Part shown: positions 1-64,000 of the stretch, one piece after another | Position numbering within the stretch: the stretch's first letter is position 1 | How the letters are laid out: every line of letters starts with the position of its first letter | Assembly: GCF_015070375.1 (NCBI RefSeq) | Contig: NZ_JADCLL010000001.1 | Location: 932,501 to 996,500 of the forward strand | Length of the DNA: 64,000 bases | Direction of reading: 5' to 3' | Source of the DNA: Nocardioides kribbensis | GTDB taxonomy: Bacteria; Actinomycetota; Actinomycetes; Propionibacteriales; Nocardioidaceae | Notes under the pieces: model-generated | What the model saw: the letters and a program-made list of their open reading frames with translations, nothing else | The model's database searches: none | What the model was told of the DNA's origin: nothing | Made by a program: the position numbers and the translations under genes

Positions 1-290
1 GCCATGAGCTGGAAGCCGTAGCACATCCCGAAGACCGGGACGCCGGCCTCGAACAGCGAGGCGTCGATGCTCGGTGCGCCCTCGGCGTAGACCGAGGAGG
101 GCCCGCCGGAGAGGATGATCGCCTTCGGCCGGCGCGCGAGCATCTCGGCCACCGGCACGTGGTGCGGCACGATCTCGGAGTAGACCCGCGCCTCGCGGAC
201 GCGGCGGGCGATCAGCTGGGCGTACTGCGCGCCGAAGTCGACCACCAGCACGAGGTCGTGGTCGGGCAGCCCGGGCGTCTCGTCACTCAT
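1..290 (-). CDS. guaA: GMP synthase (glutamine-hydrolysing), N-terminal part
   Basis: This is the 5' end of a gene that runs off the left edge. The 96 visible residues form the start of the class I glutamine amidotransferase domain. [18 protein letters not shown] is the typical GuaA opening, followed by [10 protein letters not shown] and, at the edge, FGMCYGFQ, which leads up to the catalytic cysteine. GuaA converts XMP to GMP with glutamine and ATP in the cytoplasm. It fits with guaB and guaB3 on the same strand in this window. The ATG at 288-290 is preceded by TAGGCT with a 6-base gap and no ribosome binding site, so a leaderless transcript is likely. The ATP-pyrophosphatase domain lies outside the window. 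Confidence 0.95.
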
Positions 291-296
291 GGACCC

Positions 297-302
297 AGCC
301 TA
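297..302 (-). promoter_or_regulatory. -10 element TAGGCT, leaderless guaA start
   Basis: On the minus strand TAGGCT lies 6 bases before the guaA ATG. This TANNNT-N6-ATG arrangement puts transcription start at or next to the start codon. Seen directly; promoter function is inferred. Confidence 0.6.
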
Positions 303-373
303 TCGAGGCCCGGCACCGTGCCGTCGCGCCGGTCTCGGCCCCGGACGAGCGTGCGCAGGAGGGGGAAATGCAC

Positions 374-411
374 CAGGGCCCGGCCGGGGAGGGAGGGTTG
401 GCCGGGCCCTG
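374..411 (-). terminator. perfect 12-bp stem-loop downstream of the GMC oxidase
   Basis: CAGGGCCCGGCC at 374-385 pairs perfectly with GGCCGGGCCCTG at 400-411 around a 14-base loop. It sits in the 279-base gap between the 3' end of the GMC oxidase (570) and guaA (290), so it probably terminates the guaB3-era operon transcript. Only a short T stretch follows on the minus strand, as is common in actinobacteria. A second, longer-range pairing, ACCCGGCCT (450-458) with AGGCCGGGT (507-515), lies in the same gap. No gene was seen in the gap. Confidence 0.6.
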
Positions 412-569
412 ATCGTCCACGCCTCTGTTGGACAGCGCCTGGACCACTGACCCGGCCTTGGGAGGGAGCATGACTGCCGGGTCTGCTCACCTCAACGAGC
501 CCCCCGAGGCCGGGTTACGGGGCTGACAGGACTTCCTGCCAGAACCGCGCGCGGTCTAGACAGGCACCC

Positions 570-2297
570 TCAGCTGACCCCCACGATCGGCAGCCGCAGC
601 GCCGCCGGCGCCTGCGGAGGTACGGCGGGCGAGCGCGGCTCGACCGGGGCGACGCGCTCGTAGCCGGCCCCCAGGGGCGGGCGGCGGTCGGCCTCGCCCT
701 TGTTGGGCCACAGCGCCATCGCGCGCTCGGCCTGGGCGGTGATCGTCAGCGACGGGTTGACCCCGAGGTTGGCGCTGATCGCCGACCCGTCGGCGACGTG
801 GAGGCCGGGGTGGCCGTAGACGCGCTGGTAGGGGTCGACGACGCCGGTCTCGCTGCTCTCGCCGATGGCGCAGCCCCCGATGAAGTGGGCGGTGAGCGGC
901 ATGTTGAACGGCTCGCCGATGTTGCCGCCGGCAGTGCCGCCGAGCACGCCGGCGATGCGGCGCACGGCCTCGTTGGCCACCGGGATCCAGGTCGGGTTGG
1001 GCGCCCCGTGACCCTGGCGCGAGGTCATCCGCCAGCGCCCGGTGAGCCGGTCGCGCTTGCCGTAGGTGGTGATGGAGTTGTCGAGGCTCTGCATCACCAG
1101 CGCGATGACGGTGCGCTCCGACCAGTGGCGCAGGTCGTAGAGCTCGAGGAGCTTGGCCTTCTCGGTCCACATCGCCTTGAGCCAGGTGCGCCAGCGCGGG
1201 CCCTCGCCGTCGCCGTCGGTGAGGACGGTCTGCATCATCGCCATGGTGTTGAAGCCCTTGCCGTAGCGGCACGGCTCGATGTGGGTGTGCTCGTCGGGGT
1301 GCCAGCTGGAGGTGATGGCGACGCCGTAGGAGTAGTCGGTCGGGTCGGAGGCCGGCGCGATCGCGCCGAGGATCGACTCGGAGTTGGTGCGCGAGAGGTA
1401 GCCGAGCCGGTCCGACAGGCCCGGGAGGTGGCCCTCGTCCTTCATCCGGTGCAGCAGCTTCTGGGTGCCGAGCGAGGCGGCGGCGAAGACGACGTGCTCG
1501 GCGGTCAGGGTGCGGGTCGTGCGGGCGGTCGCGCGCTTGGCCTTGGTGTACTTGACCGCGACGTCGTAGCCGCCGCCGTCGCGGGGGCTGACCCGGGTCA
1601 CCGTGGTCAGCGGCATGACCCGCGCGCCCTTCTTCTCCGCGAGGTAGAGGTAGTTCTTGACCAGGGTGTTCTTGGCGTTGTGGCGGCAGCCCGACATGCA
1701 CTCGCCGCAGTTGAGGCAGGCGTTGCGGTCGGGGCCCTCGCCCCCGAAGAACGGGTCGGCGACCTTCTCCCCCGGCTCCTGGCCGGGGCCGCCGAAGAAG
1801 ACCCCCACCGGCGTCGGGTGGAAGGTGTCGGCCACGCCCATGTCGCCGGCGACCTTCTCCATGACCTCGTCGGCCGGGGTGCGCACGGGGTTCTCGACCA
1901 CGCCGAGCATCCGCTTGGCCTGGTCGTAGTAGGGGGCGAGCTCCTCGCGCCAGTCGGTGATCGAGGCCCACTGCGGGTCGGCGTAGAACTGCTCGAGGGG
2001 CTCGTAGAGGGTGTTGGCGTAGACCAGCGAGCCGCCGCCGACCCCCGCGCCGGCCACGATCAGGGTGTCGCGGACGGCGTCGATGCGCTGGATGCCGTAC
2101 ATCCCCAGCGCCGGGGCCCACAAGTAGCGCTTGAGGTCCATGGTGCCGGAGGCGAAGTCGTCGTCCTCGAAGCGCGGCCCGGCCTCGATGACGCCGACCT
2201 TGTAGCCCTTCTCGGTCAGTCGCAACGCGGTGACGGAGCCGCCGAAGCCGCTGCCGATCACCAGGACGTCGTAGTCGTGCTCCACGTGCTTGCCCAT
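570..2297 (-). CDS. choD: GMC-family FAD oxidoreductase, cholesterol oxidase ChoD-like
   Basis: The protein is 575 aa, close to mycobacterial ChoD. The N-terminus carries the FAD-binding GSGFGGSVTALRL motif and the IEAG acidic end of the second strand, and GVGGGSLVYAN follows. A cysteine-rich segment (CLNCGECMSGCRHNAKN, about residues 190-207) is typical of this ChoD-like subfamily. The C-terminal GMC half ends with HVADGSAI and a second nucleotide-contact region. The family oxidises alcohols or sterols with FAD, but the substrate here cannot be read from sequence. The symbol rests on similarity and on its place next to guaB3, guaB and guaA, as in mycobacteria. Its ATG overlaps the gabD2 stop by one base (TGATG), so the two are translationally coupled. 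The length of the 3' tail after the catalytic domain is ordinary. Confidence 0.8.
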   Translation of the reverse strand: MGKHVEHDYDVLVIGSGFGGSVTALRLTEKGYKVGVIEAGPRFEDDDFASGTMDLKRYLWAPALGMYGIQRIDAVRDTLIVAGAGVGGGSLVYANTLYEPLEQFYADPQWASITDWREELAPYYDQAKRMLGVVENPVRTPADEVMEKVAGDMGVADTFHPTPVGVFFGGPGQEPGEKVADPFFGGEGPDRNACLNCGECMSGCRHNAKNTLVKNYLYLAEKKGARVMPLTTVTRVSPRDGGGYDVAVKYTKAKRATARTTRTLTAEHVVFAAASLGTQKLLHRMKDEGHLPGLSDRLGYLSRTNSESILGAIAPASDPTDYSYGVAITSSWHPDEHTHIEPCRYGKGFNTMAMMQTVLTDGDGEGPRWRTWLKAMWTEKAKLLELYDLRHWSERTVIALVMQSLDNSITTYGKRDRLTGRWRMTSRQGHGAPNPTWIPVANEAVRRIAGVLGGTAGGNIGEPFNMPLTAHFIGGCAIGESSETGVVDPYQRVYGHPGLHVADGSAISANLGVNPSLTITAQAERAMALWPNKGEADRRPPLGAGYERVAPVEPRSPAVPPQAPAALRLPIVGVS

Positions 2298-3919
2298 CAG
2301 GCGCGCCCCAGCTTCTTCATCAGGCGGAGGTTGAGGGTCATCACCTTCGCGTAGGTCTCTTCCGACATGCCCAGCACGGGCGAGAACCGCAGCAGCCGCT
2401 GGGTGGCGACCGACTGCGACTCGGTGTAGCGGTGGATGCCCTCGCTGCCCTGGCGCCGACCCATGCCCGAGGCGCGCATGCCGCCCATCGGGGAGTCGAC
2501 GCTGGCGAAGGTCGCGGCGAAGGCCTCGTTGACGTTGACCGTGCCGCAGCGCACGCGCCGGGCCAGCTCACGGGCGCGCGCGCCGTCCTGGCTGTAGATC
2601 GAGGCGTTGAGGCCGTAGTCGCCGTCGTTGGCCCGGGCCACGGCGTCGGACTCGTCGTGGAAGCGGTAGAGCGAGATCACCGGGCCGAAGGTCTCCTGGC
2701 CGAAGCAGGTCATCTCGGGGGTCACGCCCTCGAGGATGGTGGGCTCGAAGACGAAGGGGCCGAGGTCGGGGCGGGCCCGTCCGCCGGTGAGCACGCGGGC
2801 GCCCTTGGCCACGGCGTCCTCGACGTGACGGGTGACGGTCTCGAGCTGGTCGGCGGAGATCAGCGAGCCCATGTCGTTCTCCCACGCCAACGTGGCTCCC
2901 AGCGTCATCGCCTGGGTGCGGGCCACGAAGCGCTCCACGAAGCGGTCGTAGACCTGGTCGGCCACGAAGAGCCGCTCCATCGAGACGCAGAGCTGGCCGG
3001 CGTTGGAGAAGGCACCGCGCACGGCGCCCTCGGCGGCGCGCTCCACGTCGGCGTCGCGCAGCACCAGCATGGGGTTCTTGCCGCCGAGCTCCAGCGAGCA
3101 GCCGATGAGCCGCTCGGCGCAGGCTTGGGCCACGCGGGTGCCGGTGGCCGTCGAGCCGGTGAAGCAGACGTAGTCGGACTTCGCGATGATCGACGTGCCG
3201 ACCACCGAGCCCGGCCCCGAGACGACCTGCCACAGGTCGCGCGGGAAGCCGGCCTCCTCCAGCAGCTGGGCGCCCAGCAGCGCGGTGAGCATGGTCTGGC
3301 TGTCGGGCTTGGCCACCACCGCGTTGCCGGCCATCAGCGCCGGCAGGCCGTCGCACAGCGCCATCGTGAAGGGGTAGTTCCACGGCGAGATGATGCCGAC
3401 GACGCCCTTGGGGACCCGGTTGACCTCGACCCGCGTCAGCACCGGCACCACGCCGGCCTTGCGCCGGGTGTCGAGGTGGTCGTGGGCCGTGCGGGCGTAG
3501 TAGCGCGCCGTCAGCGCGATGTGCAGGGGCTCGTCGAAGGCGTGCTTGCGGGCCTTGCCCGACTCCAGCACGATCAGGTCGAGGATCTCCTCCTGGCGGT
3601 CGAGCACGAGGTCGTGCAGCCGCATGAGGATCGCCGAGCGGTGCTCCAGGCTCGTGCGCGACCAGGCGACCTGGGCCCGGCGGGCGCGGACGAACGCCTC
3701 GGCCACGTCGGCCTCGCTCGACTGCGGCAGGTGGGCCAGCGGCGCCCCGTCGAGGGGCGAGCGCACCGGCACCGTCTCCCCCGAGGTGGCCAGGATGCGC
3801 TGGGTCAGCGAGGCGACGTAGTCGGGCTCGAGGGCGTAGGACGCGGTCGGGTCGTGCTCGGGGTCGTGCGGGCCCTCGACGAGCGGGCCGCCGGCCGGAC
3901 TGGGGTTCGCGGCGTTCAT
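2297..3919 (-). CDS. gabD2: NADP-type succinate-semialdehyde dehydrogenase
   Basis: This 540-aa aldehyde dehydrogenase is predicted to oxidise succinic semialdehyde to succinate in the cytoplasm, linking GABA or alpha-ketoglutarate breakdown to the TCA cycle. Visible motifs are IISPWNYPF (substrate and cofactor channel), VAKPDSQT, FTGSTATGTRVA (Rossmann), LELGGKNPMLV with the general-base Glu, and SNAGQLCVSMERLF with the catalytic Cys. ETFGPVISLYRF follows. The family assignment is secure. The succinate-semialdehyde call follows the GabD2 subgroup of actinobacteria and is less certain. Its ATG follows TACTCT with a 6-base gap, a leaderless arrangement. It is coupled to the downstream GMC oxidase. 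Confidence 0.8.
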   Translation of the reverse strand: MNAANPSPAGGPLVEGPHDPEHDPTASYALEPDYVASLTQRILATSGETVPVRSPLDGAPLAHLPQSSEADVAEAFVRARRAQVAWSRTSLEHRSAILMRLHDLVLDRQEEILDLIVLESGKARKHAFDEPLHIALTARYYARTAHDHLDTRRKAGVVPVLTRVEVNRVPKGVVGIISPWNYPFTMALCDGLPALMAGNAVVAKPDSQTMLTALLGAQLLEEAGFPRDLWQVVSGPGSVVGTSIIAKSDYVCFTGSTATGTRVAQACAERLIGCSLELGGKNPMLVLRDADVERAAEGAVRGAFSNAGQLCVSMERLFVADQVYDRFVERFVARTQAMTLGATLAWENDMGSLISADQLETVTRHVEDAVAKGARVLTGGRARPDLGPFVFEPTILEGVTPEMTCFGQETFGPVISLYRFHDESDAVARANDGDYGLNASIYSQDGARARELARRVRCGTVNVNEAFAATFASVDSPMGGMRASGMGRRQGSEGIHRYTESQSVATQRLLRFSPVLGMSEETYAKVMTLNLRLMKKLGRA

Positions 3920-3925
3920 GTACCG

Positions 3926-3931
3926 AGAGTA
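3926..3931 (-). promoter_or_regulatory. -10 element TACTCT, leaderless gabD2 start
   Basis: TACTCT on the minus strand is 6 bases upstream of the ATG of the aldehyde dehydrogenase, with no ribosome binding site in between. Confidence 0.5.
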
Positions 3932-3993
3932 TGTGACTGCGGTCTCCGCGACTACCCTTCGGTAGCCTTCGGCCGGGAAAGCCTGGTCACGCC

Positions 3994-5100
3994 TCAGCCG
4001 ATGACGACCCCGACCCGCTGGAACTCCTTGACGTCGGTGTAGCCCGTGGTCGCCATGGAGCGCTTGAGGGCGCCGATGAGGTTCATCGTGCCGTCGGCGA
4101 CGCGCGAGGGGCCGAAGAGGATCTCCTCGAGGGTGCCGACGGTCTCGAACTGCACGCGCCGACCGCGCGGCAGCTCGGCGTGGTGGGCCTCGGTGCCCCA
4201 GTGGAAGCCGTGGCCCGGCGCGTCGGTGGCGCGGGCGAAGGGAGAGCCGACCATGACCGCGTCGGCCCCGCAGGCGATGGCCTTGGCGACGTCGCCGGAC
4301 TGACCGATCGACCCGTCGGCGATGACGTGGACGTAGCGCCCGCCGGACTCGTCGAGGTAGTCGCGGCGCGCCGCGGCCACGTCGGCCACGGCGCTGGCCA
4401 TGGGCACGGCGATCCCGAGCACGGTGCGGGTGGTGTGGGCGGCCCCGCCCCCGAAGCCGACCAGCACGCCGGCGGCACCGGTGCGCATCAGGTGCAGCGC
4501 GGCCTGGTGGGTCGCGCAGCCGCCCACGATCACGGGCACGTCGAGCTCGTAGATGAACTCCTTGAGGTTCAGCGGCTCGGCCTGGCTGGAGACGTGCTCG
4601 GCCGAGACCGTCGTGCCCCGGATGACGAACATGTCGACACCCGCGTCGACCACGGCCTTGGCGAACTCCTTGGTGCGCTGCGGCGAGAGTGAGCCGGCCA
4701 CGGTCACCCCGGCCTCGCGCACCTCGCGCAGCCGCTCGGTGATGAGCTCGGGCTTGATCGGCTCCTCGTAGATCTCCTGCATCCGGCGGGTGGCGTCGAC
4801 GCCCTCCAGCCCCGCGACCTCGGCCAGGAGCGACTCGGGGTCCTCGTAGCGGGTCCAGATGCCCTCGAGGTTGAGGACGCCGAGGCCGCCGAGGCGACCC
4901 AGCGCGACGGCGGTCGCCGGCGACATCACCGAGTCCATGGGCGCCGCGAGCACCGGGAGGTCGAAGCGGTAGGCGTCGATCTGCCAGTGGGTGCTGACCT
5001 CCTCGGGGTCGCGGGTGCGCCGCGAGGGCACGATCGCGATGTCGTCGAAGGAGTAGGCACGCCGGGCGCGCTTGGCCCGGCCGATCTCGATCTCGGTCAC
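3994..5100 (-). CDS. guaB3: GuaB3-family IMP dehydrogenase-like protein
   Basis: This 368-aa TIM-barrel protein of the IMPDH/GMP reductase superfamily lacks the CBS (Bateman) domain. The N-terminal YSFDDIAIVPSRRT and PVLAAPMDSVMSP are typical of the family, as is the late phosphate loop IACGADAVMVGSPFA. In the flexible loop where IMPDH has the catalytic Cys (GSxCTTR), this protein reads GGGAAHTTR, so the Cys position is His. It therefore should not work as a standard IMPDH. The length and C-terminal KEFQRVGVVIG match the actinobacterial GuaB3 group, whose role is not settled. The GTG start is preceded by TAGCCT with a 6-base gap (leaderless type). It lies 55 bases after guaB. Confidence 0.88.
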   Translation of the reverse strand: MTEIEIGRAKRARRAYSFDDIAIVPSRRTRDPEEVSTHWQIDAYRFDLPVLAAPMDSVMSPATAVALGRLGGLGVLNLEGIWTRYEDPESLLAEVAGLEGVDATRRMQEIYEEPIKPELITERLREVREAGVTVAGSLSPQRTKEFAKAVVDAGVDMFVIRGTTVSAEHVSSQAEPLNLKEFIYELDVPVIVGGCATHQAALHLMRTGAAGVLVGFGGGAAHTTRTVLGIAVPMASAVADVAAARRDYLDESGGRYVHVIADGSIGQSGDVAKAIACGADAVMVGSPFARATDAPGHGFHWGTEAHHAELPRGRRVQFETVGTLEEILFGPSRVADGTMNLIGALKRSMATTGYTDVKEFQRVGVVIG

Positions 5101-5106
5101 CGGGGA

Positions 5107-5112
5107 AGGCTA
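5107..5112 (-). promoter_or_regulatory. -10 element TAGCCT, leaderless guaB3 start
   Basis: TAGCCT on the minus strand precedes the GTG start (5098-5100) by 6 bases. No Shine-Dalgarno sequence is present in the gap. Confidence 0.55.
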
Positions 5113-5155
5113 CTAGAGGTGCGCCGGGGCCCCGACGCGCAGGAGGCCCGGCGGA

Positions 5156-6670
<1,515 letters not shown>

Positions 6671-6678
6671 CCCGCGGC

Positions 6679-7590
6679 TCAGCCCGGGAGCGGCCTCAGG
6701 TCGCGCACGGGCACCCGCACGGTGAGGACGTCGGCGGCCATCCTGATCCGCCCCCGCATGCCCGCGGCCAGCACCATCGGCAGCACCGCCTGGTTGTCGG
6801 AGCGGGTGGTGAGCAGGATCTCGTCGGCGCCGAGCATGTGGGCCAGCCGCGAGGCGTCGACGAGCAGGCGCGTGCCGATGCCGCGGCGCTGGAAGCCGGG
6901 GTCGACCCGCAGCGCCACCGGGCGCACGACCGCCCCGTCGTCACCGGGCACCGGGTCGTGCACCGTGGCCAGGCCCACCACGGCGCCGTCGAGCACGGCC
7001 GAGACCGACGTCCCGTCCACGGCGTACTCGGGGGTCGCTCCTCCGCCCAGGCGTCGACCCGGGCTGGTCGTGCCGATCGCCGCCGACTCGCGGCTGCGCT
7101 GGAGCACGTCGCTGACCAGGTCGGCCATGGCCGCGCCGCGGGCGCGCTCGGTCTCGGTGAAGGGCGCCGCCCGGCGCACCTGCACCTGCACGTCACCGAC
7201 CGTCAGCTCCAGCGAGTCCTGCGGCGGACCCTCACCCGGCGCGGGGTCGGACTCGGCGTCGAAGAGCCCGGCGACCACCTCGGGGAAGGAGGTCGGGCGG
7301 GCCAGGATCGTGCGCGCCGCCTGGACGTAGCGGGTCGGCTGGTCGGAGAGGGCCGCCGCCGAGCACGGGGTGGCCGACACGTAGGTCCACCCCGACCCCT
7401 CGACCAGCAGCGCGAGGTCGTGGACGTCCCATCCCTCGGGGGTGCGCATCACGAGCTCGTCGGTCACGGCGTCGGCGCCCGGGAAGATCTGCAGACCCAG
7501 GATGTTGACCCCCGCCTCGCCGCAGCGCTGGGCCAGACGGGCGAGACCGCCGGGACGGTCGGGCATGGTCGTGCGCACTCTCCACAGCAT
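6679..7590 (-). CDS. ACT-like domain / GNAT acetyltransferase fusion
   Basis: The 303-aa protein has two parts. Residues 1-80 look like an ACT-type small-molecule sensor (WRVRTTMPDRPGGLARLAQ, then VNILGLQIFPG and DELVMRTPEGW). Residues about 190-300 form a GNAT acetyltransferase, with ALRVDPGFQRRGIGTRLL as the acetyl-CoA pyrophosphate loop. The combination suggests an amino-acid- or metabolite-responsive acetyltransferase, possibly of the protein-acetylating (PatA/KATms-like) kind; the substrate is not known. The ATG at 7588-7590 was taken as start. An in-frame GTG at 7597-7599 is an alternative. It follows guaB closely downstream-to-upstream (20-base gap) but is transcribed first, so it could lie in the same operon. 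The divergent neighbour is the GT-C gene. Confidence 0.75.
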   Translation of the reverse strand: MLWRVRTTMPDRPGGLARLAQRCGEAGVNILGLQIFPGADAVTDELVMRTPEGWDVHDLALLVEGSGWTYVSATPCSAAALSDQPTRYVQAARTILARPTSFPEVVAGLFDAESDPAPGEGPPQDSLELTVGDVQVQVRRAAPFTETERARGAAMADLVSDVLQRSRESAAIGTTSPGRRLGGGATPEYAVDGTSVSAVLDGAVVGLATVHDPVPGDDGAVVRPVALRVDPGFQRRGIGTRLLVDASRLAHMLGADEILLTTRSDNQAVLPMVLAAGMRGRIRMAADVLTVRVPVRDLRPLPG

Positions 7591-7710
7591 GTCGCCCACG
7601 CTCGCCGCCGCGCGTTGCCGGGAGGGATCGGGGATGTTTCGGGCGTGCAACGGCTGCTCGCAGCGTTGCGGTGCGACGTGGGCGGCCCCCGGCCTGAGAG
7701 GCTGTCGCCC

Positions 7711-9261
7711 ATGACGACGGCACCTGCGCGCGCGCTGCCGCCGTCGTCGGTGGTGCACCGCGTGGTGCACCGCGTGGGCGCGGCGGTCGAGTCACGCTGG
7801 ACGGTGCCGCTGGCGGCCGTGCTCGTCGTGCTGCTGCGCCTGCCCGGTCTCTCGCGGCCCGTGCGTGCCGACGAGGCCGGCTTCCTGCTGGTCGCCCGCT
7901 CCTGGGACCCCTCCCCCGACAGCGTCTACGGACGCTACTTCGTCGACCGGCCCCCGCTGCTCATCGAGGTCTTCCGGCTCTCCGACCTCCTCGGGGGGCC
8001 GCTGTTCATCCGGGTGCTGGGCGCGCTGGCCGCCGCCCTGCTGGTGGTGGCCGCGGCCCGCACCGCCCGGCTCGTGGCCGGGGAGCGCGCCGCCGGGTGG
8101 GTGGCGGTCGCGGTGGCCGCGATGAGCGCCAACACCCTCATCGACGCCGTCGCGGTCAAGGGCGAGCTCCTCGGCGTGCCCTTCGTGATGGCGGGCTGCT
8201 GGCTCTCGCTGCTCGCCCTGCGACGCGACTCCGCCACCCTGGCCTTCCTGGCCGGTGTGCTCGCCTGCACCGCGGTCGGCTTCAAGCAGAACCTCGCCGG
8301 CGGCCTGGCCTTCGCCGGCGCGCTCCTCCTCGCCTCCCTGCTCACCCGGGCCGTCGCCCCCGGCACCTTCGCCCGCCTCGCACTCGCCGGGCTCGCCGGC
8401 GCCGCCACCCCCGTGGCCGCCACGGTGGCGTGGGCGTGGTCGCAGGGCGTGCGCCTCGACGTGCTCTGGTACGCCGTCTACGGCTTCCGCTCCGACGCCG
8501 CCGCGGCGCTGGCCGGCGAGGCCACCGGCGAGCCCGCGACGCGGCTGGCCACCCTCGTGCTCAGCGCTGTCGGAGCCGGGATGCTGCTCATCGTCGCCGG
8601 CTTCGTGGTGCACGTGCGCGGCGAGTGGGCCGGCGACCCCGCCCTCACCGCCGCGACCGCCACCCTGGTCCTCTTCGACCTCACCGCGCTGGTGCTCGGC
8701 GGCAGCTTCTGGCGCGACTACCTGCTGGCCCTGCTCCCGGCCACCGCGCTGTGCGCCGCCCTGCTGGTGCGCCACGGGTCGCGGCGCGGCCTGCGCATGC
8801 GGGCGGTCATCCTCGGCGCGGCCGCCTCCACCGTCGTCTGCCTGCTGGGGTGGGTCGTGATCCAGGCCAGCGGGCTGCAGGAGTTCGACGAGGTGCGCAC
8901 CGGGCAGGCCGTCGGGCGGGCCGCCGCGCCCGACGACACGATGGTCGTCTTCGGGGGGCGTGCCGACCTCCAGCTGGCGAGCAGCATGGCCTCGCCGTAC
9001 GAGCACCTGTGGAGCCTGCCGATGCGCACTCTCGACCCCGACCTCGCCGAGCTCGCCGCGGTGGTCGCCGGACCGGAGCGTCCGACGTGGATCGTGGAGT
9101 GGGTCGACTTCACCACCTGGAGCCCGGCCGGTGGTGCGGCGCTGGCCGACCTCGTCGGGAGCGAGTACGTCGCGCACGGTGCGGGCTGCGGCGACACCGG
9201 TCGGACCGTGTGGCTGCTCCGCGGCGTCGAGCGCCCGGCGGTCACGCCCGACTGCGGCTGA
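7711..9261 (+). CDS. GT-C fold membrane glycosyltransferase (GT39/PMT-like)
   Basis: The 516-aa polytopic membrane protein has many hydrophobic segments from residue 30 to about 395 (WTVPLAAVLVVLLRLPG is the first). The first extracytoplasmic loop holds RADEAGFLLVARSW with an acidic pair region, then YFVDRPPLLIEVFRL, the layout of polyprenyl-phosphate-sugar-dependent GT-C enzymes. A soluble C-terminal tail of about 120 residues follows (VVFGGRADLQLASSM and TWIVEWVDF). Such enzymes transfer a sugar from a lipid carrier to a protein or cell-wall glycan outside the membrane. Donor and acceptor cannot be told. No sugar-activation gene is adjacent. The ATG at 7711 is the only start close to the conserved part; a 120-base divergent gap lies upstream. 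Confidence 0.75.
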   Translation: MTTAPARALPPSSVVHRVVHRVGAAVESRWTVPLAAVLVVLLRLPGLSRPVRADEAGFLLVARSWDPSPDSVYGRYFVDRPPLLIEVFRLSDLLGGPLFIRVLGALAAALLVVAAARTARLVAGERAAGWVAVAVAAMSANTLIDAVAVKGELLGVPFVMAGCWLSLLALRRDSATLAFLAGVLACTAVGFKQNLAGGLAFAGALLLASLLTRAVAPGTFARLALAGLAGAATPVAATVAWAWSQGVRLDVLWYAVYGFRSDAAAALAGEATGEPATRLATLVLSAVGAGMLLIVAGFVVHVRGEWAGDPALTAATATLVLFDLTALVLGGSFWRDYLLALLPATALCAALLVRHGSRRGLRMRAVILGAAASTVVCLLGWVVIQASGLQEFDEVRTGQAVGRAAAPDDTMVVFGGRADLQLASSMASPYEHLWSLPMRTLDPDLAELAAVVAGPERPTWIVEWVDFTTWSPAGGAALADLVGSEYVAHGAGCGDTGRTVWLLRGVERPAVTPDCG

Positions 9262-9298
9262 CCCGACCCCGACCCTGCTGACCGGCACCGACGACGAC

Positions 9299-9328
9299 GG
9301 CGCCGGGCCCCGTGAGGGACCCGGCGCC
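9299..9328. terminator. bidirectional stem-loop between the GT-C gene and groEL
   Basis: GGCGCCGGG-C-CCC (9299-9311) pairs with GGG-A-CCCGGCGCC (9316-9328) around the loop GTGA, with a single mismatch in a 13-bp stem. It lies between the 3' ends of two convergent genes, so it can stop both transcripts. Confidence 0.75.
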
Positions 9329-9356
9329 GCCGGTGGATCAGGTGGTGCCTAGCGGC

Positions 9357-10991
<1,635 letters not shown>

Positions 10992-11076
10992 TTAGAAGCA
11001 CGAGGCTTTCAAGCACTGGCCCTGACGCGACTGGACCCGGCCGGCAGCAGAACTGCCGGCCGGGATGCCAGGTGCG

Positions 11077-11370
11077 TCAGGAGACGACGGCGAGGACGTC
11101 GCGGGCGGAGAGGATGAGGTACTCCTCGCCGGCGTACTTGACCTCGGTGCCGCCGTACTTGCTGTAGATGACCTTGTCGCCGACGGCGACGTCGAGCGGG
11201 ACGCGGTTGCCCTTGTCGTCGATGCGGCCGGGGCCGATCGAGACGACCTCGCCCTCCTGGGGCTTCTCCTTGGCGGTGTCCGGGATGACCAGGCCGGAAG
11301 CCGTGGTCTGCTCGGCCTCGAGCGTCTTGACGACGATGCGGTCCTCGAGGGGCTTGATGTTGACCGACAC
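11077..11370 (-). CDS. groS: Co-chaperonin GroES
   Basis: The 97-aa heptameric lid for GroEL contains [16 protein letters not shown] and the mobile-loop region [36 protein letters not shown] and the C-terminal [11 protein letters not shown] follow. The reading frame is open further upstream, but GTG at 11368-11370 has GGAGG 8 bases before it and starts the protein at the conserved SVNIKPLED, so that start is chosen. Upstream lie two CIRCE operators, so heat-shock control by HrcA is expected. groL follows in the same operon. Confidence 0.97.
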
Positions 11371-11475
11371 GATGTCGACCTCCACTTTCGTCACTACTTG
11401 ATGGCGGGTGGTGCACGTCTGGGTCCACCGCTCGCGTGGCACGCCGTCGCGGGGGTCGCGCTGCGCTGCGGGTGG

Positions 11476-11502
11476 CTGGCACACTCACGGGGAGAGTGCC
11501 AA
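11476..11502 (-). promoter_or_regulatory. CIRCE operator 1 of groES-groEL
   Basis: On the minus strand TTGGCACTC-N9-GTGTGCCAG resembles the CIRCE consensus TTAGCACTC-N9-GAGTGCTAA, with about 14 of 18 positions conserved. HrcA binds such boxes and represses chaperonin genes until heat stress. Confidence 0.8.
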
Positions 11503-11510
11503 CCCTGAAA

Positions 11511-11537
11511 CTAGCACTCGCTCACCCTGAGTGCCAG
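11511..11537 (-). promoter_or_regulatory. CIRCE operator 2 of groES-groEL
   Basis: CTAGCACTC-N9-GAGTGCCAG on the plus strand (the element is palindromic) is nearly a perfect CIRCE box, centred 35 bp from the first. It also lies 57 bp ahead of the divergent methyltransferase gene, so that gene might be affected. Confidence 0.85.
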
Positions 11538-11593
11538 GGCCGGGGTCCCCCGCGGCTGCGCCGGCACCCGGACGGCCTGACAGGATCGCGGCC

Positions 11594-12787
11594 ATGGACC
11601 TCGACGACCTGCGGTGGCTGCTCACCGACGACGGCCAGGCCCTGCTCGCCGAGGCGGTCGCCGTCCTCGCGGCCGAGCCCGCGACGCCGGACCCGCTGCG
11701 GGTCTCGGCCTCGCTGCGCCGGCGCCACCCCGGGACCGACCCCGCCCACGTCGCCGCGGCGCTCACCCAGGCCACGCTGCGCCGCCGCGCCGAGGCCAAG
11801 CTGGGTGAGGAGGCCCGGCTGCTCTACTTCACCCCCGACGGCCTGGAGCAGGCGACCCGTCGCGCCGTCGCCGACCACCGCGCGGCCCGGCTGCGCGCCT
11901 TCGAGGCGATCTCGCTGGTCGACCTGGGCTGCGGCATCGGCGGGGACCTGATGGCGGGTGCCCGGGCCGGCATCGTGTGCGCGGGGGTCGACCTCGACCC
12001 GGTGCGGGTCGAGGTCGCGCGGGCCAACCTGGCCGCGCTGGGCCTCGACGGCGCGACCGTCGTCGCCGACGCCACCACGGTCGACACCTCCCCCTTCGAC
12101 GTCGCCTTCGCCGACCCGGCGCGGCGCACCGCACGGGGTCGCACCTTCGACGTCGACGACTGGACGCCGCCCTGGTCGTTCGTCGAGGGCCTCCTGCGCC
12201 GCGACGCGTGCGTCAAGGTCGCGCCCGGGATCCCCCACGACCTCGTGCCCGATGGCGTCGAGGCCGAGTGGGTCAGCGACCACGGGGAGGTCAAGGAGGC
12301 CGCCCTGTGGGCGGGCCGGCTGGCCACCACCCGCCGCCGGGCCACCGTCATCGGCGACGGCGGCCTGGCCACGCTCACCGACGAGGACGACCCCGGGGCT
12401 CCGGTGCGGTCCCTGGGGGCCTACCTCTACGAGCCCGACGGCGCCGTCGTGCGCGCCGGGCTGGTCACCGCCGTCGCCGCGGCGCACGCCGGCGACGACG
12501 CGGGCCTGCTCGACCCCCACATCGCCTACCTCACCTCCGACTCCGCGACCCGTACGCCGTTCGCGCGCGGCTACGAGGTGGTCGAGGAGCTGCCCTACCG
12601 CGAGAAGCAGCTGCGCGTGGCGCTGCGCGAGCGGGGCGTGGGCCGGCTGACCATCAAGAAGCGCGGCGTCGACGTGGTGCCCGAGCAGCTGCGCAAGCGG
12701 CTCGCGCTGCAGGGTGACGGCGAGGCCACCCTGGTGATGACCCGTGTGGCCGGCGAGGGCACCGCCCTGCTGGTGCGCCCCCTCTAG
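11594..12787 (+). CDS. Class I SAM methyltransferase with THUMP-like C-terminal domain
   Basis: The 397-aa protein has an N-terminal helical region (residues 1-95). A Rossmann methyltransferase core follows, with VDLGCGIGGDLMAGA (motif I, about 112-126), GVDLDPVRVEVARANL (motif II) and FADPARRT, the NPPY-like position. A C-terminal THUMP-like part contains GYEVVEELPYREKQLR and RLTIKKRGVDVVPEQLRKRL. The DPARR motif and the C-terminal domain mark a conserved bacterial family thought to modify RNA; the exact target is unknown. It is divergent from groES. Its stop codon shares a CTAG with the stop of the convergent B12 gene. The ATG at 11594 follows CAGGAT by 7 bases, possibly a weak leaderless start. 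Confidence 0.8.
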   Translation: MDLDDLRWLLTDDGQALLAEAVAVLAAEPATPDPLRVSASLRRRHPGTDPAHVAAALTQATLRRRAEAKLGEEARLLYFTPDGLEQATRRAVADHRAARLRAFEAISLVDLGCGIGGDLMAGARAGIVCAGVDLDPVRVEVARANLAALGLDGATVVADATTVDTSPFDVAFADPARRTARGRTFDVDDWTPPWSFVEGLLRRDACVKVAPGIPHDLVPDGVEAEWVSDHGEVKEAALWAGRLATTRRRATVIGDGGLATLTDEDDPGAPVRSLGAYLYEPDGAVVRAGLVTAVAAAHAGDDAGLLDPHIAYLTSDSATRTPFARGYEVVEELPYREKQLRVALRERGVGRLTIKKRGVDVVPEQLRKRLALQGDGEATLVMTRVAGEGTALLVRPL

Positions 12788-13938
12788 CCCGGCACCTGCC
12801 CCGGGACGTGCCCCGGCGCCGCCCCGGCCAGGTGGACCCTCGCCAGGGGGTGGCCGCGCAGCGGCTCGGCCAGCAGGCCCCACACCTCGGCGACCAGGCC
12901 GTCGGGGGCGTGGCGGGCCTCGAGCACGCGCTCGAGCCAGTCGCGCACCTCGATCATGATCGTCTCGTCGCCGACCACGAGGGCGGCGGCGAGGCAGCCG
13001 AGGACGTGGTCGACGTAGCCCGGAAAGTCGGTCCACCAGTCGGGGGCGCTGGAGGGCGCCCCGACCGCGACGTCGTGGCGGGCGGCGATCGCGCGCACGA
13101 CGTAGGGCGCGATCTCGTGGTGGTAGTCGGCGATCCAGGCGGCCTCCACGTCGGCGGGCCCGGCCTCGGCGGGGCCCGTCTGCGGCACGCGCGGCGGGAG
13201 GGCGTCGATGACCCGCGCCGCCTCGCCCGGGGTGGCGGCGTAGGCGGTCGCGCCCAGCGCGAGGGCGCGGGTCTCGTCGCCCCCGAAGGCCTGGCCGCCC
13301 ACCACCACGGGGATGCCGATGGCCCGGATGGAGCTGAAGAGCGACTTCTGCCCGGCCAGCGAGGAGGTGAGCGAGGCGCTGAAGAGCACCGCCCGGGGCT
13401 TGAGGCTGAGGATGTCGTGCAGGAGCCCGGCGGGCTCGGGGTCACCGCCGACGTAGGTGACGCGGTAGCCCGCGAGCAGCAGCGACTCGGCCACGATCAG
13501 CGCCGGGAGCGCGTGGCGCTCGTGCTCGAGGCAGGAGACGATCACCAGCGGCGCCGAGGCGTCGGCCTCGGGGGCGAAGGAGCCCAGCCAGTGCACGAGG
13601 CCCTCGTTGATCGCCGTGGCCTGGTGCTCCTGGGCCACGCTCCACCCACCGGTCAGCCAGAGGTCGCCGATGCGGGCCTGGGCCGGCACGACGAGCCGCT
13701 CGATGACCTCCATGGGGGCGGCCCCGCCCTCGTGGCGCTCACGCACGACGGCCAGGGCGCCGTGGCGGTCGCCCGACTCGAGCGCGGCCCAGTAGGTGCT
13801 CCACGCCGACTCCCACTCCGGGTCGTCGACCGGGGCGAGGGCGACCGGGGGAAGGGTCGTCGTCGCGTCCTGGGTCGGCGTGACGCTCGTGCCGGTCGCC
13901 TGGTCGGGACCGGGGTCGTGCTGCACCTGCTGCTGCAC
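12784..13938 (-). CDS. Cobalamin-binding protein, CarH-photoreceptor-like, without DNA-binding domain
   Basis: The 384-aa protein has a Pro/Thr-rich lead (1-38) and a four-helix B12 cap domain (about 40-120). A Rossmann B12-binding domain follows (about 130-250: VIVSCLEHERHALPAL, YVGGD, VVGGQAFGG). W94, E104 and H105 match the W-x9-EH signature that seats adenosylcobalamin in light-sensing CarH proteins, and H142 (ERHALP) is the likely lower ligand to cobalt. CarH normally has an N-terminal MerR-type helix-turn-helix; none is seen. Instead there is a C-terminal helical region of about 125 residues with two Trp (DWWTDFP). The GTG start has AGGAGG 6 bases upstream. ACTTTA at 13965-13970 (TAAAGT on the coding strand) may be its -10. 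Output and partner are unknown. Confidence 0.75.
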   Translation of the reverse strand: MQQQVQHDPGPDQATGTSVTPTQDATTTLPPVALAPVDDPEWESAWSTYWAALESGDRHGALAVVRERHEGGAAPMEVIERLVVPAQARIGDLWLTGGWSVAQEHQATAINEGLVHWLGSFAPEADASAPLVIVSCLEHERHALPALIVAESLLLAGYRVTYVGGDPEPAGLLHDILSLKPRAVLFSASLTSSLAGQKSLFSSIRAIGIPVVVGGQAFGGDETRALALGATAYAATPGEAARVIDALPPRVPQTGPAEAGPADVEAAWIADYHHEIAPYVVRAIAARHDVAVGAPSSAPDWWTDFPGYVDHVLGCLAAALVVGDETIMIEVRDWLERVLEARHAPDGLVAEVWGLLAEPLRGHPLARVHLAGAAPGHVPGQVPG

Positions 13939-13986
13939 CGTGCACCTCCTGGGGGGACCTCACGACTTTACCCAGGCCGCCCCCGT

Positions 13987-14014
13987 CGGCCCTCGCCCGA
14001 GTGGGCGAGGGCCG
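13987..14014 (-). terminator. perfect 12-bp stem-loop after the mscR-hydrolase operon
   Basis: CGGCCCTCGCCC at 13987-13998 pairs perfectly with GGGCGAGGGCCG at 14003-14014 around the loop GAGT. It sits 15 bases past the stop of the hydrolase gene on the minus strand. Confidence 0.75.
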
Positions 14015-14028
14015 CGGGTGGAGCGGGA

Positions 14029-14670
14029 TCAGCCCGCCAGGCCGGCGCGCTCGGCGCCGATGGTGGTGTCGTCGCCGTGACCGGTGTGGACCACCGTCTC
14101 GTCGGGCAGGGCCAGGAGCTTCTCGCGGATGGAGGCCTTGATGACGTCCTCGTCGCTGTAGGAGCGGCCGGTGGCCCCCGGACCTCCCTGGAAGAGGGTG
14201 TCGCCGGTGAAGACGCACCCCAGCGCCGGGGCGTGGAAGCAGACCGCGCCCGGCGCGTGGCCCGGCGTGTGCAGCGCCCGCAGCACCGTGCCCCCGACGA
14301 GGATCTCGAAGCCGTCGCCGAGGTCGACGTCCCACAGGTGGCCCTGGCCGTCCTCGGAGAGGTGGGTGAGGTCCCACAGCGGCTTGTCGTCGGGGTGCAG
14401 CATGATCGGCGCCACCACCCGCTCGCGCAGGGCCGGCGCCACCCGCGAGTGGTCGTCGTGGGCGTGGGTCAGCAGGATCGCGCGCACGGTGCGCTCGCCC
14501 ACCAGCGCCAGGATGTCGTCGACCGAGTGGGGGGCGTCGATGACGACGCACTCGGTGTCGTCGCCGACGACCCAGAGGTTGTTGTCGACCTGGTGGGTCT
14601 CGCCGTCGAGGCTGAAGGTGCCGCTGGAGACGGCGTGGTCGATGCGCACTCCTCCGGCAGCGCCGCTCAC
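14029..14670 (-). CDS. Metallo-beta-lactamase-fold hydrolase coupled to mscR
   Basis: The 213-aa MBL-fold protein has the metal motif [14 protein letters not shown] (HxHxDH) and then [24 protein letters not shown] and [11 protein letters not shown], all glyoxalase-II-like. The GTG at 14668-14670 overlaps the stop of mscR (GTGA), so the two proteins are made together. A MBL-fold gene is also paired with mscR in mycobacteria. By context it may hydrolyse S-formylmycothiol, the product of MscR, to formate and mycothiol. That is inference; glyoxalase-type thioester hydrolysis is the family activity. A strong terminator follows. Confidence 0.8.
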
Positions 14671-15779
14671 AGGATCACCACCGAGCGCAGCACGCCGCCG
14701 TCGTGCATCTTGGCGAAGGCGGCCTCGACGTCGTCGATGCCGATCTCCTCGGTCACGAAGGCGTCGAGGTCGAGACGGCCCTGCTGGTAGAGGTCGACGA
14801 GCATCGGGAAGTCGCGGCTGGGCAGGCAGTCGCCGTACCAGCTGGACTTCAGGGCGCCGCCGCGGCCGAAGACGTCGATGAGCGGGAGCTCGGGCACGGT
14901 CATGTCGGGGGTCGGCACGCCGACCAGGACGACGGTGCCGGCCAGGTCGCGGGCGTAGAACGCCTGCTTCCAGGTCTCCGGGCGGCCCACGGCCTCGATG
15001 ACGACGTCGGCGCCCTCGGCCCCGGCGTAGGTCTGGGCGCAGATCTCCTTGATCGCCTCGACGGGGTCGGTGGTCGAGGAGTCGACTGTGTGGGTGGCGC
15101 CGAGGGCCTTGGCGGTCTCGAGCTTGCCGGCGTCGATGTCGACGGCGATGATCGGGCTCGCGCCGGCCAGCGCGGAGCCGGCGATCGCGGCCACGCCCAC
15201 GCCACCGCAGCCGATGACCGCGACCGACCTGCCGCGGCCCACGGCGCCGGTGTTGATGGCCGCGCCGATGCCGGCCATCACCCCGCAGCCGAGCAGGCCG
15301 ACGGCGGCCGGACGGGCCGACGGGTCGACCTTGGTGCACTGGCCGGCCGCGACCAGGGTCTTCTCGGCGAAGGCGCCGATGCCCAGCGCGGGGCTGAGCT
15401 CGGTGCCGGCGTCGTCGCCCTCGGCCAACGTCATCTTCTGGGTGGCGTTGTGGGTGGCGAAGCAGTACTGCGGCTCGCCCCGCTCGCAGGCGCGGCACTG
15501 GCCGCACACCGCACGCCAGTTGAGCACGACGAAGTCGCCGGGGGCCACCGAGGTGACGTCGTCACCGACGGCCTCGACGACGCCGGAGGCCTCGTGGCCG
15601 AGCAGGAACGGGAAGTCGTCGTTGATCCCGCCCTCGCGGTAGTGCAGGTCGGTGTGGCACACCCCGCACGCCTGGATCTTGACCACGGCCTCGCCGGGCC
15701 CGGGGTCGGGCACGTTGATCGTGGTGACCTCGACGGGCTGTCCCTTGGCCCGTGCGACGACGGCCTTCACCTGCTGCAT
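14667..15779 (-). CDS. mscR: S-(hydroxymethyl)mycothiol dehydrogenase / class III alcohol dehydrogenase
   Basis: The 370-aa zinc-dependent medium-chain dehydrogenase has the catalytic-zinc ligands in [13 protein letters not shown] and LLGHEASG. Structural-zinc cysteines lie in [15 protein letters not shown], and the NAD-binding loop is [20 protein letters not shown]. The sequence matches the mycothiol-dependent formaldehyde dehydrogenase group, which oxidises the spontaneous adduct of formaldehyde and mycothiol. The MBL-fold partner coupled at its 3' end strengthens this. The ATG has a clear GGAGGAG 4-5 bases upstream, and TAGGCT at 15825-15830 is a likely -10. Likely role: detoxification of formaldehyde, and perhaps denitrosylation of S-nitrosomycothiol. 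Confidence 0.85.
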
Positions 15780-15799
15780 GGTTCTCCTCCGGTCGGGGT

Positions 15800-15830
15800 G
15801 GCGCCGAGCGGCGCCGGTGGCCCGAGCCTA
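15800..15830 (-). promoter_or_regulatory. mscR promoter region: palindrome GGCGCC-GAGC-GGCGCC and -10 TAGGCT
   Basis: GGCGCC at 15800-15805 and 15810-15815 form a perfect inverted repeat just downstream of TAGGCT (15825-15830 read on the minus strand). The palindrome would fall in the 5' leader or at +1. It could be an operator or a leader hairpin; no regulator is identified. Confidence 0.4.
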
Positions 15831-15847
15831 GGCGGTGCCCCGGACGC

Positions 15848-16912
15848 TCAGCCGGCGAGGACGTCGGTGACGGGCAGCGAGGAGTCGGCGGGCAGGTCGA
15901 GGGAGGAGGGCGTGCGGCCGCGGGCGACCATCTCGGCGCCGAGGGCCGCCACCATCGCGCCGTTGTCGGTGCACAGGCCGGGCCGCGGCACCCGCACCCG
16001 GATGCCCAGGGTCTCGGCGCGCGACTCCGCCAGCGCCCGCAGCCGGGAGTTGGCCGCGACCCCGCCGCCGATGAGCAGGTCGTCGATGCCCTCGCTGGCC
16101 GCCGCGTCGAGCGCCTTGCGCACCAGCACGTCGCACACCGCCTCCTGGAAGGACGCCGCCACGTCGGCCACCGGCACCGGCTCCCCCGAGCGCTCACGGG
16201 TCTCGACCCAGCGCGCCACCGCGGTCTTGAGCCCGGAGAAGGAGAAGTCGAAGCGGTGCCGCTCGAGGTCCTTGCGGGCGGTGAGGCCGCGGGGGAAGTC
16301 GATGGCCACGCTGTCGCCCTCGCGGGCGACCCGGTCCACGTGGGGACCCCCGGGGAAGGGCAGGCCCAGCAGCCGGGCGACCTTGTCGAAGGCCTCCCCC
16401 GCGGCGTCGTCGATGGTCGAGCCCATCGAGACGATGCCGTCGTCGTGGCCGGTCACGTCGGCCACCCGCAGCAGGCTGGAGTGGCCCCCGCTCACCAGCA
16501 TCGCCACGCAGGGCTCGGGCAGCGCGCCGTGCTCGAGCTGGTCGACGGCCACGTGGGAGGCCAGGTGGTTGACGCCGTAGAGCGGCTTGCCGAGGCCGAG
16601 CGCGAGGGCCTTGGCCGCGGCCACCCCGACCAGCAGGGCGCCGGCGAGGCCCGGACCGTGGGTCACCGAGATCGCGTCGACCTCGTGCAGGGCGACCCCT
16701 GCGGTCTCGCAGGCCCGCTCGATGGTCGGCACCATGGCCTCGAGGTGGGCCCGGCTCGCGACCTCGGGCACGACGCCGCCGAAGCGGGCGTGCTCCTCGA
16801 CGCTGCTGGCCACCGCGTCGGCGAGCAGGGTGCGCCCGCGCACGATGCCGATCCCGGTCTCGTCGCAGGAGGTCTCGATGCCCAGCACCAGGGGTCCGTC
16901 GGTGTGCTCCAC
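15848..16912 (-). CDS. tsaD: tRNA N6-adenosine threonylcarbamoyltransferase
   Basis: TsaD transfers the threonylcarbamoyl group to A37 of ANN-decoding tRNAs with TsaB and TsaE. At 354 aa the length is usual. Motifs are [15 protein letters not shown] (ASKHA phosphate-1), VNHLASHV with the two metal-binding His, [10 protein letters not shown] and [24 protein letters not shown] and [14 protein letters not shown] follow. The GTG start follows CACAAT (16919-16924, minus strand) by 6 bases, a possible leaderless promoter. It is separated from tsaB/rimI by a GNAT gene on the other strand, so it must have its own promoter, unlike the usual single operon. Confidence 0.96.
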
Positions 16913-16918
16913 GCGCCC

Positions 16919-16924
16919 ATTGTG
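16919..16924 (-). promoter_or_regulatory. possible -10 CACAAT before tsaD
   Basis: CACAAT on the minus strand ends 6 bases before the GTG of tsaD, the spacing seen at the TANNNT leaderless starts in this window. No clear -35 was seen. Confidence 0.4.
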
Positions 16925-16962
16925 CCCGTCGCGCGCCGGGGGCCGCGTGCCAGCATGGCGGG

Positions 16963-17814
16963 GTGCGTGACGAGGGTGTCGGGGTCGGGGTCGGGGTGGA
17001 CGGCGGCGTCGGGGAGGGGCCGACGGGCGAGCCGGCGCGGGAGGTGTCGGTCGAGGAGCTCTACGCCGGCTGCGGCGCGGCGCTGCTGCACCACCAGGTG
17101 CCGCGCGCGGGGGTGCGGCGGGCGTGGCTCGCCGGGCCCACCGCGGCCGCGTGGTGGGGGCCGGGCGGTCGACCCGGCGGACCGGCCGACGTCGTGACCG
17201 CGGTGGGTCCCCCGGCCCTGCTCGGCCCCGTGCTGGCGCTGGCCGCCGCCACGTCGCCGGTGCCCGGGCGGCTCAGCGTGGAGGCCCGCTCGGCCCACGT
17301 CGTGCCGGCGCCGTGGCGCCAGGTCGACCCGTGGACGTGGCACTGGATGCGGGCCCGGCGCGGCGACGTGCCGCTCGCGCCGACCCCGGAGGTGGTCGAC
17401 CTCGGCCTCGCGCACCCCGAGGAGGTCGACGCCGTGCTCGACGCCGCCAACCCCGGGTCCTTCGCCCGCTCCGACACCCCGGGCGTCCTCACCTGGCACG
17501 GCGTACGCCGCCCCGGGCCGGGCCGCCCGCTGGTGGCGGTCGGCGCCCTGGCCGCCCAGCCCGACGGCAGCGGGCACCTGCGCGGGGTGGCCGTGCTGCC
17601 CGGGGAGCGCGGCCGCGGGCTGGGCCGGGCGGTGTCGACGTCGCTCACGCGCGCGGGCCTGGCCCTGGCCGACGTGGTGACGCTGGGCGTCTACACCGAC
17701 AACGCCCCGGCACTGGCCGTCTACGCCTCGCTGGGCTACGAGACGGTCCACACCTTCGTCTCGGGCCCCACGAGCGCGCGCTCGAGCACGACCGCGGCGG
17801 TGCCGTCGCGGTAG
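16963..17814 (+). CDS. GNAT-family N-acetyltransferase inserted between tsaD and rimI
   Basis: The 283-aa predicted acetyltransferase has its GNAT core in the C-terminal half: [21 protein letters not shown] is the acetyl-CoA loop, and [21 protein letters not shown] is the C-terminal strand-helix pair. The N-terminal 120 residues are variable, with a low-complexity [11 protein letters not shown] start encoded by G-rich DNA. The exact start is uncertain: GTG at 16963 is taken, though a start within the next 25 codons is possible. The last 79 bases overlap the 3' end of rimI on the other strand. Substrate unknown. The position, opposite in direction to the conserved t6A block around it, suggests later insertion or rearrangement. 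Confidence 0.7.
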
Positions 17815-18272
17815 TAGCGCGACCGGCGCGCGATCTCGCCGAAGCCGCGGGCGGCGTAGAAGGCCCGGGCGCCGGCGTTGTCCTCGCGCACCTCGAGCAG
17901 GAGCCGCTCGGCGCCGGCCTCGCGGGCCAGCGCCGCCACGGCCTCCAGCAGGGCGCTGGCCAGCCCGCCGCGGCGCCGGTCGGCGGCCACCGCGATCCGC
18001 TGGAGCTCGGCGGGATCGGGGTCGGTGTCGGGGTCCGGGTCGAGGCCCGGGTCGGCGGCAGCGGTCGCCGGCAGGGGCAGGCTGACCACGGCGTGGCCCA
18101 CCACCTCGGAGCCGTCCTGCGCCACGAGGTAGACGACGGTGGGCAGGTCGCCGGCGAGGCCCGCGGCGACCAGCGCCTCGCTCCAGGCGTCGTCGCCGAG
18201 CCCTTCGCGCTCGAGCCCGGCCACCGCGTCGAGGTCGCCGGGGACCGCGCGGCGCACCAGGGCGCCGCTCAC
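17736..18272 (-). CDS. rimI: Ribosomal-protein-alanine N-acetyltransferase RimI-like
   Basis: The 178-aa GNAT enzyme of the RimI group usually acetylates the N-terminal Ala of ribosomal protein S18 or other protein N-termini. Visible motifs are IAVAADRRRGGLASALL (acetyl-CoA loop, RxxGxA type) and LLLEVREDNAGARAFYAARGF. A Pro-Asp repeat linker (PGLDPDPDTDPDPAEL) precedes the acetyl-CoA loop and is longer than usual. The GTG start lies 7 bases after the tsaB stop, consistent with the standard tsaE-tsaB-rimI operon. The 3' end overlaps the convergent GNAT gene by 79 bases. Confidence 0.85.
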   Translation of the reverse strand: MSGALVRRAVPGDLDAVAGLEREGLGDDAWSEALVAAGLAGDLPTVVYLVAQDGSEVVGHAVVSLPLPATAAADPGLDPDPDTDPDPAELQRIAVAADRRRGGLASALLEAVAALAREAGAERLLLEVREDNAGARAFYAARGFGEIARRSRYYRDGTAAVVLERALVGPETKVWTVS

Positions 18273-18279
18273 GGGCCCG

Positions 18280-18930
18280 TCACGGGGTCGCGGGGGCGGC
18301 GGGCACCGCGCGCGCCACCGCGTCGGGGCGGCGCAGGTAGAGCGGCTCGGGGTCCATCAGCTCGACCCGCTCCTCGGCGATGGCGCGGGCCAGCCAGCCC
18401 GCACCGGGCCGCTGCGGCCCGAGCGCGGCGGGGAAGGCCTCGGGGTAGAGCGCGCCGCCCTCGCCCACCACAGGCCGGTCAGTGGCCAGCACGGCCGGCT
18501 TGTCGACCACCGGGCCCTCGAGGCGGGCGCCGTCGGCGTCGTAGGAGGCGAGGTAGACCTCCTTGCGCCGGGCGTCGCTGGCCACGACGAAGCCGCCGGC
18601 CAGCCGCTCGCCGAGGGTGTCGGCGGCCTCGACGGCCAGCACGTCGAGGGAGCAGGCGGCGTAGACCGGGAGCTCCAGCACGAAGCCGAGCGTGCGCGCG
18701 GTGACGAGCCCGACCCGCAGCCCGGTGAAGGGCCCGGGGCCGGCACCGACCCCGATCGCGGTGAGGTCCTGGCGCACGATGCCGGCCTGGGCCAGGGCCC
18801 GCTCGATGAGCGGGGCCAGCTGCTCGCCGTGCTTCATGGTGCGCTCGGAGACCAGGTCGACCACGACGTCGTCGCCGTCGTGGAGGGCCACGCAGACCTG
18901 GGGCGAGGAGGTGTCGAAGGTCAGCAGCAC
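18280..18930 (-). CDS. tsaB: t6A complex dimerisation subunit TsaB
   Basis: The 216-aa paralogue of TsaD lacks the metal-binding His pair and scaffolds the t6A synthase. The opening LLTFDTSSPQVCVALHDG, HGEQLAPLIERALAQAG and GVGAGPGPFTGLRVG are diagnostic. The frame is open much further upstream, but GTG at 18928-18930 starts right at the conserved strand and has TAGCCT 7 bases before it. It therefore has its own leaderless-type promoter in the 38-base gap after the GNAT-TsaE gene. rimI follows after 7 bases. Confidence 0.93.
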   Translation of the reverse strand: MLLTFDTSSPQVCVALHDGDDVVVDLVSERTMKHGEQLAPLIERALAQAGIVRQDLTAIGVGAGPGPFTGLRVGLVTARTLGFVLELPVYAACSLDVLAVEAADTLGERLAGGFVVASDARRKEVYLASYDADGARLEGPVVDKPAVLATDRPVVGEGGALYPEAFPAALGPQRPGAGWLARAIAEERVELMDPEPLYLRRPDAVARAVPAAPATP

Positions 18931-18937
18931 GCGCCCG

Positions 18938-18943
18938 AGGCTA
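18938..18943 (-). promoter_or_regulatory. -10 element TAGCCT, leaderless tsaB start
   Basis: TAGCCT on the minus strand lies 7 bases before the GTG of tsaB, inside what would otherwise be a continuous operon. Confidence 0.5.
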
Positions 18944-18968
18944 GCCCAGCCCGCGGACCGACCCGGGA

Positions 18969-19907
18969 TCAGCCGAGGGCGCGGAAGGACAGGGCGTGCC
19001 AGCGCGGGCCGACCGGCGTGATCTCCACCCGGCGCGGGTCCTCGCTGCCCTCGGGGTCGAGGTCGCGCACGATGTTGATCTCCAGGCGCGACTCGCTGAG
19101 GCCCTCGGCCAGCCCCGCGCCCCACTCCACCACCGTCACCGCGTCGGACAGCGAGGTGTCGAGGTCGAGGTCGTCGAGCTCGTCGAGGCCGCCCAGGCGG
19201 TAGGCGTCGACGTGCACCAGCTGCGGACCGCCCACCTCCGAGGGGTGCACGCGGGCGATGACGAAGGTCGGCGAGGTCACCCCGCCGCGCACGCCCAGCC
19301 CCGCCCCGAGGCCCTGGGTGAAGGTCGTCTTGCCGGCCCCCAGCTCGCCGGTGAGCACGATGAGGTCGCCCCGCGTGAGCTGGCCGGCCAGCGAGCGGCC
19401 GATCCCGCGCATGGCCTCCGCGGTCGGCGCGGCCCAGACCGCCGTACGCAGGGGCCGGCGCATCTCGACGTGCGGGGAGTAGCGCAGGATCTCCTTGAAG
19501 CCCTGGCGCTCCCAGAAGCGCACCGTGCGGGGCAGCTCCTCGCGCGCGACGACGGTGAGGTCGTCGGTGCCCGTGCCGGAGGCCTCGACCGCCTCCACCG
19601 CGGCCTCGATGAGCGCCCCGGCGATGCCGTGGCCCTGGTGGTCGGGGCTGACGGCGAAGCGGCGCAGGTAGGTCGTGCTGCCGACCGGGTCGAGCACGAC
19701 GGCACCGACGGGCTCGCCGTCGAGGCAGGCCAGCAGGCCCCCGCCGCCTGCGCCGACGCGGCTGAGCCTCTCGGCGATGGTCTCGACGCTCTCCCCGAGC
19801 GCGTCGGCCGGCGGGTCGAGAGGGGGTCGCGCGGAGAACGCCGCCCGCACCACCTCGAGCACCTCGCGGGCGTGCTCCGGGCCGACCTGGCGCACGGTGA
19901 GCGTCAT
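18969..19907 (-). CDS. tsaE: GNAT acetyltransferase-TsaE fusion
   Basis: One uninterrupted frame of 312 codons encodes two domains. Residues 1-152 are a GNAT acetyltransferase (FAVSPDHQGHGIAGALIEAA, then RTVRFWERQGFKEIL). Residues about 155-312 are TsaE, the ATPase that drives turnover of the t6A synthase: GELGAGKTTFTQGLG (Walker A, about 187-201), TSPTFVIARVHP, LVHVDAYRLGG and VTVVEWGAGLAE. Normal TsaE is about 150-170 aa, so the N-terminal half is extra. The ATG at 19905-19907 overlaps the stop of the alpha/beta hydrolase (ATGA). No internal start with a good ribosome site was seen before the TsaE part. The acetylation target is unknown; rimI, two genes on, is another GNAT. Confidence 0.9.
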   Translation of the reverse strand: MTLTVRQVGPEHAREVLEVVRAAFSARPPLDPPADALGESVETIAERLSRVGAGGGGLLACLDGEPVGAVVLDPVGSTTYLRRFAVSPDHQGHGIAGALIEAAVEAVEASGTGTDDLTVVAREELPRTVRFWERQGFKEILRYSPHVEMRRPLRTAVWAAPTAEAMRGIGRSLAGQLTRGDLIVLTGELGAGKTTFTQGLGAGLGVRGGVTSPTFVIARVHPSEVGGPQLVHVDAYRLGGLDELDDLDLDTSLSDAVTVVEWGAGLAEGLSESRLEINIVRDLDPEGSEDPRRVEITPVGPRWHALSFRALG

Positions 19908-20986
19908 CGGCGCGACACCTGCTCGGTCGCGGCGGCCACGAGCTGGTCGATCTCGGCGTTGACGTGGTCGTGGCGCTCCATCATCACCATGTGGCCCGCC
20001 CCCTCGCACTCCAGCAGCCGCGAGCCCTCGATGCGCTCGTGCAGCTTGCGGCTGTGGCCGACCGAGGTGAGCTTGTCGGCGGTGCCGCACACGATCGAGA
20101 CCGGCACCTGCTGGAGCACCTCCACGCTGTCGAACTTGTCGAGGCCCTTGAAGCTCGGGAAGAACTCCGCGACCACCGCGAAGGGTGTCGCGCTGAGCAT
20201 GTCGTCGACGAAGCTGATGTAGGAGGCCGGCACGTCGTCGCCGAAGGCGAAGACGTCGGTGGCCACCGTCGCGAAGCTGCGCCCGAGACGACGCGCGAGG
20301 TCGACCAGGTGGTGCCCGCGGGCCAGGGTCTTGACCGCCGAGCCGGTCACCCGGCTGCCCAGCGGGGTCGGCACCAGCGGCAGCAGCAGCCGGCTGGGGT
20401 CGAGCCCGCCCGCGGTCGTGGCGATGAGGCCGACGCCGACCACGCGGTCGCCGACCAGCTCGGGGAACTGCTCGACCAGCGCGATGATCGACATGCCGCC
20501 CATCGAGTGGCCCACGAGCACCACCGGGCCCTCGGGCACGACCTCGTCGAGCACCTGGCGCAGGTCGCGGCCGAGCTGGTCGATGGTGGCGTTGCCGCGC
20601 GGGGAGCGTCCGGAGCGGCCGTGGGAGCGCTGGTCGTAGTAGACGCTGCGCACCAGGCCGCGGTAGCCCGCGCGCTGGAAGTGCCAGCAGTCGAGGTTGA
20701 GCGCGTAGCCGTGGCAGAACACGACGGTCAACGGCGGCTCGCCCGACCCGCGGCCCAGCTGGCCGCGCGGCGCGGCGTACTCGTCGACCTCGACGTGCAG
20801 CGGCACGCCGTCGTCGGCGACCACCGTGCGCGCCGGGGAGCGCAGCGAGCCGAAGCGCACGGTGTCGCCGGCGCCGTGGCGGGCCATGACCCGGCGGTAG
20901 CGGGCGACGCTGACGGCGGCGGTGCCGGCCGCCGCCGCGCCGGCGGCCCCGGCCGCCAACTGCCAGATGCGGCTGCGGGCGCTCAT
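19904..20986 (-). CDS. Alpha/beta hydrolase with N-terminal anchor
   Basis: This 360-aa alpha/beta hydrolase starts with an N-terminal hydrophobic stretch (QLAAGAAGAAAAGTAAVSVA), likely a membrane anchor or uncleaved signal. VVFCHGYALNLDCWHFQ supplies the oxyanion region and VLVGHSMGGMSII the GxSxG nucleophile Ser. SIVCGTADKLTS carries the acid, and CEGAGHMVMMERHD the catalytic His. It sits between alr and tsaE with ATGA overlaps on both sides, a position where actinobacteria commonly have a hydrolase. The substrate is unknown; esterase or lipase activity is plausible. Confidence 0.85.
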   Translation of the reverse strand: MSARSRIWQLAAGAAGAAAAGTAAVSVARYRRVMARHGAGDTVRFGSLRSPARTVVADDGVPLHVEVDEYAAPRGQLGRGSGEPPLTVVFCHGYALNLDCWHFQRAGYRGLVRSVYYDQRSHGRSGRSPRGNATIDQLGRDLRQVLDEVVPEGPVVLVGHSMGGMSIIALVEQFPELVGDRVVGVGLIATTAGGLDPSRLLLPLVPTPLGSRVTGSAVKTLARGHHLVDLARRLGRSFATVATDVFAFGDDVPASYISFVDDMLSATPFAVVAEFFPSFKGLDKFDSVEVLQQVPVSIVCGTADKLTSVGHSRKLHERIEGSRLLECEGAGHMVMMERHDHVNAEIDQLVAAATEQVSRR

Positions 20987-22212
20987 GCGGTCTCCTGCGG
21001 CTCGAGGACGGGTACGACGGTCGGGGCCGGGTCGGCCTCGGGCACGGCCCCGGTGTGGCGCCGGTGCAGCCGCCCGCCGAGGCGGGTGACGATCTCGTAG
21101 CTGATCGTGCCGCACGCCTCGGCCCAGTCCTGCGCGCTGGGCGCCGGCGCCGGGCCGATCAGCACGGCCTCGTCGCCGGCCCGGGCACCGGGCGCGCCCG
21201 CGGGCGCGCCGAGGTCGACGACCAGCTGGTCCATGCACACGGTGCCGCGCACGGGCACCCGGTGGCCGGCCACGGCGACCTCGGCCCGGTCGGAGGCGTG
21301 GCGCGGGACCCCGTCGCCGTAGCCCACCGGCACCAGGCCGAGGGTCGTGGCGGCGGGGGCGACCCAGCGGTGGCCGTAGGAGACCCCGGCACCGGCCGGG
21401 ACCTGCTTGACCAGGGCGAGCGGGGAGCGCACGGTCATCGCCGGGCGCAGCCCGAGGTCGGGGGTGTGCCCGGGGGCGGGGTCGAGGCCGTAGGCGGCCA
21501 GGCCGCAGCGCACGAGGTCGAAGCGGGCCGAGGGGCGCAGCAGGGCGCCGGCGGAGTTGGCCAGGTGCCGCACCTCGGGGCGCAGCCCGGCGGCCTCTGC
21601 GAGAGCGACCGCCTCGCGGAAGGCGGCCTCCTGGGCGGCGTTGGCGGGGTGGTCGGGCTCGTCGCTGCACGCGAGGTGCGACCACACGCCGGTGACGCGC
21701 CACGACCCGTCGCGCTCGCCGGCCCGGGCCGCGGCGACCAGCGCGGGCCAGGCGGCGGCGGTGGAGCCGCCGCGCGACAGGCCGGTGTCGACCTTGAGCT
21801 GGAGCCGCGCCGGACGGCCCGCCCGTGACACCGCGGCCGACACCGCAGCGAGCTGGTCGAGGTCGTAGACGGTGACGTCGACGTCGGCGGCGACGGCGCC
21901 CGCGTGGTCGTCGGCGGGCACGGTGAGCCAGGTGAGCAGCCGGCCCCGGTCACCGGCGGCGCGCAGCGCGGCCGCCTCCTCCAGCGTGGCCACGCCGAGC
22001 CAGTCGGCGCCGGACCCACGGGCCGCCCGGGCGACCTCGAGCATGCCGTGGCCGTAGCCGTCGGCCTTGACCACGACCATGAGCGCCGCGGGCGCGACCT
22101 GCGCGCGCAGCACGCCCACGTTGTGCCGGACCGCCGCCAGGTCGACGACGATCTCGGGGTGCGGGGGCCCGGGCTCGGGCGCGGCGGAGGGCGACGGGGT
22201 CATCGCGGACAT
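20983..22212 (-). CDS. alr: Alanine racemase
   Basis: The PLP-dependent enzyme makes D-alanine for peptidoglycan. It is 409 aa. The PLP lysine is in VVKADGYGHG (K49), the catalytic Tyr region is GVSYGHRW, and RGTVCMDQLVVDLG and PVGYGDGVPR are standard fold-type III motifs. Two in-frame ATGs are possible, at 22212 and 22203. GGGAG lies 1 base before the first and 10 before the second, so the second may be the true start. It is coupled to the alpha/beta hydrolase by ATGA and preceded by nnr with a 25-base gap. Confidence 0.95.
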   Translation of the reverse strand: MSAMTPSPSAAPEPGPPHPEIVVDLAAVRHNVGVLRAQVAPAALMVVVKADGYGHGMLEVARAARGSGADWLGVATLEEAAALRAAGDRGRLLTWLTVPADDHAGAVAADVDVTVYDLDQLAAVSAAVSRAGRPARLQLKVDTGLSRGGSTAAAWPALVAAARAGERDGSWRVTGVWSHLACSDEPDHPANAAQEAAFREAVALAEAAGLRPEVRHLANSAGALLRPSARFDLVRCGLAAYGLDPAPGHTPDLGLRPAMTVRSPLALVKQVPAGAGVSYGHRWVAPAATTLGLVPVGYGDGVPRHASDRAEVAVAGHRVPVRGTVCMDQLVVDLGAPAGAPGARAGDEAVLIGPAPAPSAQDWAEACGTISYEIVTRLGGRLHRRHTGAVPEADPAPTVVPVLEPQETA

Positions 22213-22237
22213 TCTCCCACCACCGCGCGCCGACGCC

Positions 22238-23629
22238 TCACACGGCGAGGCACGCGCGCACGACGCCCGGCACCGCCCGGGCGACGTCGAGGGCCACCAG
22301 CGGCCCGCCGTCGGCGGCCACGGTGGCCGCGGCGCCGTGCACCCACGACCCGACCGAGGCGGCGTCGAAGGGGTCGAGGCCGGCCGCGAGCAGGGCGCCC
22401 ACGAGCCCGCCCAGCACGTCGCCGGCGCCCGCCGTGGCCAGCCACGGCGTGCCGGTGGTGGTCGAGCGCACCCGTCCGGCGGGGGTGGCGACGAGCGTGT
22501 GGCGGCCCTTGAGCAGCACCACCGCGTCGTACGCCGCCGCCGCGTGGCGGGCGAAGTGCAGCGGGCGGGCCTCGATCGCGGCGCGCTCCTCCCCCAGCAT
22601 CGCCGCCAGCTCCCCGGCGTGGGGAGTGAGCACCGCCGGCACGCCGAGCGGGCCCTCGACGTGGGCGAGGGCGTCGGCGTCGACGACCACGGGCACCCCG
22701 TCGGCGAGCGCCGCGCGCAGCTCCTCGCCGGCGGCCTCGCCGCCCCCGGAGCCGACCACCCAGGCCTGCACCCGGCCGGGTCCGACGACCTCGGGGTGGG
22801 CCTCGCGCACCCGGTCGGTGACGGCGCTGTCGCCCACGTGGCGCACCATGCCGACCAGGCCGGTGGCCGCGCCCGCGACCGACAGCAGGGCTGCGCCGGG
22901 ATAGGTCGCCGAGCCGGCCCGCACGCCGACGACGCCGCGGGTGTACTTCTGGGCGTCGGGCGCCGGGCGCGGCAGCAGCGCGGCGACGTCGGCCGGCTGG
23001 AGGGCCTCGAGGTCGGCGGGGGGCAGGTCGAGGCCGAGGTCGACCAGGTGCACCGGTCCGCAGGCGGCCGCGGCCGGGTCGACGAGGTGCGCCGCCTTGA
23101 GCGTGCCGAAGGTGACGGTGAGGTCGGCGCGCACGTGGGCGCCGTCGACCTCGCCGGTGTCGACGTCGACGCCCGAGGGCGTGTCGACGGCCACCACGGG
23201 CACACCGCGCACGGCCTCCAGGGCGGCCACCGCCTCGGGGCGCAGGCCGGGTCGACCGCCGATGCCGACCACGCCGTCGAGCACCACGTCGTAGTCCGCA
23301 CCGGCCAGCGGGGCCATGCCGTCCACCACCCGTCCCCCGGCGGCCCGCAGCGCGGCGAGGCCCTCGGCGTGCACGCGCTGCGACAGCAGCAGCGCGTGGA
23401 CCCCGCAGCCGCGGCGGGCGAGGTGGGCGCCGGCCCACAGGGCGTCGCCGCCGTTGTCGCCCGACCCCACGAGCAGCAGCACCCGTGCGCCGTACGACGC
23501 ACCGAGCAGCCTCGCCACCGCGTGGGCCAGGCCGGTCGCGGCCCGCTGCATCAGCGCGCCCTCGGGCAGCCGCGCCATGAGGGCCGCCTCGGCGGCACGG
23601 ACCTGCTCGACGGTGTGGGCGCTCCTCAT
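22238..23629 (-). CDS. nnr: Bifunctional NAD(P)H-hydrate epimerase / dehydratase
   Basis: The 463-aa protein repairs hydrated NADH and NADPH. Residues 1-205 form the YjeF-N epimerase domain (LVGSGDNGGDALWAGAHLA). Residues about 215-463 form the ADP/ATP-dependent dehydratase of the ribokinase-like fold (PGAALLSVAGAATG, LTPHAGELAAML and WLATAGAGDVLGG). The ATG follows TAGGGT by 6 bases without a ribosome site, so a leaderless start of the nnr-alr-hydrolase-tsaE operon is likely. Actinobacteria often carry this gene beside alr and acpS, as here. Confidence 0.94.
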   Translation of the reverse strand: MRSAHTVEQVRAAEAALMARLPEGALMQRAATGLAHAVARLLGASYGARVLLLVGSGDNGGDALWAGAHLARRGCGVHALLLSQRVHAEGLAALRAAGGRVVDGMAPLAGADYDVVLDGVVGIGGRPGLRPEAVAALEAVRGVPVVAVDTPSGVDVDTGEVDGAHVRADLTVTFGTLKAAHLVDPAAAACGPVHLVDLGLDLPPADLEALQPADVAALLPRPAPDAQKYTRGVVGVRAGSATYPGAALLSVAGAATGLVGMVRHVGDSAVTDRVREAHPEVVGPGRVQAWVVGSGGGEAAGEELRAALADGVPVVVDADALAHVEGPLGVPAVLTPHAGELAAMLGEERAAIEARPLHFARHAAAAYDAVVLLKGRHTLVATPAGRVRSTTTGTPWLATAGAGDVLGGLVGALLAAGLDPFDAASVGSWVHGAAATVAADGGPLVALDVARAVPGVVRACLAV

Positions 23630-23635
23630 GGCCCG

Positions 23636-23641
23636 ACCCTA
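23636..23641 (-). promoter_or_regulatory. -10 element TAGGGT, leaderless nnr start
   Basis: TAGGGT on the minus strand precedes the ATG (23627-23629) by 6 bases and would drive the nnr-alr-hydrolase-tsaE operon. Confidence 0.6.
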
Positions 23642-23687
23642 GCCACGCCGTGCCACGCGGCGCGGGAGTCGCGGTCGGGCGCCGCGG

Positions 23688-25205
23688 TCAGGAGTTGCGG
23701 GGGAAGCCCAGGTCGACCCCGCCGTGGCTGGGGTCGAGCCAGCGGCTGGTGACCGTCTTCTCGCGGGTGTAGAAGTCCACGCCGTGGGTGCCGTAGGCCT
23801 TGGTGTCGCCGAAGAGAGAGGCCTTCCAGCCGCCGAAGGAGTGGTAGGCCACCGGCACCGGGATCGGCACGTTGACCCCGACCATGCCGGCCTCGACCTC
23901 GCGCTGGAAGCGACGCGCGGCGCCTCCGTCGTGGGTGAAGATCGCCGTGCCGTTGCCGTAGGGCGAGGCGTTGATGAGCGCGACCCCCTCCTCGTAGCCC
24001 CCGACCCGCACCACCGAGAGCACCGGTCCGAAGATCTCGTCGGTGTAGACCGCCGAGGTCGTCGGCACCCGGTCGACCAGGGAGGGGCCGAGCCAGAAGC
24101 CGTCGGGCTCGCCGTCGACCTCGACCCCGCGGCCGTCGACGACGACGTCGGCACCGTCGGCGACGGCCACGTCGAGGTAGCCCGCGACCTTGTCGCGGTG
24201 CTCGCGGGTGATGAGCGGACCCATGTCGCAGGCACGACGGCCGTCACCGGTGCGCAGGGTGGCCATGCGCTCGCGCACCTTGGCCACCAGGGCGTCGGCG
24301 ACGGAGTCGACCGCCACGACGACCGAGACGGCCATGCAGCGCTCCCCGGCGGAGCCGAAGCCGGCGTTGACCGCGGCGTCGGCCACCAGGTCGAGGTCGG
24401 CGTCGGGCAGCACCAGCATGTGGTTCTTGGCCCCGCCCAGGGCCTGCACGCGCTTGCCGGCGGCGGTGCCGCGCTCGTAGACGTAGCGCGCGATCGGCGT
24501 GGACCCGACGAAGGAGACCGCCGCGACGTCGTCGTGGTCGAGGAGCGCGTCGACGGCCTCCTTGTCGCCGTGCACGACGTTGAGCACGCCGTCGGGCAGG
24601 CCGGCCTCCTGCATCAGCGCGGCCATCCACACCGCGGGGCTCGGGTCCTTCTCGCTGGGCTTGAGCACCACGGTGTTGCCGGCCGCGATCGCGATCGGGA
24701 AGAACCACAGCGGCACCATGGCCGGGAAGTTGAAGGGGCTGACGACGCCCACCACGCCGAGCGGCTGGCGCAGCGAGTAGACGTCGACGCCGGTGGAGAC
24801 GTTCTCGGAGTAGGCGCCCTTCACCAGCTGCGGCATGCCGCACGCGAACTCCACCACCTCCAGGCCGCGGGCGATCTCGCCCAGGGCGTCGGAGAGCACC
24901 TTGCCGTGCTCGCCGGTGAGGATCTCGGCGAGCTCCTCGCGACGCGCCGTGAAGAGCTCGCGGAAGCGGAACATCACCTGCTGGCGCGCCGCCATCGACG
25001 CCACCCCCCAGGTCTCGTACGCCGCGCGCGCCACCTCGACCGCGTGGTCGACGTCGGCGGTCGAGCCGAGGCGCACGTGCTTGGTCGCGACGCCGAGGGC
25101 CGGGTCGGTGACCGGCTGGGTGCGGGTCGACTCCCCCGCCCAGGCGGCGCCGCCCACCCAGTGGTCGAGCACGGGCAGGTCGGTCGGGTCCAGGGTCACG
25201 GTCAC
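23688..25205 (-). CDS. mmsA: CoA-acylating methylmalonate/malonate-semialdehyde dehydrogenase
   Basis: The 505-aa aldehyde dehydrogenase family member uses CoA instead of water. Diagnostic motifs are GVVSPFNFPAMVPLWFFPIA, FVGSTPIARYVYERG and ALGGAKNHMLVLPDA. GSAGERCMAVSVVVAV carries the catalytic Cys, and EIFGPVLSVVRV and VPVAYHSFGGWK follow. It converts methylmalonate or malonate semialdehyde to propionyl- or acetyl-CoA with CO2 release. The GTG at 25203-25205 overlaps the transaminase stop (GTGA); a second GTG at 25199 has AGGAG 5 bases upstream and is the main alternative. With the upstream transaminase it makes a two-step route for beta-alanine or beta-aminoisobutyrate. Confidence 0.9.
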   Translation of the reverse strand: MTVTLDPTDLPVLDHWVGGAAWAGESTRTQPVTDPALGVATKHVRLGSTADVDHAVEVARAAYETWGVASMAARQQVMFRFRELFTARREELAEILTGEHGKVLSDALGEIARGLEVVEFACGMPQLVKGAYSENVSTGVDVYSLRQPLGVVGVVSPFNFPAMVPLWFFPIAIAAGNTVVLKPSEKDPSPAVWMAALMQEAGLPDGVLNVVHGDKEAVDALLDHDDVAAVSFVGSTPIARYVYERGTAAGKRVQALGGAKNHMLVLPDADLDLVADAAVNAGFGSAGERCMAVSVVVAVDSVADALVAKVRERMATLRTGDGRRACDMGPLITREHRDKVAGYLDVAVADGADVVVDGRGVEVDGEPDGFWLGPSLVDRVPTTSAVYTDEIFGPVLSVVRVGGYEEGVALINASPYGNGTAIFTHDGGAARRFQREVEAGMVGVNVPIPVPVAYHSFGGWKASLFGDTKAYGTHGVDFYTREKTVTSRWLDPSHGGVDLGFPRNS

Positions 25206-26560
25206 TCCTCGTCGAGCAGGGTCAGGACGGCGTCGTAGGCCTCGAGGGCCTCGGCGACCTCGTCGTCGGTGACGACGCAGGGCGGCACGACGTGGATGCG
25301 GTTGTCGGCGGTGAGCGGCAGCAGACCGCGGGCGAGCAGCTCGGACTTGGCGCGGGCCATGCTCGCCGCCGGCAGCGGCTCGCGGGTGGCGCGGTCGGCG
25401 ACGAGCTCCAGGGCCCAGAAGACGCCGACGCCGCGCACCTCGCCCACCACGCGGTGGCGCTCGGCGAGCGCGGCGAGGCCGGGCCCGAGCACGTCGGTGC
25501 CGATGCGGCGGGCGTGGTCGACGATGCCCTCCTCGGCCATGGCGTCGAGCGCGGCGACGATGGACGCCGCGGCCAGCGGGTGGCCGGAGTAGGTCAGCCC
25601 GCCCGGGAAGACGCGCTCGTCGAAGGAGGCCGCGACCTCCTCGTCGATCACGACGCCGCCGACCGGCACGTAGCCGGAGTTGACGCCCTTGGCGAAGGTG
25701 ATCAGGTCGGGCACGACGTCGTGGGCGTCGAGGGCGAACCACTCGCCCGTGCGCCCGAAGCCGGCCATCACCTCGTCGAGGATCATCACGATCCCGTGGC
25801 GGTCGCACAGCGCGCGCACGCCCGCGAGGTAGCCCGGCGGGGGCACCAGCACGCCGGCGGTGCCGGGCACCGTCTCGAGGAGCACCGCCGCGATCCCCGA
25901 GGGGCCCTCGCTCTCGACGACGCGGCGCAGGTGCTGCAGCGCGCGCTCGCCCTCCTCCTCGGGCGTGGTGGCCCAGAACTCGCTGCGGTAGAGGTAGGGC
26001 CCGAAGACGTGCACGTGCCCGCGGGCGAACTCGTTGGGCACCCGCCTCCAGTCGCCGGTCGCGACGACCGCGGCGCCGGTGTTCCCGTGGTAGGAGCGGT
26101 AGGTCGAGACGACCTTGTCGCGTCCGGTGTGCAGGCGCGCCATCCGGATCGCGTTCTCGACGGCGTCGGCACCGCCGTTGGTGAAGAAGACCTTGTCGAG
26201 CCCTGCGGGCGCCCGCTCGGTGATCCGGCGCGCCGCCTCGCCGCGCACCAGCGCCGCCGTGGAGGGCGCCACCGTCGCGAGGCTCGCGGCCTGCTCCTGG
26301 ATCGCGGCCACGACCTTGGGGTGCTGGTGGCCGATGTTGACGTTGACCAGCTGGCAGGAGAAGTCGAGCCAGCTGCGGCCCTCGTGGTCCCACACCCGTG
26401 ACCCCAGCCCGCCGGCCACCACCATCGGCGACAGGGCCCCCTGGGCCGACCAGGAGTGGAAGACGTGGGCGCGGTCGAGCTCGCGCGCCCGGGCGTCGAG
26501 CCCGGCGCCCTCGACCGCGGTCGGACCCGTCGTCGGAGGCCTCGTCGGATGCGTCGTCAT
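25202..26560 (-). CDS. Class III aminotransferase (beta-alanine / omega-amino acid type)
   Basis: The 452-aa PLP enzyme of fold type I, class III has FFTNGGADAVENAIRMAR, YRSYHGNTGAAVVATGD, VMILDEVMAGFGRTGEWFA and ITFAKGVNSGYVPVGG, where Lys carries PLP. FPGGLTYSGHPLA is a further family motif. It is annotated in relatives as an aspartate-aminotransferase-family or omega-amino-acid:pyruvate transaminase. The coupling to mmsA points to beta-alanine or beta-aminoisobutyrate as amino donor. The ATG has TAGGAG 9 bases before it. The operon starts here after a 109-base gap and interrupts the usual acpS-nnr neighbourhood, so it is probably an insertion into a conserved block. Confidence 0.85.
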   Translation of the reverse strand: MTTHPTRPPTTGPTAVEGAGLDARARELDRAHVFHSWSAQGALSPMVVAGGLGSRVWDHEGRSWLDFSCQLVNVNIGHQHPKVVAAIQEQAASLATVAPSTAALVRGEAARRITERAPAGLDKVFFTNGGADAVENAIRMARLHTGRDKVVSTYRSYHGNTGAAVVATGDWRRVPNEFARGHVHVFGPYLYRSEFWATTPEEEGERALQHLRRVVESEGPSGIAAVLLETVPGTAGVLVPPPGYLAGVRALCDRHGIVMILDEVMAGFGRTGEWFALDAHDVVPDLITFAKGVNSGYVPVGGVVIDEEVAASFDERVFPGGLTYSGHPLAAASIVAALDAMAEEGIVDHARRIGTDVLGPGLAALAERHRVVGEVRGVGVFWALELVADRATREPLPAASMARAKSELLARGLLPLTADNRIHVVPPCVVTDDEVAEALEAYDAVLTLLDEE

Positions 26561-26669
26561 CGGGGTTCATCTCCTACGGATCCATGCGTCATGGGCGCGC
26601 TGACGACGGCAATCGTCGCCACGAGGCGATCAAACCACGAATCACGCCGTCGTGCGACGACGACCCGGC

Positions 26670-27023
26670 TCAGGACTCCAGCACCACGACGGCCGAGGCG
26701 ATGCCGGCGTCGTGGGACAGCGAGAGGTGCACGGAGGCGACGCCGAGCTCGTGGGCGCGGGCGAGCACCGACCCGCGCATCTGCATCAGCGGGCGTCCCG
26801 AGGACTCCGAGACCACCTCCGCGTCGTGCCACCCCAGGCCGACCGGCGCGCCGAGGGCCTTGGCCAGCGCCTCCTTCGCGGCGAAGCGCGCCGCGAGCGA
26901 GGCCAGGGAGCGCCCGGCCTCTCCGGGGGTGAAGAGCCGCTCGCGCAGACCCGGGGTGCGGGTCAGCGAGGCGCCGAAGCGCTCGATGTCGCACACGTCG
27001 ATGCCGACGCCGATCACCGCCAC
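26670..27023 (-). CDS. acpS: Holo-[acyl-carrier-protein] synthase
   Basis: The 117-aa trimeric 4'-phosphopantetheinyl transferase activates the acyl carrier protein for fatty acid synthesis. [12 protein letters not shown] (magnesium Asp), [23 protein letters not shown] and [17 protein letters not shown] are all present. The GTG start lies 46 bases after glmS. It differs from the Sfp-like PPTase at 34645, so this genome has both kinds. Confidence 0.95.
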
Positions 27024-27069
27024 GACGTGGCCGCCCCGGTCCCCCGTAGCCCGCTCCCCCGCCGCCCGC

Positions 27070-28914
27070 TCACTCGACGGTGACCGACTTGGCCAGGTTG
27101 CGGGGCTGGTCCACGTCGTGGCCCATCGCCGAGGCCAGCTCGCAGGCGAAGAGCTGCAGCGGCACGACGGCCACCAGCGGCTGCAGCAGCACGGGCACGC
27201 GCGGCAGCGGGATCAGCACGTCGGCGTAGGGCGTGATGGTCGCGTCGCCCTCCTCGGCCAGGCAGATCGTGACCGCGCCGCGGGCGCGCACCTCCTGGAT
27301 GCCCGAGAGCATCTTCCCGTGCAGCTGGTCGCGCCCGCGCGGGGGCACGACGCACAGCACCGGCAGGCCCTCCTCGACCAGGGCGATGGGGCCGTGCTTC
27401 AGCTCGCCGGCGGCGAAGCCCTCGGCGTGGAGGTAGGCCAGCTCCTTGAGCTTGAGCGCACCCTCGAGGGCCACGGGGTAGCCGGCGTGGCGGCCCAGGA
27501 AGAGCACCGAGCGGGTGCCGACGTGGGTGCGGGCCAGCTCGTAGACCTGCTCGCAGCGCCCCAGGACCGCCTCGATCTGGTCCGGCACGGCCTCGAGCTG
27601 CTCCATCACCTGGGTGATCTCGTCGCCGTAGCGGGTGCCCTTGACCTGCGCGAGGTACAGCGCGAGGAGGTAGCAGGCCACCAGCTGGGTCAGGAAGCCC
27701 TTGGTCGAGGCGACCCCGATCTCGGGTCCGGCGTGGGTGTAGATCACGGCGTCGGACTCGCGCGGGATCGTCGAGCCGTTGGTGTTGCAGATCGCCAGCA
27801 CCTTGGAGCGCTGCGAGCGCGCGTGGCGGATCGCCTGGAGGGTGTCGGCGGTCTCCCCGGACTGGCTGATGGCCACCACGAGGGTGGAGTAGTCGAGGAT
27901 CGGGTCGCGGTAGCGGAACTCCGAGGACAGCTCGACCTCGACCGGGATCCGGCACCAGTGCTCGATGGCGTACTTGGCGACCATGCCGGCGTAGAACGAC
28001 GTGCCGGCGGCGATGATGATGATCTTGTCGATGTCGCGCAGCTCCTGGTCCGACAGGCGCATCTCGTCGAGCTGGAGCGCGCCGGAGCGGGTGCGACGAC
28101 CCAGCAGGGAGTCGGCCACCGCGCGCGGCTGCTCGAAGATCTCCTTGCGCATGAACCAGTCGTGGCCGTCCTTCTCGGCCGCCGAGAGGTCCCAGTCGAC
28201 GTGGAACTGCGTGGCCTCGGCGGGGCGGCCGTCGAAGCCGGTCACGTCCACGCCGTCGCGGGTCAGGGTGACCACCTGGTCCTGGCCCAGCTCGAGGGCC
28301 TCGCGGGTGTGCTCGATGAAGGCGGCGACGTCGGAGCCGAGGAAGTTCTCCCCCTCGCCCAGGCCCACGACGAGCGGGGAGTTGCGCCGCGCCGCGACGA
28401 CCCGGTCGGGGTCGTGGGCGTCGACCGCGACGAGCGTGAAGGCCCCGTCGAGCATCGCGCAGACGCGCTGCATCGCGGTGGTGAGGTCCTCGCCCGACTC
28501 CACCTGCAGCTCCAGCAGGTGGGCCACGGTCTCGGTGTCGGTCTCGGAGACCAGCACGTGGTCGTCGGCCTCGAGGCGGGCGCGCAGGTCGGCGAAGTTC
28601 TCGATGATGCCGTTGTGCACCAGGGCCACGCGACGGCTCGCCCCGACGTGGGGGTGGGCGTTGACGTCGTTGGGGGCGCCGTGGGTGGCCCACCGGGTGT
28701 GCCCGATGCCGAGGCCCGCCGCGGGCAGCGGCTCCTCGGCCACGAGCTTCTCCAGGTTGGCCAGCTTGCCCGCGCGCTTGCGCGTGGCCAGCGCCCCGTC
28801 GTCGACCAGCGCGATGCCCGCGGAGTCGTAGCCCCGGTACTCCAGACGACGCAGCCCCTCGACCACCACGTCCTGGGCGGGCCTGCTTCCGATGTATCCC
28901 ACGATCCCGCACAT
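27070..28914 (-). CDS. glmS: Glutamine-fructose-6-phosphate aminotransferase (isomerising)
   Basis: The first enzyme of UDP-GlcNAc synthesis (614 aa) moves the amide of glutamine to fructose-6-phosphate. It starts [16 protein letters not shown], with Cys2 as the glutaminase nucleophile. HTRWATHG and HNGIIENF lie in the glutaminase domain. Two SIS domains follow ([39 protein letters not shown]). The C-terminus LAKSVTVE is canonical. The ATG at 28912-28914 has TAGACT 8 bases before it with no clear ribosome site. glmM, the second step, lies nearby at 30004. Confidence 0.97.
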
Positions 28915-28922
28915 GGGCCGAG

Positions 28923-28928
28923 AGTCTA
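28923..28928 (-). promoter_or_regulatory. -10 element TAGACT near the glmS start
   Basis: TAGACT on the minus strand lies 8 bases before the glmS ATG, consistent with a leaderless or near-leaderless transcript. No glmS ribozyme was seen. Confidence 0.45.
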
Positions 28929-28982
28929 TCGAGGGGCGGGCCCTCCGTCGTGCAGGGCGCGGCGGCTGCAAGGATGAGGTCC

Positions 28983-29999
28983 ATGCCGAACCAGGGGGCG
29001 ACCCGGTCGTCCAACGGGCACCACGCCCACAGCGGCCACCACGGTCACGAGGACACCGGGCGGGAGACCTCCCCCTACATCGAGCTCGACCGCTCCGCCT
29101 GGGCCGCGCTGGCCCAGGAGACCGAGAGCCCGCTGACCGCCGAGGAGGTGCGGCGCCTGCGCGGCCTGGGCGACAACCTCGACATCGACGAGGTCCGCGA
29201 CGTCTACCTCCCGCTCTCGCGCCTGCTCAGCCTCTACGTCGGCGCCGCGGGCGACCTGCACCGCGAGCAGGAGGGCTTCCTGCACCGCCGCACCCCGCCG
29301 CGCACGCCGTTCGTGATCGGCCTGGCCGGGTCGGTGGCCGTGGGCAAGTCCACGACCGCGCGCGTGCTGCAGCAGATGCTGGCCCACTGGCCCGAGCACC
29401 CCCACGTCGCGCTGGTGACCACCGACGGCTTCCTCTACCCCAACGCCGAGCTCGAGCGGCGCGGGCTGCTGCAGCGCAAGGGCTTCCCGGAGTCCTACGA
29501 CCGCCGCGCCCTGCTGCGCTTCGTGGTCGACATCAAGTCGGGCAAGGAGGAGGTGGAGGCGCCGACCTACTCCCACCTGGTCTACGACGTGGTGCCCGAG
29601 GAGCGGGTCGTCGTCAGCCGCCCCGACATCGTCATCATCGAGGGCCTCAACGTGCTGCAGCCCGCCCGCACCCGCGAGGACGGACGCACGGGGCTGACGC
29701 TGAGCGACTTCTTCGACTTCAGCGTCTACGTCGACGCCGGCACGACCACGATCCGCGACTGGTACGTCTCGCGCTTCCTGCGGCTGCGCGAGACCGCCTT
29801 CCGCGACCCCGGGTCCTACTTCGCCAAGTACGCCGCGCTGACCCACGAGGAGGCCGTCGCGGAGGCCGAGCGCATCTGGGACGCCATCAACGGACCCAAC
29901 CTGGTGCAGAACGTGCTGCCGACCCGCTCGCGGGCCACGCTCGTGCTGCGCAAGGACAAGGACCACTCGGTGCGCTACGTGCGCCTGCGCAAGCTCTAG
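28983..29999 (+). CDS. coaA: Pantothenate kinase type I
   Basis: CoaA phosphorylates pantothenate, the first step to CoA. The 338-aa protein has a His-rich N-terminal extension ([12 protein letters not shown]) that the enzyme core does not need. The core starts [13 protein letters not shown] and has [21 protein letters not shown] (P-loop), [22 protein letters not shown] and [25 protein letters not shown] follows. ATG at 28983 has AAGGA 8 bases upstream; an in-frame ATG at 28974-28976 is too close to it. The gene is divergent from glmS and convergent with glmM, with only 4 bases between stops. Confidence 0.95.
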
Positions 30000-30003
30000 C
30001 CGC

Positions 30004-31368
30004 TCAGGCCAGGGCGAGGCGGCGGCGCACCACGTCGGCGAGGCGCTCGGCCACCGCCGAGGCCCGCTCGGGGGTGGGCGCCTCGACCATGACCCGCACC
30101 AGCGGCTCGGTGCCGGAGGGGCGCAGCAGCACCCGACCCTCCTCGCCCAGGTCGGCCGACTCCGCGGCCACGGCCGCGGCCACCTCGGGGTCGGAGTCGC
30201 AGCGCGCGCGGTCGACCTCGGGCACGTTGACCAGCACCTGCGGCAGGCGGGTCATCACCGAGGCGAGGTCGCGCAGGCTGCGCCCGGTGCTCACCATGCG
30301 CTCGCACACGTGCAGCGCGGTCAGCAGGCCGTCGCCGGTGGTGGCGTGGTCGCTCATGATCACGTGGCCCGACTGCTCGCCGCCGAGGGAGTAGCCGCCG
30401 GCGCGCATGTCCTCGAGCACGTAGCGGTCGCCGACCTTGGTCTGGCGCACGGTGATGCCGGCCGGGCGCAGGGCGCGCACCAGGCCGAGGTTGCTCATCA
30501 CGGTCGCCACCAGGGTGTCGTCGACCAGGCGTCCGCGCTCCTGCATCGACAGGGCGAGCACGGCCATGACCTGGTCGCCGTCGACCACGGCGCCGGTGGC
30601 GTCGACGGCCAGGCACCGGTCGGCGTCGCCGTCGACGGCGAAGCCGGCGTGGGCGCCCTCGTCCACGACCGCGCGCCGCAGCCGGTCGAGGTGGGTGGAG
30701 CCGTAGCCGTCGTTGATGTTCAGCCCGTCGGGCTCCGCACCGATGGTCACGACGTCGGCGCCGGCGTCGGCCAGGGCACGGGGCCCGACCTCGCTGGCCG
30801 CGCCGTGGGCGCAGTCGAGCACGACGCGCAGGCCCGCCAGCGGCGTGTCGAGGGTGCGCACCAGGTGGGCGGAGTACTCCTCCACCGTGGGCGCGTAGGG
30901 GCGCACGCGACCGACGTCGGAGCCGGTCGGGCGCTCCCAGGTGCGGCCCAGCTGCGCCTCGATCTCGCGCTCGAGGTCGTCGTCGAGCTTGACCCCGCCG
31001 CGGGCGAGGAACTTGATGCCGTTGTCGGGCATCGCGTTGTGCGAGGCGCTGATGACGACGCCGAGGTCGGCGCCGAGGGAGTCGGTGAAGAACGCGACCC
31101 CGGGGGTCGGCAGCACGCGCAGGCGCAGCACGTCGACCCCGGCCGAGGCCAGGCCCGCCACGACGGCGTGCTCGAGGAACTGCCCGGAGATGCGGGTGTC
31201 ACGGCCCACGACGGCGAGCGGCCGCCGCCCGGTGAACTCGCCATGATCGACGAGGACACGGGCGGCGGCCGCTCCGAGGCCCAGGGCCAGCTCGGCGGTG
31301 AGCACACCGCCGTTGGCCAGGCCACGGACGCCGTCGGTGCCGAAGAGGGGCCCGGTGGGAGCCACCAC
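30004..31368 (-). CDS. glmM: Phosphoglucosamine mutase
   Basis: GlmM interconverts glucosamine-6- and -1-phosphate for UDP-GlcNAc. The 454-aa protein starts near [13 protein letters not shown]. The phosphoserine loop reads [17 protein letters not shown], magnesium is bound by [14 protein letters not shown], the sugar loop is [10 protein letters not shown], and the phosphate-binding loop is [14 protein letters not shown]. Two adjacent GTG codons (31368 and 31365) can start the protein; no strong ribosome site is visible. The start lies 11 bases after the rpsI stop, so it is the last gene of the rplM-rpsI-glmM operon. Confidence 0.95.
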
Positions 31369-31379
31369 GTCGGCGCGGA

Positions 31380-31880
31380 TCAGCGCTTGCTGAACTGGGG
31401 CGCCTTGCGCGCCTTCTTCAGACCGGCCTTCTTGCGCTCGATGACGCGCGCGTCGCGGGTCAGGAAGCCGGCCTTCTTCAGCGTCGGGCGGTTGGCCTCG
31501 ACGTCGATGGCGTTGAGGGCGCGGGCCACACCGAGGCGCAGGGCGCCGGCCTGGCCGGTGATGCCGCCGCCGTGGATGCGGGCGATGACGTCGAAGCGAC
31601 CCTCGAGCTGCAGGGTGGCGAACGGCTCGTTCACGACCTGCTGGTGCAGCTTGTTCGGGAAGTACGAGTCGAGCGTGCGGCCGTTGACGGTCCACACACC
31701 GGTGCCGGGCACGAGGCGGACGCGGGCGACGGCCTCCTTGCGACGGCCGGTCGCGTTGGCGGGGGCGATGGTCGCGGGACGCTCGGGGGCGTCGGCCGAC
31801 GGGGCGCTCTCGGAGCTGTAGGCAACGCCGCGCTCGTCGGTCTCGAAGGTCTCCTCGACCTCGTTGGTGGTCTCAGCCAC
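31380..31880 (-). CDS. rpsI: 30S ribosomal protein S9
   Basis: The 166-aa protein is longer than a typical S9 (about 130). The extra is an acidic, low-complexity N-terminus of about 40 residues ([16 protein letters not shown]), common in actinobacteria. The S9 core runs from [17 protein letters not shown] to [14 protein letters not shown], the C-terminal tail that touches P-site tRNA. GTG at 31878-31880 was chosen over the ATG 12 bases upstream because GAGG sits 6 bases before it. It is 47 bases after rplM, with glmM following. Confidence 0.96.
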
Positions 31881-31927
31881 GGTAATCCTCACTCAGCTTT
31901 CTGCATGGAAGTTGAAGGAGCCACTGC

Positions 31928-32371
31928 TCACTGGGAGATCTGGGTGATCTCGAACGGAACGGCCTTCTGGGCCTCGTGCGGGTGGGTCGGGCCGCTGTAG
32001 ACCTTCAGCTTCTTCAGCATCTGACGGCCGAGCTTGTTCTTGGGGAGCATGCCCCACACGGCGTTCTCGATCGCCTTGCGGGCGTCCTTCTCGAGGAGCT
32101 CGCCGATCGGGGTGGCCGAGAGACCGCCCGGGTAGCCGGAGTGGCGGTAGGCCATCTTGGTGGTCTTCTTGGTGCCCGACAGGGACACCTTCTCCGCGTT
32201 GATGACGACGACGAAGTCACCGGTGTCGACGTGCGGGGCGAAGATCGCCTTGTGCTTGCCGCGGAGCAGGTTCGCGGAAGTCACGGCGAGCTTGCCCAGG
32301 ACGATGTCGGTGGCGTCGATGACGTGCCACTCCCGGGTGATGTCACCGGGCTTGGGGCTGTACGTGCGCAC
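31928..32371 (-). CDS. rplM: 50S ribosomal protein L13
   Basis: The 147-aa L13 starts [20 protein letters not shown] and has the conserved [27 protein letters not shown] and [25 protein letters not shown] at 32369-32371 begins exactly at the conserved start. L13 is an early assembly protein of the large subunit. The long leader ahead of it (to about 32,500) holds several perfect hairpins, which may be involved in control. Confidence 0.97.
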
Positions 32372-32401
32372 GGCTGATCTACTCTCATTCGTTCGTGGGG
32401 A

Positions 32402-32422
32402 CCGCCAGGTGGAGCCTGGCGG
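32402..32422 (-). promoter_or_regulatory. perfect 8-bp hairpin in the rplM leader
   Basis: CCGCCAGG and CCTGGCGG flank a 5-base loop, 30 bases upstream of the rplM start. Seen directly; a role in autoregulation by L13 or S9 is only a guess. Confidence 0.45.
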
Positions 32423-32464
32423 GGGGTGGAGCTGCGGCTTCTGACGAACACGGCCCGGCTCGCC

Positions 32465-32480
32465 GCCGGTCGGGACCGGC
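32465..32480 (-). promoter_or_regulatory. palindrome GCCGGTC-GG-GACCGGC in the rplM upstream region
   Basis: The 7-bp inverted repeat with a 2-base centre is better suited to a protein-binding site than to an RNA hairpin. It lies about 95 bases before the rplM start. Confidence 0.35.
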
Positions 32481-32689
32481 TGGTGGCCTCCGGGACTGCA
32501 CCTCGCCGGCAGCCGGGGACGGCTGTGACGGGGCGCGGCAGGAGTCGCGACCACTCAGGGTAGGCGCGCGCGGGCGACGGGGTCAAAACGCCCCGGGCGG
32601 GCACCGCGTGGCGCCCGTCGCTCACCCGCAGGGGTGGCCTCGCGACCCGGGTCGTGGACACCGGGTTCCGCGTGTCACGAGACGACGGA

Positions 32690-32695
32690 TACGTT
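32690..32695 (+). promoter_or_regulatory. -10 element TACGTT, leaderless gltA start
   Basis: TACGTT lies 7 bases before the GTG of gltA with AAGACGC between them and no ribosome site, so the transcript probably starts at the start codon. Confidence 0.6.
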
Positions 32696-32702
32696 AAGAC
32701 GC

Positions 32703-33992
<1,290 letters not shown>

Positions 33993-33994
33993 CC

Positions 33995-34648
33995 TTGGCC
34001 CCCTCCCCCGCACGACCCACGACCCCCGCCGGCCCGCCGGCGGGGGTCGTCTGGGACCTGGGCAACGTCATCGTCGACTGGGACGCCTCCGCGGCGATCG
34101 CGGCCGGCGTCGGCGCCGAGGAGGCCGCCCGCTTCCTGGCCGCCGACGACTTCGACTTCATGGCGTGGAACCACGGCTGCGACGCCGGCGGGTCCTGGGA
34201 CGACGCCGAGGCCGCGGTGGCCGCCTCGCACCCGCACTGGGCCGAGCACGCCCGCTCCTACCGGCGCCACTTCGCGGCCTCGCTGCGCGGCGAGGTGCCC
34301 GGCACCGCCGACCTGCTGCGCGAGCTGCACGCCGCCGGGGTGCCGATGTGGGGGCTGACGAACTGGTCCCACGAGCTCTACCCCCACGCACCGCGCCTCT
34401 TCGACGTGCTGGGCCTGCTCGAGGACGTCGTGGTGTCGGGCACCGAGGGCGTGGCCAAGCCCGACCCCCGCGTCTACCGCGTCGTGGAGCGGCGCGCCGG
34501 GCTGCCCCTCGCACGCCTGGCCTTCGTCGACGACCGCGCCGACAACGTCGCGGCTGCGAGCGCGCTGGGCATGCGCGGGCTGGTCTTCACAGACGCCGAC
34601 GCCCTGCGCGCCGACCTGCGCGCCCTGGGCCTGCCGCTGCGGGCGTGA
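33995..34648 (+). CDS. HAD-superfamily hydrolase (HAD-IA, YihX-like)
   Basis: The 217-aa phosphatase-like protein has motif I as VVWDLGNVIVDWD (the first Asp is the nucleophile; the usual second Asp is Asn here). Motif II is WGLTNWS, motif III is GVAKPDPRVYR, and motif IV is VDDRADNVAAA. The DxGN variant is typical of the YihX-like sugar-phosphate phosphatase group. No ATG or GTG lies before motif I, so a TTG at 33995 is proposed as start, which is uncertain. It sits between gltA (2-base gap) and the PPTase (GTGA overlap), so it is in the same operon. The substrate is unknown. Confidence 0.75.
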   Translation: MAPSPARPTTPAGPPAGVVWDLGNVIVDWDASAAIAAGVGAEEAARFLAADDFDFMAWNHGCDAGGSWDDAEAAVAASHPHWAEHARSYRRHFAASLRGEVPGTADLLRELHAAGVPMWGLTNWSHELYPHAPRLFDVLGLLEDVVVSGTEGVAKPDPRVYRVVERRAGLPLARLAFVDDRADNVAAASALGMRGLVFTDADALRADLRALGLPLRA

Positions 34649-35118
34649 GCGCGCCCGCGGTGCTGGTGCGCGTCGACGCCCTGTGGCGTCCCGGCCTCGA
34701 CCGGGCCGGGCTGCGCGCCGCGGCGGAGTCGCTGGCCGGCCCGGTCACGCGGCTGTGCCCGCGCTGCGCGGGCACCGACCACGGCCGCCCGCGCACCGCC
34801 GGTGGTGCGCTGTCACTGGCGTACGCCGCGGGCCTCGTGGTGCTGGCCCGCGCGGAGGGCACCGGGCTGCGGCTCGGTGTCGACGTGGAGCCCGACCCCG
34901 GTGTCGGCCCGACGCCGGCGGGGCTGGCCGACCGCGCCGCGTGGACGCGCGCCGAGGCGGTGCTCAAGGCCACCGGCGAGGGCCTGCGCCGTGACCCGGC
35001 CTCCGTGCGCGCCGACGAGGCCTGGACCACCGCCCTGCCGCTGCCGCCCGGCTGGGCCGGCACCCTCGCGGTGCTGCCCGCGCGGCCGGTCGAGGTCCGG
35101 TGGCGCGAGCACCGCTGA
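34645..35118 (+). CDS. Sfp-type 4'-phosphopantetheinyl transferase
   Basis: The 157-aa protein has the PPTase motifs GVDVEPDP (magnesium-binding GxD) and RAAWTRAEAVLKATGEGL (WxxxEAxxKA). An N-terminal CPRCAGTDHGRPR resembles the Cys/His motif of Sfp-family enzymes. It is shorter than a full Sfp (about 220), mainly because the N-terminal half is compact. It would attach phosphopantetheine to carrier domains. The Pls-like protein at 36481 has such a domain, so it is the obvious local client. The GTG overlaps the HAD stop. Confidence 0.75.
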   Translation: MSAPAVLVRVDALWRPGLDRAGLRAAAESLAGPVTRLCPRCAGTDHGRPRTAGGALSLAYAAGLVVLARAEGTGLRLGVDVEPDPGVGPTPAGLADRAAWTRAEAVLKATGEGLRRDPASVRADEAWTTALPLPPGWAGTLAVLPARPVEVRWREHR

Positions 35119-35122
35119 GCGT

Positions 35123-35178
35123 GGCCCGGCAGCCTCGGCCGGCAACCTCGGGCCGGCGGCCTCAGGCCGGCAGGTCGG
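35123..35178. repeat. four 14-bp tandem repeats at a convergent junction
   Basis: Units start at 35123, 35137, 35151 and 35165, each GGCCGGCrrCCTCr-like (GGCCCGG in the first). Three copies contain the palindrome GCCGGC, so copies can fold against each other. The array fills the 43-base gap between the PPTase and M1 genes and runs into the last codons of the M1 gene. It may act as a bidirectional terminator. Confidence 0.7.
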
Positions 35179-36484
35179 GCAGGGCGGTCTCGTGGAGCCA
35201 GGGGTGCAGCAGCGCGGCGACGTCGTGGCCGGTGGCGGCGCCGGCGTGGGCCAGGAAGTCGTCGGTGACCACGGAGCCGCCGGCGTGCTCGGCCACCCAG
35301 GAGCGCAGCAGGGCGAAGAACGCCTCGTCGCCCACCGTCAGCCGCAGCGCGTGGAGGGTGAGCGCGCCGCGCTTGTAGACCCGGTCGTCGAACATCAGCT
35401 CCGGGCCCGGGTCGCTCAGCAGCAGGTCGTGGTCGAGCTCGGCCAGCCGGGCGTGGTGGTGGCGGGCGTGCTCGTCGGCGCTCTCGCCGCCGGACTCCTG
35501 CGACCACAGCCACTCGCTGTAGCAGGCGAAGCCCTCGTGCAGCCAGATGTCGCGCCACCGGCGCAGGGTGACGGCGTTGCCGAACCACTGGTGGGCCAGC
35601 TCGTGGGCGATGAGGCGGGTGGCGTCCCAGTCGCCGCGCACGAGGTTGCGCCCGAAGGTCGACAGGCTCTGGCTCTCCAGCGGGATCTCGAGGTCGTCGG
35701 CGGTGACGACCACGGCGTAGCCGTCGAAGGGGTAGGGCCCGAAGAGGCGCTCGAAGACCTCGACCATCTCGTGCTGGCGGCCGAAGGCGGCGACGTAGTC
35801 GTCCTCGTCGAGGTCCTCGGGCGCGACCACCCGCAGCGGGGTGCCCGAGGCCGGACGCCCCAGGAGCTGCCAGTCGGTGTAGCGCCCGATCTGGGCCGTG
35901 GCCAGGTAGGTGGCCATCGGCTCGGACTGCTCGAAGACCCACGTCTCGCTCGACCCGCCCCGGCGGTGCTCGCGCAGCACGCCGTTGGCGACGACGTGGT
36001 AGCCCGCGGTGACGCGGAAGGTCATCCGGTAGGACGCCTTGTCGTCGGGGCGGTCGTTGCAGGGGAACCAGGTCGGAGACCCGTGCGGCTGGGCCGCCAC
36101 GATGACGCCGTCGGTCAGCTCCTCCCAGCCGGCGTCGCCGAGGTGGCGCTCGACCACGGGCCGCGGGCTGCCGGAGTAGCGCACGACCACGGTGAGCAGG
36201 GTGTCGGGGGCGACCTCGTCGTCGAGGGTCAGCACGACCCGGCCCGAGCGGGCGGAGTGCTTGGCCAGCCGCGCACCGGTGACACGGACCTTGTCGACGC
36301 GCAGGTGGGCCAGGTCGAGCACGAGCCGCCGGGTCGCCCCGAGCACCCTCACCGAGAGCGTGGCCTGCCCGGTGAGCCGGTTGCCCTCGACGGCGTAGGT
36401 CAGGTCGAGGTCGTAGTGGCGCACGGCGTAGGCGGGGTCGCCGTGGCCGGGCAGGTAGTCGTCGGCGGTCGGCAGGCCCCTCAC
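35162..36484 (-). CDS. M1-family metallopeptidase coupled to the Pls-like gene
   Basis: The 440-aa protein is a gluzincin with HELAHQWFGNAVT (H294, E295, H298) and the second zinc ligand Glu in DIWLHEGFACYSEW. The exopeptidase motif GAMEN is replaced by the region EIPLESQSLS, so the substrate amino-terminus is held differently from PepN. It contains the N-terminal beta domain and the catalytic domain, and is about half the length of PepN (830 aa, also in this window). No signal peptide is evident. The GTG at 36482-36484 overlaps the stop of the Pls-like gene (GTGA); another GTG at 36508 is possible. Its coupling suggests it acts on the product or competes with it, for example as a poly-amino-acid-degrading aminopeptidase. 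Confidence 0.85.
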   Translation of the reverse strand: MRGLPTADDYLPGHGDPAYAVRHYDLDLTYAVEGNRLTGQATLSVRVLGATRRLVLDLAHLRVDKVRVTGARLAKHSARSGRVVLTLDDEVAPDTLLTVVVRYSGSPRPVVERHLGDAGWEELTDGVIVAAQPHGSPTWFPCNDRPDDKASYRMTFRVTAGYHVVANGVLREHRRGGSSETWVFEQSEPMATYLATAQIGRYTDWQLLGRPASGTPLRVVAPEDLDEDDYVAAFGRQHEMVEVFERLFGPYPFDGYAVVVTADDLEIPLESQSLSTFGRNLVRGDWDATRLIAHELAHQWFGNAVTLRRWRDIWLHEGFACYSEWLWSQESGGESADEHARHHHARLAELDHDLLLSDPGPELMFDDRVYKRGALTLHALRLTVGDEAFFALLRSWVAEHAGGSVVTDDFLAHAGAATGHDVAALLHPWLHETALPDLPA

Positions 36485-39400
36485 GAGGAGGCCTCGCCGG
36501 CGGCCCACGGGCCGATCGGGTTGCCGATCCAGATCGTCTTGTCGGGCACCGACTCACCCCTCATCACCAAGGACACCGGGCCGACCGTAGCGTGCCGGCC
36601 GATGCTGGCCGCGGGCAGGATCACCGAGTTGGGCCCGAGCGTGCCGCCCCGGCGCACCCGCACCCGGTCGGTCGCCAGCAGCCGGTCGTGGAAGAGGTGG
36701 GTCTGCACCACGCTGCCCTGGTTGACCGTGGCCCCGTCGCCGAGCTCGACCAGGTCGGCCTCGGGCAGCCAGTAGGTCTCGCACCACACCCCGCGGCCCA
36801 CGGTGGAGCCCATCGAGCGGAACCACGCGGTGAGCAGGGGCGTGCCCGTGGCCAGCCGGGCGAACCACGGCGCGGCCACCACCTCCACGAAGGTGTCGGC
36901 CAGCTCGTTGCGCCACACGAAGGAGCTCCACAGCGGGTGGGTGCCGCTGCGGTGACGACCCACCAGCAGCCACTTCGTCGCGGTGGCGAGCGCGGCCGCC
37001 ACGAGGCCGCCGGCCACCAGCAGCGGCACCAGGGCGAGGACGACCACCACGAGGACCGCCGCTCCCCCGCCCGGCCCCGTGACCGCGCCGGCCGCGGCGA
37101 GGGCGAGCAGCCCGACCACCGCGTGGAGCAGCACCGTGCAGGCCAGCGGCACCACGCGCGCCGCCTCCCACAGGGCGCGCGCGACCCGCAGCCGGGTCGG
37201 CGGGGCGTAGGTGCGGGCGTCGTCGCCCGCGCCCGTCGTACGCCGCAGGGCCGCGGGCGGGCTGCCCAGCCACGACTCCCCCGCGCGCGCGGTCTTGCGG
37301 TTGGGCGCGGCCGAGAGCACCGCGACCAGTGCCCGCTTGGGCACCTTGCGACCCGGGGCGGCCATGCCGGAGTTGCCGACGAAGGCCCGCTTGCCGATCT
37401 TGACCCGCTCGACGCGCAGCCAGCCCCCGCCGAGCTCGTAGCCGCCGATGAGGGTGTCGTCGGCGAGGAAGGCCAGGTCGTTGACGGTGGTCAGCGCCGG
37501 CACCATGAGCACCGTCGAGGCCTCGACGTCGGCGCCGACCCGGGCGCCGAGCAGGCGCAGCCACGCCGGGGTGAGCGTCGAGGAGTAGAGCGGGAAGAGC
37601 CACGTGCGGGCCTCGTCGAGGACCCGCACCGTGGCCCACACGCCCAGGGCGGCGCGGCTGCGCACGGGGTAGACCCCCGGGCTCAGCCCGAGCGCCGCCA
37701 GGCGCACCACGCCCAGCACGAGGGCGGCCAGCACGAGCAGACCCACCAGCGTGCCCGGCACCAGCCAGGGCAGCAGCGCGCCGAGCAGGTCGAGGGGTCC
37801 GGTGACGGTGCCGGCGGACAGGTCGGCGCCCAGCAGCGCCACCAGGGCTCCGGCCCCGACGGCCAGCGCCGGGAGCAGGCCGAGCGCGACCGCCACGGCG
37901 GCGTAGGCCACGACCCAGGCCGCCGAGCTCGCCGGGCGCTCCGACCAGGGCCCGCGTGCGGCGCCCGAGACCCGGGTGGCCGGGGCCCCGGACCAGAACT
38001 CCCCGTCGGGCACGACACCGACGACGGCGGAGCCCGGCGCCACCTCGGCGTCGTCGCCGACGCGGGCGCCGGGGCAGAGCATCGAGCGGGTGCCGACGCG
38101 GGCACGCCGGCCCACCCTCACCTCGCCGAGGTGGAGCACGTCGCCGTCGACCCAGTAGCCGGTGAGGTCGACCTCCGGCTCCACCGAGCAGCCGGCGCCC
38201 AGGCGCAGGAAGCCGGTGACCGGTGGCACCGAGTGCAGGTCGGCGTGGCGGCCCACGCGGGCGCCGAGCAGCCGGGCGTACCACGTGATGAGCGGGGCGC
38301 CGCTGAGCGCGGTGGCCCCGAGCTGGTCGACCATGCGCTCGGCGGCCCAGACCCGCAGGTGCACTTTGCCGCCGCGCGGGTAGTCGCCCGGGGTGATGCC
38401 GCGCAGCCAGAGCCGCGCCGCGCCGGCGGCCAGCACCATCCGGCCCGGAGGCGTCAGCACCAGCAGGGCGGCCGGGCCCAGCAGCCACCACGGGGCGGTG
38501 GGGAGCCCCCCGACGTCGAGCAGGTCGTGGACCAGGGTGCTGGCGGCCAGCAGCCACACCGCCCACCGCGGCGCGGCCAGCGCCCGCAGCGCCACGACCG
38601 CCGCCACCTGCCCGGCCTGGGTCTTGAGCGGGATCGGGGGCACCAGCCGGTCCTGGGCGTTGTCGACGCCGGCGTCCATCGAGTCGACGAAGTCGGCCAG
38701 CCCGCCCAGCGTCGGGTGGTCGTAGACGTCGCCGACCGCGACGTCGGGGTGCTCGCGGCGCAGCAGCGTGACGACCTGCGCGGCGGTGAGGCTGCCGCCG
38801 CCGACGTCGAAGAAGTCCTCCTCGCGGCGGGTGACCGAGGCGCCGAGCACCTCGTTCCACAGCTCGGCGATCCGCGCGGCGGTGCCGGTCAGCCCCGACT
38901 CCTGAGGCGACACGGCGCTGAGCGGCCACGGCAGGGCGTCGCGGTCGACCTTGCCCGAGGTGCGGGTGGGGATGTCGTCGACGACGGCCAGGCGCGGCAC
39001 GAGCGCCGCCGGCAGGTCGCGGCGCAGCGCGGCCACCGCCGCGGCCGCGTCGTAGCGCTCGTCGACGGTGACGTACCCGACCAGCAGCTGGTTGCCCGTG
39101 CGGGAGCGGCGTACGGCGGCCGCCGCCCCGACGACCCCGGGCAGGGCGAGCAGCGCCGAGTCGACCTCGCCGAGCTCGATGCGGCGACCGCCGAGCTTGA
39201 CCTGGTCGTCGGCGCGGCCGCCGAAGAGCAGGCCGGCCGGGTCGTGGACCACGAGGTCGCCGGAGCGGTAGGCCCGCTCCCAGCCCAGCGTCGGCATCGG
39301 GGCGTACTTCTCGGCGTCCTTGACCGGGTCGAGGTAGCGGGCCAGCCCGACGCCGCCGATGATCAGCTCGCCGGTCTCCCCCACCGGCACCTCGTGACCG

Positions 39401-40395
39401 TCGGCGTCGACGACGGCGAGGTCCCAGCCGTCGAGCGGCAGCCCGATCCGCACCGGCCCCTCGGCGCCGACGAGGGCGCCGCAGGCCACCACGGTGGCCT
39501 CGGTGGGGCCGTAGGTGTTCCACACCTCCCGGCCCTCGCGGGCCAGCCGGGCGGCCAGCTCCGGCGGCAGCGCCTCGCCGCCGAGGATGACCATGCGCAC
39601 GCGCTCGAGGGCCTCGTCGGGCCAGAGGCTGACCAGGGTGGGCACGGTGGAGACGAGGGTGATGCGGTTGGCGGCCAGCCACGGCCCGACGTCCATGCCG
39701 CTCTTGACCAGCGCACGGGGCGCGGGCACGAGCGTGCCGCCGTAGCGCCAGGCCAGCCACATCTCCTCGCAGCTGGCGTCGAAGGCGACGCTGAGCCCGG
39801 CCATCACCCGGTCGTGCGGGCCGATCGGGTCGTCCTGGAGGAACATCCGCGACTCGGCGTCGACGAAGGCCGCGGCGTTGCGGTGGCTCACGGCCACGCC
39901 CTTGGGGGTGCCGGTGGAGCCGGAGGTGAAGATGACCCAGGCGTCGTCGTCGTGAGCCGGGTCCTCGCGCTCGCGGGGTGCGGCCGCGCGGCGTGGCTCG
40001 ATCGCCAGGTCGGCGCCCACGACGGCGGCGACGTCGGCCTCGCCGAAGACCAGCCGGGCCCGCTCGTCGGGGTCGTCGGCGTCGACGGGCACGTAGGCCG
40101 CGCCCACGAGCAGGGTGGCCATGATCGCGATGTAGAGGTCGGTCGTGCCGCTGGGCAGGCGGACCCCGACCCTGTCGCCGCGGCCCACGCCGAGCGAGGC
40201 CAGCTCGTCGGCCACCTCGTCGGCGGCCTCGGCGAACTCGAGGTAGGTCAGCTGCTCCGCGCCGCTGTCGAGGGCCGTGGCGTCCGGGAAGGTCGCCACC
40301 GTGGTGCGGAAGACGTCGACCAGGGTCCGGGGGGCGGGCGCCGCCGCGCCGCGGCGCAGGGCGCTCGTCGGGGCGGTGCTCGTCGTGTCGCTCAC
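36481..40395 (-). CDS. Pls/PosA-type NRPS-like poly-amino-acid synthetase
   Basis: The 1,304-aa protein has the layout of epsilon-poly-L-lysine synthetase (Pls). Residues about 25-515 are an adenylation domain (VIFTSGSTGTPKGV, NTYGPTEATV, GRADDQVKLGGRR, RTSGKVDRD). Residues 520-600 are a carrier domain with the phosphopantetheine Ser535 in DVGGGSLTA. Then come membrane segments (about 590-690, 815-905, 1060-1130) alternating with three left-handed-beta-helix-like, acyltransferase-type domains near 700-800, 930-1000 and 1190-1290. The ten pocket residues read by eye are D-A-E-S-I-G-T-V-V-K, with Glu at the third position, as expected for a basic amino acid such as lysine. It has no condensation domain. 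The start GTG lacks a clear ribosome site. It is coupled to the M1 peptidase. Confidence 0.85.
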   Translation of the reverse strand: MSDTTSTAPTSALRRGAAAPAPRTLVDVFRTTVATFPDATALDSGAEQLTYLEFAEAADEVADELASLGVGRGDRVGVRLPSGTTDLYIAIMATLLVGAAYVPVDADDPDERARLVFGEADVAAVVGADLAIEPRRAAAPREREDPAHDDDAWVIFTSGSTGTPKGVAVSHRNAAAFVDAESRMFLQDDPIGPHDRVMAGLSVAFDASCEEMWLAWRYGGTLVPAPRALVKSGMDVGPWLAANRITLVSTVPTLVSLWPDEALERVRMVILGGEALPPELAARLAREGREVWNTYGPTEATVVACGALVGAEGPVRIGLPLDGWDLAVVDADGHEVPVGETGELIIGGVGLARYLDPVKDAEKYAPMPTLGWERAYRSGDLVVHDPAGLLFGGRADDQVKLGGRRIELGEVDSALLALPGVVGAAAAVRRSRTGNQLLVGYVTVDERYDAAAAVAALRRDLPAALVPRLAVVDDIPTRTSGKVDRDALPWPLSAVSPQESGLTGTAARIAELWNEVLGASVTRREEDFFDVGGGSLTAAQVVTLLRREHPDVAVGDVYDHPTLGGLADFVDSMDAGVDNAQDRLVPPIPLKTQAGQVAAVVALRALAAPRWAVWLLAASTLVHDLLDVGGLPTAPWWLLGPAALLVLTPPGRMVLAAGAARLWLRGITPGDYPRGGKVHLRVWAAERMVDQLGATALSGAPLITWYARLLGARVGRHADLHSVPPVTGFLRLGAGCSVEPEVDLTGYWVDGDVLHLGEVRVGRRARVGTRSMLCPGARVGDDAEVAPGSAVVGVVPDGEFWSGAPATRVSGAARGPWSERPASSAAWVVAYAAVAVALGLLPALAVGAGALVALLGADLSAGTVTGPLDLLGALLPWLVPGTLVGLLVLAALVLGVVRLAALGLSPGVYPVRSRAALGVWATVRVLDEARTWLFPLYSSTLTPAWLRLLGARVGADVEASTVLMVPALTTVNDLAFLADDTLIGGYELGGGWLRVERVKIGKRAFVGNSGMAAPGRKVPKRALVAVLSAAPNRKTARAGESWLGSPPAALRRTTGAGDDARTYAPPTRLRVARALWEAARVVPLACTVLLHAVVGLLALAAAGAVTGPGGGAAVLVVVVLALVPLLVAGGLVAAALATATKWLLVGRHRSGTHPLWSSFVWRNELADTFVEVVAAPWFARLATGTPLLTAWFRSMGSTVGRGVWCETYWLPEADLVELGDGATVNQGSVVQTHLFHDRLLATDRVRVRRGGTLGPNSVILPAASIGRHATVGPVSLVMRGESVPDKTIWIGNPIGPWAAGEASS

Positions 40396-40464
40396 GGGGC
40401 GGAGGCTGTCGCAGCCAGGTGAACGGCCGGTGTCGGGTCCGAGGGCTGGGCGCCCCGCGGACCG

Positions 40465-40953
40465 TCACAGACCGCGGCGGATCGCCCCGTCGGTGGTCAG
40501 CTTGTCGCGGGTGAAGTCGTCGGCCGGGAGGTCGGGGTTGCGCGCCATGGCCCCGCGCAGCTGGCGGGCCAGCTCGGGGGCGTCGCCCAGGATCGGGGTG
40601 GCGACCGAGAGCGGCGCCTCGTCGGGGCGCGTCACCCGGAAGCGCAGCTGGGCGAGGTTGCCGACGTTGACCCACCGCACGTCCACCCGGGCCGGGGCGT
40701 CCAGCGAGCGGGTCTGCGTGCGCCCGAACATCGACACCGAGAAGGTGTTCTCGGCGGCGTCGACCTCGACCGCCACGGTCGCGAAGAGCCACAGCCCGGC
40801 GAGGAGCAGGAGGTCGAGGACCCCGAGGGCCACCAGGACGCCCACCCCGGCCCCACCGGCGACGTTGACCACGGTCGCCGCGAGCGCCGCCACCGTCAGC
40901 ACCAGGATGATGAGGCGCCACAGCGGCGTCGAGCGGATGGTGCGGTTCTCCAC
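40465..40953 (-). CDS. Two-TM membrane protein of unknown function
   Basis: The 162-aa protein has two close transmembrane helices (about 12-32 LIILVLTVAALAATVVNVAG and 38-60 VLVALGVLDLLLLAGLWLF). A beta-rich, PH-like domain follows (VEVDAAENTFSVSMFGRTQTRSL, DVRWVNVGNLAQLRF). Such small two-helix plus PH-like proteins are common in actinobacteria and have no known role. The GTG has GGAGGAG 6 bases upstream, a good start. It stands just upstream of the Pls-like gene (69-base gap) on the same strand. Confidence 0.7.
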   Translation of the reverse strand: MENRTIRSTPLWRLIILVLTVAALAATVVNVAGGAGVGVLVALGVLDLLLLAGLWLFATVAVEVDAAENTFSVSMFGRTQTRSLDAPARVDVRWVNVGNLAQLRFRVTRPDEAPLSVATPILGDAPELARQLRGAMARNPDLPADDFTRDKLTTDGAIRRGL

Positions 40954-41003
40954 GACGGTCTCCTCCGGTCAGCCCAGGCGGCTGCGGGCACTGTGCGGAC
41001 CTC

Positions 41004-41513
41004 GTGAGGGACCACGCGGACACGGTCCACGACGTCGGCCGCGTTTCCTGGGGCCTCGCGGGCACGGCCTACGGCACCACCGCCGACGGGCTCGCGCTCA
41101 CCCTCGACGCGATGGCCGTGATGGTCACCGGGCTGGCCGGCGGTGTGGAGGCCGCCGGAGGAGTGGTCGGGGGCGTGCGGTCGACGGTCCGGGACACGAT
41201 CGCCGACATCGTGGGCGCCATCGGCTCCGCGGTGGTGAAGTTCCTCTCCGTGGTCTTCGCCCCCGACGCGATCCGGTCCCTGACGACCAAGGTCGCCAGC
41301 CTCGCCGCCAAGATCGGGAAGTTCGTCGACGACCTCATCGTGTCGATGGGGCGCTTCGGGGACCTGCTCGACGACCTCCTCGACATGGCCCGCACCACCG
41401 GGCAGAACCTGATGAAGTTCGAGGACGCCTGGAGCAACGCCACGCTCAAGACGCCGGACATCGCCCTCAACGGCGCCACCCAGCTCTCCCAGCTCGACGA
41501 CGACAACCCCTGA
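41004..41513 (+). CDS. ESX/polymorphic-toxin-like helical protein, probably a remnant
   Basis: The 169-aa protein is almost all helix: AGTAYGTTADGLALTLDAMAV, then VEAAGGVVGGVRSTVRDTI and VASLAAKIGKFVDDLIVSMG. This resembles the WXG100-linked middle region of large ESX-secreted proteins (polymorphic toxins) of actinobacteria. It has no N-terminal WXG motif and no toxin domain, and ends with TQLSQLDDDNP. The GTG at 41004 is weakly supported. It may be an orphan fragment of a lost toxin gene, or a small secreted protein. It is divergent from the two-TM protein. Base composition matches the neighbours. Confidence 0.5.
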   Translation: MRDHADTVHDVGRVSWGLAGTAYGTTADGLALTLDAMAVMVTGLAGGVEAAGGVVGGVRSTVRDTIADIVGAIGSAVVKFLSVVFAPDAIRSLTTKVASLAAKIGKFVDDLIVSMGRFGDLLDDLLDMARTTGQNLMKFEDAWSNATLKTPDIALNGATQLSQLDDDNP

Positions 41514-41523
41514 GCGCGACCGG

Positions 41524-41547
41524 CCGGGCGGTCAGTTGACCGCCCGG
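41524..41547. terminator. 11-bp palindromic stem-loop between convergent genes
   Basis: CCGGGCGGTCA and TGACCGCCCGG flank a 2-base centre. It lies between 41513 and 41532 and overlaps the stop codon of the acyl-CoA ligase. It can act on both strands. Confidence 0.65.
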
Positions 41548-43139
41548 TCGCGACCCTCCCAGTAGGGAGCGCGCAGCGAGCGCTTGAGGATCTTGCCCGT
41601 GGGGTTGCGCGGGAGCAGGTCGAGGATGTCCACGGACTTGGGGCACTTGAAGTGCGCGAGGTGCTCGCGGCAGTGGGCGATGAGCTCCTCCGGCGTCGCC
41701 GAGGCGCCCTCCCTGAGCGAGACCACGGCCTTGACCGCCTCGCCCCAGGTGTCGTCGGGCACCCCGATGATGGCGACCTCCATCACCGCGGGGTGCTCGG
41801 CCAGCACGCGCTCGATCTCAGGGCTGTAGATGTTCTCCCCGCCCGAGATGATCATGTCCTTGAGCCGGTCCTCGACGAAGACGTAGCCACCGTCGTCGAC
41901 CCGGCCCATGTCGCCGGTGCGGAACCAGCCGTCGGCCGTGACGACCTCGGCGGTGGCCTCGGGCTTGTTCAGGAAACCCTTCATCAGCTGCGGCGTGCGC
42001 AGCCAGATCTCGCCGTGCTCGCCCACCGGGAGGTCCTCCAGCGTGGCCGGGTCGACGATGCGCACCTCGACGTCGGGCACCGGGCGCCCCGCCGAGACCA
42101 GCCGCTCCGGGTGCTCGGGGTCGCGGTGGTCCTCGGGCATGAGGTGGGTGGCGACGCCCGCGACCTCGGTGAGGCCGTAGACCTGGATGAAGTCGGTGTC
42201 GGGCCAGGCCTGCATCGCCGCGCGCAGCAGCGGGGGCGGCATCGGCGCCGCGCCGTAGGTGTAGGTGCGCAGCGCGCCGAAGAGCTTGACCGCGTCGGGG
42301 CCCGCCTGCAGGACCTGGGCCAGCACGGCGGGCACGAGGAAGGTGCGGTTGGCGCCGGCCATGATCGCCCCGGCCAGGGACGCGCCGTCGGGCTCGCGGG
42401 TCATCACGCTGGGGATGCCGTCGTGGATGCCGAAGAGCACGTAGGACGAGCCGCCGACGTGGAAGAGCGGCATGGCCACCATGGACTTGTCACCGGGCTC
42501 GAACTCCCAGCCGTCGTGGGCGTTGACGGTGTGGGCGACCATGTTGGCGTGGGTCAGCATGACCCCCTTGGGGCGCCCGGTCGTGCCGGAGGAGTAGAGC
42601 ACCAGGCAGGTGTCGTCGGGCGTGACGGCCGGGTCGCGGTCGACCGGGGTGGCGGCGGCCAGCATGGCCTCGTAGGCGTCGCCCTCGGCCCCGTCGGTGG
42701 TCACCTCGACGACGTGCTCCACGCCGGTCAGCCGCTCGCGCACCCGCTCGAGCAGCGGCACCAGCTCGGAGCCCACCACGACGACCGTGGCCCCCGAGTC
42801 GTTGACGGCGTAGTCGACCTCGTCGGGCGCCAGGCGCCAGTTGACGACGGCGTTGGCCGCGCCCAGCATCGCGGCGGCGAGGGAGACCTCGACGCAGGCC
42901 GGGTGGTTCTTGTCGAGGAAGGCCACGACGTCGCCGCGACCGACGCCGAGGTCGCGCAGCGCCCCCGCGGCGCGACGCACCCGGTCGTGCCACTGCGACC
43001 ACGTCCAGGTGCGGCCGAGGTAGGTCATGCACTCGCCGTCGGGGTCCACCGACGCCCAGTGGGCCAGCCGGTCGTCGACGAAGACGGCCGTGGGGGCGGG
43101 GCGGGAGGACGTGGTCTCGGGCGTCGCCGTGGCACTCAT
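41532..43139 (-). CDS. Acyl-CoA ligase (FadD-like, AMP-forming)
   Basis: The 535-aa ANL enzyme has LVLYSSGTTGRPKGVMLTH (P-loop), QVYGLTEVAGVAT, WFRTGDMGRVDDGG, ISGGENIYSPEIE and NPTGKILKR (catalytic Lys). It activates a carboxylic acid with ATP to the acyl-AMP and then to CoA thioester. Chain length cannot be told. There is no carrier-domain fusion. The ATG at 43139 is favoured because CACAAT lies 7 bases upstream, with a possible -35 TTGTGG at 17-bp spacing. It is divergent from the HtrA-type protease. Confidence 0.85.
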   Translation of the reverse strand: MSATATPETTSSRPAPTAVFVDDRLAHWASVDPDGECMTYLGRTWTWSQWHDRVRRAAGALRDLGVGRGDVVAFLDKNHPACVEVSLAAAMLGAANAVVNWRLAPDEVDYAVNDSGATVVVVGSELVPLLERVRERLTGVEHVVEVTTDGAEGDAYEAMLAAATPVDRDPAVTPDDTCLVLYSSGTTGRPKGVMLTHANMVAHTVNAHDGWEFEPGDKSMVAMPLFHVGGSSYVLFGIHDGIPSVMTREPDGASLAGAIMAGANRTFLVPAVLAQVLQAGPDAVKLFGALRTYTYGAAPMPPPLLRAAMQAWPDTDFIQVYGLTEVAGVATHLMPEDHRDPEHPERLVSAGRPVPDVEVRIVDPATLEDLPVGEHGEIWLRTPQLMKGFLNKPEATAEVVTADGWFRTGDMGRVDDGGYVFVEDRLKDMIISGGENIYSPEIERVLAEHPAVMEVAIIGVPDDTWGEAVKAVVSLREGASATPEELIAHCREHLAHFKCPKSVDILDLLPRNPTGKILKRSLRAPYWEGRDRAVN

Positions 43140-43146
43140 GGCCCAG

Positions 43147-43175
43147 ATTGTGACCGAGAGCACAGTCAGCCACAA
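43147..43175 (-). promoter_or_regulatory. promoter of the acyl-CoA ligase gene
   Basis: TTGTGG (43170-43175) and CACAAT (43147-43152), read on the minus strand, are 17 bp apart. The -10 ends 7 bases before the ATG, so a leaderless transcript is possible. Both hexamers differ from consensus. Confidence 0.45.
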
Positions 43176-43257
43176 GGGTCCGTCCCGTGCCGGCTTCTTC
43201 CCCCGCCAACAGGGCCGTCTCAGCCTGGTCACAGGGTGGCTGAGCACAGTCGTCACC

Positions 43258-44538
43258 ATGAACGACTTCCCTCGCGACGAGCAGCCCGCCGGCCCCACCC
43301 GCCCCGACCAGCCGGCCTGGTCCGCCCCGGCCGGCCCGCCGCCGCCCCCGCCCTACGCCGGGTCGACGGCCGTGGCCGAGCGGCCTCGGCGCGGGCGCAC
43401 CGTGTTCGCGGCCGGCCTGCTCACCGCCGCGCTCGTCGTGGGCGGCGGCGCCGGTCTCGGCGGTGCGGCGGTCTGGTCCTCGCTCAGCGACGACGCCACG
43501 GGCGGGTCGGCGTCCGGGGCCTCGACGGCGAGCACCACCTCGCAGGTGGTCGACACCCCCGAGGACCCCGGCGAGCAGGGCACGGTGCAGCAGGTGGCCC
43601 AGGAGGTGCTGCCCTCGGTGGTCAAGATCGAGGTGCAGGGTGCCCAGGAGTCCGGCTCCGGCTCGGGCATCGTGCTCAGCTCCGACGGCCAGATCCTCAC
43701 CAACAACCACGTGGTCGAGGTGGCCGGCGACTCGGGCACCATCCAGGTCGACTTCAACGACGGTTCGACGGCGCTGGCCGAGATCGTCGGCACCGACCCG
43801 CTCACCGACACCGCCGTGATCCAGGCCCAGGACGTCAGCGGCCTGACCCCCGCCACCATCGGCTCCTCCGACGACCTCCAGGTCGGGCAGGGCGTCGTGG
43901 CCATCGGCTCGCCCTACGGCCTCGACGCCACCGTCACCAGCGGCATCGTGAGCGCGCTGGACCGCCCCGTCGACGTCGGCTCCGACAGCGAGGGCAACAC
44001 CACCGCCTACCCCGCCGTGCAGACCGACGCGGCGATCAACCCCGGCAACAGCGGCGGCCCGCTGGTCGACATGTACGGCCACGTCGTCGGCATCAACTCC
44101 TCCATCCGCACCGCCGGCAGCGGCTCGAGCTCGCCCTTCGGCGAGACCGCCGAGGGCGGCTCGATCGGCCTCGGGTTCGCGATCCCGATCGACGAGGTCA
44201 TGCCGATCGTGGAGCAGATGGTCGACGGCGAGACGCCCACCCACGCCCGGCTCGGCATCACCGTGAGCGACGTGCGCGCCGAGGGCGGCTCGACCGCGGC
44301 CGTCGTCGACGGCGCCCAGGTGCAGGAGATCGGCGACGGCTCGACGGCGGGCGACGCGGGCCTGCAGGCCGGCGACGTGATCACCCGCATCGACGACACC
44401 GCCATCTCGGGCTCCGACTCGCTCATCGCCACCATCCGCTCCTACCGCCCCGGCGACACCGTCACCGTGACCTACGTGCGCGACGGCGAGGAGCAGACCA
44501 CCGACCTCGAGCTCGACTCCGACGCCACCACCTCCTGA
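43258..44538 (+). CDS. HtrA/DegP-like serine protease with PDZ domain
   Basis: The 426-aa membrane-anchored S1C protease has a Pro-rich cytoplasmic N-terminus and one transmembrane helix (about 48-70 TVFAAGLLTAALVVGGGAGLGG). A Ser/Thr-rich linker and the trypsin-like domain follow, with His in LTNNHVVE, Asp in DPLTDTAVIQ and Ser in NPGNSGGPLVD. The C-terminal PDZ domain is at about 330-420 (DAGLQAGDVITRIDD). This group degrades or refolds damaged envelope proteins, with PDZ-gated activity. The ATG follows CACAGT by 7 bases. It is divergent from the ligase gene. Confidence 0.9.
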   Translation: MNDFPRDEQPAGPTRPDQPAWSAPAGPPPPPPYAGSTAVAERPRRGRTVFAAGLLTAALVVGGGAGLGGAAVWSSLSDDATGGSASGASTASTTSQVVDTPEDPGEQGTVQQVAQEVLPSVVKIEVQGAQESGSGSGIVLSSDGQILTNNHVVEVAGDSGTIQVDFNDGSTALAEIVGTDPLTDTAVIQAQDVSGLTPATIGSSDDLQVGQGVVAIGSPYGLDATVTSGIVSALDRPVDVGSDSEGNTTAYPAVQTDAAINPGNSGGPLVDMYGHVVGINSSIRTAGSGSSSPFGETAEGGSIGLGFAIPIDEVMPIVEQMVDGETPTHARLGITVSDVRAEGGSTAAVVDGAQVQEIGDGSTAGDAGLQAGDVITRIDDTAISGSDSLIATIRSYRPGDTVTVTYVRDGEEQTTDLELDSDATTS

Positions 44539-44556
44539 CCCCGTCGCGACCGGAGG

Positions 44557-45636
44557 TCAGTCACTGGGAGGTCGGTCACCACGAGGGAGTCGGCGCTGGA
44601 AGGCGCCGGCTCCCTCGGCCGCGCGGAAGCCGAGGGCGTCGTTGACCGCCACCATCGGCGCGTTGGCGTCGGCGTTCCAGGTCAGCACGCGGCGCACGGA
44701 GGGGTCGGTGGACTGCAGCAGCCGCAGGTTGGCCGTCTTGACCGCCAGCCCGAGCCGGTGGCCGCGGTGCTCCCGGCGCACCAGGGTGCCCCACTGGAAG
44801 GCCCGGCCCGGCTCGTGGCTGCCGGTGACCAGGTCGGTGTAGGCGACCACGTCGCCGTCGGCGTCGAGCGCGACGGTGCCGATCCTCGTGCGGCCCTGAC
44901 GGCGCTGCACCTCCTCGGCCTCGCGCACCCCGGCGGGGTCGGCGGTCCCGGGCTCGCGGTCGAGGTCGCCGGTCGGGGCGTCGGACTCCACCCGGGCGCT
45001 CGCCTCGGCCCACCCCCGCAGCAGCTCCTCGGGCACCGGCCCCACGAAGGAGCGCAGCGTGTGGTCCGGGTGGTGCGTGGCCGCCTGCTCGGCGAGGACC
45101 GCCAGGCGGTCGGGGTCGACGGGCAGCTCGAGCGTGCGCAGCACCTCGACCAGGCCCAGCTCGAAGCGGTGGCGGCGCAGGAACGCCGGCCCCGCTTCGG
45201 CGGCCCCGTGGTCCGCGGCCCCCGCAGGCCACCAGGTCCGGGCCTGCACGACGCTGCGCCCGCGCTCGCGTGCGACCCCGAGCAGGTGCTCGAGCACGGC
45301 GGAGCCGTGGCCGCGGCGCCGGTGCGCCGGGGCGGTGCCCACCTCGACCTCGGCGGTCTCGAGGTTGTCGCGCAGGCTCGCGCCGATCCACCCCGTGGCC
45401 ACCACCTCCCCGCCCACCAGCCCGGCGTAGGCGCTCGCCCGCCGGGTCCGGCTCGCGCCCGACACCTGACCCTGCAGCTGCAGGCGCAGCTCCTCGCGCC
45501 GCCACGGCGTCGCGAGCTCCTCGTGCCCGTGACGCTGGGCGGCCTCGTAGGTCGCGTGCCACGGGTCGAAGGACCCCGGGTCGAAGGGGTCGACCTCCAC
45601 CACCGTCAGCGCGCCCGACGCCGCGGTCTCGCTCAC
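44557..45636 (-). CDS. Tandem-GNAT acetyltransferase
   Basis: The 359-aa protein has two GNAT-like halves. The first (residues about 50-170) has VGTAPAHRRRGHGSAVLEHLL as acetyl-CoA loop. The second (about 230-350) has TLVRREHRGHRLGLAVKTANL and VLTWNADANAPMVAVNDALGF. Tandem GNATs include mycothiol synthase, but the divergent first half and the AMVAVN motif fit a broader group of unknown substrate. The GTG overlaps the ABC-F stop (GTGA), so it is in an operon with that gene. Confidence 0.75.
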   Translation of the reverse strand: MSETAASGALTVVEVDPFDPGSFDPWHATYEAAQRHGHEELATPWRREELRLQLQGQVSGASRTRRASAYAGLVGGEVVATGWIGASLRDNLETAEVEVGTAPAHRRRGHGSAVLEHLLGVARERGRSVVQARTWWPAGAADHGAAEAGPAFLRRHRFELGLVEVLRTLELPVDPDRLAVLAEQAATHHPDHTLRSFVGPVPEELLRGWAEASARVESDAPTGDLDREPGTADPAGVREAEEVQRRQGRTRIGTVALDADGDVVAYTDLVTGSHEPGRAFQWGTLVRREHRGHRLGLAVKTANLRLLQSTDPSVRRVLTWNADANAPMVAVNDALGFRAAEGAGAFQRRLPRGDRPPSD

Positions 45637-47318
45637 CGGGCGCGCTCCACGCGGCCCTCGTCCCACACCGGCCCGTCGGACTCGTAGACGTCGCCGTCGG
45701 CGCCGTAGACCAGGAACCGGTCGAAGCCGCGCGCGAACCAGCGGTCGTGGGTGACGGCCAGCACCGTGCCCTCGAAGGCCTCCAGCCCCTCCTCCAGCGC
45801 CTCGGCCGACTGCACGTCGAGGTTGTCGGTGGGCTCGTCGAGCAGCAGCAGGGTGGCGCCGGAGAGCTCGAGGAGCAGGATCTGGAAGCGGGCCTGCTGC
45901 CCGCCGGAGAGCGACTCGAAGCGCTGCTCCGCGGCGTGGGCCAGCTCGTAGCGGTCGAGCACCCGGGCGGCCTGCTCGCGCCCCATGCCGGCGCGGCGCT
46001 CGTCGCCGCGGTGCAGCACCTCCACGAGCGTGCGCCCGACCAGCTCGGGGTGGTCGTGGGTCTGCACGAACCAGCCCGGCCGCACGCGCGCCCCCAGGCG
46101 GGCCAGCCCGCGGTGGCGCACGGGCTCGATGACCACGTCGCCCACCGGGCGGTGCTCGACGTCGGGGTCGGTGCCGCCCGCGGCGAGCAGGCGCAGGAAG
46201 TGGGACTTGCCCGAGCCGTTGGAGCCGAGCACGGCCACGCGCTCGCCGTACCAGACCTCGAGGTCGAAGGGGTGCATCAGACCGGAGAGCTCCAGGCCCT
46301 CGCAGACGACGGCGCGCTTGCCGGTGCGCCCGCCCTTGAGCCGCATCGTGACCTGCTGCTCGCGGGGCTGGTCGGCCGGCGGTCCGGCCTCCTCGAACTT
46401 GCGCAGCCGGGTCTGCGCCGCGCGGTACTGCGAGGCCAGGCCGTCGTTGTACTCCGCCTTGATCTTGTAGCGCAGCACGAGCGCCTTGAGCTTGGCGTGC
46501 TCCTCGTCCCACCGGCGGCGCAGCTCCTCGAAGCGCAGGAACCGGTCCTTGCGCGCCTGGTGGTAGGAGGAGAAGCCGCCCGGGTGGGTCCACACCGTGT
46601 TGCCGGCGGCGCCGAGCTCGACGGTCACGACGCGGGTGGCGGTGTTGTCGAGCAGCTCGCGGTCGTGGCTGATCATGAGGATCGTCTTGTCGGACTCGCG
46701 GATGCGCTGCTCCAGCCAGATCTTGCCCGGCACGTCGAGGTAGTTGTCGGGCTCGTCGAGCAGCAGCACCTGGTCGGGCCCGCGCAGCAGCAGCTCGAGC
46801 ACGAGGCGCTTCTGCTCCCCGCCGGAGAGGGTCGCCAGCTCGCGGTACTTCGCGCGGTCGAAGGGCACGGCCAGCGCCGCGGTGGTGCAGACGTCCCAGG
46901 TGACCTCGGCGTCGTAGCCCCCGGCGTCGGCGTACTCCCCCAGCGCCGTGGCGTAGGCCATCTGCGTGGCCTCGTCGTCGCTCTCCATCAGCGCCAGCTC
47001 GAGGCGGTCGACCTCGGCGGCCGCCGCGCGCACGCGGGGGCTCGACACGCTGAGCAGCAGGTCGGCCACCGTGGGGGCCTCGCCGAGGTCCTTGCCGACC
47101 ATCTGCCGCATCACGCCGAGACCGCCGGAGCGGGTCACGACCCCGGCGTGGGGCACCAGGTCGCCCGTGATGAGGCGCAGCAGCGTCGTCTTGCCCGCGC
47201 CGTTGGCGCCGACGAGCGCGACCTTGGCCCCCTCGCCCACCCGGAACGACACGTCGTCGAGCAGCACCCGCCCGTCCGGCAGCTCGTAGCGCACCCCGGC
47301 GACATCCACGTGACCCAC
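45633..47318 (-). CDS. ABC-F family ATPase
   Basis: The 561-aa protein has two ABC modules and no membrane segment. The first has Walker A GANGAGKTT and signature LSGGEQKRLVLEL. The second has GSNGSGKSHFLRLL and LSGGQQARFQIL, with the inter-domain linker (about 230-310) KDRFLRFEELRRRWDEEHA between them. ABC-F proteins bind the ribosome E-site and act in translation control or in antibiotic protection; which one cannot be told. The GTG at 47318 is chosen; a GTG 9 bases later is possible. The tandem GNAT is coupled to it. Confidence 0.85.
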   Translation of the reverse strand: MGHVDVAGVRYELPDGRVLLDDVSFRVGEGAKVALVGANGAGKTTLLRLITGDLVPHAGVVTRSGGLGVMRQMVGKDLGEAPTVADLLLSVSSPRVRAAAAEVDRLELALMESDDEATQMAYATALGEYADAGGYDAEVTWDVCTTAALAVPFDRAKYRELATLSGGEQKRLVLELLLRGPDQVLLLDEPDNYLDVPGKIWLEQRIRESDKTILMISHDRELLDNTATRVVTVELGAAGNTVWTHPGGFSSYHQARKDRFLRFEELRRRWDEEHAKLKALVLRYKIKAEYNDGLASQYRAAQTRLRKFEEAGPPADQPREQQVTMRLKGGRTGKRAVVCEGLELSGLMHPFDLEVWYGERVAVLGSNGSGKSHFLRLLAAGGTDPDVEHRPVGDVVIEPVRHRGLARLGARVRPGWFVQTHDHPELVGRTLVEVLHRGDERRAGMGREQAARVLDRYELAHAAEQRFESLSGGQQARFQILLLELSGATLLLLDEPTDNLDVQSAEALEEGLEAFEGTVLAVTHDRWFARGFDRFLVYGADGDVYESDGPVWDEGRVERAR

Positions 47319-47375
47319 GACGAGCCATTGTCCGGCACGCGCGCCCGCAGGGCACCTTCTTTGTCGCGGGGGCCG

Positions 47376-48104
47376 TCAACCCCCGGCGGCCCGGGCGTAC
47401 GCCGACGCCGCGGCGTGCACGGCGTCGACGTACTCGCGCGAGCGGTTGTAGGTCAGCACCGCCGCCTCCCAGGTCTCCAGACCGGTGAGGTCCTCGCCCG
47501 CCGCGCACAGGTAGCGCGCCGCCCCGAGCGCGGCGTCGTCGAGGTCGCGGGGGTCGGCCGCGCCGTCGCCGTCGCCGTCGGCCCCCCACGGCTCCCACGT
47601 GGTCGGCAGGAACTGCATCGGCCCCACGGCGTGCTCCCACACGGTGTCGCCGTGCCAGCGCGCCGACCCGCCGGTGGCGCGGATGGCCGCGAACCCGCCC
47701 GACCCGTCGAGCGCCGGGCCGAGGATCGTGCTCGAGGAGCGCCCGTCGGCGCCGAGCGTGCGACCGCCGAGCGTGCCGTGCTGCGACTCCACCCAGCCGA
47801 TGCCGGCCAGGGTGGTCCACCCGACCCGGCAGCCGGGGTCGGCGAGCTGGGCGTCGGCGTAGGCGCGCAGCGCGGGCACCGGGATGCCGGTGGCCCGCGC
47901 CGTGCGGGTCAGCCAGCGCTGCTCGACGAGCTGCCCGGCCGAGCGGGCACGCTCCGGCGGGGTGGGCGCGGCGACGTAGTCGGCGCCCGGCGTCAGGTCG
48001 AGCACCCGCTCGGGGGCGTAGAGGCGCGAGGCGGCGAGGGCGAGCAGGCAGACCACGGCGAGCAGTCCCGCCAGCCGCACCACCGCCCGGGGCGGGCGGC
48101 TCAT
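47376..48104 (-). CDS. Lytic transglycosylase-like protein
   Basis: The 242-aa secreted or membrane-anchored protein has an N-terminal hydrophobic segment (AVVRLAGLLAVVCLLALAASRL). The lytic transglycosylase core follows, with GIGWVESQHGTLGG carrying the catalytic Glu, HAVGPMQFLPTTWEPWGADG, and DLDDAALGAARYLCAAG plus YNRSREYVDAV. It cuts peptidoglycan glycan strands. The ATG overlaps the HAD stop (ATGA). It lies at the end of the cysQ-HAD-transglycosylase operon. Confidence 0.85.
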   Translation of the reverse strand: MSRPPRAVVRLAGLLAVVCLLALAASRLYAPERVLDLTPGADYVAAPTPPERARSAGQLVEQRWLTRTARATGIPVPALRAYADAQLADPGCRVGWTTLAGIGWVESQHGTLGGRTLGADGRSSSTILGPALDGSGGFAAIRATGGSARWHGDTVWEHAVGPMQFLPTTWEPWGADGDGDGAADPRDLDDAALGAARYLCAAGEDLTGLETWEAAVLTYNRSREYVDAVHAAASAYARAAGG

Positions 48105-48739
48105 CCGTGCGGCCGCGCCTGGCCGAGGCGGACCCCGGCCCCGCGCAGCAGCGAGACGAGCCGCTCGTGGCCGTCGGTGATGGTCCAGTGCACCCCGCGC
48201 AGGCCGACCCCGCACGCGGACGCGACGTTGTCGGCGCGGTCGTCGACGAAGACCACGTCGTCGGGGTCGGCACCGATCATCGCGACCGCCCGCTCGAAGT
48301 AGGCCGGGTCGGGCTTGGCCACGCCGAGGTCGCAGGAGTAGACGCTGACGTCGAAGCGCTCGTCGTAACCCAGCACCGTGCGCATGTGGGCGGCACGGTG
48401 GGCCTCCTGGTTGGTGCCCAGGTGGACGCCGTGGCCCGCGGCGCGGACCCGCTCCACCACGGCCCACGAGGCGGCGTCGGGCTCGGTGGCCAGCCAGATG
48501 GCGGCGTGGAGGTCGCGGGCGGGCACGTCGACGCCGTGGCGCTCCAGGACGCCGGCGAGGTCGGCCAGGAAGTCGCTGCGCCCGACCAGCGCCTCGCGCT
48601 CCACCGCCACGGCCTCGCGCAGCAGGGCCTCGGAGGCCTCGTCACGCTCACCCAGCCAGGGCGCGGCGGCGCGCTCCCAGCCGCCGGGCAGCGACTGGAG
48701 GACGCCGTCGGCGTCCCACAGGACGTGCCGCGGGCTCAC
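48101..48739 (-). CDS. HAD-superfamily hydrolase
   Basis: The 212-aa HAD protein has motif I LWDADGVLQSL (DxD), motif II HLGTNQEAHR, motif III GVAKPDPAYFERA and motif IV VFVDDRADNVASA. It should hydrolyse a phosphate ester, but the substrate cannot be told. Related to the HAD gene at 33995, though that one has a DxGN motif. The GTG overlaps the cysQ-like stop. Confidence 0.8.
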   Translation of the reverse strand: MSPRHVLWDADGVLQSLPGGWERAAAPWLGERDEASEALLREAVAVEREALVGRSDFLADLAGVLERHGVDVPARDLHAAIWLATEPDAASWAVVERVRAAGHGVHLGTNQEAHRAAHMRTVLGYDERFDVSVYSCDLGVAKPDPAYFERAVAMIGADPDDVVFVDDRADNVASACGVGLRGVHWTITDGHERLVSLLRGAGVRLGQARPHG

Positions 48740-49527
48740 TCGGTGCCGTGGGCGGCGATGAAGGCCAGGATCCGCTCGGACAGCTCGGGGCGGCACACGA
48801 CGACGTCGGGCAGGTAGACGTCGTCCTGGTTGTAGACCAGCGGGCTGCCGTCGACGCGTGAGGTGAACAGGCCCGCGGCCCGCGCCACGGCGACCGGGGC
48901 GGCGGAGTCCCACTCGTACTGCCCGCCGGCGTGGACGTAGGCGTCGGCCACGTCGCGCACGACCGACATCATCTTCACCCCGGCCGAGCCCATCGGCACG
49001 AGCTCGGCGCCGATCTCCTCGGCCAGGGCCTGCACGAAGGCCGGCGGGCGGCTGCGCGAGACCGCGATCCGGGGCCGCTCGGAGCTCGAGGCGGGCACGG
49101 CGGGGGCCTCGCCGGTGGTGAAGGTCTCCCCCAGCACCGGCTGGGCGACCGCGCCGGCGGTCAGGTCGCCGCCGTCGGCGGAGCGCTCCCACAGGGCCAC
49201 GTGCACGGCCCAGTCGTCGCGCGGGGGCTCGGAGAACTCGCGGGTGCCGTCGAGCGGGTCGACGATCCACACCCGGTCGGCCTCGAGGCGGGCCTTGTCG
49301 TCCTTGCCCTCCTCGGAGAGCACGGCGTCGCCGGGCCGCAGCTCGGCGAGCAGGCTCATCAGCAGCTCGTGGGCCGCCCGGTCCCCGGCGTCCTTGAGCT
49401 CGCGACCCTCGAGGCCCTCCTGGCGGACCTGGAGGAGGCGGCGTCCCGCCACCTCGGCCAGCCAGGTGGCGAGCACGTGGTCGTCGGTGGCGGAGGCGGC
49501 GGGCGGGGTACCGGGGTCGAAGGTCAC
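48736..49527 (-). CDS. cysQ: Inositol-monophosphatase-fold phosphatase, CysQ-like
   Basis: The 263-aa magnesium-dependent, lithium-sensitive-type phosphatase has VLSEEGKDDKARL, WIVDPLDGTREFSEP (metal-binding DPLDGT) and YEWDSAAPVAVARAAG. The FEIDG variant and length fit 3'(2'),5'-bisphosphate nucleotidase (CysQ), which removes PAP from sulfate assimilation; an inositol phosphatase is the alternative. The GTG follows TAGGGT by 7 bases, so it should be the first gene of a leaderless operon with the HAD and transglycosylase genes. Confidence 0.8.
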   Translation of the reverse strand: MTFDPGTPPAASATDDHVLATWLAEVAGRRLLQVRQEGLEGRELKDAGDRAAHELLMSLLAELRPGDAVLSEEGKDDKARLEADRVWIVDPLDGTREFSEPPRDDWAVHVALWERSADGGDLTAGAVAQPVLGETFTTGEAPAVPASSSERPRIAVSRSRPPAFVQALAEEIGAELVPMGSAGVKMMSVVRDVADAYVHAGGQYEWDSAAPVAVARAAGLFTSRVDGSPLVYNQDDVYLPDVVVCRPELSERILAFIAAHGTE

Positions 49528-49534
49528 GGCCGTG

Positions 49535-49540
49535 ACCCTA
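49535..49540 (-). promoter_or_regulatory. -10 element TAGGGT, leaderless cysQ-like start
   Basis: TAGGGT on the minus strand precedes the GTG (49525-49527) by 7 bases. Confidence 0.55.
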
Positions 49541-49552
49541 CCGGGGCCCGCC

Positions 49553-50149
49553 TCAGGAGTTGAACCGCTGCTGGGTGCGCTCGAGGCCCTCGGTGACCAG
49601 GCTCTCGACCGCGTCGGCGGCCAGGTCGACGCCGAAGGGCAGGACCTTGCGCTCCGCGGTCGAGTAGTTCGACAGCACGAAGTCGGCGACGTCCTGGCGA
49701 CCCGGGGGCCGGCCGATCCCGACCCGCACGCGGTGGAAGTCGCCGGTGCCCAGCGAGGAGCGCATCGACTTCAGGCCGTTGTGGCCGTTGTCGCCACCGC
49801 CCAGCTTGACCCGCATCGTGTCGAAGGCGATGTCGAGCTCGTCGTGGATCGCCACGATGCGCGCCGGAGCGACCTTGTAGAACGACGCGAGCGCCTTGAC
49901 CGGGCCGCCCACCTCGTTCATGTAGGAGCGCGGCCGGGCGAGCACGACGCGCGGCGCCGGGGTGCCGGGCGCACCGAGTCGTCCCTCGACGACGTCGGCG
50001 CGCCCGGTCTTGTGCGCGCGGAATGACGCACCCATGCGACGGGCCAGCTCGTCGTTGACGAGGTAGCCGATGTTGTGGCGGTGACCGGCGTACGTCGGGC
50101 CGGGGTTGCCCAGCCCGACGACCAGCCAGACCTCGGAGGTCTCGCTCAC
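49553..50149 (-). CDS. pth: Peptidyl-tRNA hydrolase
   Basis: Pth (198 aa) frees tRNA from stalled peptidyl-tRNA. Conserved residues are in [19 protein letters not shown] (catalytic His), [43 protein letters not shown] and [12 protein letters not shown]. The GTG overlaps the rplY stop (GTGA), the usual rplY-pth pairing. Confidence 0.96.
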
Positions 50150-50832
50150 TCCTCGGAGGAGGAGTCCTCGGAGCCCTCGGCGGAGTCGCCCTCGGCGGCC
50201 TCGGCCTCGGCCTGCTCCTCGTCGGACTCCTCGCGCTCGATGCCGGCCTCGGCCTCGGCCTCCTCCAGCTCGGCCTCGAGGGCCTCGGCGCTGATCTGCT
50301 CGGTGACGTTGACGACCAGCGTCTCGCCGTCGAGGAGCAGGGTCGAGCCCGAGGGGAGGGTGAGCTCGGAGGCGAGGATTTGGGTGCCGGCGGGCAGGCC
50401 CTCCACGGAGACCTCGATGGTCTCGGGGATGTTGGTGGCCTCGGCCTCGAGCTCGATCTCGGTGGTGTCGGTGACGACCAGGGTGTCGGGGCCGGCCTCG
50501 CCGACGATGGTGACGGGCACCTGCACGGTGACCTTCTCGCCCTTGGTGACGGCGACGAAGTCGATGTGCTCGAGGTGGCGCTTGATCGGGTCGATCTGCA
50601 CCTCGCGGGTCAGCGCGAGCTGGGTCTTGCCGTCGATCGAGAGCTCGAGCAGCGCGTTGGCGCCGCCGTGCTTGAGCGCCATCATGGTCTCGTGGCCCGG
50701 CAGCGTGATGTGCTGGGGGTCCATGCCGTGGCCGTAGACGACGGCGGGGACCTTGTCCTCGCGGCGGATCCGGCGGGCGGCGCCCTTGCCGAACTCGGTG
50801 CGGGACTCGGCGGTGATCTTCTCGGCAGACAT
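50146..50832 (-). CDS. rplY: 50S ribosomal protein L25 / general stress protein Ctc
   Basis: The 228-aa CTC-type L25 binds 5S rRNA. The core has [36 protein letters not shown] and the C-terminal beta domain ([19 protein letters not shown]). A 40-residue acidic tail rich in Glu, Ala and Ser ([24 protein letters not shown] region) follows, as in many actinobacteria. ATG at 50832 begins at the conserved region. A 166-base leader gap upstream holds the terminator of the ATPase operon and, presumably, the rplY promoter. Confidence 0.95.
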
Positions 50833-50955
50833 GCTGCTTCTCCTGTGCGGTCGGCTCGTGCGGTGTGGAGGTGGTGCGTGCGTGTGGTCGCCCGGAGGAC
50901 GGGACCGAGACGCACAGCACGGCGCGATGAGGCAGCCGACCGCGTCGATCACGGA

Positions 50956-50971
50956 GGTCTGTCTCCAGACC
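50956..50971 (-). terminator. hairpin after the FHA/EccC-like gene
   Basis: GGTCTG and CAGACC flank TCTC. It lies about 30 bases past the stop of the ATPase gene on the minus strand and may end the four-gene operon. The 6-bp stem is short. Confidence 0.45.
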
Positions 50972-50998
50972 GTCCCTCGCCGAGGCAACCGCAGCAGT

Positions 50999-53518
50999 CT
51001 AGCCCGGCTCCCGGCCACCCACGAATCGCGCCGCGGCGTCGACGGCGTCGACGAGGTCGTCGAGGTCGGTGCGCACGGGCGTCGTGTCCGTCCGCGGCGG
51101 CTCGGGCACGGGCCGGCCCAGCCCCCACCAGTCCAGCGGCTGCACGTGCACCGCGGCGGTGACCGCCGCAGCGCCCGGGGGCTGACCGCCCACCCAGGCC
51201 AGCTGCACGGCCACCTCGTCGCCGGCCTCCCCGGCGCCCGCGCCCACGCCGGCGACGAGGGCGCGGCCCGGCACCGCGGCCGGGAGGACCGCGGCCGCGG
51301 TGGTGCCGAGCAGGTCGAGGCTGCCCTCCTCGTCGAGGCGCAGCGCGATGCGACGCGTCACCACCGAGCGCACCGCAGCGGGCACCGCGCGGGGTCGACC
51401 GGTCGCCGCCAGCAGGTGCAGCCGGGCGTCGCGGCCGGCCAGCCAGGCCAGCGCCTCGGCCGTGCCGGGCGAGGCCGACTCCAGCAGGTCGAGGTCGTCG
51501 ACCACCACGAGGACCTCCCGGGCGGTGCGCAGGGCGGCCTCCGCGGCGCGCACCGGGCCCTCCCCCGCGGCGGCGTCGGCGGGTCGCGCGTGCGGGAGCC
51601 CGGCCAGCGCCGCGAGTCCGGCGAGGGTCGCCCGCCCGGGTGCGGCGGCTCCGCCGTCGACGAGCACGACGGCGAGGGCGTCGGGTGAGCGCGACAGCGT
51701 CGCGGCGCCCGCCATCGTCAGCAGCGCCGCGGTGCGCCCCGTGCCGGGGAGCCCGGCCACGACGGTGTGGGCGCCGGGTGCCAGCGGGTCGAGGTCCACC
51801 GGGCCGTCGCCACCGACCCCGACCGGCACCGCACCCGCGGGGGCGCCACGGTCGCGCTCGTCCCACGCCCGGGCCAGGGCGGCCTCGCCGAGGGCGTCGG
51901 CGGGCAGCAGGTCGCGCAGGCGCACCCGCTCGGGCAGGAGCGGACCCGCGACCGGGTCGAGCACCGGCGAGAGGCGCCGGGCGGCGCGGTCGACCAGCGC
52001 CGGGGCCACGCCCTCCAGACGCACGCGCGGCAGTCGCTCCTGGCCGCTGCGGGCCAGGGCGGCGTACGACGGCTGGGCCGCGTCGACCAGCAGGGTCGCC
52101 GAGCAGCGCTCGGGGAGGTCGGCCTCGCGCTCGTCGACGCAGACGGCGTGGACGCCGACGGCGGGCCCGTCGCGCAGCAGCTCGGTCAGCGCGGCCGACC
52201 CGCCCGGGGCGTCGGCGAGGGCGCGGTGGCCGTGGACGACCACGACGTGGGCCGCCCCGCGCTCACCGGCACGGCGCCGGCGCACGGTCGCCAGCAGGTC
52301 GCCGAGGCGGGCCTGGTGGCCGCTGGGATCGACCCCCACCCGCGCCGCCCCGCCCGCGGGACCGGCGGGCCGCAGGTGCGGCAGCCACCGCAGCCACGAC
52401 CAGGCCTCGTCGGCGCGGCTGCTCAGCACGGTGAGGCCGAGGTCGCCGGGAGCGTGGGCGGCGCACAGCTGCAGCAGCAGCCAGCGCAGCACGGCGTCGC
52501 CGACCGCGCCGGGGCCGGCCACCCCGAGGACCGGGGTCCCGCGCAGCGAGACCGCCACCGGCACGTCGCGCAGCCAGGGCCGGTCGGCGGGGGTGCCGCC
52601 GCGCAGCTCCATGCCCGCCGGTCGCGGGCCGGTGCCCACGCGCAGCACCAGGAAGTCGTCGTCCTCGGGGCGCCGCTCCCACAGCCGCCGACCGTGCTGC
52701 AGCACCGTGGCCACCGTGCTCGCCGGGTCGGGCAGCAGCCCGCGGGCCTCCTTCTGCTCCTGCAGCACGGCCTCGCGCAGCAGCCGCCGCACGTCGTCGC
52801 CGAGGTCGCTGGGCCCGGTGCGACCTCCCCGCCACCCCCGCCCCCGCGGGGCCGGGGGGAGGTCGATGGCGAGCGGGTGGGCGGCGCCCCGCACGCGCGG
52901 GGGCCGCTGGAGCCTGAGCCAGCCGGGTGCGGCCGGCTCGGTCAGGGCGGCCGCACCCGCACCGACGCGCAGCTCGCACAGCGAGTCGCCCACCGCCAGC
53001 GACTCGCCCTGGCGCCACGACACGGGCACCTGCGGTGGGCAGGCCCGCCCGTCGATGGCGGTGCCGTTGCTCGAGCCCAGGTCGGTCACGGTGACGGCCA
53101 CCGACGTCACCCCCACCCGGCAGTGGCGCCGCGAGAGCGAGTGGTCGGCCCAGGAGAGGGCGCCGCTGCGGCCGATCTCGTGCGTGCCGGCCGGCAGCGG
53201 GAGGACCGCACCGCTGTCGGGCCCGCTCACGACGTGCAGCTGGAGACCGCGGCCCAGCCGGGGAGGCGAGACGTCGGCGCCGAGGAAGCCGATCCGGCTG
53301 CCGTCGAGGAGGCCGAGGTCGGCGACGGTGCCGCGTCCGGTGGGGATGCCGCCGTCGAGCGTGGTGGGTCCCCCGCGCGGCACCACCATGGGCGCGTCGG
53401 GGGCCCCGGCGAGGGCGCGCAGCCGACGCTCGAGCTCGGCGGCGGGGCCGGACTCGTCGCAGTCGACGAGCACGTCGAGGGCCCGCGCGGGGGTCTGCAG
53501 CGTGACGGTGACGCGCAC
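50999..53518 (-). CDS. FHA domain / EccC-like FtsK-SpoIIIE ATPase, degenerate
   Basis: The 839-aa soluble protein resembles the front part of EccC/EssC, the type VII secretion ATPase. Residues 1-40 look like the N-terminal beta-grasp domain. An FHA domain at about 93-185 has the key residues G116-R117, S129-R-R-H132 and GSSNGT (148-153), so it can bind phospho-Thr. Residues about 275-500 match the pre-ATPase region (LWERRPEDDDFLVLRVG and PSGHQARLGDLLA). One ATPase module follows, where the Walker A is GLPGTGRTAALL (589-600): Arg replaces the essential Lys. Walker B-like EVLVVVDDLDLL is present. EccC has about three ATPase modules and two transmembrane helices; here there is one and none. GTG at 53518 is 8 bases after the kinase stop. 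Confidence 0.75.
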   Translation of the reverse strand: MRVTVTLQTPARALDVLVDCDESGPAAELERRLRALAGAPDAPMVVPRGGPTTLDGGIPTGRGTVADLGLLDGSRIGFLGADVSPPRLGRGLQLHVVSGPDSGAVLPLPAGTHEIGRSGALSWADHSLSRRHCRVGVTSVAVTVTDLGSSNGTAIDGRACPPQVPVSWRQGESLAVGDSLCELRVGAGAAALTEPAAPGWLRLQRPPRVRGAAHPLAIDLPPAPRGRGWRGGRTGPSDLGDDVRRLLREAVLQEQKEARGLLPDPASTVATVLQHGRRLWERRPEDDDFLVLRVGTGPRPAGMELRGGTPADRPWLRDVPVAVSLRGTPVLGVAGPGAVGDAVLRWLLLQLCAAHAPGDLGLTVLSSRADEAWSWLRWLPHLRPAGPAGGAARVGVDPSGHQARLGDLLATVRRRRAGERGAAHVVVVHGHRALADAPGGSAALTELLRDGPAVGVHAVCVDEREADLPERCSATLLVDAAQPSYAALARSGQERLPRVRLEGVAPALVDRAARRLSPVLDPVAGPLLPERVRLRDLLPADALGEAALARAWDERDRGAPAGAVPVGVGGDGPVDLDPLAPGAHTVVAGLPGTGRTAALLTMAGAATLSRSPDALAVVLVDGGAAAPGRATLAGLAALAGLPHARPADAAAGEGPVRAAEAALRTAREVLVVVDDLDLLESASPGTAEALAWLAGRDARLHLLAATGRPRAVPAAVRSVVTRRIALRLDEEGSLDLLGTTAAAVLPAAVPGRALVAGVGAGAGEAGDEVAVQLAWVGGQPPGAAAVTAAVHVQPLDWWGLGRPVPEPPRTDTTPVRTDLDDLVDAVDAAARFVGGREPG

Positions 53519-53526
53519 GGGGCGGG

Positions 53527-55494
53527 TCAGCTCCCGCGCGACTCGACGCTGAAGCGGGCCCGGGGGCTCACCCTCAGCTCCCCGACCTGGGCCCGCAGGA
53601 AGCACGGCCCGGTGAAGGAGGCCACCACGGTGAGCCCGTCGCCGGAGAAGCGCAGCGCGCTGCAGCCCTCCAGCTCGACCCCGTCGAGGCCGCCGGCCAC
53701 CGCGGTCAGCACGCCGGTGGCCGAGCCGGTCACGGGGGCGGCCAGGAGCGGCCGGGCCAGGTCGGGCTCACCTCCCCACAGCGGGTAGAGCGTGTACTGC
53801 ACCGGCGCGCCGCCCGCGGTGCGCAGGTCGACGCGGGGCGCGACGTCGACCTCGACGCCGCGCAGCCGCTGCACCGGGTAGGCGTCGTCGCTGGTCTGGC
53901 GGGCCAGAGCGGTCTCCCCCGCCTCGGCCGCGCCCTCGAGCCAGCCCTGGAGCTCCTCCTCGCTGTCGACGCCCAGCTCCAGCGGCAGTCGCGCGGTCAC
54001 GGCCACCTCACCGCGCGCGGGCACCTGCCCGACGTCGACGGCCCAGCCGCAGTCGGCCAGCACGCCGGTGTCGGCGACGTTGTTGGCGCGCGCCTGCGCG
54101 CCCGACCAGGAGATCGATCCGGGGCACTCGCCGCCGTCGGCGGCCGGTAGCACCTCGAGGAAGGGCCCCGTGAGCGGCGAGCCACCCGCGGAGTAGGTCA
54201 CGGTGAGCTCCACGGTGGAGGAGGCCGGGTCGTAGCTGGCCTCGCGGTCGATGCTCAGCCCCGTCGGCAGCGGGTCGCCGTCGAGGGAGGCCTCGGCGGC
54301 CACGCCGACGGGCACCTCCGGTGCGTCGCCGCCGCCGTCGTCGGCGCCCGCGGTGACCACGCCCAGGGTCACGGCCGCCGCCGCGGCGAGCGCCACCGCG
54401 CCGGCCGCCCACGGCACCCAGCCCGGCCGGGCGGCACGGCGCCGCGGCGGGGTGGACGGCGGGGTGGACGGCGCAGTCGACGGCGGGGCCGACGGGGGCG
54501 GACTCGTGGGTGCGGCGAAGGCCGCGGCCGGTCGGTCGGCGTGGAGGTTGGTGGCGCCCACGTCGAGGTGGGCGGGACTGGCGTCGATCTGCACCGCGGG
54601 CGCCCGCAGCATGGTGCCCTGCACGATGTCCCACTCCTCGGGGGCCGGCTGGACCTCCAGGCGCGGGGCGTCGAGCACCTCGTCGGGCAGCTGGCGCAGC
54701 GCCTGGGCGGTGGCCGCGGCGGTCATGCGCGTCGTGGGGTCCTTGGCCAACATCGTGGCCAGCACGTTCCACAGGGCAGGGGCCACCGGCAGGCGCGGCG
54801 GCTGCACCGACGCGTGCCGGAAGCCGACGGTGTGGGCCGTGCCGGAGCCGGAGAAGGGAGTGCGCCCGCCGAGCAGCTCGTAGAGCAGGATGCCCGCGGC
54901 GTAGACGTCGGAGGCGGCGCTGAAGCTGCCCTGCACGAAGAGCTCGGGCGGCATGTAGCCGGGGGTGCCGAGCAGGCCGGTGGCCTGCACGGTCGACTCC
55001 TGGGCCAGGCGGGCGATACCGAAGTCGGTGAGCAGCAGGTCGCTCTCGTCGTAGTCGCCGTCGACGCCGCGCAGGAGCACGTTGTCGGGCTTGACGTCGC
55101 GGTGCAGGCAGCTCTGCTGGTGGGCGGCGTCGAGCGCGTCGAGCACGGCGGCGGTCAGCCGCACCGCGTCGCGCGCGCGGAGGGTGCCGACGTCGCGCAG
55201 GTGCTTGCGCAGGTCGGTGCCCTCGACGAGGTCCATGACGATCGCCAGCGCGTCGCCCTCGACGACGAGGTCGTGGACCTCGACGATGTTGGGGTGGTGC
55301 AGGGCGAGCAGGATGGCCCGCTCCTGGATGAAGCGCCCGACGATCTGCGGGTCGTGGGCCAGCTCGCGACGCAGCACCTTCGCGGCCACCCACCGCTCGC
55401 CGACGCGGTCCCACGTGCGCCACACGGTGCCCATCGCACCCTCGCCGAGCTCGTCGACGAGCTCGTAGCGACTGCCCAGGGCCTGACGGTTCAC
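53527..55494 (-). CDS. Transmembrane Ser/Thr protein kinase
   Basis: The 655-aa PknB-type (Hanks) kinase has residues 10-270 as catalytic domain: GEGAMGTVW (P-loop), K39 in VAAKVL, HRDVKPDN with catalytic D133, DFGIAR and GTPGYMPPE. An activation-loop Thr is available in the GLLGTPGY region. A Pro/Ser/Thr-rich juxtamembrane stretch follows (PPPSAPPSTAPSTPP). A transmembrane helix (about 420-445) and a 210-residue extracellular domain come next, with no PASTA repeats but four Cys (GECPG, ADCGW, EGCSA, GPCFL). All key kinase residues are intact. Its FHA neighbour is the probable phospho-partner. Confidence 0.9.
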   Translation of the reverse strand: MNRQALGSRYELVDELGEGAMGTVWRTWDRVGERWVAAKVLRRELAHDPQIVGRFIQERAILLALHHPNIVEVHDLVVEGDALAIVMDLVEGTDLRKHLRDVGTLRARDAVRLTAAVLDALDAAHQQSCLHRDVKPDNVLLRGVDGDYDESDLLLTDFGIARLAQESTVQATGLLGTPGYMPPELFVQGSFSAASDVYAAGILLYELLGGRTPFSGSGTAHTVGFRHASVQPPRLPVAPALWNVLATMLAKDPTTRMTAAATAQALRQLPDEVLDAPRLEVQPAPEEWDIVQGTMLRAPAVQIDASPAHLDVGATNLHADRPAAAFAAPTSPPPSAPPSTAPSTPPSTPPRRRAARPGWVPWAAGAVALAAAAAVTLGVVTAGADDGGGDAPEVPVGVAAEASLDGDPLPTGLSIDREASYDPASSTVELTVTYSAGGSPLTGPFLEVLPAADGGECPGSISWSGAQARANNVADTGVLADCGWAVDVGQVPARGEVAVTARLPLELGVDSEEELQGWLEGAAEAGETALARQTSDDAYPVQRLRGVEVDVAPRVDLRTAGGAPVQYTLYPLWGGEPDLARPLLAAPVTGSATGVLTAVAGGLDGVELEGCSALRFSGDGLTVVASFTGPCFLRAQVGELRVSPRARFSVESRGS

Positions 55495-55504
55495 CGGCCC
55501 GCTC

Positions 55505-56833
55505 TCATCGACCGGCGGCGGCGGTCGCGAACCAGTACAGGCGCGGCGCCGCCTCCTCCTCGGTGGCCGCGACCGGGCGGACCTGCGGGTCCTGGGTGGT
55601 CGCCTCGAGCGCGACGACGGCGTCGGGCGCGAGCGCCTGGCTGTCGGCGAAGTCCAGGGCCGGGCCGGCCAGGCCGTCGGAGGTGTCGACGGTGAGCCCG
55701 GTGAGTGCGGCCGCGACGTCGGCCGGCTCGACCGACCCCGCCTCCACGGCGGCGGCCGCGAGCGCGAGCACCGCGTCGTGGCTGGCGGTGTCGGCACCCT
55801 CGGCCACGTCGGCGAAGGGCACGCTGCCGAAGAGGTCCTGGAGCTCCGGGTCGCCGGCGGCCAGGCGCAGGGCCGAGAAGTACGACGCGGTCGCCTCGGC
55901 GCGCTGGCTCGTGCCGAGGGTGGTGGCGTCGGAGGCGTCCACGCCGACGGTGAGGAACTCCCCGGCCGGGGTGCCCCCCGCCTCGGTCAGCCCCGTGGCG
56001 AAGCCCGGGCTGAGGGCCTCGGGCGACAGCACGACCGGCGCGGTGCTGCCGCGGCCCTGGAGCGCGGCCACGACCTGGGCCTGGCTGGTGGCCGAGGCCG
56101 CGACGACCACGCTGTCGGCGGTGCCGTCCTCGACGGCGCGGGTCGCCCGGGCCACCACGGCGCCGAGGTCGTCGCCGGTGTAGTCCTCGCGGTCGGCCGA
56201 GCCGACGCCGTCCACGTCGACGCCGTCGCCGCTGACCACGAAGGGCTGCTCGAGGCCGCGCTCCCCCATGGCGGCGAGGAGCGCCTGGTCGACGGCGTCG
56301 CCTGAGGGGCCGGTGGCCCACACGCCGTCGGGCAGGGCGGTGAGCTCGCGCTCGTAGGGCAGCAGGAGGGGCACACCGGCCCCTGCGGCCGCGTCGACCG
56401 CGGCCTGCAGGTGCTCGCCGGTGCTGGCGGCGACGATGCCGGACACACCGGCGTCCACGAGGTCGGCGACCGCCCGGGTCGCGCCCTCGCTCGTGCCCGC
56501 GTCGTCGACGACCTCGAGCTCCACGTCGGCCCCGCCCAGCCCGAGCCGGTACGCCGCGACGCGGGCGCCCTCGGCCGCGGTGAGGACGTCCTGGCCCTCC
56601 CCCGGCGCGGAGCGCAGCGAGACCAGCACCCCGACCCGCAACGGCTCGCCGACCTCGGCGAGGGCCCCGGCCGCGTCGAGCTCGACGGCCGGGGCGGCAC
56701 CGGCGGCACCGGACGCGGGGGCGGCCGGCTCCTCGCCGCCGTCGTCACCGCTGCAGGCGACCAGCGTGGTGAGCGCCAGGGCGGCCAGGGTCAGTCCGGC
56801 GGCGCGACGGGCGCGGGGCGGGGTCGTGCGCAC
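55505..56833 (-). CDS. Substrate-binding lipoprotein (type 1 periplasmic, branched-chain-amino-acid-like)
   Basis: The 442-aa lipoprotein has a signal peptide RRAAGLTLAALALTTLVAC with lipobox LVAC, so the Cys at about 26 is lipid-anchored outside the membrane. A type 1 binding fold follows: LRVGVLVSLRSAPGEGQDV, GVSGIVAASTGEHLQAAVDAAAGAG and VVVAASATSQAQVVAAL. No ABC permease or ATPase gene is next to it, so it may be a sensor for the kinase rather than a transporter subunit. The GTG start is 2 bases after the coiled-coil gene stop. The ligand is unknown. Confidence 0.8.
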   Translation of the reverse strand: MRTTPPRARRAAGLTLAALALTTLVACSGDDGGEEPAAPASGAAGAAPAVELDAAGALAEVGEPLRVGVLVSLRSAPGEGQDVLTAAEGARVAAYRLGLGGADVELEVVDDAGTSEGATRAVADLVDAGVSGIVAASTGEHLQAAVDAAAGAGVPLLLPYERELTALPDGVWATGPSGDAVDQALLAAMGERGLEQPFVVSGDGVDVDGVGSADREDYTGDDLGAVVARATRAVEDGTADSVVVAASATSQAQVVAALQGRGSTAPVVLSPEALSPGFATGLTEAGGTPAGEFLTVGVDASDATTLGTSQRAEATASYFSALRLAAGDPELQDLFGSVPFADVAEGADTASHDAVLALAAAAVEAGSVEPADVAAALTGLTVDTSDGLAGPALDFADSQALAPDAVVALEATTQDPQVRPVAATEEEAAPRLYWFATAAAGR

Positions 56834-56835
56834 GC

Positions 56836-59568
56836 TCAGTCCTGGCCCAGGTGGAAGGAGTAGACCGTCAGCACGTCGCTGCCCTCGGGCACGTCGAGGC
56901 CGAAGGCCGGCAGGGCCTCCTGCAGCTCGAGCGCACGCGCCATCTGGGCCTGCTGCAGGAAGACGTCGGCCAGGGCCTGGCTGCGCACGCTGCGGAAACG
57001 CGTGGCCCGGGCGTTGGCCGAGGAGATCTGCTCGTTGGCCACGGCGGTCTGGGTGGCCCCGGTGACCAGCGAGCCCAGGATGCCTGTGCCGCCGGACTCG
57101 CGGGTGCCGAGGTCGGCCAGGACGTTGCCGAGGTCCTCGGTCAGGCGGGACTCGGAGTCGGCGACGCTGCGGTTGGCCGCCGAGACCGTCGAGTCGAGCA
57201 CGGAGAGCGCGTCGCCGACGGCACCGTCGAGGGCCAGGCCCGACGCGCGGACCGTGGCGTCGAGCTGGGTGCGCTGGGCCTCGATGCGCTCAGCCCCCTG
57301 CCCGGTGATCCGGTCGGAGGTGCGCTGGGCGCCGCGGCCGAGGCGGCCGAAGAGCTCGCTGACCTTGCCGCTGGCCTGGATGCGGGCCGCGTCGGTGCCG
57401 GCGATGGCCTCGCCCAGCGCGCCGCCCGAGCCCGAGAGGCCGTCGGTGATCGCGTCGATGCTGGCGTCGAGGTCGGCCTCGAGGCCGTCCTGGTTGCAGG
57501 CCACCTTGGTGTAGGTGAGGACGAGGCGGTCGACGGGCTTGCTCAGCGCGGGTGCGTCGTCGACGTCCTCGCACGAGGGCGCGGCGTAGGAGTCGCTGAG
57601 CGACACGACGCTCTCGGTGAGCTTGGAGAGCCGGCCGGCCAGGGAGCCGGCGGAGGCGTTGGTGGCGGCGGTGACGCGCTCGAGGGCCTGGTCGACGCCG
57701 CTCTGGATCGCGGCGAAGTCGACCGCCACGGCGTCCTTCGACGAGAGTCCCGCGATGCTGTCGAGGGTCGCGACGACCGGCGCGAGGCGCGCGTCGACGG
57801 TCGAGCCCGGGGTGGCGCAGCCGGCCTGGTCCCGGGCGGTCTGGATCTGGCCGGCCAGGGTCGCGTCGGCGGTGGCCGCGGGGTCCATGGCGCACACGGT
57901 GCCGCGCAGCGCGGCCAGGTCGGCCTGGAGGCTGCGGGCGGTGGCGGCCTGGGAGACGGCCTGGGCGTTGATGGTCTCGAAGCGGCGGCGCAGCCCGGAG
58001 GTGGCGTCGGGGCCGAGGAGGTTCTTGAGGTTGGTCAGCGTGACGCTCAGCTGGCCGAGGACGGCGTCGAGCGGCTCGAGGGGGTTGCCCGGGTTGGTGG
58101 GGTCGACCTGGAGCGCGGTCTTCTTCACCGACTCCACCAGGGAGGTCACCCCGGCGACCTGGACGCCCAGGTCGTCGACGAGGCTCTCGTCGAAGCGGCC
58201 GCCGAGGCGGTCGCCCAGCGCCTGGAGGACCTCGCCCTGGTCGCCGACGGCCCGGCTGGCCGCGGAGAGCACGCAGACCGCGGAGGTGGACTCCTCGGTG
58301 CAGGTCGCGACGTCGGCGGCGGAGCCGATCTGCTCGCGCAGGGAGTCGACGATGCGCTCGCTGCACTCCGTGCCGGCCTCGCCGAGGGTCTCGAGGCGGC
58401 TGGCCACGGCCACGAGCTGGCCGTAGACGGTGTCGGAGGCGAGGCTGCCGCCGAGCACGACGCCGCAGCCGCCGCCGGTGCCGGCGGGCTGGGGAGCGGG
58501 GATCCGGTCGGGGTCGCCGAGCTTGGCCTTGACGGCGTCGATGCTGCGGGCGAGCGCGGCGTTGGCGGAGTCGGTGGCGCCGCCGAGCTCGCCGCCGACC
58601 TGCTCGCGCAGGGCGTCGAGGTCGGTGGTGAGGCCGCTGAGGGAGGCCGTGACCTCCTGCGAGGAGCGCTGCAGCTCGGCGATGGTGCGGGCGCCGAGCT
58701 GGTCGGCCGAGGCGCCGAGGCGGCTCTCGATCTCGCCCAGCACGCCGCTGGCCTCGGTGAGCACGGCGTTGACGTCGCCGACGAGCTGGATGGTCTGGGC
58801 CTCCATCGACACCGTGCTGCCGGCGTCGTCGGCGAAGGCCTGCTCCAGCAGCGCCGCGACCGAGGTGTCGGTGACCAGGCCGGGCTGCACGCTGAGATCG
58901 AAGTCGGGCACGCTGAGCGAGTCGGACTTCATCACGAGGCGGAAGGTCGCGCTGGGCGCGAGGCGCGGCGGGGCGAGCATCGAGGCCCACTGCACCTGGG
59001 CGGCGCCGTCGGCGGACTGGCTCAGCACGCCGTTGGTGCCGTCCTCGCCGCGGGTCAGCACCTGGGTCAGGCCCTCGTCGCCGAGGTCGGCGGAGGCCAC
59101 GACGGTCAGGGGCGCTCCGATGAGGGCGTACTGCGTGCGCGAGACGCCCTCGGCGTCGTAGCTGACCCGCTCGGGCCGCACGGTGGTGTTCTGCACGGTG
59201 ACGTCGATGACGACGCGGCCGCTCTCGCCCTCGATGTCGGAGAGGTCGGTGCCGGCCCGGTCGTCGAGGCGGTAGGTCGTGGAGACGCGCACCGGGAGGT
59301 CGTCGGCGTCGGCGGCGTCGAAGTCCTGGCTCTCGCTGGCCGAGCCGCCGTCGGAGTCCTGGGTGATGGTGGTGCCCGAGAGCGAGCCGATGCTGCCGTC
59401 GGGGCCGAGCTGCACGTCGACCGCCTGGAGGGTCTGCTCGGTCGCGGCCTCGGCCGAGGTCGTGGCCGCCGAGAGCAGGCCGCCGACCAGGGCGACCACC
59501 ACCGCCGACTGGGCCGTGCGGCGGACCGCTCTCGGGTGGTTCCTCGCCGAGTGACGGGCGACAGACAT
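56836..59568 (-). CDS. Secreted coiled-coil-rich protein of unknown function
   Basis: The 910-aa protein has a Sec signal peptide (RTAQSAVVVALVGGLLSAATTSAEA, cut near 43). An N-terminal beta-rich domain of about 200 residues follows (TYRLDDRAGTDLSDIEGESGR). A long helical part of about 650 residues with heptad-like Leu/Ala spacing then runs on, with regular Asp/Ser/Ala-rich stretches and eight or more Cys in the middle (GGGCGVVLG, ECSERIV, TCTEESTSAVC). No transmembrane helix is evident. It may form a long extracellular stalk, in the manner of EsaA/YueB but without their membrane helices. I do not recognise a family. It has a good SD (GAGGAG) 4 bases before the ATG and leads the four-gene operon. 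Confidence 0.7.
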   Translation of the reverse strand: MSVARHSARNHPRAVRRTAQSAVVVALVGGLLSAATTSAEAATEQTLQAVDVQLGPDGSIGSLSGTTITQDSDGGSASESQDFDAADADDLPVRVSTTYRLDDRAGTDLSDIEGESGRVVIDVTVQNTTVRPERVSYDAEGVSRTQYALIGAPLTVVASADLGDEGLTQVLTRGEDGTNGVLSQSADGAAQVQWASMLAPPRLAPSATFRLVMKSDSLSVPDFDLSVQPGLVTDTSVAALLEQAFADDAGSTVSMEAQTIQLVGDVNAVLTEASGVLGEIESRLGASADQLGARTIAELQRSSQEVTASLSGLTTDLDALREQVGGELGGATDSANAALARSIDAVKAKLGDPDRIPAPQPAGTGGGCGVVLGGSLASDTVYGQLVAVASRLETLGEAGTECSERIVDSLREQIGSAADVATCTEESTSAVCVLSAASRAVGDQGEVLQALGDRLGGRFDESLVDDLGVQVAGVTSLVESVKKTALQVDPTNPGNPLEPLDAVLGQLSVTLTNLKNLLGPDATSGLRRRFETINAQAVSQAATARSLQADLAALRGTVCAMDPAATADATLAGQIQTARDQAGCATPGSTVDARLAPVVATLDSIAGLSSKDAVAVDFAAIQSGVDQALERVTAATNASAGSLAGRLSKLTESVVSLSDSYAAPSCEDVDDAPALSKPVDRLVLTYTKVACNQDGLEADLDASIDAITDGLSGSGGALGEAIAGTDAARIQASGKVSELFGRLGRGAQRTSDRITGQGAERIEAQRTQLDATVRASGLALDGAVGDALSVLDSTVSAANRSVADSESRLTEDLGNVLADLGTRESGGTGILGSLVTGATQTAVANEQISSANARATRFRSVRSQALADVFLQQAQMARALELQEALPAFGLDVPEGSDVLTVYSFHLGQD

Positions 59569-59650
59569 GGCTCTCCTCGTGAGGGCGCGGCGAAGGGTCG
59601 GGCCGGCCCGTGGTGACGGTCCTGGTGCGGGGGGTCGACCCGTGGTGTGT

Positions 59651-59666
59651 CCACCCCAACGGGTGG
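59651..59666. promoter_or_regulatory. inverted repeat CCACCC-CAAC-GGGTGG between the operon and pepN
   Basis: A 6-bp perfect inverted repeat lies in the 181-base divergent gap between the coiled-coil operon and pepN. It is about 85 bases from each start and could be an operator. No binding protein is known. Confidence 0.3.
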
Positions 59667-59737
59667 GCAAACCTGGTCTAGACAGATTCCACCACGAGTC
59701 GGCGCCGCTCCGCACGCCTTCGTAAAGAACGGCGTCG

Positions 59738-59743
59738 TAGGGT
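59738..59743 (+). promoter_or_regulatory. -10 element TAGGGT, leaderless pepN start
   Basis: TAGGGT lies 6 bases before the pepN ATG with CCGGGC between them, no ribosome site. Confidence 0.6.
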
Positions 59744-59749
59744 CCGGGC

Positions 59750-62242
59750 ATGTCGCTGACCCTCGTGGAGGCGCGCTCGCGCGCGGCCGCCCTGTCCGAC
59801 CTGTCCTACACCGTGGACCTCGACCTCACGGGGTGGGAGGCCGGCACCTTCGGCGTCGACACCACCGTGCGGCTGCGGACCGCCTCCCCCGACACGTTCC
59901 TCGAGCTGACCGCGGCCCAGGACGTGACGGTCGCCGTCGACGGCGTCGCGCGGGAGCCGGCGTACGACGGTCGCCGGATCACCCTCGCGGGCCTGCCCAC
60001 CGGGGTGCCGGTGGAGGTGCGGGTCACCGCCCGGGTGCCCTACGTGAGCGACGGCGACGGGATGCACCTGGCCACCGACCCGGCCGACGGCGCGACCTAC
60101 GCCTCGGCCTACCTCGGCATGGACGTCACCCAGCGGGTGCTGCCCTGCTTCGACCAGGTCGACCTCAAGGCGCCGGTGAGCATGAGCGTCACCGCCGAGG
60201 CGGGGTGGACCGTGCTCGCCAACGGCCGGCTCGAGGAGCGCGAGGACGCTGGCGGCACGGCCGTGCGCTGGCGCTTCGCCACCACGCCCCCGGTGCCGCT
60301 CGACCAGCTCGTCGTGTGCGCCGGGCCGTGGCACTCGGTCACGTGGGAGCACGCCGGCCTGCCCTTCGGGTGGCACGCCCGGGCCTCCCTGGCCGCCGAC
60401 CTCGACCGCGACGCCGCCGAGCTGGTGGCCACGACCACGGCCTGCTTCGACCACTACGCCGGGCTCTTCGCCGAGCCCTACGCCTTCGACTCCTACGACC
60501 AGGTGTTCGTGCCGGGGCAGAACTGGGGCGCCCTGGAGACCCCGGGCTGCGTGACCTACCGCGACGAGCTGCTCCCCCGCGGCCGCACCACCGCGCGGGC
60601 CACCGCCCAGCGCGCCACCGTGATCGCCCACGAGATGGCGCACATGTGGTTCGGCAACCTGGTGACGATGCGGTGGTGGGAGGACACCTGGCTCAACGAG
60701 AGCTTCGCCGACTACCTGGGCTACCGCGTGGCCGAGGCGGGCGCGGGCTTCGCCGGGGCGCTGGTGGCCCACGAGGCCGGCCGCAAGCCGGCGGCCTACG
60801 ACGCCGACCAGCGCCGCTCGACCCACCCGGTCGCGCCGCTCGCCGAGGACGTCCCCGACGTCGACAGCGCCTTCGCCAACTTCGACGCCCTCTCCTACGC
60901 CAAGGGCAACTCCTGCCTGCGCCAGCTGGTCACCTGGCTCGGCGACGAGGACTTCCTCAGCGGGGTCGACGCCCACCTGACCCGTCACCGCTTCGGCAAC
61001 GCCTCCCTCGCGGACCTCGTCGCCTCCCTCGACGAGGCCTCGCCGCGCGACGTGCGCGGCTGGGCCGAGCGGTGGCTGCGCACACCCGGCTTCGACACGG
61101 TCCTCGTCGAGCGACCCGAGGAGGGCGGCGACCCGCTGCTGCGGCGCGAGGGCGTGCGCCCCCACCGGCTGAGGGTCACGGCCTACGACGAGCACACGTG
61201 GGCCGAGGTCGCCACGCGCCTGGTCGACCTCGAGGACGACCCGGTGCGGCTGGAGGGCTGGGGCGCCCACGTGGTCGTGCCCAACGCCCACGGGGAGACC
61301 TTCGCGCGGCTGCGCCTCGACGCCCGCTCCTGGGACGCGGTGGCCGCCGGGCTGGGGGCGCTGCCCGACCCCCTGACCCGCGCGGTGCTGTGGGCCACGG
61401 CCTTCGAGCGGGTGCAGGCGCGCGACCTGCCGGTCGACGACTACCTCGCCCTGGTGGCGCGCCACCTGCCGGTCGAGCGCGACGTGGCCCTGGTGCAGGC
61501 CGTGCTGCGCCGCACCCTCGACACCGTGGTCGTGCGGTCGGTGCCGCCCGCACGGGCCGCCGAGGCGGTCGAGACCGTGGCCGCCGCGTGCCGCGCAGGG
61601 CTGGACGCCCTGGCGCAGGGCGGCGCGCCCGACGGCGCGGCGGGCCTCGAGCGGGCGATCGTGCTCACCGAGGGGCTGGCCGCCACCAGCCACGACCCGG
61701 GGCTCCTGCGCGCGTGGCTCGACGCGGGTCGCACCGCCCAGGGCGTCGAGCTCGACCCGGCCCTGCGCTGGAGCGTCGTCGGCCGTCTCGCGGCGCTCGG
61801 CGCCGCCGACGCCGCGCTCGTGGCGGCCGAGCGGCGCGCCGACCCCAGCGTGGCCGGCGAGCTGGGGGCCGCCGCGGCCCTGGCCGCGCGCCCCACCGCC
61901 GAGGCCAAGGCGGAGGCCTGGGCCGCCGCGGCCGACGACGACCGGGTCTCGAACCGGATGTTCGAGGCGCTCGTGGGCGGCATGTGGTCGCCGGAGCAGG
62001 CCGACCTGCTCGCGCCGTGGGTCTCGCGCTACCTCGAGCAGGGGCCGCTGCTGGCCGCCCGCCGCGGCCAGGCCTTCGGCGCGGTCGTGGGCCTGCGCTC
62101 CTTCCCCCGCGTGGCGCTCTCCCCGGCCCAGGTGCAGCAGCTGGAGACGGCCCTGACCGGGTCGCTCCCGACCGTGCTGCGCCGGCACTGGGAGGACCGG
62201 CTCGACGACCTGCGTGCGGGGACCGAGGCCCCGAGCACCTAG
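59750..62242 (+). CDS. pepN: Aminopeptidase N (M1 family)
   Basis: The 830-aa zinc aminopeptidase has HEMAHMWFGNLV (H294, E295, H298) and the third ligand in WLNESFADYLGY. The exopeptidase motif is GALETPG in place of GAMENPG; the Glu that holds the substrate amino group is kept. FDQVDLKAPVS and the C-terminal alpha-solenoid of about 350 residues (SRYLEQGPLLAARRGQAF) complete the typical actinobacterial PepN. It trims N-terminal residues from peptides. ATG at 59750 with TAGGGT 6 bases upstream suggests a leaderless transcript. Confidence 0.95.
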   Translation: MSLTLVEARSRAAALSDLSYTVDLDLTGWEAGTFGVDTTVRLRTASPDTFLELTAAQDVTVAVDGVAREPAYDGRRITLAGLPTGVPVEVRVTARVPYVSDGDGMHLATDPADGATYASAYLGMDVTQRVLPCFDQVDLKAPVSMSVTAEAGWTVLANGRLEEREDAGGTAVRWRFATTPPVPLDQLVVCAGPWHSVTWEHAGLPFGWHARASLAADLDRDAAELVATTTACFDHYAGLFAEPYAFDSYDQVFVPGQNWGALETPGCVTYRDELLPRGRTTARATAQRATVIAHEMAHMWFGNLVTMRWWEDTWLNESFADYLGYRVAEAGAGFAGALVAHEAGRKPAAYDADQRRSTHPVAPLAEDVPDVDSAFANFDALSYAKGNSCLRQLVTWLGDEDFLSGVDAHLTRHRFGNASLADLVASLDEASPRDVRGWAERWLRTPGFDTVLVERPEEGGDPLLRREGVRPHRLRVTAYDEHTWAEVATRLVDLEDDPVRLEGWGAHVVVPNAHGETFARLRLDARSWDAVAAGLGALPDPLTRAVLWATAFERVQARDLPVDDYLALVARHLPVERDVALVQAVLRRTLDTVVVRSVPPARAAEAVETVAAACRAGLDALAQGGAPDGAAGLERAIVLTEGLAATSHDPGLLRAWLDAGRTAQGVELDPALRWSVVGRLAALGAADAALVAAERRADPSVAGELGAAAALAARPTAEAKAEAWAAAADDDRVSNRMFEALVGGMWSPEQADLLAPWVSRYLEQGPLLAARRGQAFGAVVGLRSFPRVALSPAQVQQLETALTGSLPTVLRRHWEDRLDDLRAGTEAPST

Positions 62243-62251
62243 ATTGTCCCG

Positions 62252-62281
62252 ATGATCGAGGCGACGGGGTGGGGTGCATGA
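62252..62281 (+). CDS. possible 9-codon leader ORF coupled to the LicD-like gene
   Basis: The frame reads MIEATGWGA and stops with TGA overlapping the ATG of the next gene (ATGA). TAGATT, formed by the pepN stop codon, lies 6 bases before its ATG, the same spacing as the leaderless starts in this window. Translation would end at the LicD-like start and so could couple the two. Existence is inferred from layout only. Confidence 0.35.
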   Translation: MIEATGWGA

Positions 62282-63195
62282 GCGAGCAGGTCAAGGCCCT
62301 GGTGGCCGAGGTGCAGGGACACCTGGAGACCCTCAGCGCCGACCCCGGGCGCGACGAGGCGCTCTACGACGACCTGCGTGCCCGGCTCAACGACGTGCCC
62401 TCCGAGGAGCGCACCAGCGCGTGGCGGCGCACCAGCGTGCTGCTCGACCTCGCCTTCCGCAAGCGCGCCAAGCGCGCCCACGCCCAGCTGTCGATCATCC
62501 GGGAGAACCACCGCAAGGCCGACACCCTCGACCGCTTCGACGCCTTCTGGGCCCGCTGCGTCGCGCTGCTCGACGGCTGGACCCTCGGCGGCCACGGCTA
62601 CCGCCGCGCCCTGCGCGACCAGGGACCGGCGGTGTGGGCCGACGTGGCCGAGCTGACCGCGCTGCTCGACGCCGCCGGGCACCGGGCCTTCGCCAACTCC
62701 GGCACGCTGCTCGGGCTGGTGCGCGAGGGCGACGTCATCGCCGACGACGACGACGCCGACCTCGGCGTGCTGCTGCCCGGCGACACCCTCGCCGAGGTCG
62801 TCGCGGCCTGGGCCGACCTGCGCGCGCGGCTGGCCGCCGACGGCGTCACCGACGCCGACTTCGAGCAGCGCAACGCCCTGCACTCCAAGGTCATCGGGGC
62901 CCGCGGCACCCGCATCGACCTCTTCCCGGCCTGGGTGCTCGAGGACCGCGCCTGGGTCTGGCCCCACACCGCGGGCGACGTGCCGGCGGCCGCCCTGCTG
63001 CCCCTGGCCTCCCGCGAGACCTCCGCGGGCACCGTGCCGGTGCCCGCCGAGCCCGAGCCCTTCCTCGAGAGCAACTACGGCGCGGCGTGGCGCCGGCCCG
63101 ACCCCACCTGGGAGTTCGACTGGGCCCGGGCGCGCACCCGCTTCCCCGACTTCGTGGCCGCCCACCCGGAGTTCGCCGAGGACGTCACGGAGTGA
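62278..63195 (+). CDS. LicD-family nucleotidyltransferase-fold protein
   Basis: The 305-aa protein has NSGTLLGLVREGDVIADDDDADLG at about residues 140-165. This is the LicD/fukutin-type signature with a metal-binding Asp set (the usual form is LRHKGFIPWDDDID). N-terminal residues 1-100 are helical. A second conserved part is ALHSKVIGARGTRIDLFPAWV. LicD-like proteins add phospho-linked groups such as phosphocholine to cell-surface glycans or teichoic acids; the precise donor is unknown. It is followed by a sulfotransferase-like gene with GTGA overlap, so the pair may tailor a surface polymer. The ATG at 62278 follows GGGGTGGGGT by 2 bases. Confidence 0.75.
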   Translation: MSEQVKALVAEVQGHLETLSADPGRDEALYDDLRARLNDVPSEERTSAWRRTSVLLDLAFRKRAKRAHAQLSIIRENHRKADTLDRFDAFWARCVALLDGWTLGGHGYRRALRDQGPAVWADVAELTALLDAAGHRAFANSGTLLGLVREGDVIADDDDADLGVLLPGDTLAEVVAAWADLRARLAADGVTDADFEQRNALHSKVIGARGTRIDLFPAWVLEDRAWVWPHTAGDVPAAALLPLASRETSAGTVPVPAEPEPFLESNYGAAWRRPDPTWEFDWARARTRFPDFVAAHPEFAEDVTE

Positions 63196-64000
63196 GCACC
63201 GGGCGGGTGCTGTGGCTGCACTGCGGGGCGTTCAAGACCGGCTCCTCGCGCATCCAGACCCACGCCTGGGAGCAGCGCGACGCCCTGCTCGACGCCGGCT
63301 GGCTCTACCCGCGCGCAGGGCTCTCGCTCGACGAGCCCGAGGTGGGGGTGCGTCACACGCCGCTGGTCTACCGCTGGCGCGACCGCCCCGCCTGGGAGGC
63401 CCTGGTCGACGACCTGGTCACGGAGGTCGTGGCCTCCCCCGCCCGCCGCGTGCTGCTGTCGTCGGAGGCCTGGAGCCGCCCGGGGGCCGAGGACTCCCTC
63501 ACCGCGCTGCTCACCCGGCTCCGCGACGCCGGCGCCGTGCAGGAGGTCCGCGCGGTGGTCTACCTGCGCAACCGGCTCTCCTACGCCCGCAGCCTGCACC
63601 GCGAGCTGGTGCGCCGCCGCGCCCACGTGCGCGACCTCGACGACTTCGTGGCCGGCGAGCAGCGGCTGCTCGACCCCGTCGCCGCGCTGCGCGCCCTGCA
63701 CGCCGCGCTGGACGCGGTCGGCGGCAGCCTCGAGGTGCGCTCCTACGAGCAGGCGCCCGACACCGCCGCCGACCTCTTCGCCCACCTCGGGCTGCCCTTC
63801 GACCCCGGCCCCCACGCGCGCACCAACACCGGGCTCGACGCCTGCGAGACCGAGGCGCTGCGCCAGCTCACCCAGGTCGCCCCCGAGACCCGGTCGGCCT
63901 GGCCCGGGCTGGAGGCCGTACTCGACGCGGCGGCCGTGCCGGTGGCCCTGGAGCGCGCCGCCTGGAGCGAGCGGGTCTCCCCCGGCCGGCTCGACCTCGC
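63192..64000 (+). CDS. Sulfotransferase-like protein, N-terminal part
   Basis: The gene starts at GTG 63192 (GTGA overlap with the LicD-like gene) and runs off the right edge; 269 residues are visible. LHCGAFKTGSSRIQTHAW at the N-terminus is the PAPS 5'-phosphosulfate loop, and VVYLRNRLSYARSLHRELV the 3'-phosphate motif of sulfotransferases. The C-terminus is not seen. It may sulfate a cell-surface sugar, in line with LicD next to it. A CysQ-like PAP phosphatase elsewhere in the window would clear the by-product PAP. Confidence 0.75.
   Translation, partial: MSTGRVLWLHCGAFKTGSSRIQTHAWEQRDALLDAGWLYPRAGLSLDEPEVGVRHTPLVYRWRDRPAWEALVDDLVTEVVASPARRVLLSSEAWSRPGAEDSLTALLTRLRDAGAVQEVRAVVYLRNRLSYARSLHRELVRRRAHVRDLDDFVAGEQRLLDPVAALRALHAALDAVGGSLEVRSYEQAPDTAADLFAHLGLPFDPGPHARTNTGLDACETEALRQLTQVAPETRSAWPGLEAVLDAAAVPVALERAAWSERVSPGRLDL

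Follow-up and report, generated by a model that had tools for sequence, protein, structure and literature searches.

We found that a gene of the soil bacterium Nocardioides kribbensis encodes a protein that is, judged by its sequence and predicted fold, a member of the photocobilins, a family that has already been named and crystallised. What is new is the orphan and partly blind branch of this family to which the gene belongs. We consider it likely that the protein is a stand-alone photocobilin that forms a dimer with adenosylcobalamin (AdoCbl) in the dark, is switched by green light and acts on a protein partner, in a branch that has left its PP2C phosphatase; within this explanation, B12 binding, the photochemistry, the dimer switch and PP2C as the ancestral partner are the parts that we infer.

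The gene lies on the minus strand at positions 12784..13938 of the window (the whole 64,000-nucleotide stretch of DNA that was analysed), where a GTG at 13938 opens the frame and the last base of the stop codon is 12784; AGGAGG, a ribosome-binding sequence, precedes the start by 6 nt. The first-pass annotation had given the same coordinates without a strand, and full-length homologs in the genus at 49–63% identity place the open reading frame beyond chance. The 384-residue product consists of an extension (residues 1–45), a four-helix cap (~47–128), a Rossmann B12 domain (~129–246), a linker and a globin or photoglobin domain (~261–374); residues 258–384, the globin-like domain with its tail, are encoded at 12787..13167 (minus) and hold Y308, H311 and W334. 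Pfam matched B12-binding_2 at residues 49–115 (E 5e-13) and B12-binding at residues 132–241 (E 7e-14), both above cut-off. At E≤1 the search found no helix-turn-helix and no family beyond these two B12 domains, which bears out the original proposal that a DNA-binding domain is absent. The extension of about 45 residues (window positions 13804–13938) is rich in threonine and proline and is absent from the orthologs, whose starts align near residue 43–46; the long form of AerR has 40 extra N-terminal residues too (PMC9144470).

A phmmer search against PDB sequences matched the photocobilin SasPcob (8j2w/8j2x) over residues 50–371 (E 4e-33) and AbPcob (8j2y; E 5e-24), and the match to CarH in the same search was confined to the B12 part. 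With a profile of 16 orthologs these values became 9e-57 for 8j2w/8j2x and 5e-37 for 8j2y. An AlphaFold model of residues 43–384 built from 11 sequences (pLDDT 86.2, pTM 0.84) superimposed over 319 residues on both 8j2w (Z 32.2, rmsd 3.2) and 8j2y (Z 32.1, rmsd 2.7), and over 202 residues on CarH (Z 22.6); the model was also compared with known structures by Foldseek. Since the globin domain searched by itself against PDB sequences found no photocobilin, we assign its identity from the full-length match and the fold. The protein thus combines the cap, the Rossmann domain and a C-terminal five-helix globin-like domain with full-length similarity to photocobilins, whose C-terminal domain has been described as a globin-like biliverdin-binding domain in a family of two well-characterised members (PMC10979010). 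The family definition that we applied also includes binding of AdoCbl and biliverdin and conversion by green and red light. The first-pass annotation correctly saw an AdoCbl module of the CarH type, the lack of a DNA-binding domain and a helical C-terminal part (the model has helices at residues 261–372), but it missed the photoglobin, biliverdin-binding identity of that part. The cap-plus-Rossmann fold, shared with methyltransferase corrinoid carriers (MtbC- or MttC-like), and weak NCBIfam matches to pyl_corrinoid (E 4e-7) and MtbC (E 3e-6) would fit a carrier with no sensor function. These matches fall far under cut-off, however (29.7 bits where 215.3 are required, and 26.9 where 350 are), and the W-x9-EH motif, the globin domain, the full-length photocobilin match and the identified neighbours, which form no corrinoid methyltransferase system, make this reading highly improbable.

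To examine the ligand sites, we aligned the query with SasPcob, AbPcob and 38 loci. W94, E104, H105, H142 and W334 correspond to SasPcob W61, E71, H72, H108 and W296, whose roles were taken from PMC10979010. The four residues singled out at the outset stand at the positions first given for them. The window copy retains all four B12 residues, and both photocobilin motifs are present: W-x9/10-EH as W94, E104 and H105 (adenosyl-pocket codons 94–105 at 13624..13659, minus) and E/DxH as E140-R-H142, with H142 as the candidate lower axial cobalt ligand (13513..13515, minus). From these residues, AdoCbl binding and chemistry by the protein are likely. SignatureFinder's light signature (PMC11796333) was recovered in part: GxxW and EH are present, whereas GxxH and GxxxP are not in register, with H139 for the Gly of GxxH, E168 for the Pro of GxxxP, and GxxxP lying one residue later; group-B photocobilins (defined below) deviate at position 139 too. 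The two elements out of register, like the substitutions at SasPcob Asp270 and His137 described next, count against the proposed reading.

At the biliverdin site, W334, the counterpart of the Trp296 that packs on the biliverdin D ring in SasPcob, is invariant. Asp270, which holds biliverdin in SasPcob (PMC10979010), is Tyr308, at a position that varies in group-A and group-B rows alike, and G171 takes the place of SasPcob His137, which putatively forms a salt bridge to biliverdin. Because AbPcob, an accepted member, has His at the Asp270 position and binds biliverdin weakly (PMC10979010), Asp at this position marks strong biliverdin binding rather than membership. Since the key Asp270 is Tyr308, biliverdin binding by the N. 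kribbensis protein is uncertain. Its own genome encodes both a cobalamin adenosyltransferase and a heme oxygenase, and heme oxygenase was found in 13 of 17 group-A genomes versus 112 of all 215 (p 0.04, uncorrected for kinship and multiple tests); among group-B genomes, 9 of 18 have it. We did not take a link between heme oxygenase and biliverdin supply as evidence. The phytochrome domain in the N. kribbensis genome would use biliverdin anyway. That domain (PHY) and a SpoIIE/PP2C phosphatase domain occupy neighbouring positions in one 772-aa open frame (G000:C15:103163-104335; loci L156 and L163), probably a phytochrome-phosphatase and as such a further route from light to an output of this kind.

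It has been previously reported that the characterised photocobilins are dimers in the dark, undergo Co-C cleavage and a helix shift at E71/H72, become monomers and exert trans effects on an enzyme (PMC10979010). By homology, the four-helix cap and the Rossmann domain would enclose AdoCbl, H142 would coordinate the cobalt, W94, E104 and H105 would surround the adenosyl group, and the dark state would be a head-to-tail dimer. Green light would then break the Co-C bond, the cap helix with E104 and H105 would shift, the dimer would open, and the altered surface would act on another protein. Action through a protein partner, suggested in the first-pass annotation, is probable; trans action has been shown in vitro for stand-alone photocobilins (PMC10979010).

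To place the gene among its relatives, we searched 215 Nocardioides genomes, of which 44 had a match at E≤1e-12. A single-protein scan of genome contigs found no relative, and an alignment-based scan of them yielded 12 named Nocardioides loci. In the tree, the window gene falls in group A (17 rows, support 100/100; 21 copies once extra copies are included), apart from the other photocobilins, which form group B. In group B, 19 of the 21 regions (all but L093 and L107) have a PP2C gene as the direct upstream neighbour of the photocobilin gene. Near group-A copies we found none in 20 regions, the entire 64-kb window included; the scan covered regions of ~16 kb (one a 9.8-kb contig) and the window, with the N. 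abyssi locus L144 left out, and the Fisher test was run with 0 of 18 for group A in place of the complete 0 of 20. The guide for the PP2C search was a pair of Streptomyces plasmid relatives in PP2C-photocobilin-STAS clusters, and in the one group-B PP2C tested a SpoIIE domain is accompanied by a weak match to GAF. Six SpoIIE-type genes exceed the cut-off in the N. kribbensis genome, and none of the six is close to the linked PP2Cs: the best reached 97 bits, against medians of 178–302 bits among 8 linked loci tested of 19. The lack of a PP2C neighbour in 20 regions, together with a genome without a PP2C of the linked type, indicates that group A is orphaned from its apparent ancestral output. 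STAS, SpoIIE and PP2C proteins have been named as potential SasPcob interactors (PMC10979010); in the ancestral arrangement, a SpoIIE-type PP2C encoded next door would be the probable partner and would feed a STAS/anti-sigma switch. In the photocobilin, photoglobin and PP2C/SpoIIE literature, mostly as far as abstracts and passages go, blind orthologs are not reported, and we found nothing on B12-binding photoreceptors in Nocardioides.

Group-A genes occupy a shared genomic slot. In the window, the photocobilin gene follows an MBL-fold hydrolase gene (14029..14685, minus), which is preceded by the S-(hydroxymethyl)mycothiol dehydrogenase gene mscR (TIGR03451; 14667..15779, minus), and the other edge of the slot is formed by a convergent downstream gene for a methyltransferase with a THUMP-like domain (11531..12787, plus). 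Most group-A copies are likewise flanked by mscR-MBL on one side and the methyltransferase gene on the other; in 18 of 21, mscR-MBL precedes the gene on the same strand (with a 3.3-kb insert in between in L087), and the remaining three (L084, L088 and L089) are extra copies elsewhere. This arrangement could mean that the protein is a B12-dependent light regulator of the adjoining formaldehyde and nitrosothiol detoxification enzymes MscR and MBL. We regard this as unlikely, because the order of mscR-MBL and methyltransferase persists without a photocobilin: among the best 30 MBL loci from 78 genomes searched, the methyltransferase gene stands directly behind MBL in 7, and in 11 the slot is filled by another gene. 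Furthermore, the gap between the MBL and photocobilin genes in the window (13939..14028, minus), which contains the ribosome-binding site, also holds a perfect 12-bp GC hairpin (z −3.2, equalled in 1 of 200 shuffles), possibly a terminator separating the two genes, and the position may reflect plain inheritance. A promoter scan found nothing. Among the same best 30 loci, a photocobilin occurred in the flank of 2 and beyond the flank in a third (L121, in the genome of L087). We therefore read the slot as variable and its link to formaldehyde detoxification as unproven.

The gene that fills the slot in 11 of the 30 loci (L112, L118, L119, L125–L127, L129, L131–L133 and L137), between MBL and the methyltransferase gene, encodes a conserved small protein of ~193–227 aa with hydrophobic stretches at both ends, which we read as membrane-like; the one tested had no Pfam match. 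A TTGGA-N4-TCCAA palindrome that could be a regulator site occurs shortly 5' of the gene in L074, L077, L080, L081 and L083, which are the five orthologs of that set without the lower-ligand His, and it is absent across the whole window. In L087 (L151, Nocardioides litoris), the photocobilin frame shifts mid-gene and ~3.3 kb of other sequence lies between the gene and MBL; this copy is possibly decaying, or an assembly error.

The residues of the B12 site are frequently lost in group A. Of the 21 copies, 10 have A, R, L, K or Q in place of H105, 6 have lost E104, and 6 have lost the lower-ligand His, with two residues deleted from the loop that would carry it; in group B, none of the three is lost in any of 23 rows in each of two overlapping sets. 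When L072 and L087, with their disturbed reading frames, are left out, H105 is lost in 9 of 16 intact rows, and none of the 16 departs at W94, H311 or W334. Once the N-terminal part of L087, which is intact, enters the tree, two losses are needed and a single blind clade is rejected (p-AU 0.0115). This copy keeps EH and groups with two blind copies, and without it one loss suffices, so the count of two depends largely on the L087 row; the site was probably lost in two or more separate events. Six blind pairs gave dN/dS values of 0.22–0.36, compared with 0.04 in a single close pair of sighted copies and 0.21 between two sighted copies that share a genome. These results indicate that selection on blind copies is relaxed but not neutral, and that purifying selection continues. 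The window gene and its nearest relatives gave 0.53–0.54, values that are little informative in distant pairs with dS near saturation, and we therefore relied on dN/dS for close pairs only. A model of the fully blind ortholog from N. oceani predicts an equally confident fold (pLDDT 86.4; Z 31.6–32.0 to dark photocobilin structures).

H105 is missing from 10 of 21 copies, so dependence on the light switch does not extend to the entire branch, and light sensing should not be assumed for the whole group when its motif is lost repeatedly in orthologs of the same gene. The first-pass annotation, which proposed a light or B12 sensor, had overlooked this loss. One has to assume that the blind orthologs act independently of light or bind another ligand, and the AppA SCHIC domain, with heme bound in place of cobalamin (PMC9144470), is a precedent in this fold. 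The same losses, their occurrence twice on the tree, the continuing selection, the equal predicted fold and the invariant W94, H311 and W334 also speak for a broader reading, in which the branch has become an adaptor for protein interactions that needs no light, or senses another ligand (e.g. bilin or heme), and the window copy merely retains old B12 residues. We find this somewhat doubtful, however, as E104, H105 and H142 are kept in the window copy and 10 others, which drift would not long preserve, and selection is strong in the closest sighted pair. For the window protein, then, we favour the light-switched photocobilin.

We tentatively suggest that, in one genus, a light receptor was freed from its phosphatase output, relocated, and has repeatedly been turning B12-free while under selection. 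If true, group A would span a natural series that starts with a light sensor and leads to a light-blind regulator or to the sensing of another tetrapyrrole, with the window protein at the sighted end. Where B12 residues are lost and the rest is conserved, light input is separated from the output surface, and a comparison of sighted and blind orthologs would reveal the signal-carrying contacts and tell if the blind ones are driven by biliverdin, by heme or by no ligand. The cellular role of stand-alone photocobilins is described as still open (PMC10979010), and annotation alone is insufficient to call members of the family light sensors.

Among known systems, SasPcob of Saccharothrix syringae (8j2w, 8j2x; PMC10979010) is alike in domain order and length, with 32–34% identity in structural alignments; the W/E/H/H B12 residues and Trp296 are kept, and neither protein has a DNA-binding domain. 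The window protein differs in Tyr308 for Asp270, Gly171 for His137, Glu168 for Pro134, its N-terminal extension and the absence of a PP2C gene from the window. The photocobilin-GGDEF fusion AbDPcob (8j2y) carries the same module with Asp270 replaced by His and binds biliverdin weakly (PMC10979010), whereas the window protein has no fused enzyme domain. AerR/PpaA and the AppA SCHIC domain (7te2, 4hh0) are B12-fold regulators that act on a protein partner, CrtJ/PpsR, and have no globin domain (PMC9144470). An AerR/PpaA protein is a B12 domain of ~200 residues with no further C-terminal domain, and the window protein has an extra globin domain of ~110 residues; accordingly, the AerR structure aligns to model residues 1–207 only. 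CarH/LitR (5c8d, 3whp) shares the B12 module with W-x9-EH and the lower His, but in CarH this module is joined to a MerR DNA-binding domain and a globin domain is missing, the reverse of the window protein, which lacks the MerR helix-turn-helix and scores 58.7 bits against a cut-off of 400 for the CarH equivalog NF052513. The group-B photocobilins of Nocardioides and relatives (loci L090–L110) have the same domains at ~31–41% identity, lie directly 3' of the PP2C gene in nearly all regions and keep the B12 residues in all rows examined.

What the first reader, a model, noticed from the sequence alone, without database searches (positions are those of the whole stretch)
50999..59568. Four-gene operon: secreted coiled-coil protein, substrate-binding lipoprotein, membrane Ser/Thr kinase, FHA/EccC-like ATPase
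Gaps are 2, 10 and 8 bases, so co-expression is nearly certain. The kinase spans the membrane and the FHA protein can read phospho-Thr. The other two products act outside the cell. The ATPase resembles a type VII secretion ATPase front half, while no WXG100 substrate or other ESX core gene is present. This looks like a signalling or export system of unknown function and is my best candidate for an undescribed system in the window.
Basis: partly seen in the sequence, partly recalled or inferred. Interest (0 to 1): 0.75.

Follow-up and report, generated by a model that had tools for sequence, protein, structure and literature searches.

The report
Dismantled type VII secretion operon
In this Nocardioides genome a four-gene operon descends from a bacterial protein-export machine (a type VII secretion system) whose motor has been shortened and inactivated, while its outward-facing and signalling parts (a secreted rod, a ligand-binding lipoprotein, a membrane kinase and a phospho-threonine reader) were kept, so an export machine may have become a sensor.

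Summary
The operon is real: four minus-strand genes with gaps of 2, 10 and 8 bases (I secreted coiled coil, L solute-binding lipoprotein, D membrane Ser/Thr kinase, C FHA/EccC-like). It is not an orphan system. Relatives in Nocardioidaceae and Propionibacteriaceae show a T7SS variant that I did not find described: I, L, D, a full ~1,440-aa C with membrane segment and several ATPase domains, and a WXG100 protein; one subtype sits beside Rhs genes. In the window C is 839 aa: membrane segment and ATPases 2-3 are gone, ATPase 1 has Walker-A Lys->Arg, and the genome lacks the cognate WXG100. The nearest relatives keep only the front of C including its FHA domain; six others lost C completely; all keep I-L-D. 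The cognate WXG100 occurs in 6/6 genomes with full C and 0/10 without. In C-free lineages I, L and D stay under purifying selection (dN/dS 0.07-0.28). Inside shrunken C the FHA domain stays constrained (0.37-0.46) while the motor part drifts (0.74-1.1). Best reading: a T7SS stripped of its motor and reused as a ligand-sensing kinase-FHA relay, analogous to GlnH-GlnX-PknG-GarA. The derivation is strongly supported; the signalling function is inferred.

The parts
56836..59568 (-). Gene I (910 aa): secreted protein, signal peptide about 1-42, beta-rich domain 45-229, long coiled-coil region about 250-890
   Evidence: ORF; signal region; secondary structure from a low-confidence model; conserved N-terminal domain in 18 relatives
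55505..56833 (-). Gene L (442 aa): Peripla_BP_6 solute-binding lipoprotein, lipobox LVAC at residue 27, no ABC transporter genes beside it
53527..55494 (-). Gene D (655 aa): membrane Ser/Thr kinase with ectodomain
54703..55467 (-). D kinase domain (residues 10-264), catalytic motifs VAAK, HRDVKPDN, DFG, PPE intact; nearest solved relatives PknA/PknB
54352..54408 (-). D transmembrane segment (about 363-381)
   Evidence: hydropathy
53530..54342 (-). D ectodomain (about 385-655) with cysteines 457, 482, 611, 631 invariant in 16 relatives
50999..53518 (-). Gene C (839 aa): reduced FHA-EccC/EssC-type protein, GTG start
53285..53518 (-). C residues 1-78: ubiquitin-like (beta-grasp) domain, tentative
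   Evidence: order of strands and helices in the AF2 model; no Pfam match
52958..53251 (-). C residues 90-187: FHA domain, motifs GRSG...SRRHC and DLGSSNG intact, retained in every shortened C
52825..52837 (-). Junction near C residue 229 where relatives carry the membrane segment that is missing here
   Evidence: alignments; TM calls
51953..52762 (-). C residues 253-522: EccC-type DUF (degenerate ATPase-0) domain
   Evidence: VIA Z 18.4-21.6 to EccC/YukB
51104..51946 (-). C residues 525-805: shrunken ATPase 1
51731..51754 (-). Altered Walker A GLPGTGRT (residues 589-596; relatives GxTGSGK[ST])

Best explanation
The operon descends from a Propionibacteriales T7SS variant (I-L-D-C plus WXG100). 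In this lineage the secretion motor was dismantled: the WXG100 partner, the membrane segment of C, ATPases 2-3 and the catalytic Lys of ATPase 1 are gone (shown). The envelope and phospho-signalling module was kept: secreted rod I, binding lipoprotein L, membrane kinase D and an FHA reader on C (shown). It most likely works as a transmembrane sensor: L, with I as a wall-spanning scaffold, senses a ligand or wall state; D's ectodomain relays it; D phosphorylates targets; the FHA domain of C docks phospho-Thr on D or a target, as GarA/OdhI do (inferred). In lineages without C, D would use other FHA proteins (inferred).
For: Same four-gene order with full C and adjacent WXG100 in relatives. C profile hits EccC 6e-121 and YukB 7e-104 in PDB; fold match to EccC3/YukB Z 20-22. 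Stepwise erosion of C: about 1,440 aa, then 839 (window), 502 and 468 aa, one frameshifted copy, and no C in six genomes. Cognate WXG100 in 6/6 genomes with full C, 0/10 without. No other FHA-EssC in G000, G164, G132, G188, G212, G267. dN/dS of I, L, D 0.07-0.28 between C-free species. FHA 0.37-0.46 vs DUF 0.74-0.86 and ATPase 1 about 1.0-1.1 in reduced C; intact pair G176-G101 has ATPase 1 at 0.17. Kinase motifs intact in the window. C-deficient genomes fall in three places of the rpoB tree. Known functional analogue GlnH-GlnX-PknG-GarA/OdhI (PMC6069109, PMC9769921).
Against: No experiment; ligand and targets unknown. In the window's own clade dN/dS of I, L, D is higher (0.26-0.52) and C is frameshifted in G164, so function there may be fading. 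dN/dS is a simple NG86 count on GC-rich genes. A single loss is not rejected on I-L-D alone (AU p=0.10). The role of I rests on a poor model (pLDDT 39.5).
Confidence: 0.6

Rival explanations
1. Simple decay: the T7SS is dying gene by gene, ATPase and WXG100 first, and I, L, D are next. The operon has no function now.
For: C frameshifted in G164; C dN/dS 0.68 and raised I, L, D values in the window clade; I broken in L184; only 18 of 216 genus genomes keep I.
Against: I, L, D intact and constrained in species with no C at all; the FHA stays constrained inside an otherwise drifting C; all four window ORFs are intact with tight spacing.
Confidence: 0.2
2. The module still serves secretion: I, L, D and shortened C act in trans with the ESX (T7SSa) machine that the genome also carries.
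For: An EccC-like gene of ESX type is seen in all ten C-deficient genomes (verified by TIGR03924 for the window genome).
Against: Intact I-L-D-C systems occur where no ESX EccC was seen (G133, G081); the cognate WXG100 is absent; C has no membrane segment.
Confidence: 0.1
3. I-L-D is mainly an envelope structure: I is a wall-spanning rod held near the membrane and D adjusts wall growth, with L only a structural partner.
For: I is a long secreted helical rod; D is closest to PknA/PknB, kinases of cell growth (own knowledge); T7SSb EsaA spans the wall (PMC11217815).
Against: L is a conserved solute-binding fold kept with the set; D has no PASTA match.
Confidence: 0.1

Closest known systems
T7SSd (Olsenella, Bifidobacterium), Garrett, Higginson and Palmer 2024, PMC11217815
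   Same: Actinobacterial, FHA-bearing EssC-type ATPase with intact phospho-Thr motif, membrane Ser/Thr kinase, large secreted envelope protein, WXG100, Rhs substrates nearby (as described in the paper)
   Different: Relatives of the window have a solute-binding lipoprotein and a Ubl-like domain fused to C; no TsdH recognised; I is about 910 aa without a C-terminal TM (TsdI about 1,650 aa with one). The window copy also lacks motor and WXG100.
T7SSb (YukB/EssC with EsaA, EssB pseudokinase, EsaB)
   Same: FHA at the ATPase N-terminus, Ubl element, kinase-fold membrane protein, extended envelope protein; C matches YukB by sequence and fold
   Different: Kinase motifs are intact here, one FHA instead of two, no EssA; I is secreted and not a multi-pass EsaA; lipoprotein added
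T7SSa / ESX
   Same: EccC-type ATPase and DUF domain
   Different: No EccB, EccD, EccE or MycP at the locus; a separate ESX EccC locus exists in the same genome
GlnH-GlnX-PknG-GarA/OdhI
   Same: Works-like: substrate-binding lipoprotein, Ser/Thr kinase and FHA protein acting as a nutrient sensor (PMC6069109, PMC9769921)
   Different: D is itself membrane-spanning with an ectodomain, no GlnX, PknG is soluble; the FHA reader is a former translocase; I has no counterpart. Not a member of that family.

Membership tests
Functional type VII secretion system (window copy) | Membrane-anchored EccC/EssC ATPase with several NTPase domains | tested here: not met
   839 aa, no TM segment, no ATPase 2-3, Walker A Lys->Arg
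Functional type VII secretion system (window copy) | Cognate WXG100 protein | tested here: not met
   A11 profile finds none in G000 or nine other C-deficient genomes; found in all six full-C genomes
Type VII secretion system (relatives with full C) | EccC/EssC ATPase plus WXG100 at one locus | tested here: met
   L043, L172, L176, L177, L185; C profile E 6e-121 to EccC, WXG100 E 1e-15 to 1e-18
Type VII secretion system (relatives with full C) | WXG100-dependent export of proteins | not testable with these tools
   needs secretome experiments
T7SSd | FHA-ATPase with membrane Ser/Thr kinase | tested here: met
   full-C relatives; in the window the kinase is intact and the ATPase degenerate
T7SSd | TsdI, about 1,650 aa with C-terminal TM, and TsdH | tested here: inconclusive
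   I is about 910 aa with no C-terminal TM; no direct comparison with TsdI or TsdH sequences was made
T7SSd | C falls in the TsdC clade of the EssC tree | not tested
   no TsdC reference set was built into a tree
T7SSb | EsaA, EssA, EssB pseudokinase and EsaB set | tested here: inconclusive
   no sequence match of I to EsaA-type families; D is an intact kinase; model of I too poor for a fold test
GlnH-GlnX-PknG-GarA sensing system | Amino-acid-binding lipoprotein of the GlnH family, GlnX and PknG | tested here: not met
   L is Peripla_BP_6, D is a membrane kinase nearest PknA/PknB, and no GlnX gene is in the operon; the resemblance is only in how it may work
GlnH-GlnX-PknG-GarA sensing system | Ligand controls phosphorylation of an FHA protein | not testable with these tools
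   needs biochemistry

The most novel reading that the evidence does not exclude
Type VII secretion systems have repeatedly been stripped of motor and WXG100 partner in Propionibacteriales, and their envelope-kinase module lives on as a stand-alone ligand-sensing phospho-relay; the window shows an intermediate in which the translocase is reduced to an FHA reader. The intact ancestor is itself an undescribed T7SS subtype with a solute-binding lipoprotein.
Probability: 0.45. Interest if true: 0.8.

Novelty: new variant of a known kind. Interest (0 to 1): 0.62.

Why it matters
Why kinases, FHA domains and envelope proteins are built into T7SS variants is open. Here natural gene losses separate that module from the motor, so its own job can be tested in strains that have nothing to export with it. 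The intact relatives add a T7SS subtype with a solute-binding lipoprotein, which suggests that export could be gated by a ligand outside the cell.

Tried and rejected
Idea that I is an EsaA/YhgE homologue: a lead from memory; no sequence hit, and the AF2 model is poor (pLDDT 39.5, three sequences) with only generic beta-sandwich matches at Z about 8; the absence of EsaA from that list excludes nothing. PDB profile hits for I are coiled-coil background. Ubl domain: no Pfam hit, left tentative. Anti-phage defence: only generic kinase matches (PD-T4-6, mad6) and a weak mad8 match; rejected. Sigma-70 promoters and terminators: none found, uninformative at this GC. pepN as species marker: dropped because of paralogues; rpoB used. 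One-loss constraint: not rejected by I-L-D alone, so three losses is favoured, not proven. Relocation of C in G273, G297, G298, G107: they hold another FHA-EssC, but at a different T7SS locus with its own WXG100s (read for G273 and G298), so it was not taken as the partner.

Full report
Observation. The window lies in a 4.1-Mb genome (G000:C6:932501-996500). The four minus-strand genes are present as described: I 59568-56836, L 56833-55505, D 55494-53527, C 53518-50999, with gaps of 2, 10 and 8 bases. The GTG start of C at 53518 (MRVTV...) agrees with the relatives. Domain searches give nothing curated for I, Peripla_BP_6 for L, Pkinase for D, and FHA plus FtsK_SpoIIIE with sub-threshold EccC/EssC matches for C. 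Records with matching contig lengths (L089, Nocardioides acrostichi = L177, a genome of the window's genus) place the host in Nocardioides.

What the relatives show. In Nocardioidaceae the same order I-L-D-C occurs with a C of 1,434-1,448 aa that has a membrane segment near residues 225-255 and several ATPase domains, and a 97-98-aa WXG100 gene lies beside it (L043, L172, L176, L177, L185; L044/G086 has its WXG100 elsewhere in the genome). A second subtype, I-L-C with the kinase beside it or elsewhere and a different WXG100-like gene, occurs in Nocardioidaceae and in a second family of the order, where complete clusters sit beside Rhs proteins of 1,250-1,880 aa (L061, L175, L198, L199, L202, L203). 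A profile of C hits EccC (6e-121), YukB (7e-104) and EccC5 (1e-82) in the PDB. The ancestor was therefore a type VII secretion system. I was found in 18 of 216 genomes of the genus, in 12 of 118 of the order, eight of them in the second family, and in a class-wide sample of 395 genomes only in the window's own family.

What happened here. Against these relatives the window's C has lost the membrane segment and ATPases 2 and 3. ATPase 1 is shortened and its Walker A reads GLPGTGRT, while the full-length relatives have GK[ST] in ATPase 1. The three closest relatives are further reduced: 502 aa (G132) and 468 aa (G188) with only the Ubl-like, FHA and DUF parts, and a frameshift just after the FHA in G164. 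Six further genomes keep I-L-D at the same chromosomal site, between prs/glmU and rplY/pth, with no C at all (L173, L174, L180-L183). G000, G164, G132, G188, G212 and G267 have no other FHA-EssC; G273, G297, G298 and G107 have one that belongs to another T7SS locus. The cognate WXG100 is present in all six genomes with full C and in none of the ten without. In the rpoB nucleotide tree the C-deficient genomes fall in three places separated by full-C genomes (UFBoot 87-100 on the separating nodes; G212 had no rpoB match). The I-L-D tree also gives three groups, but an AU test on it does not reject a single loss (p=0.10).

Is what remains under selection? Between C-free species dN/dS is 0.14-0.16 for I, 0.17-0.28 for L and 0.07-0.16 for D. 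In the window's clade the values are higher (0.26-0.52). Within C the pattern inverts relative to intact systems. Between two intact systems (G176, G101) ATPase 1 is the most conserved part (88% identity, dN/dS 0.17) and the FHA is average (0.47). Between the window and G176 the FHA keeps 64% identity (0.46), while ATPase 1 falls to 39% (1.12). Between the two most reduced proteins the FHA is at 0.37 against 0.74 for the DUF (bootstrap support 0.99). These are NG86 counts from my own script and should be read as relative values inside one gene. The kinase keeps its Lys, HRD and PPE motifs in all members and DFG in most; the DFG glycine is changed in G212 and G267, and also in the intact G133.

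Structure. AF2 of window C with 30 sequences (pLDDT 80.7) gives a beta-grasp-like N-terminus, an FHA domain (Z 17 to FHA structures), a stalk plus DUF that fits ESX-3 EccC3 (Z 21.6, 295 residues, 3.4 A) and YukB (Z 20.4), and a compact ATPase-like domain. The model of I is too poor to interpret beyond a beta domain followed by a coiled coil.

Mechanism. Shown: homology to a T7SS, loss of motor and partner, retention of I-L-D and of the FHA. Inferred: L binds a ligand outside, I spans or organises the wall, D carries the signal inwards by phosphorylation, and FHA proteins read it. The GlnH-GlnX-PknG-GarA/OdhI chain, in which an amino-acid-binding lipoprotein controls a kinase whose substrate is an FHA protein, shows that Actinobacteria use such parts together (PMC6069109, PMC9769921). 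In the intact system the same module may gate assembly or activity of the translocase through the FHA domain, an idea already raised for T7SSd/e (PMC11217815).

Novelty. The 2024 survey that defines T7SSc-j reports one new actinobacterial subtype, T7SSd, with different envelope parts and no lipoprotein, and does not mention Nocardioides or Streptomyces. Other literature searches found nothing on this gene set, but the library is open-access only and holds no preprints. I file it as a new variant of a known kind: a T7SS subtype in its intact form, and a motor-less derivative in the window.

Noticed in passing
L045, L046, L047, L049, L050, L052, L055, L056, L057, L059, L188: In Nocardioidaceae other full-length FHA-EssC ATPases sit next to Tad pilus genes (T2SSE, T2SSF, TadE matches in L052) and single WXG100 genes, without I, L or D. 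Tad next to T7SS is reported for T7SSg/h of Bacillota (PMC11217815); here it is in Actinomycetota.
   Followed up: partly
L052:5357-7825 and L049:15671-17638: Large proteins beside those FHA-EssC genes: one with an N-terminal WXG100 domain (823 aa), one with DUF6571 (656 aa), each followed by a small lipoprotein; candidate T7SS effectors with immunity partners.
   Followed up: partly
L198, L199, L202, L203: Complete I-L-C-D plus WXG100-like clusters beside Rhs genes in 2.4-2.6-Mb genomes of another family of the order: the best place to study the intact system.
   Followed up: partly
L186:4005-12105 and L187:9087-16969: A different FHA-EssC locus with two WXG100 genes flanking a 565-580-aa protein and a separate small protein upstream, in genomes that lost C from the I-L-D locus.
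   Followed up: no
L066:9888-10552 and L068:8775-9499 (same genome as the window): WXG100-type gene pairs with no EccC in the 20 kb fetched around them, besides the ESX locus on C13 (L064).
   Followed up: no
L184:4959-12965: In G293 gene I is split into two frames and C is shortened to 1,297 aa, next to YD-repeat-like fragments: another decaying copy.
   Followed up: no
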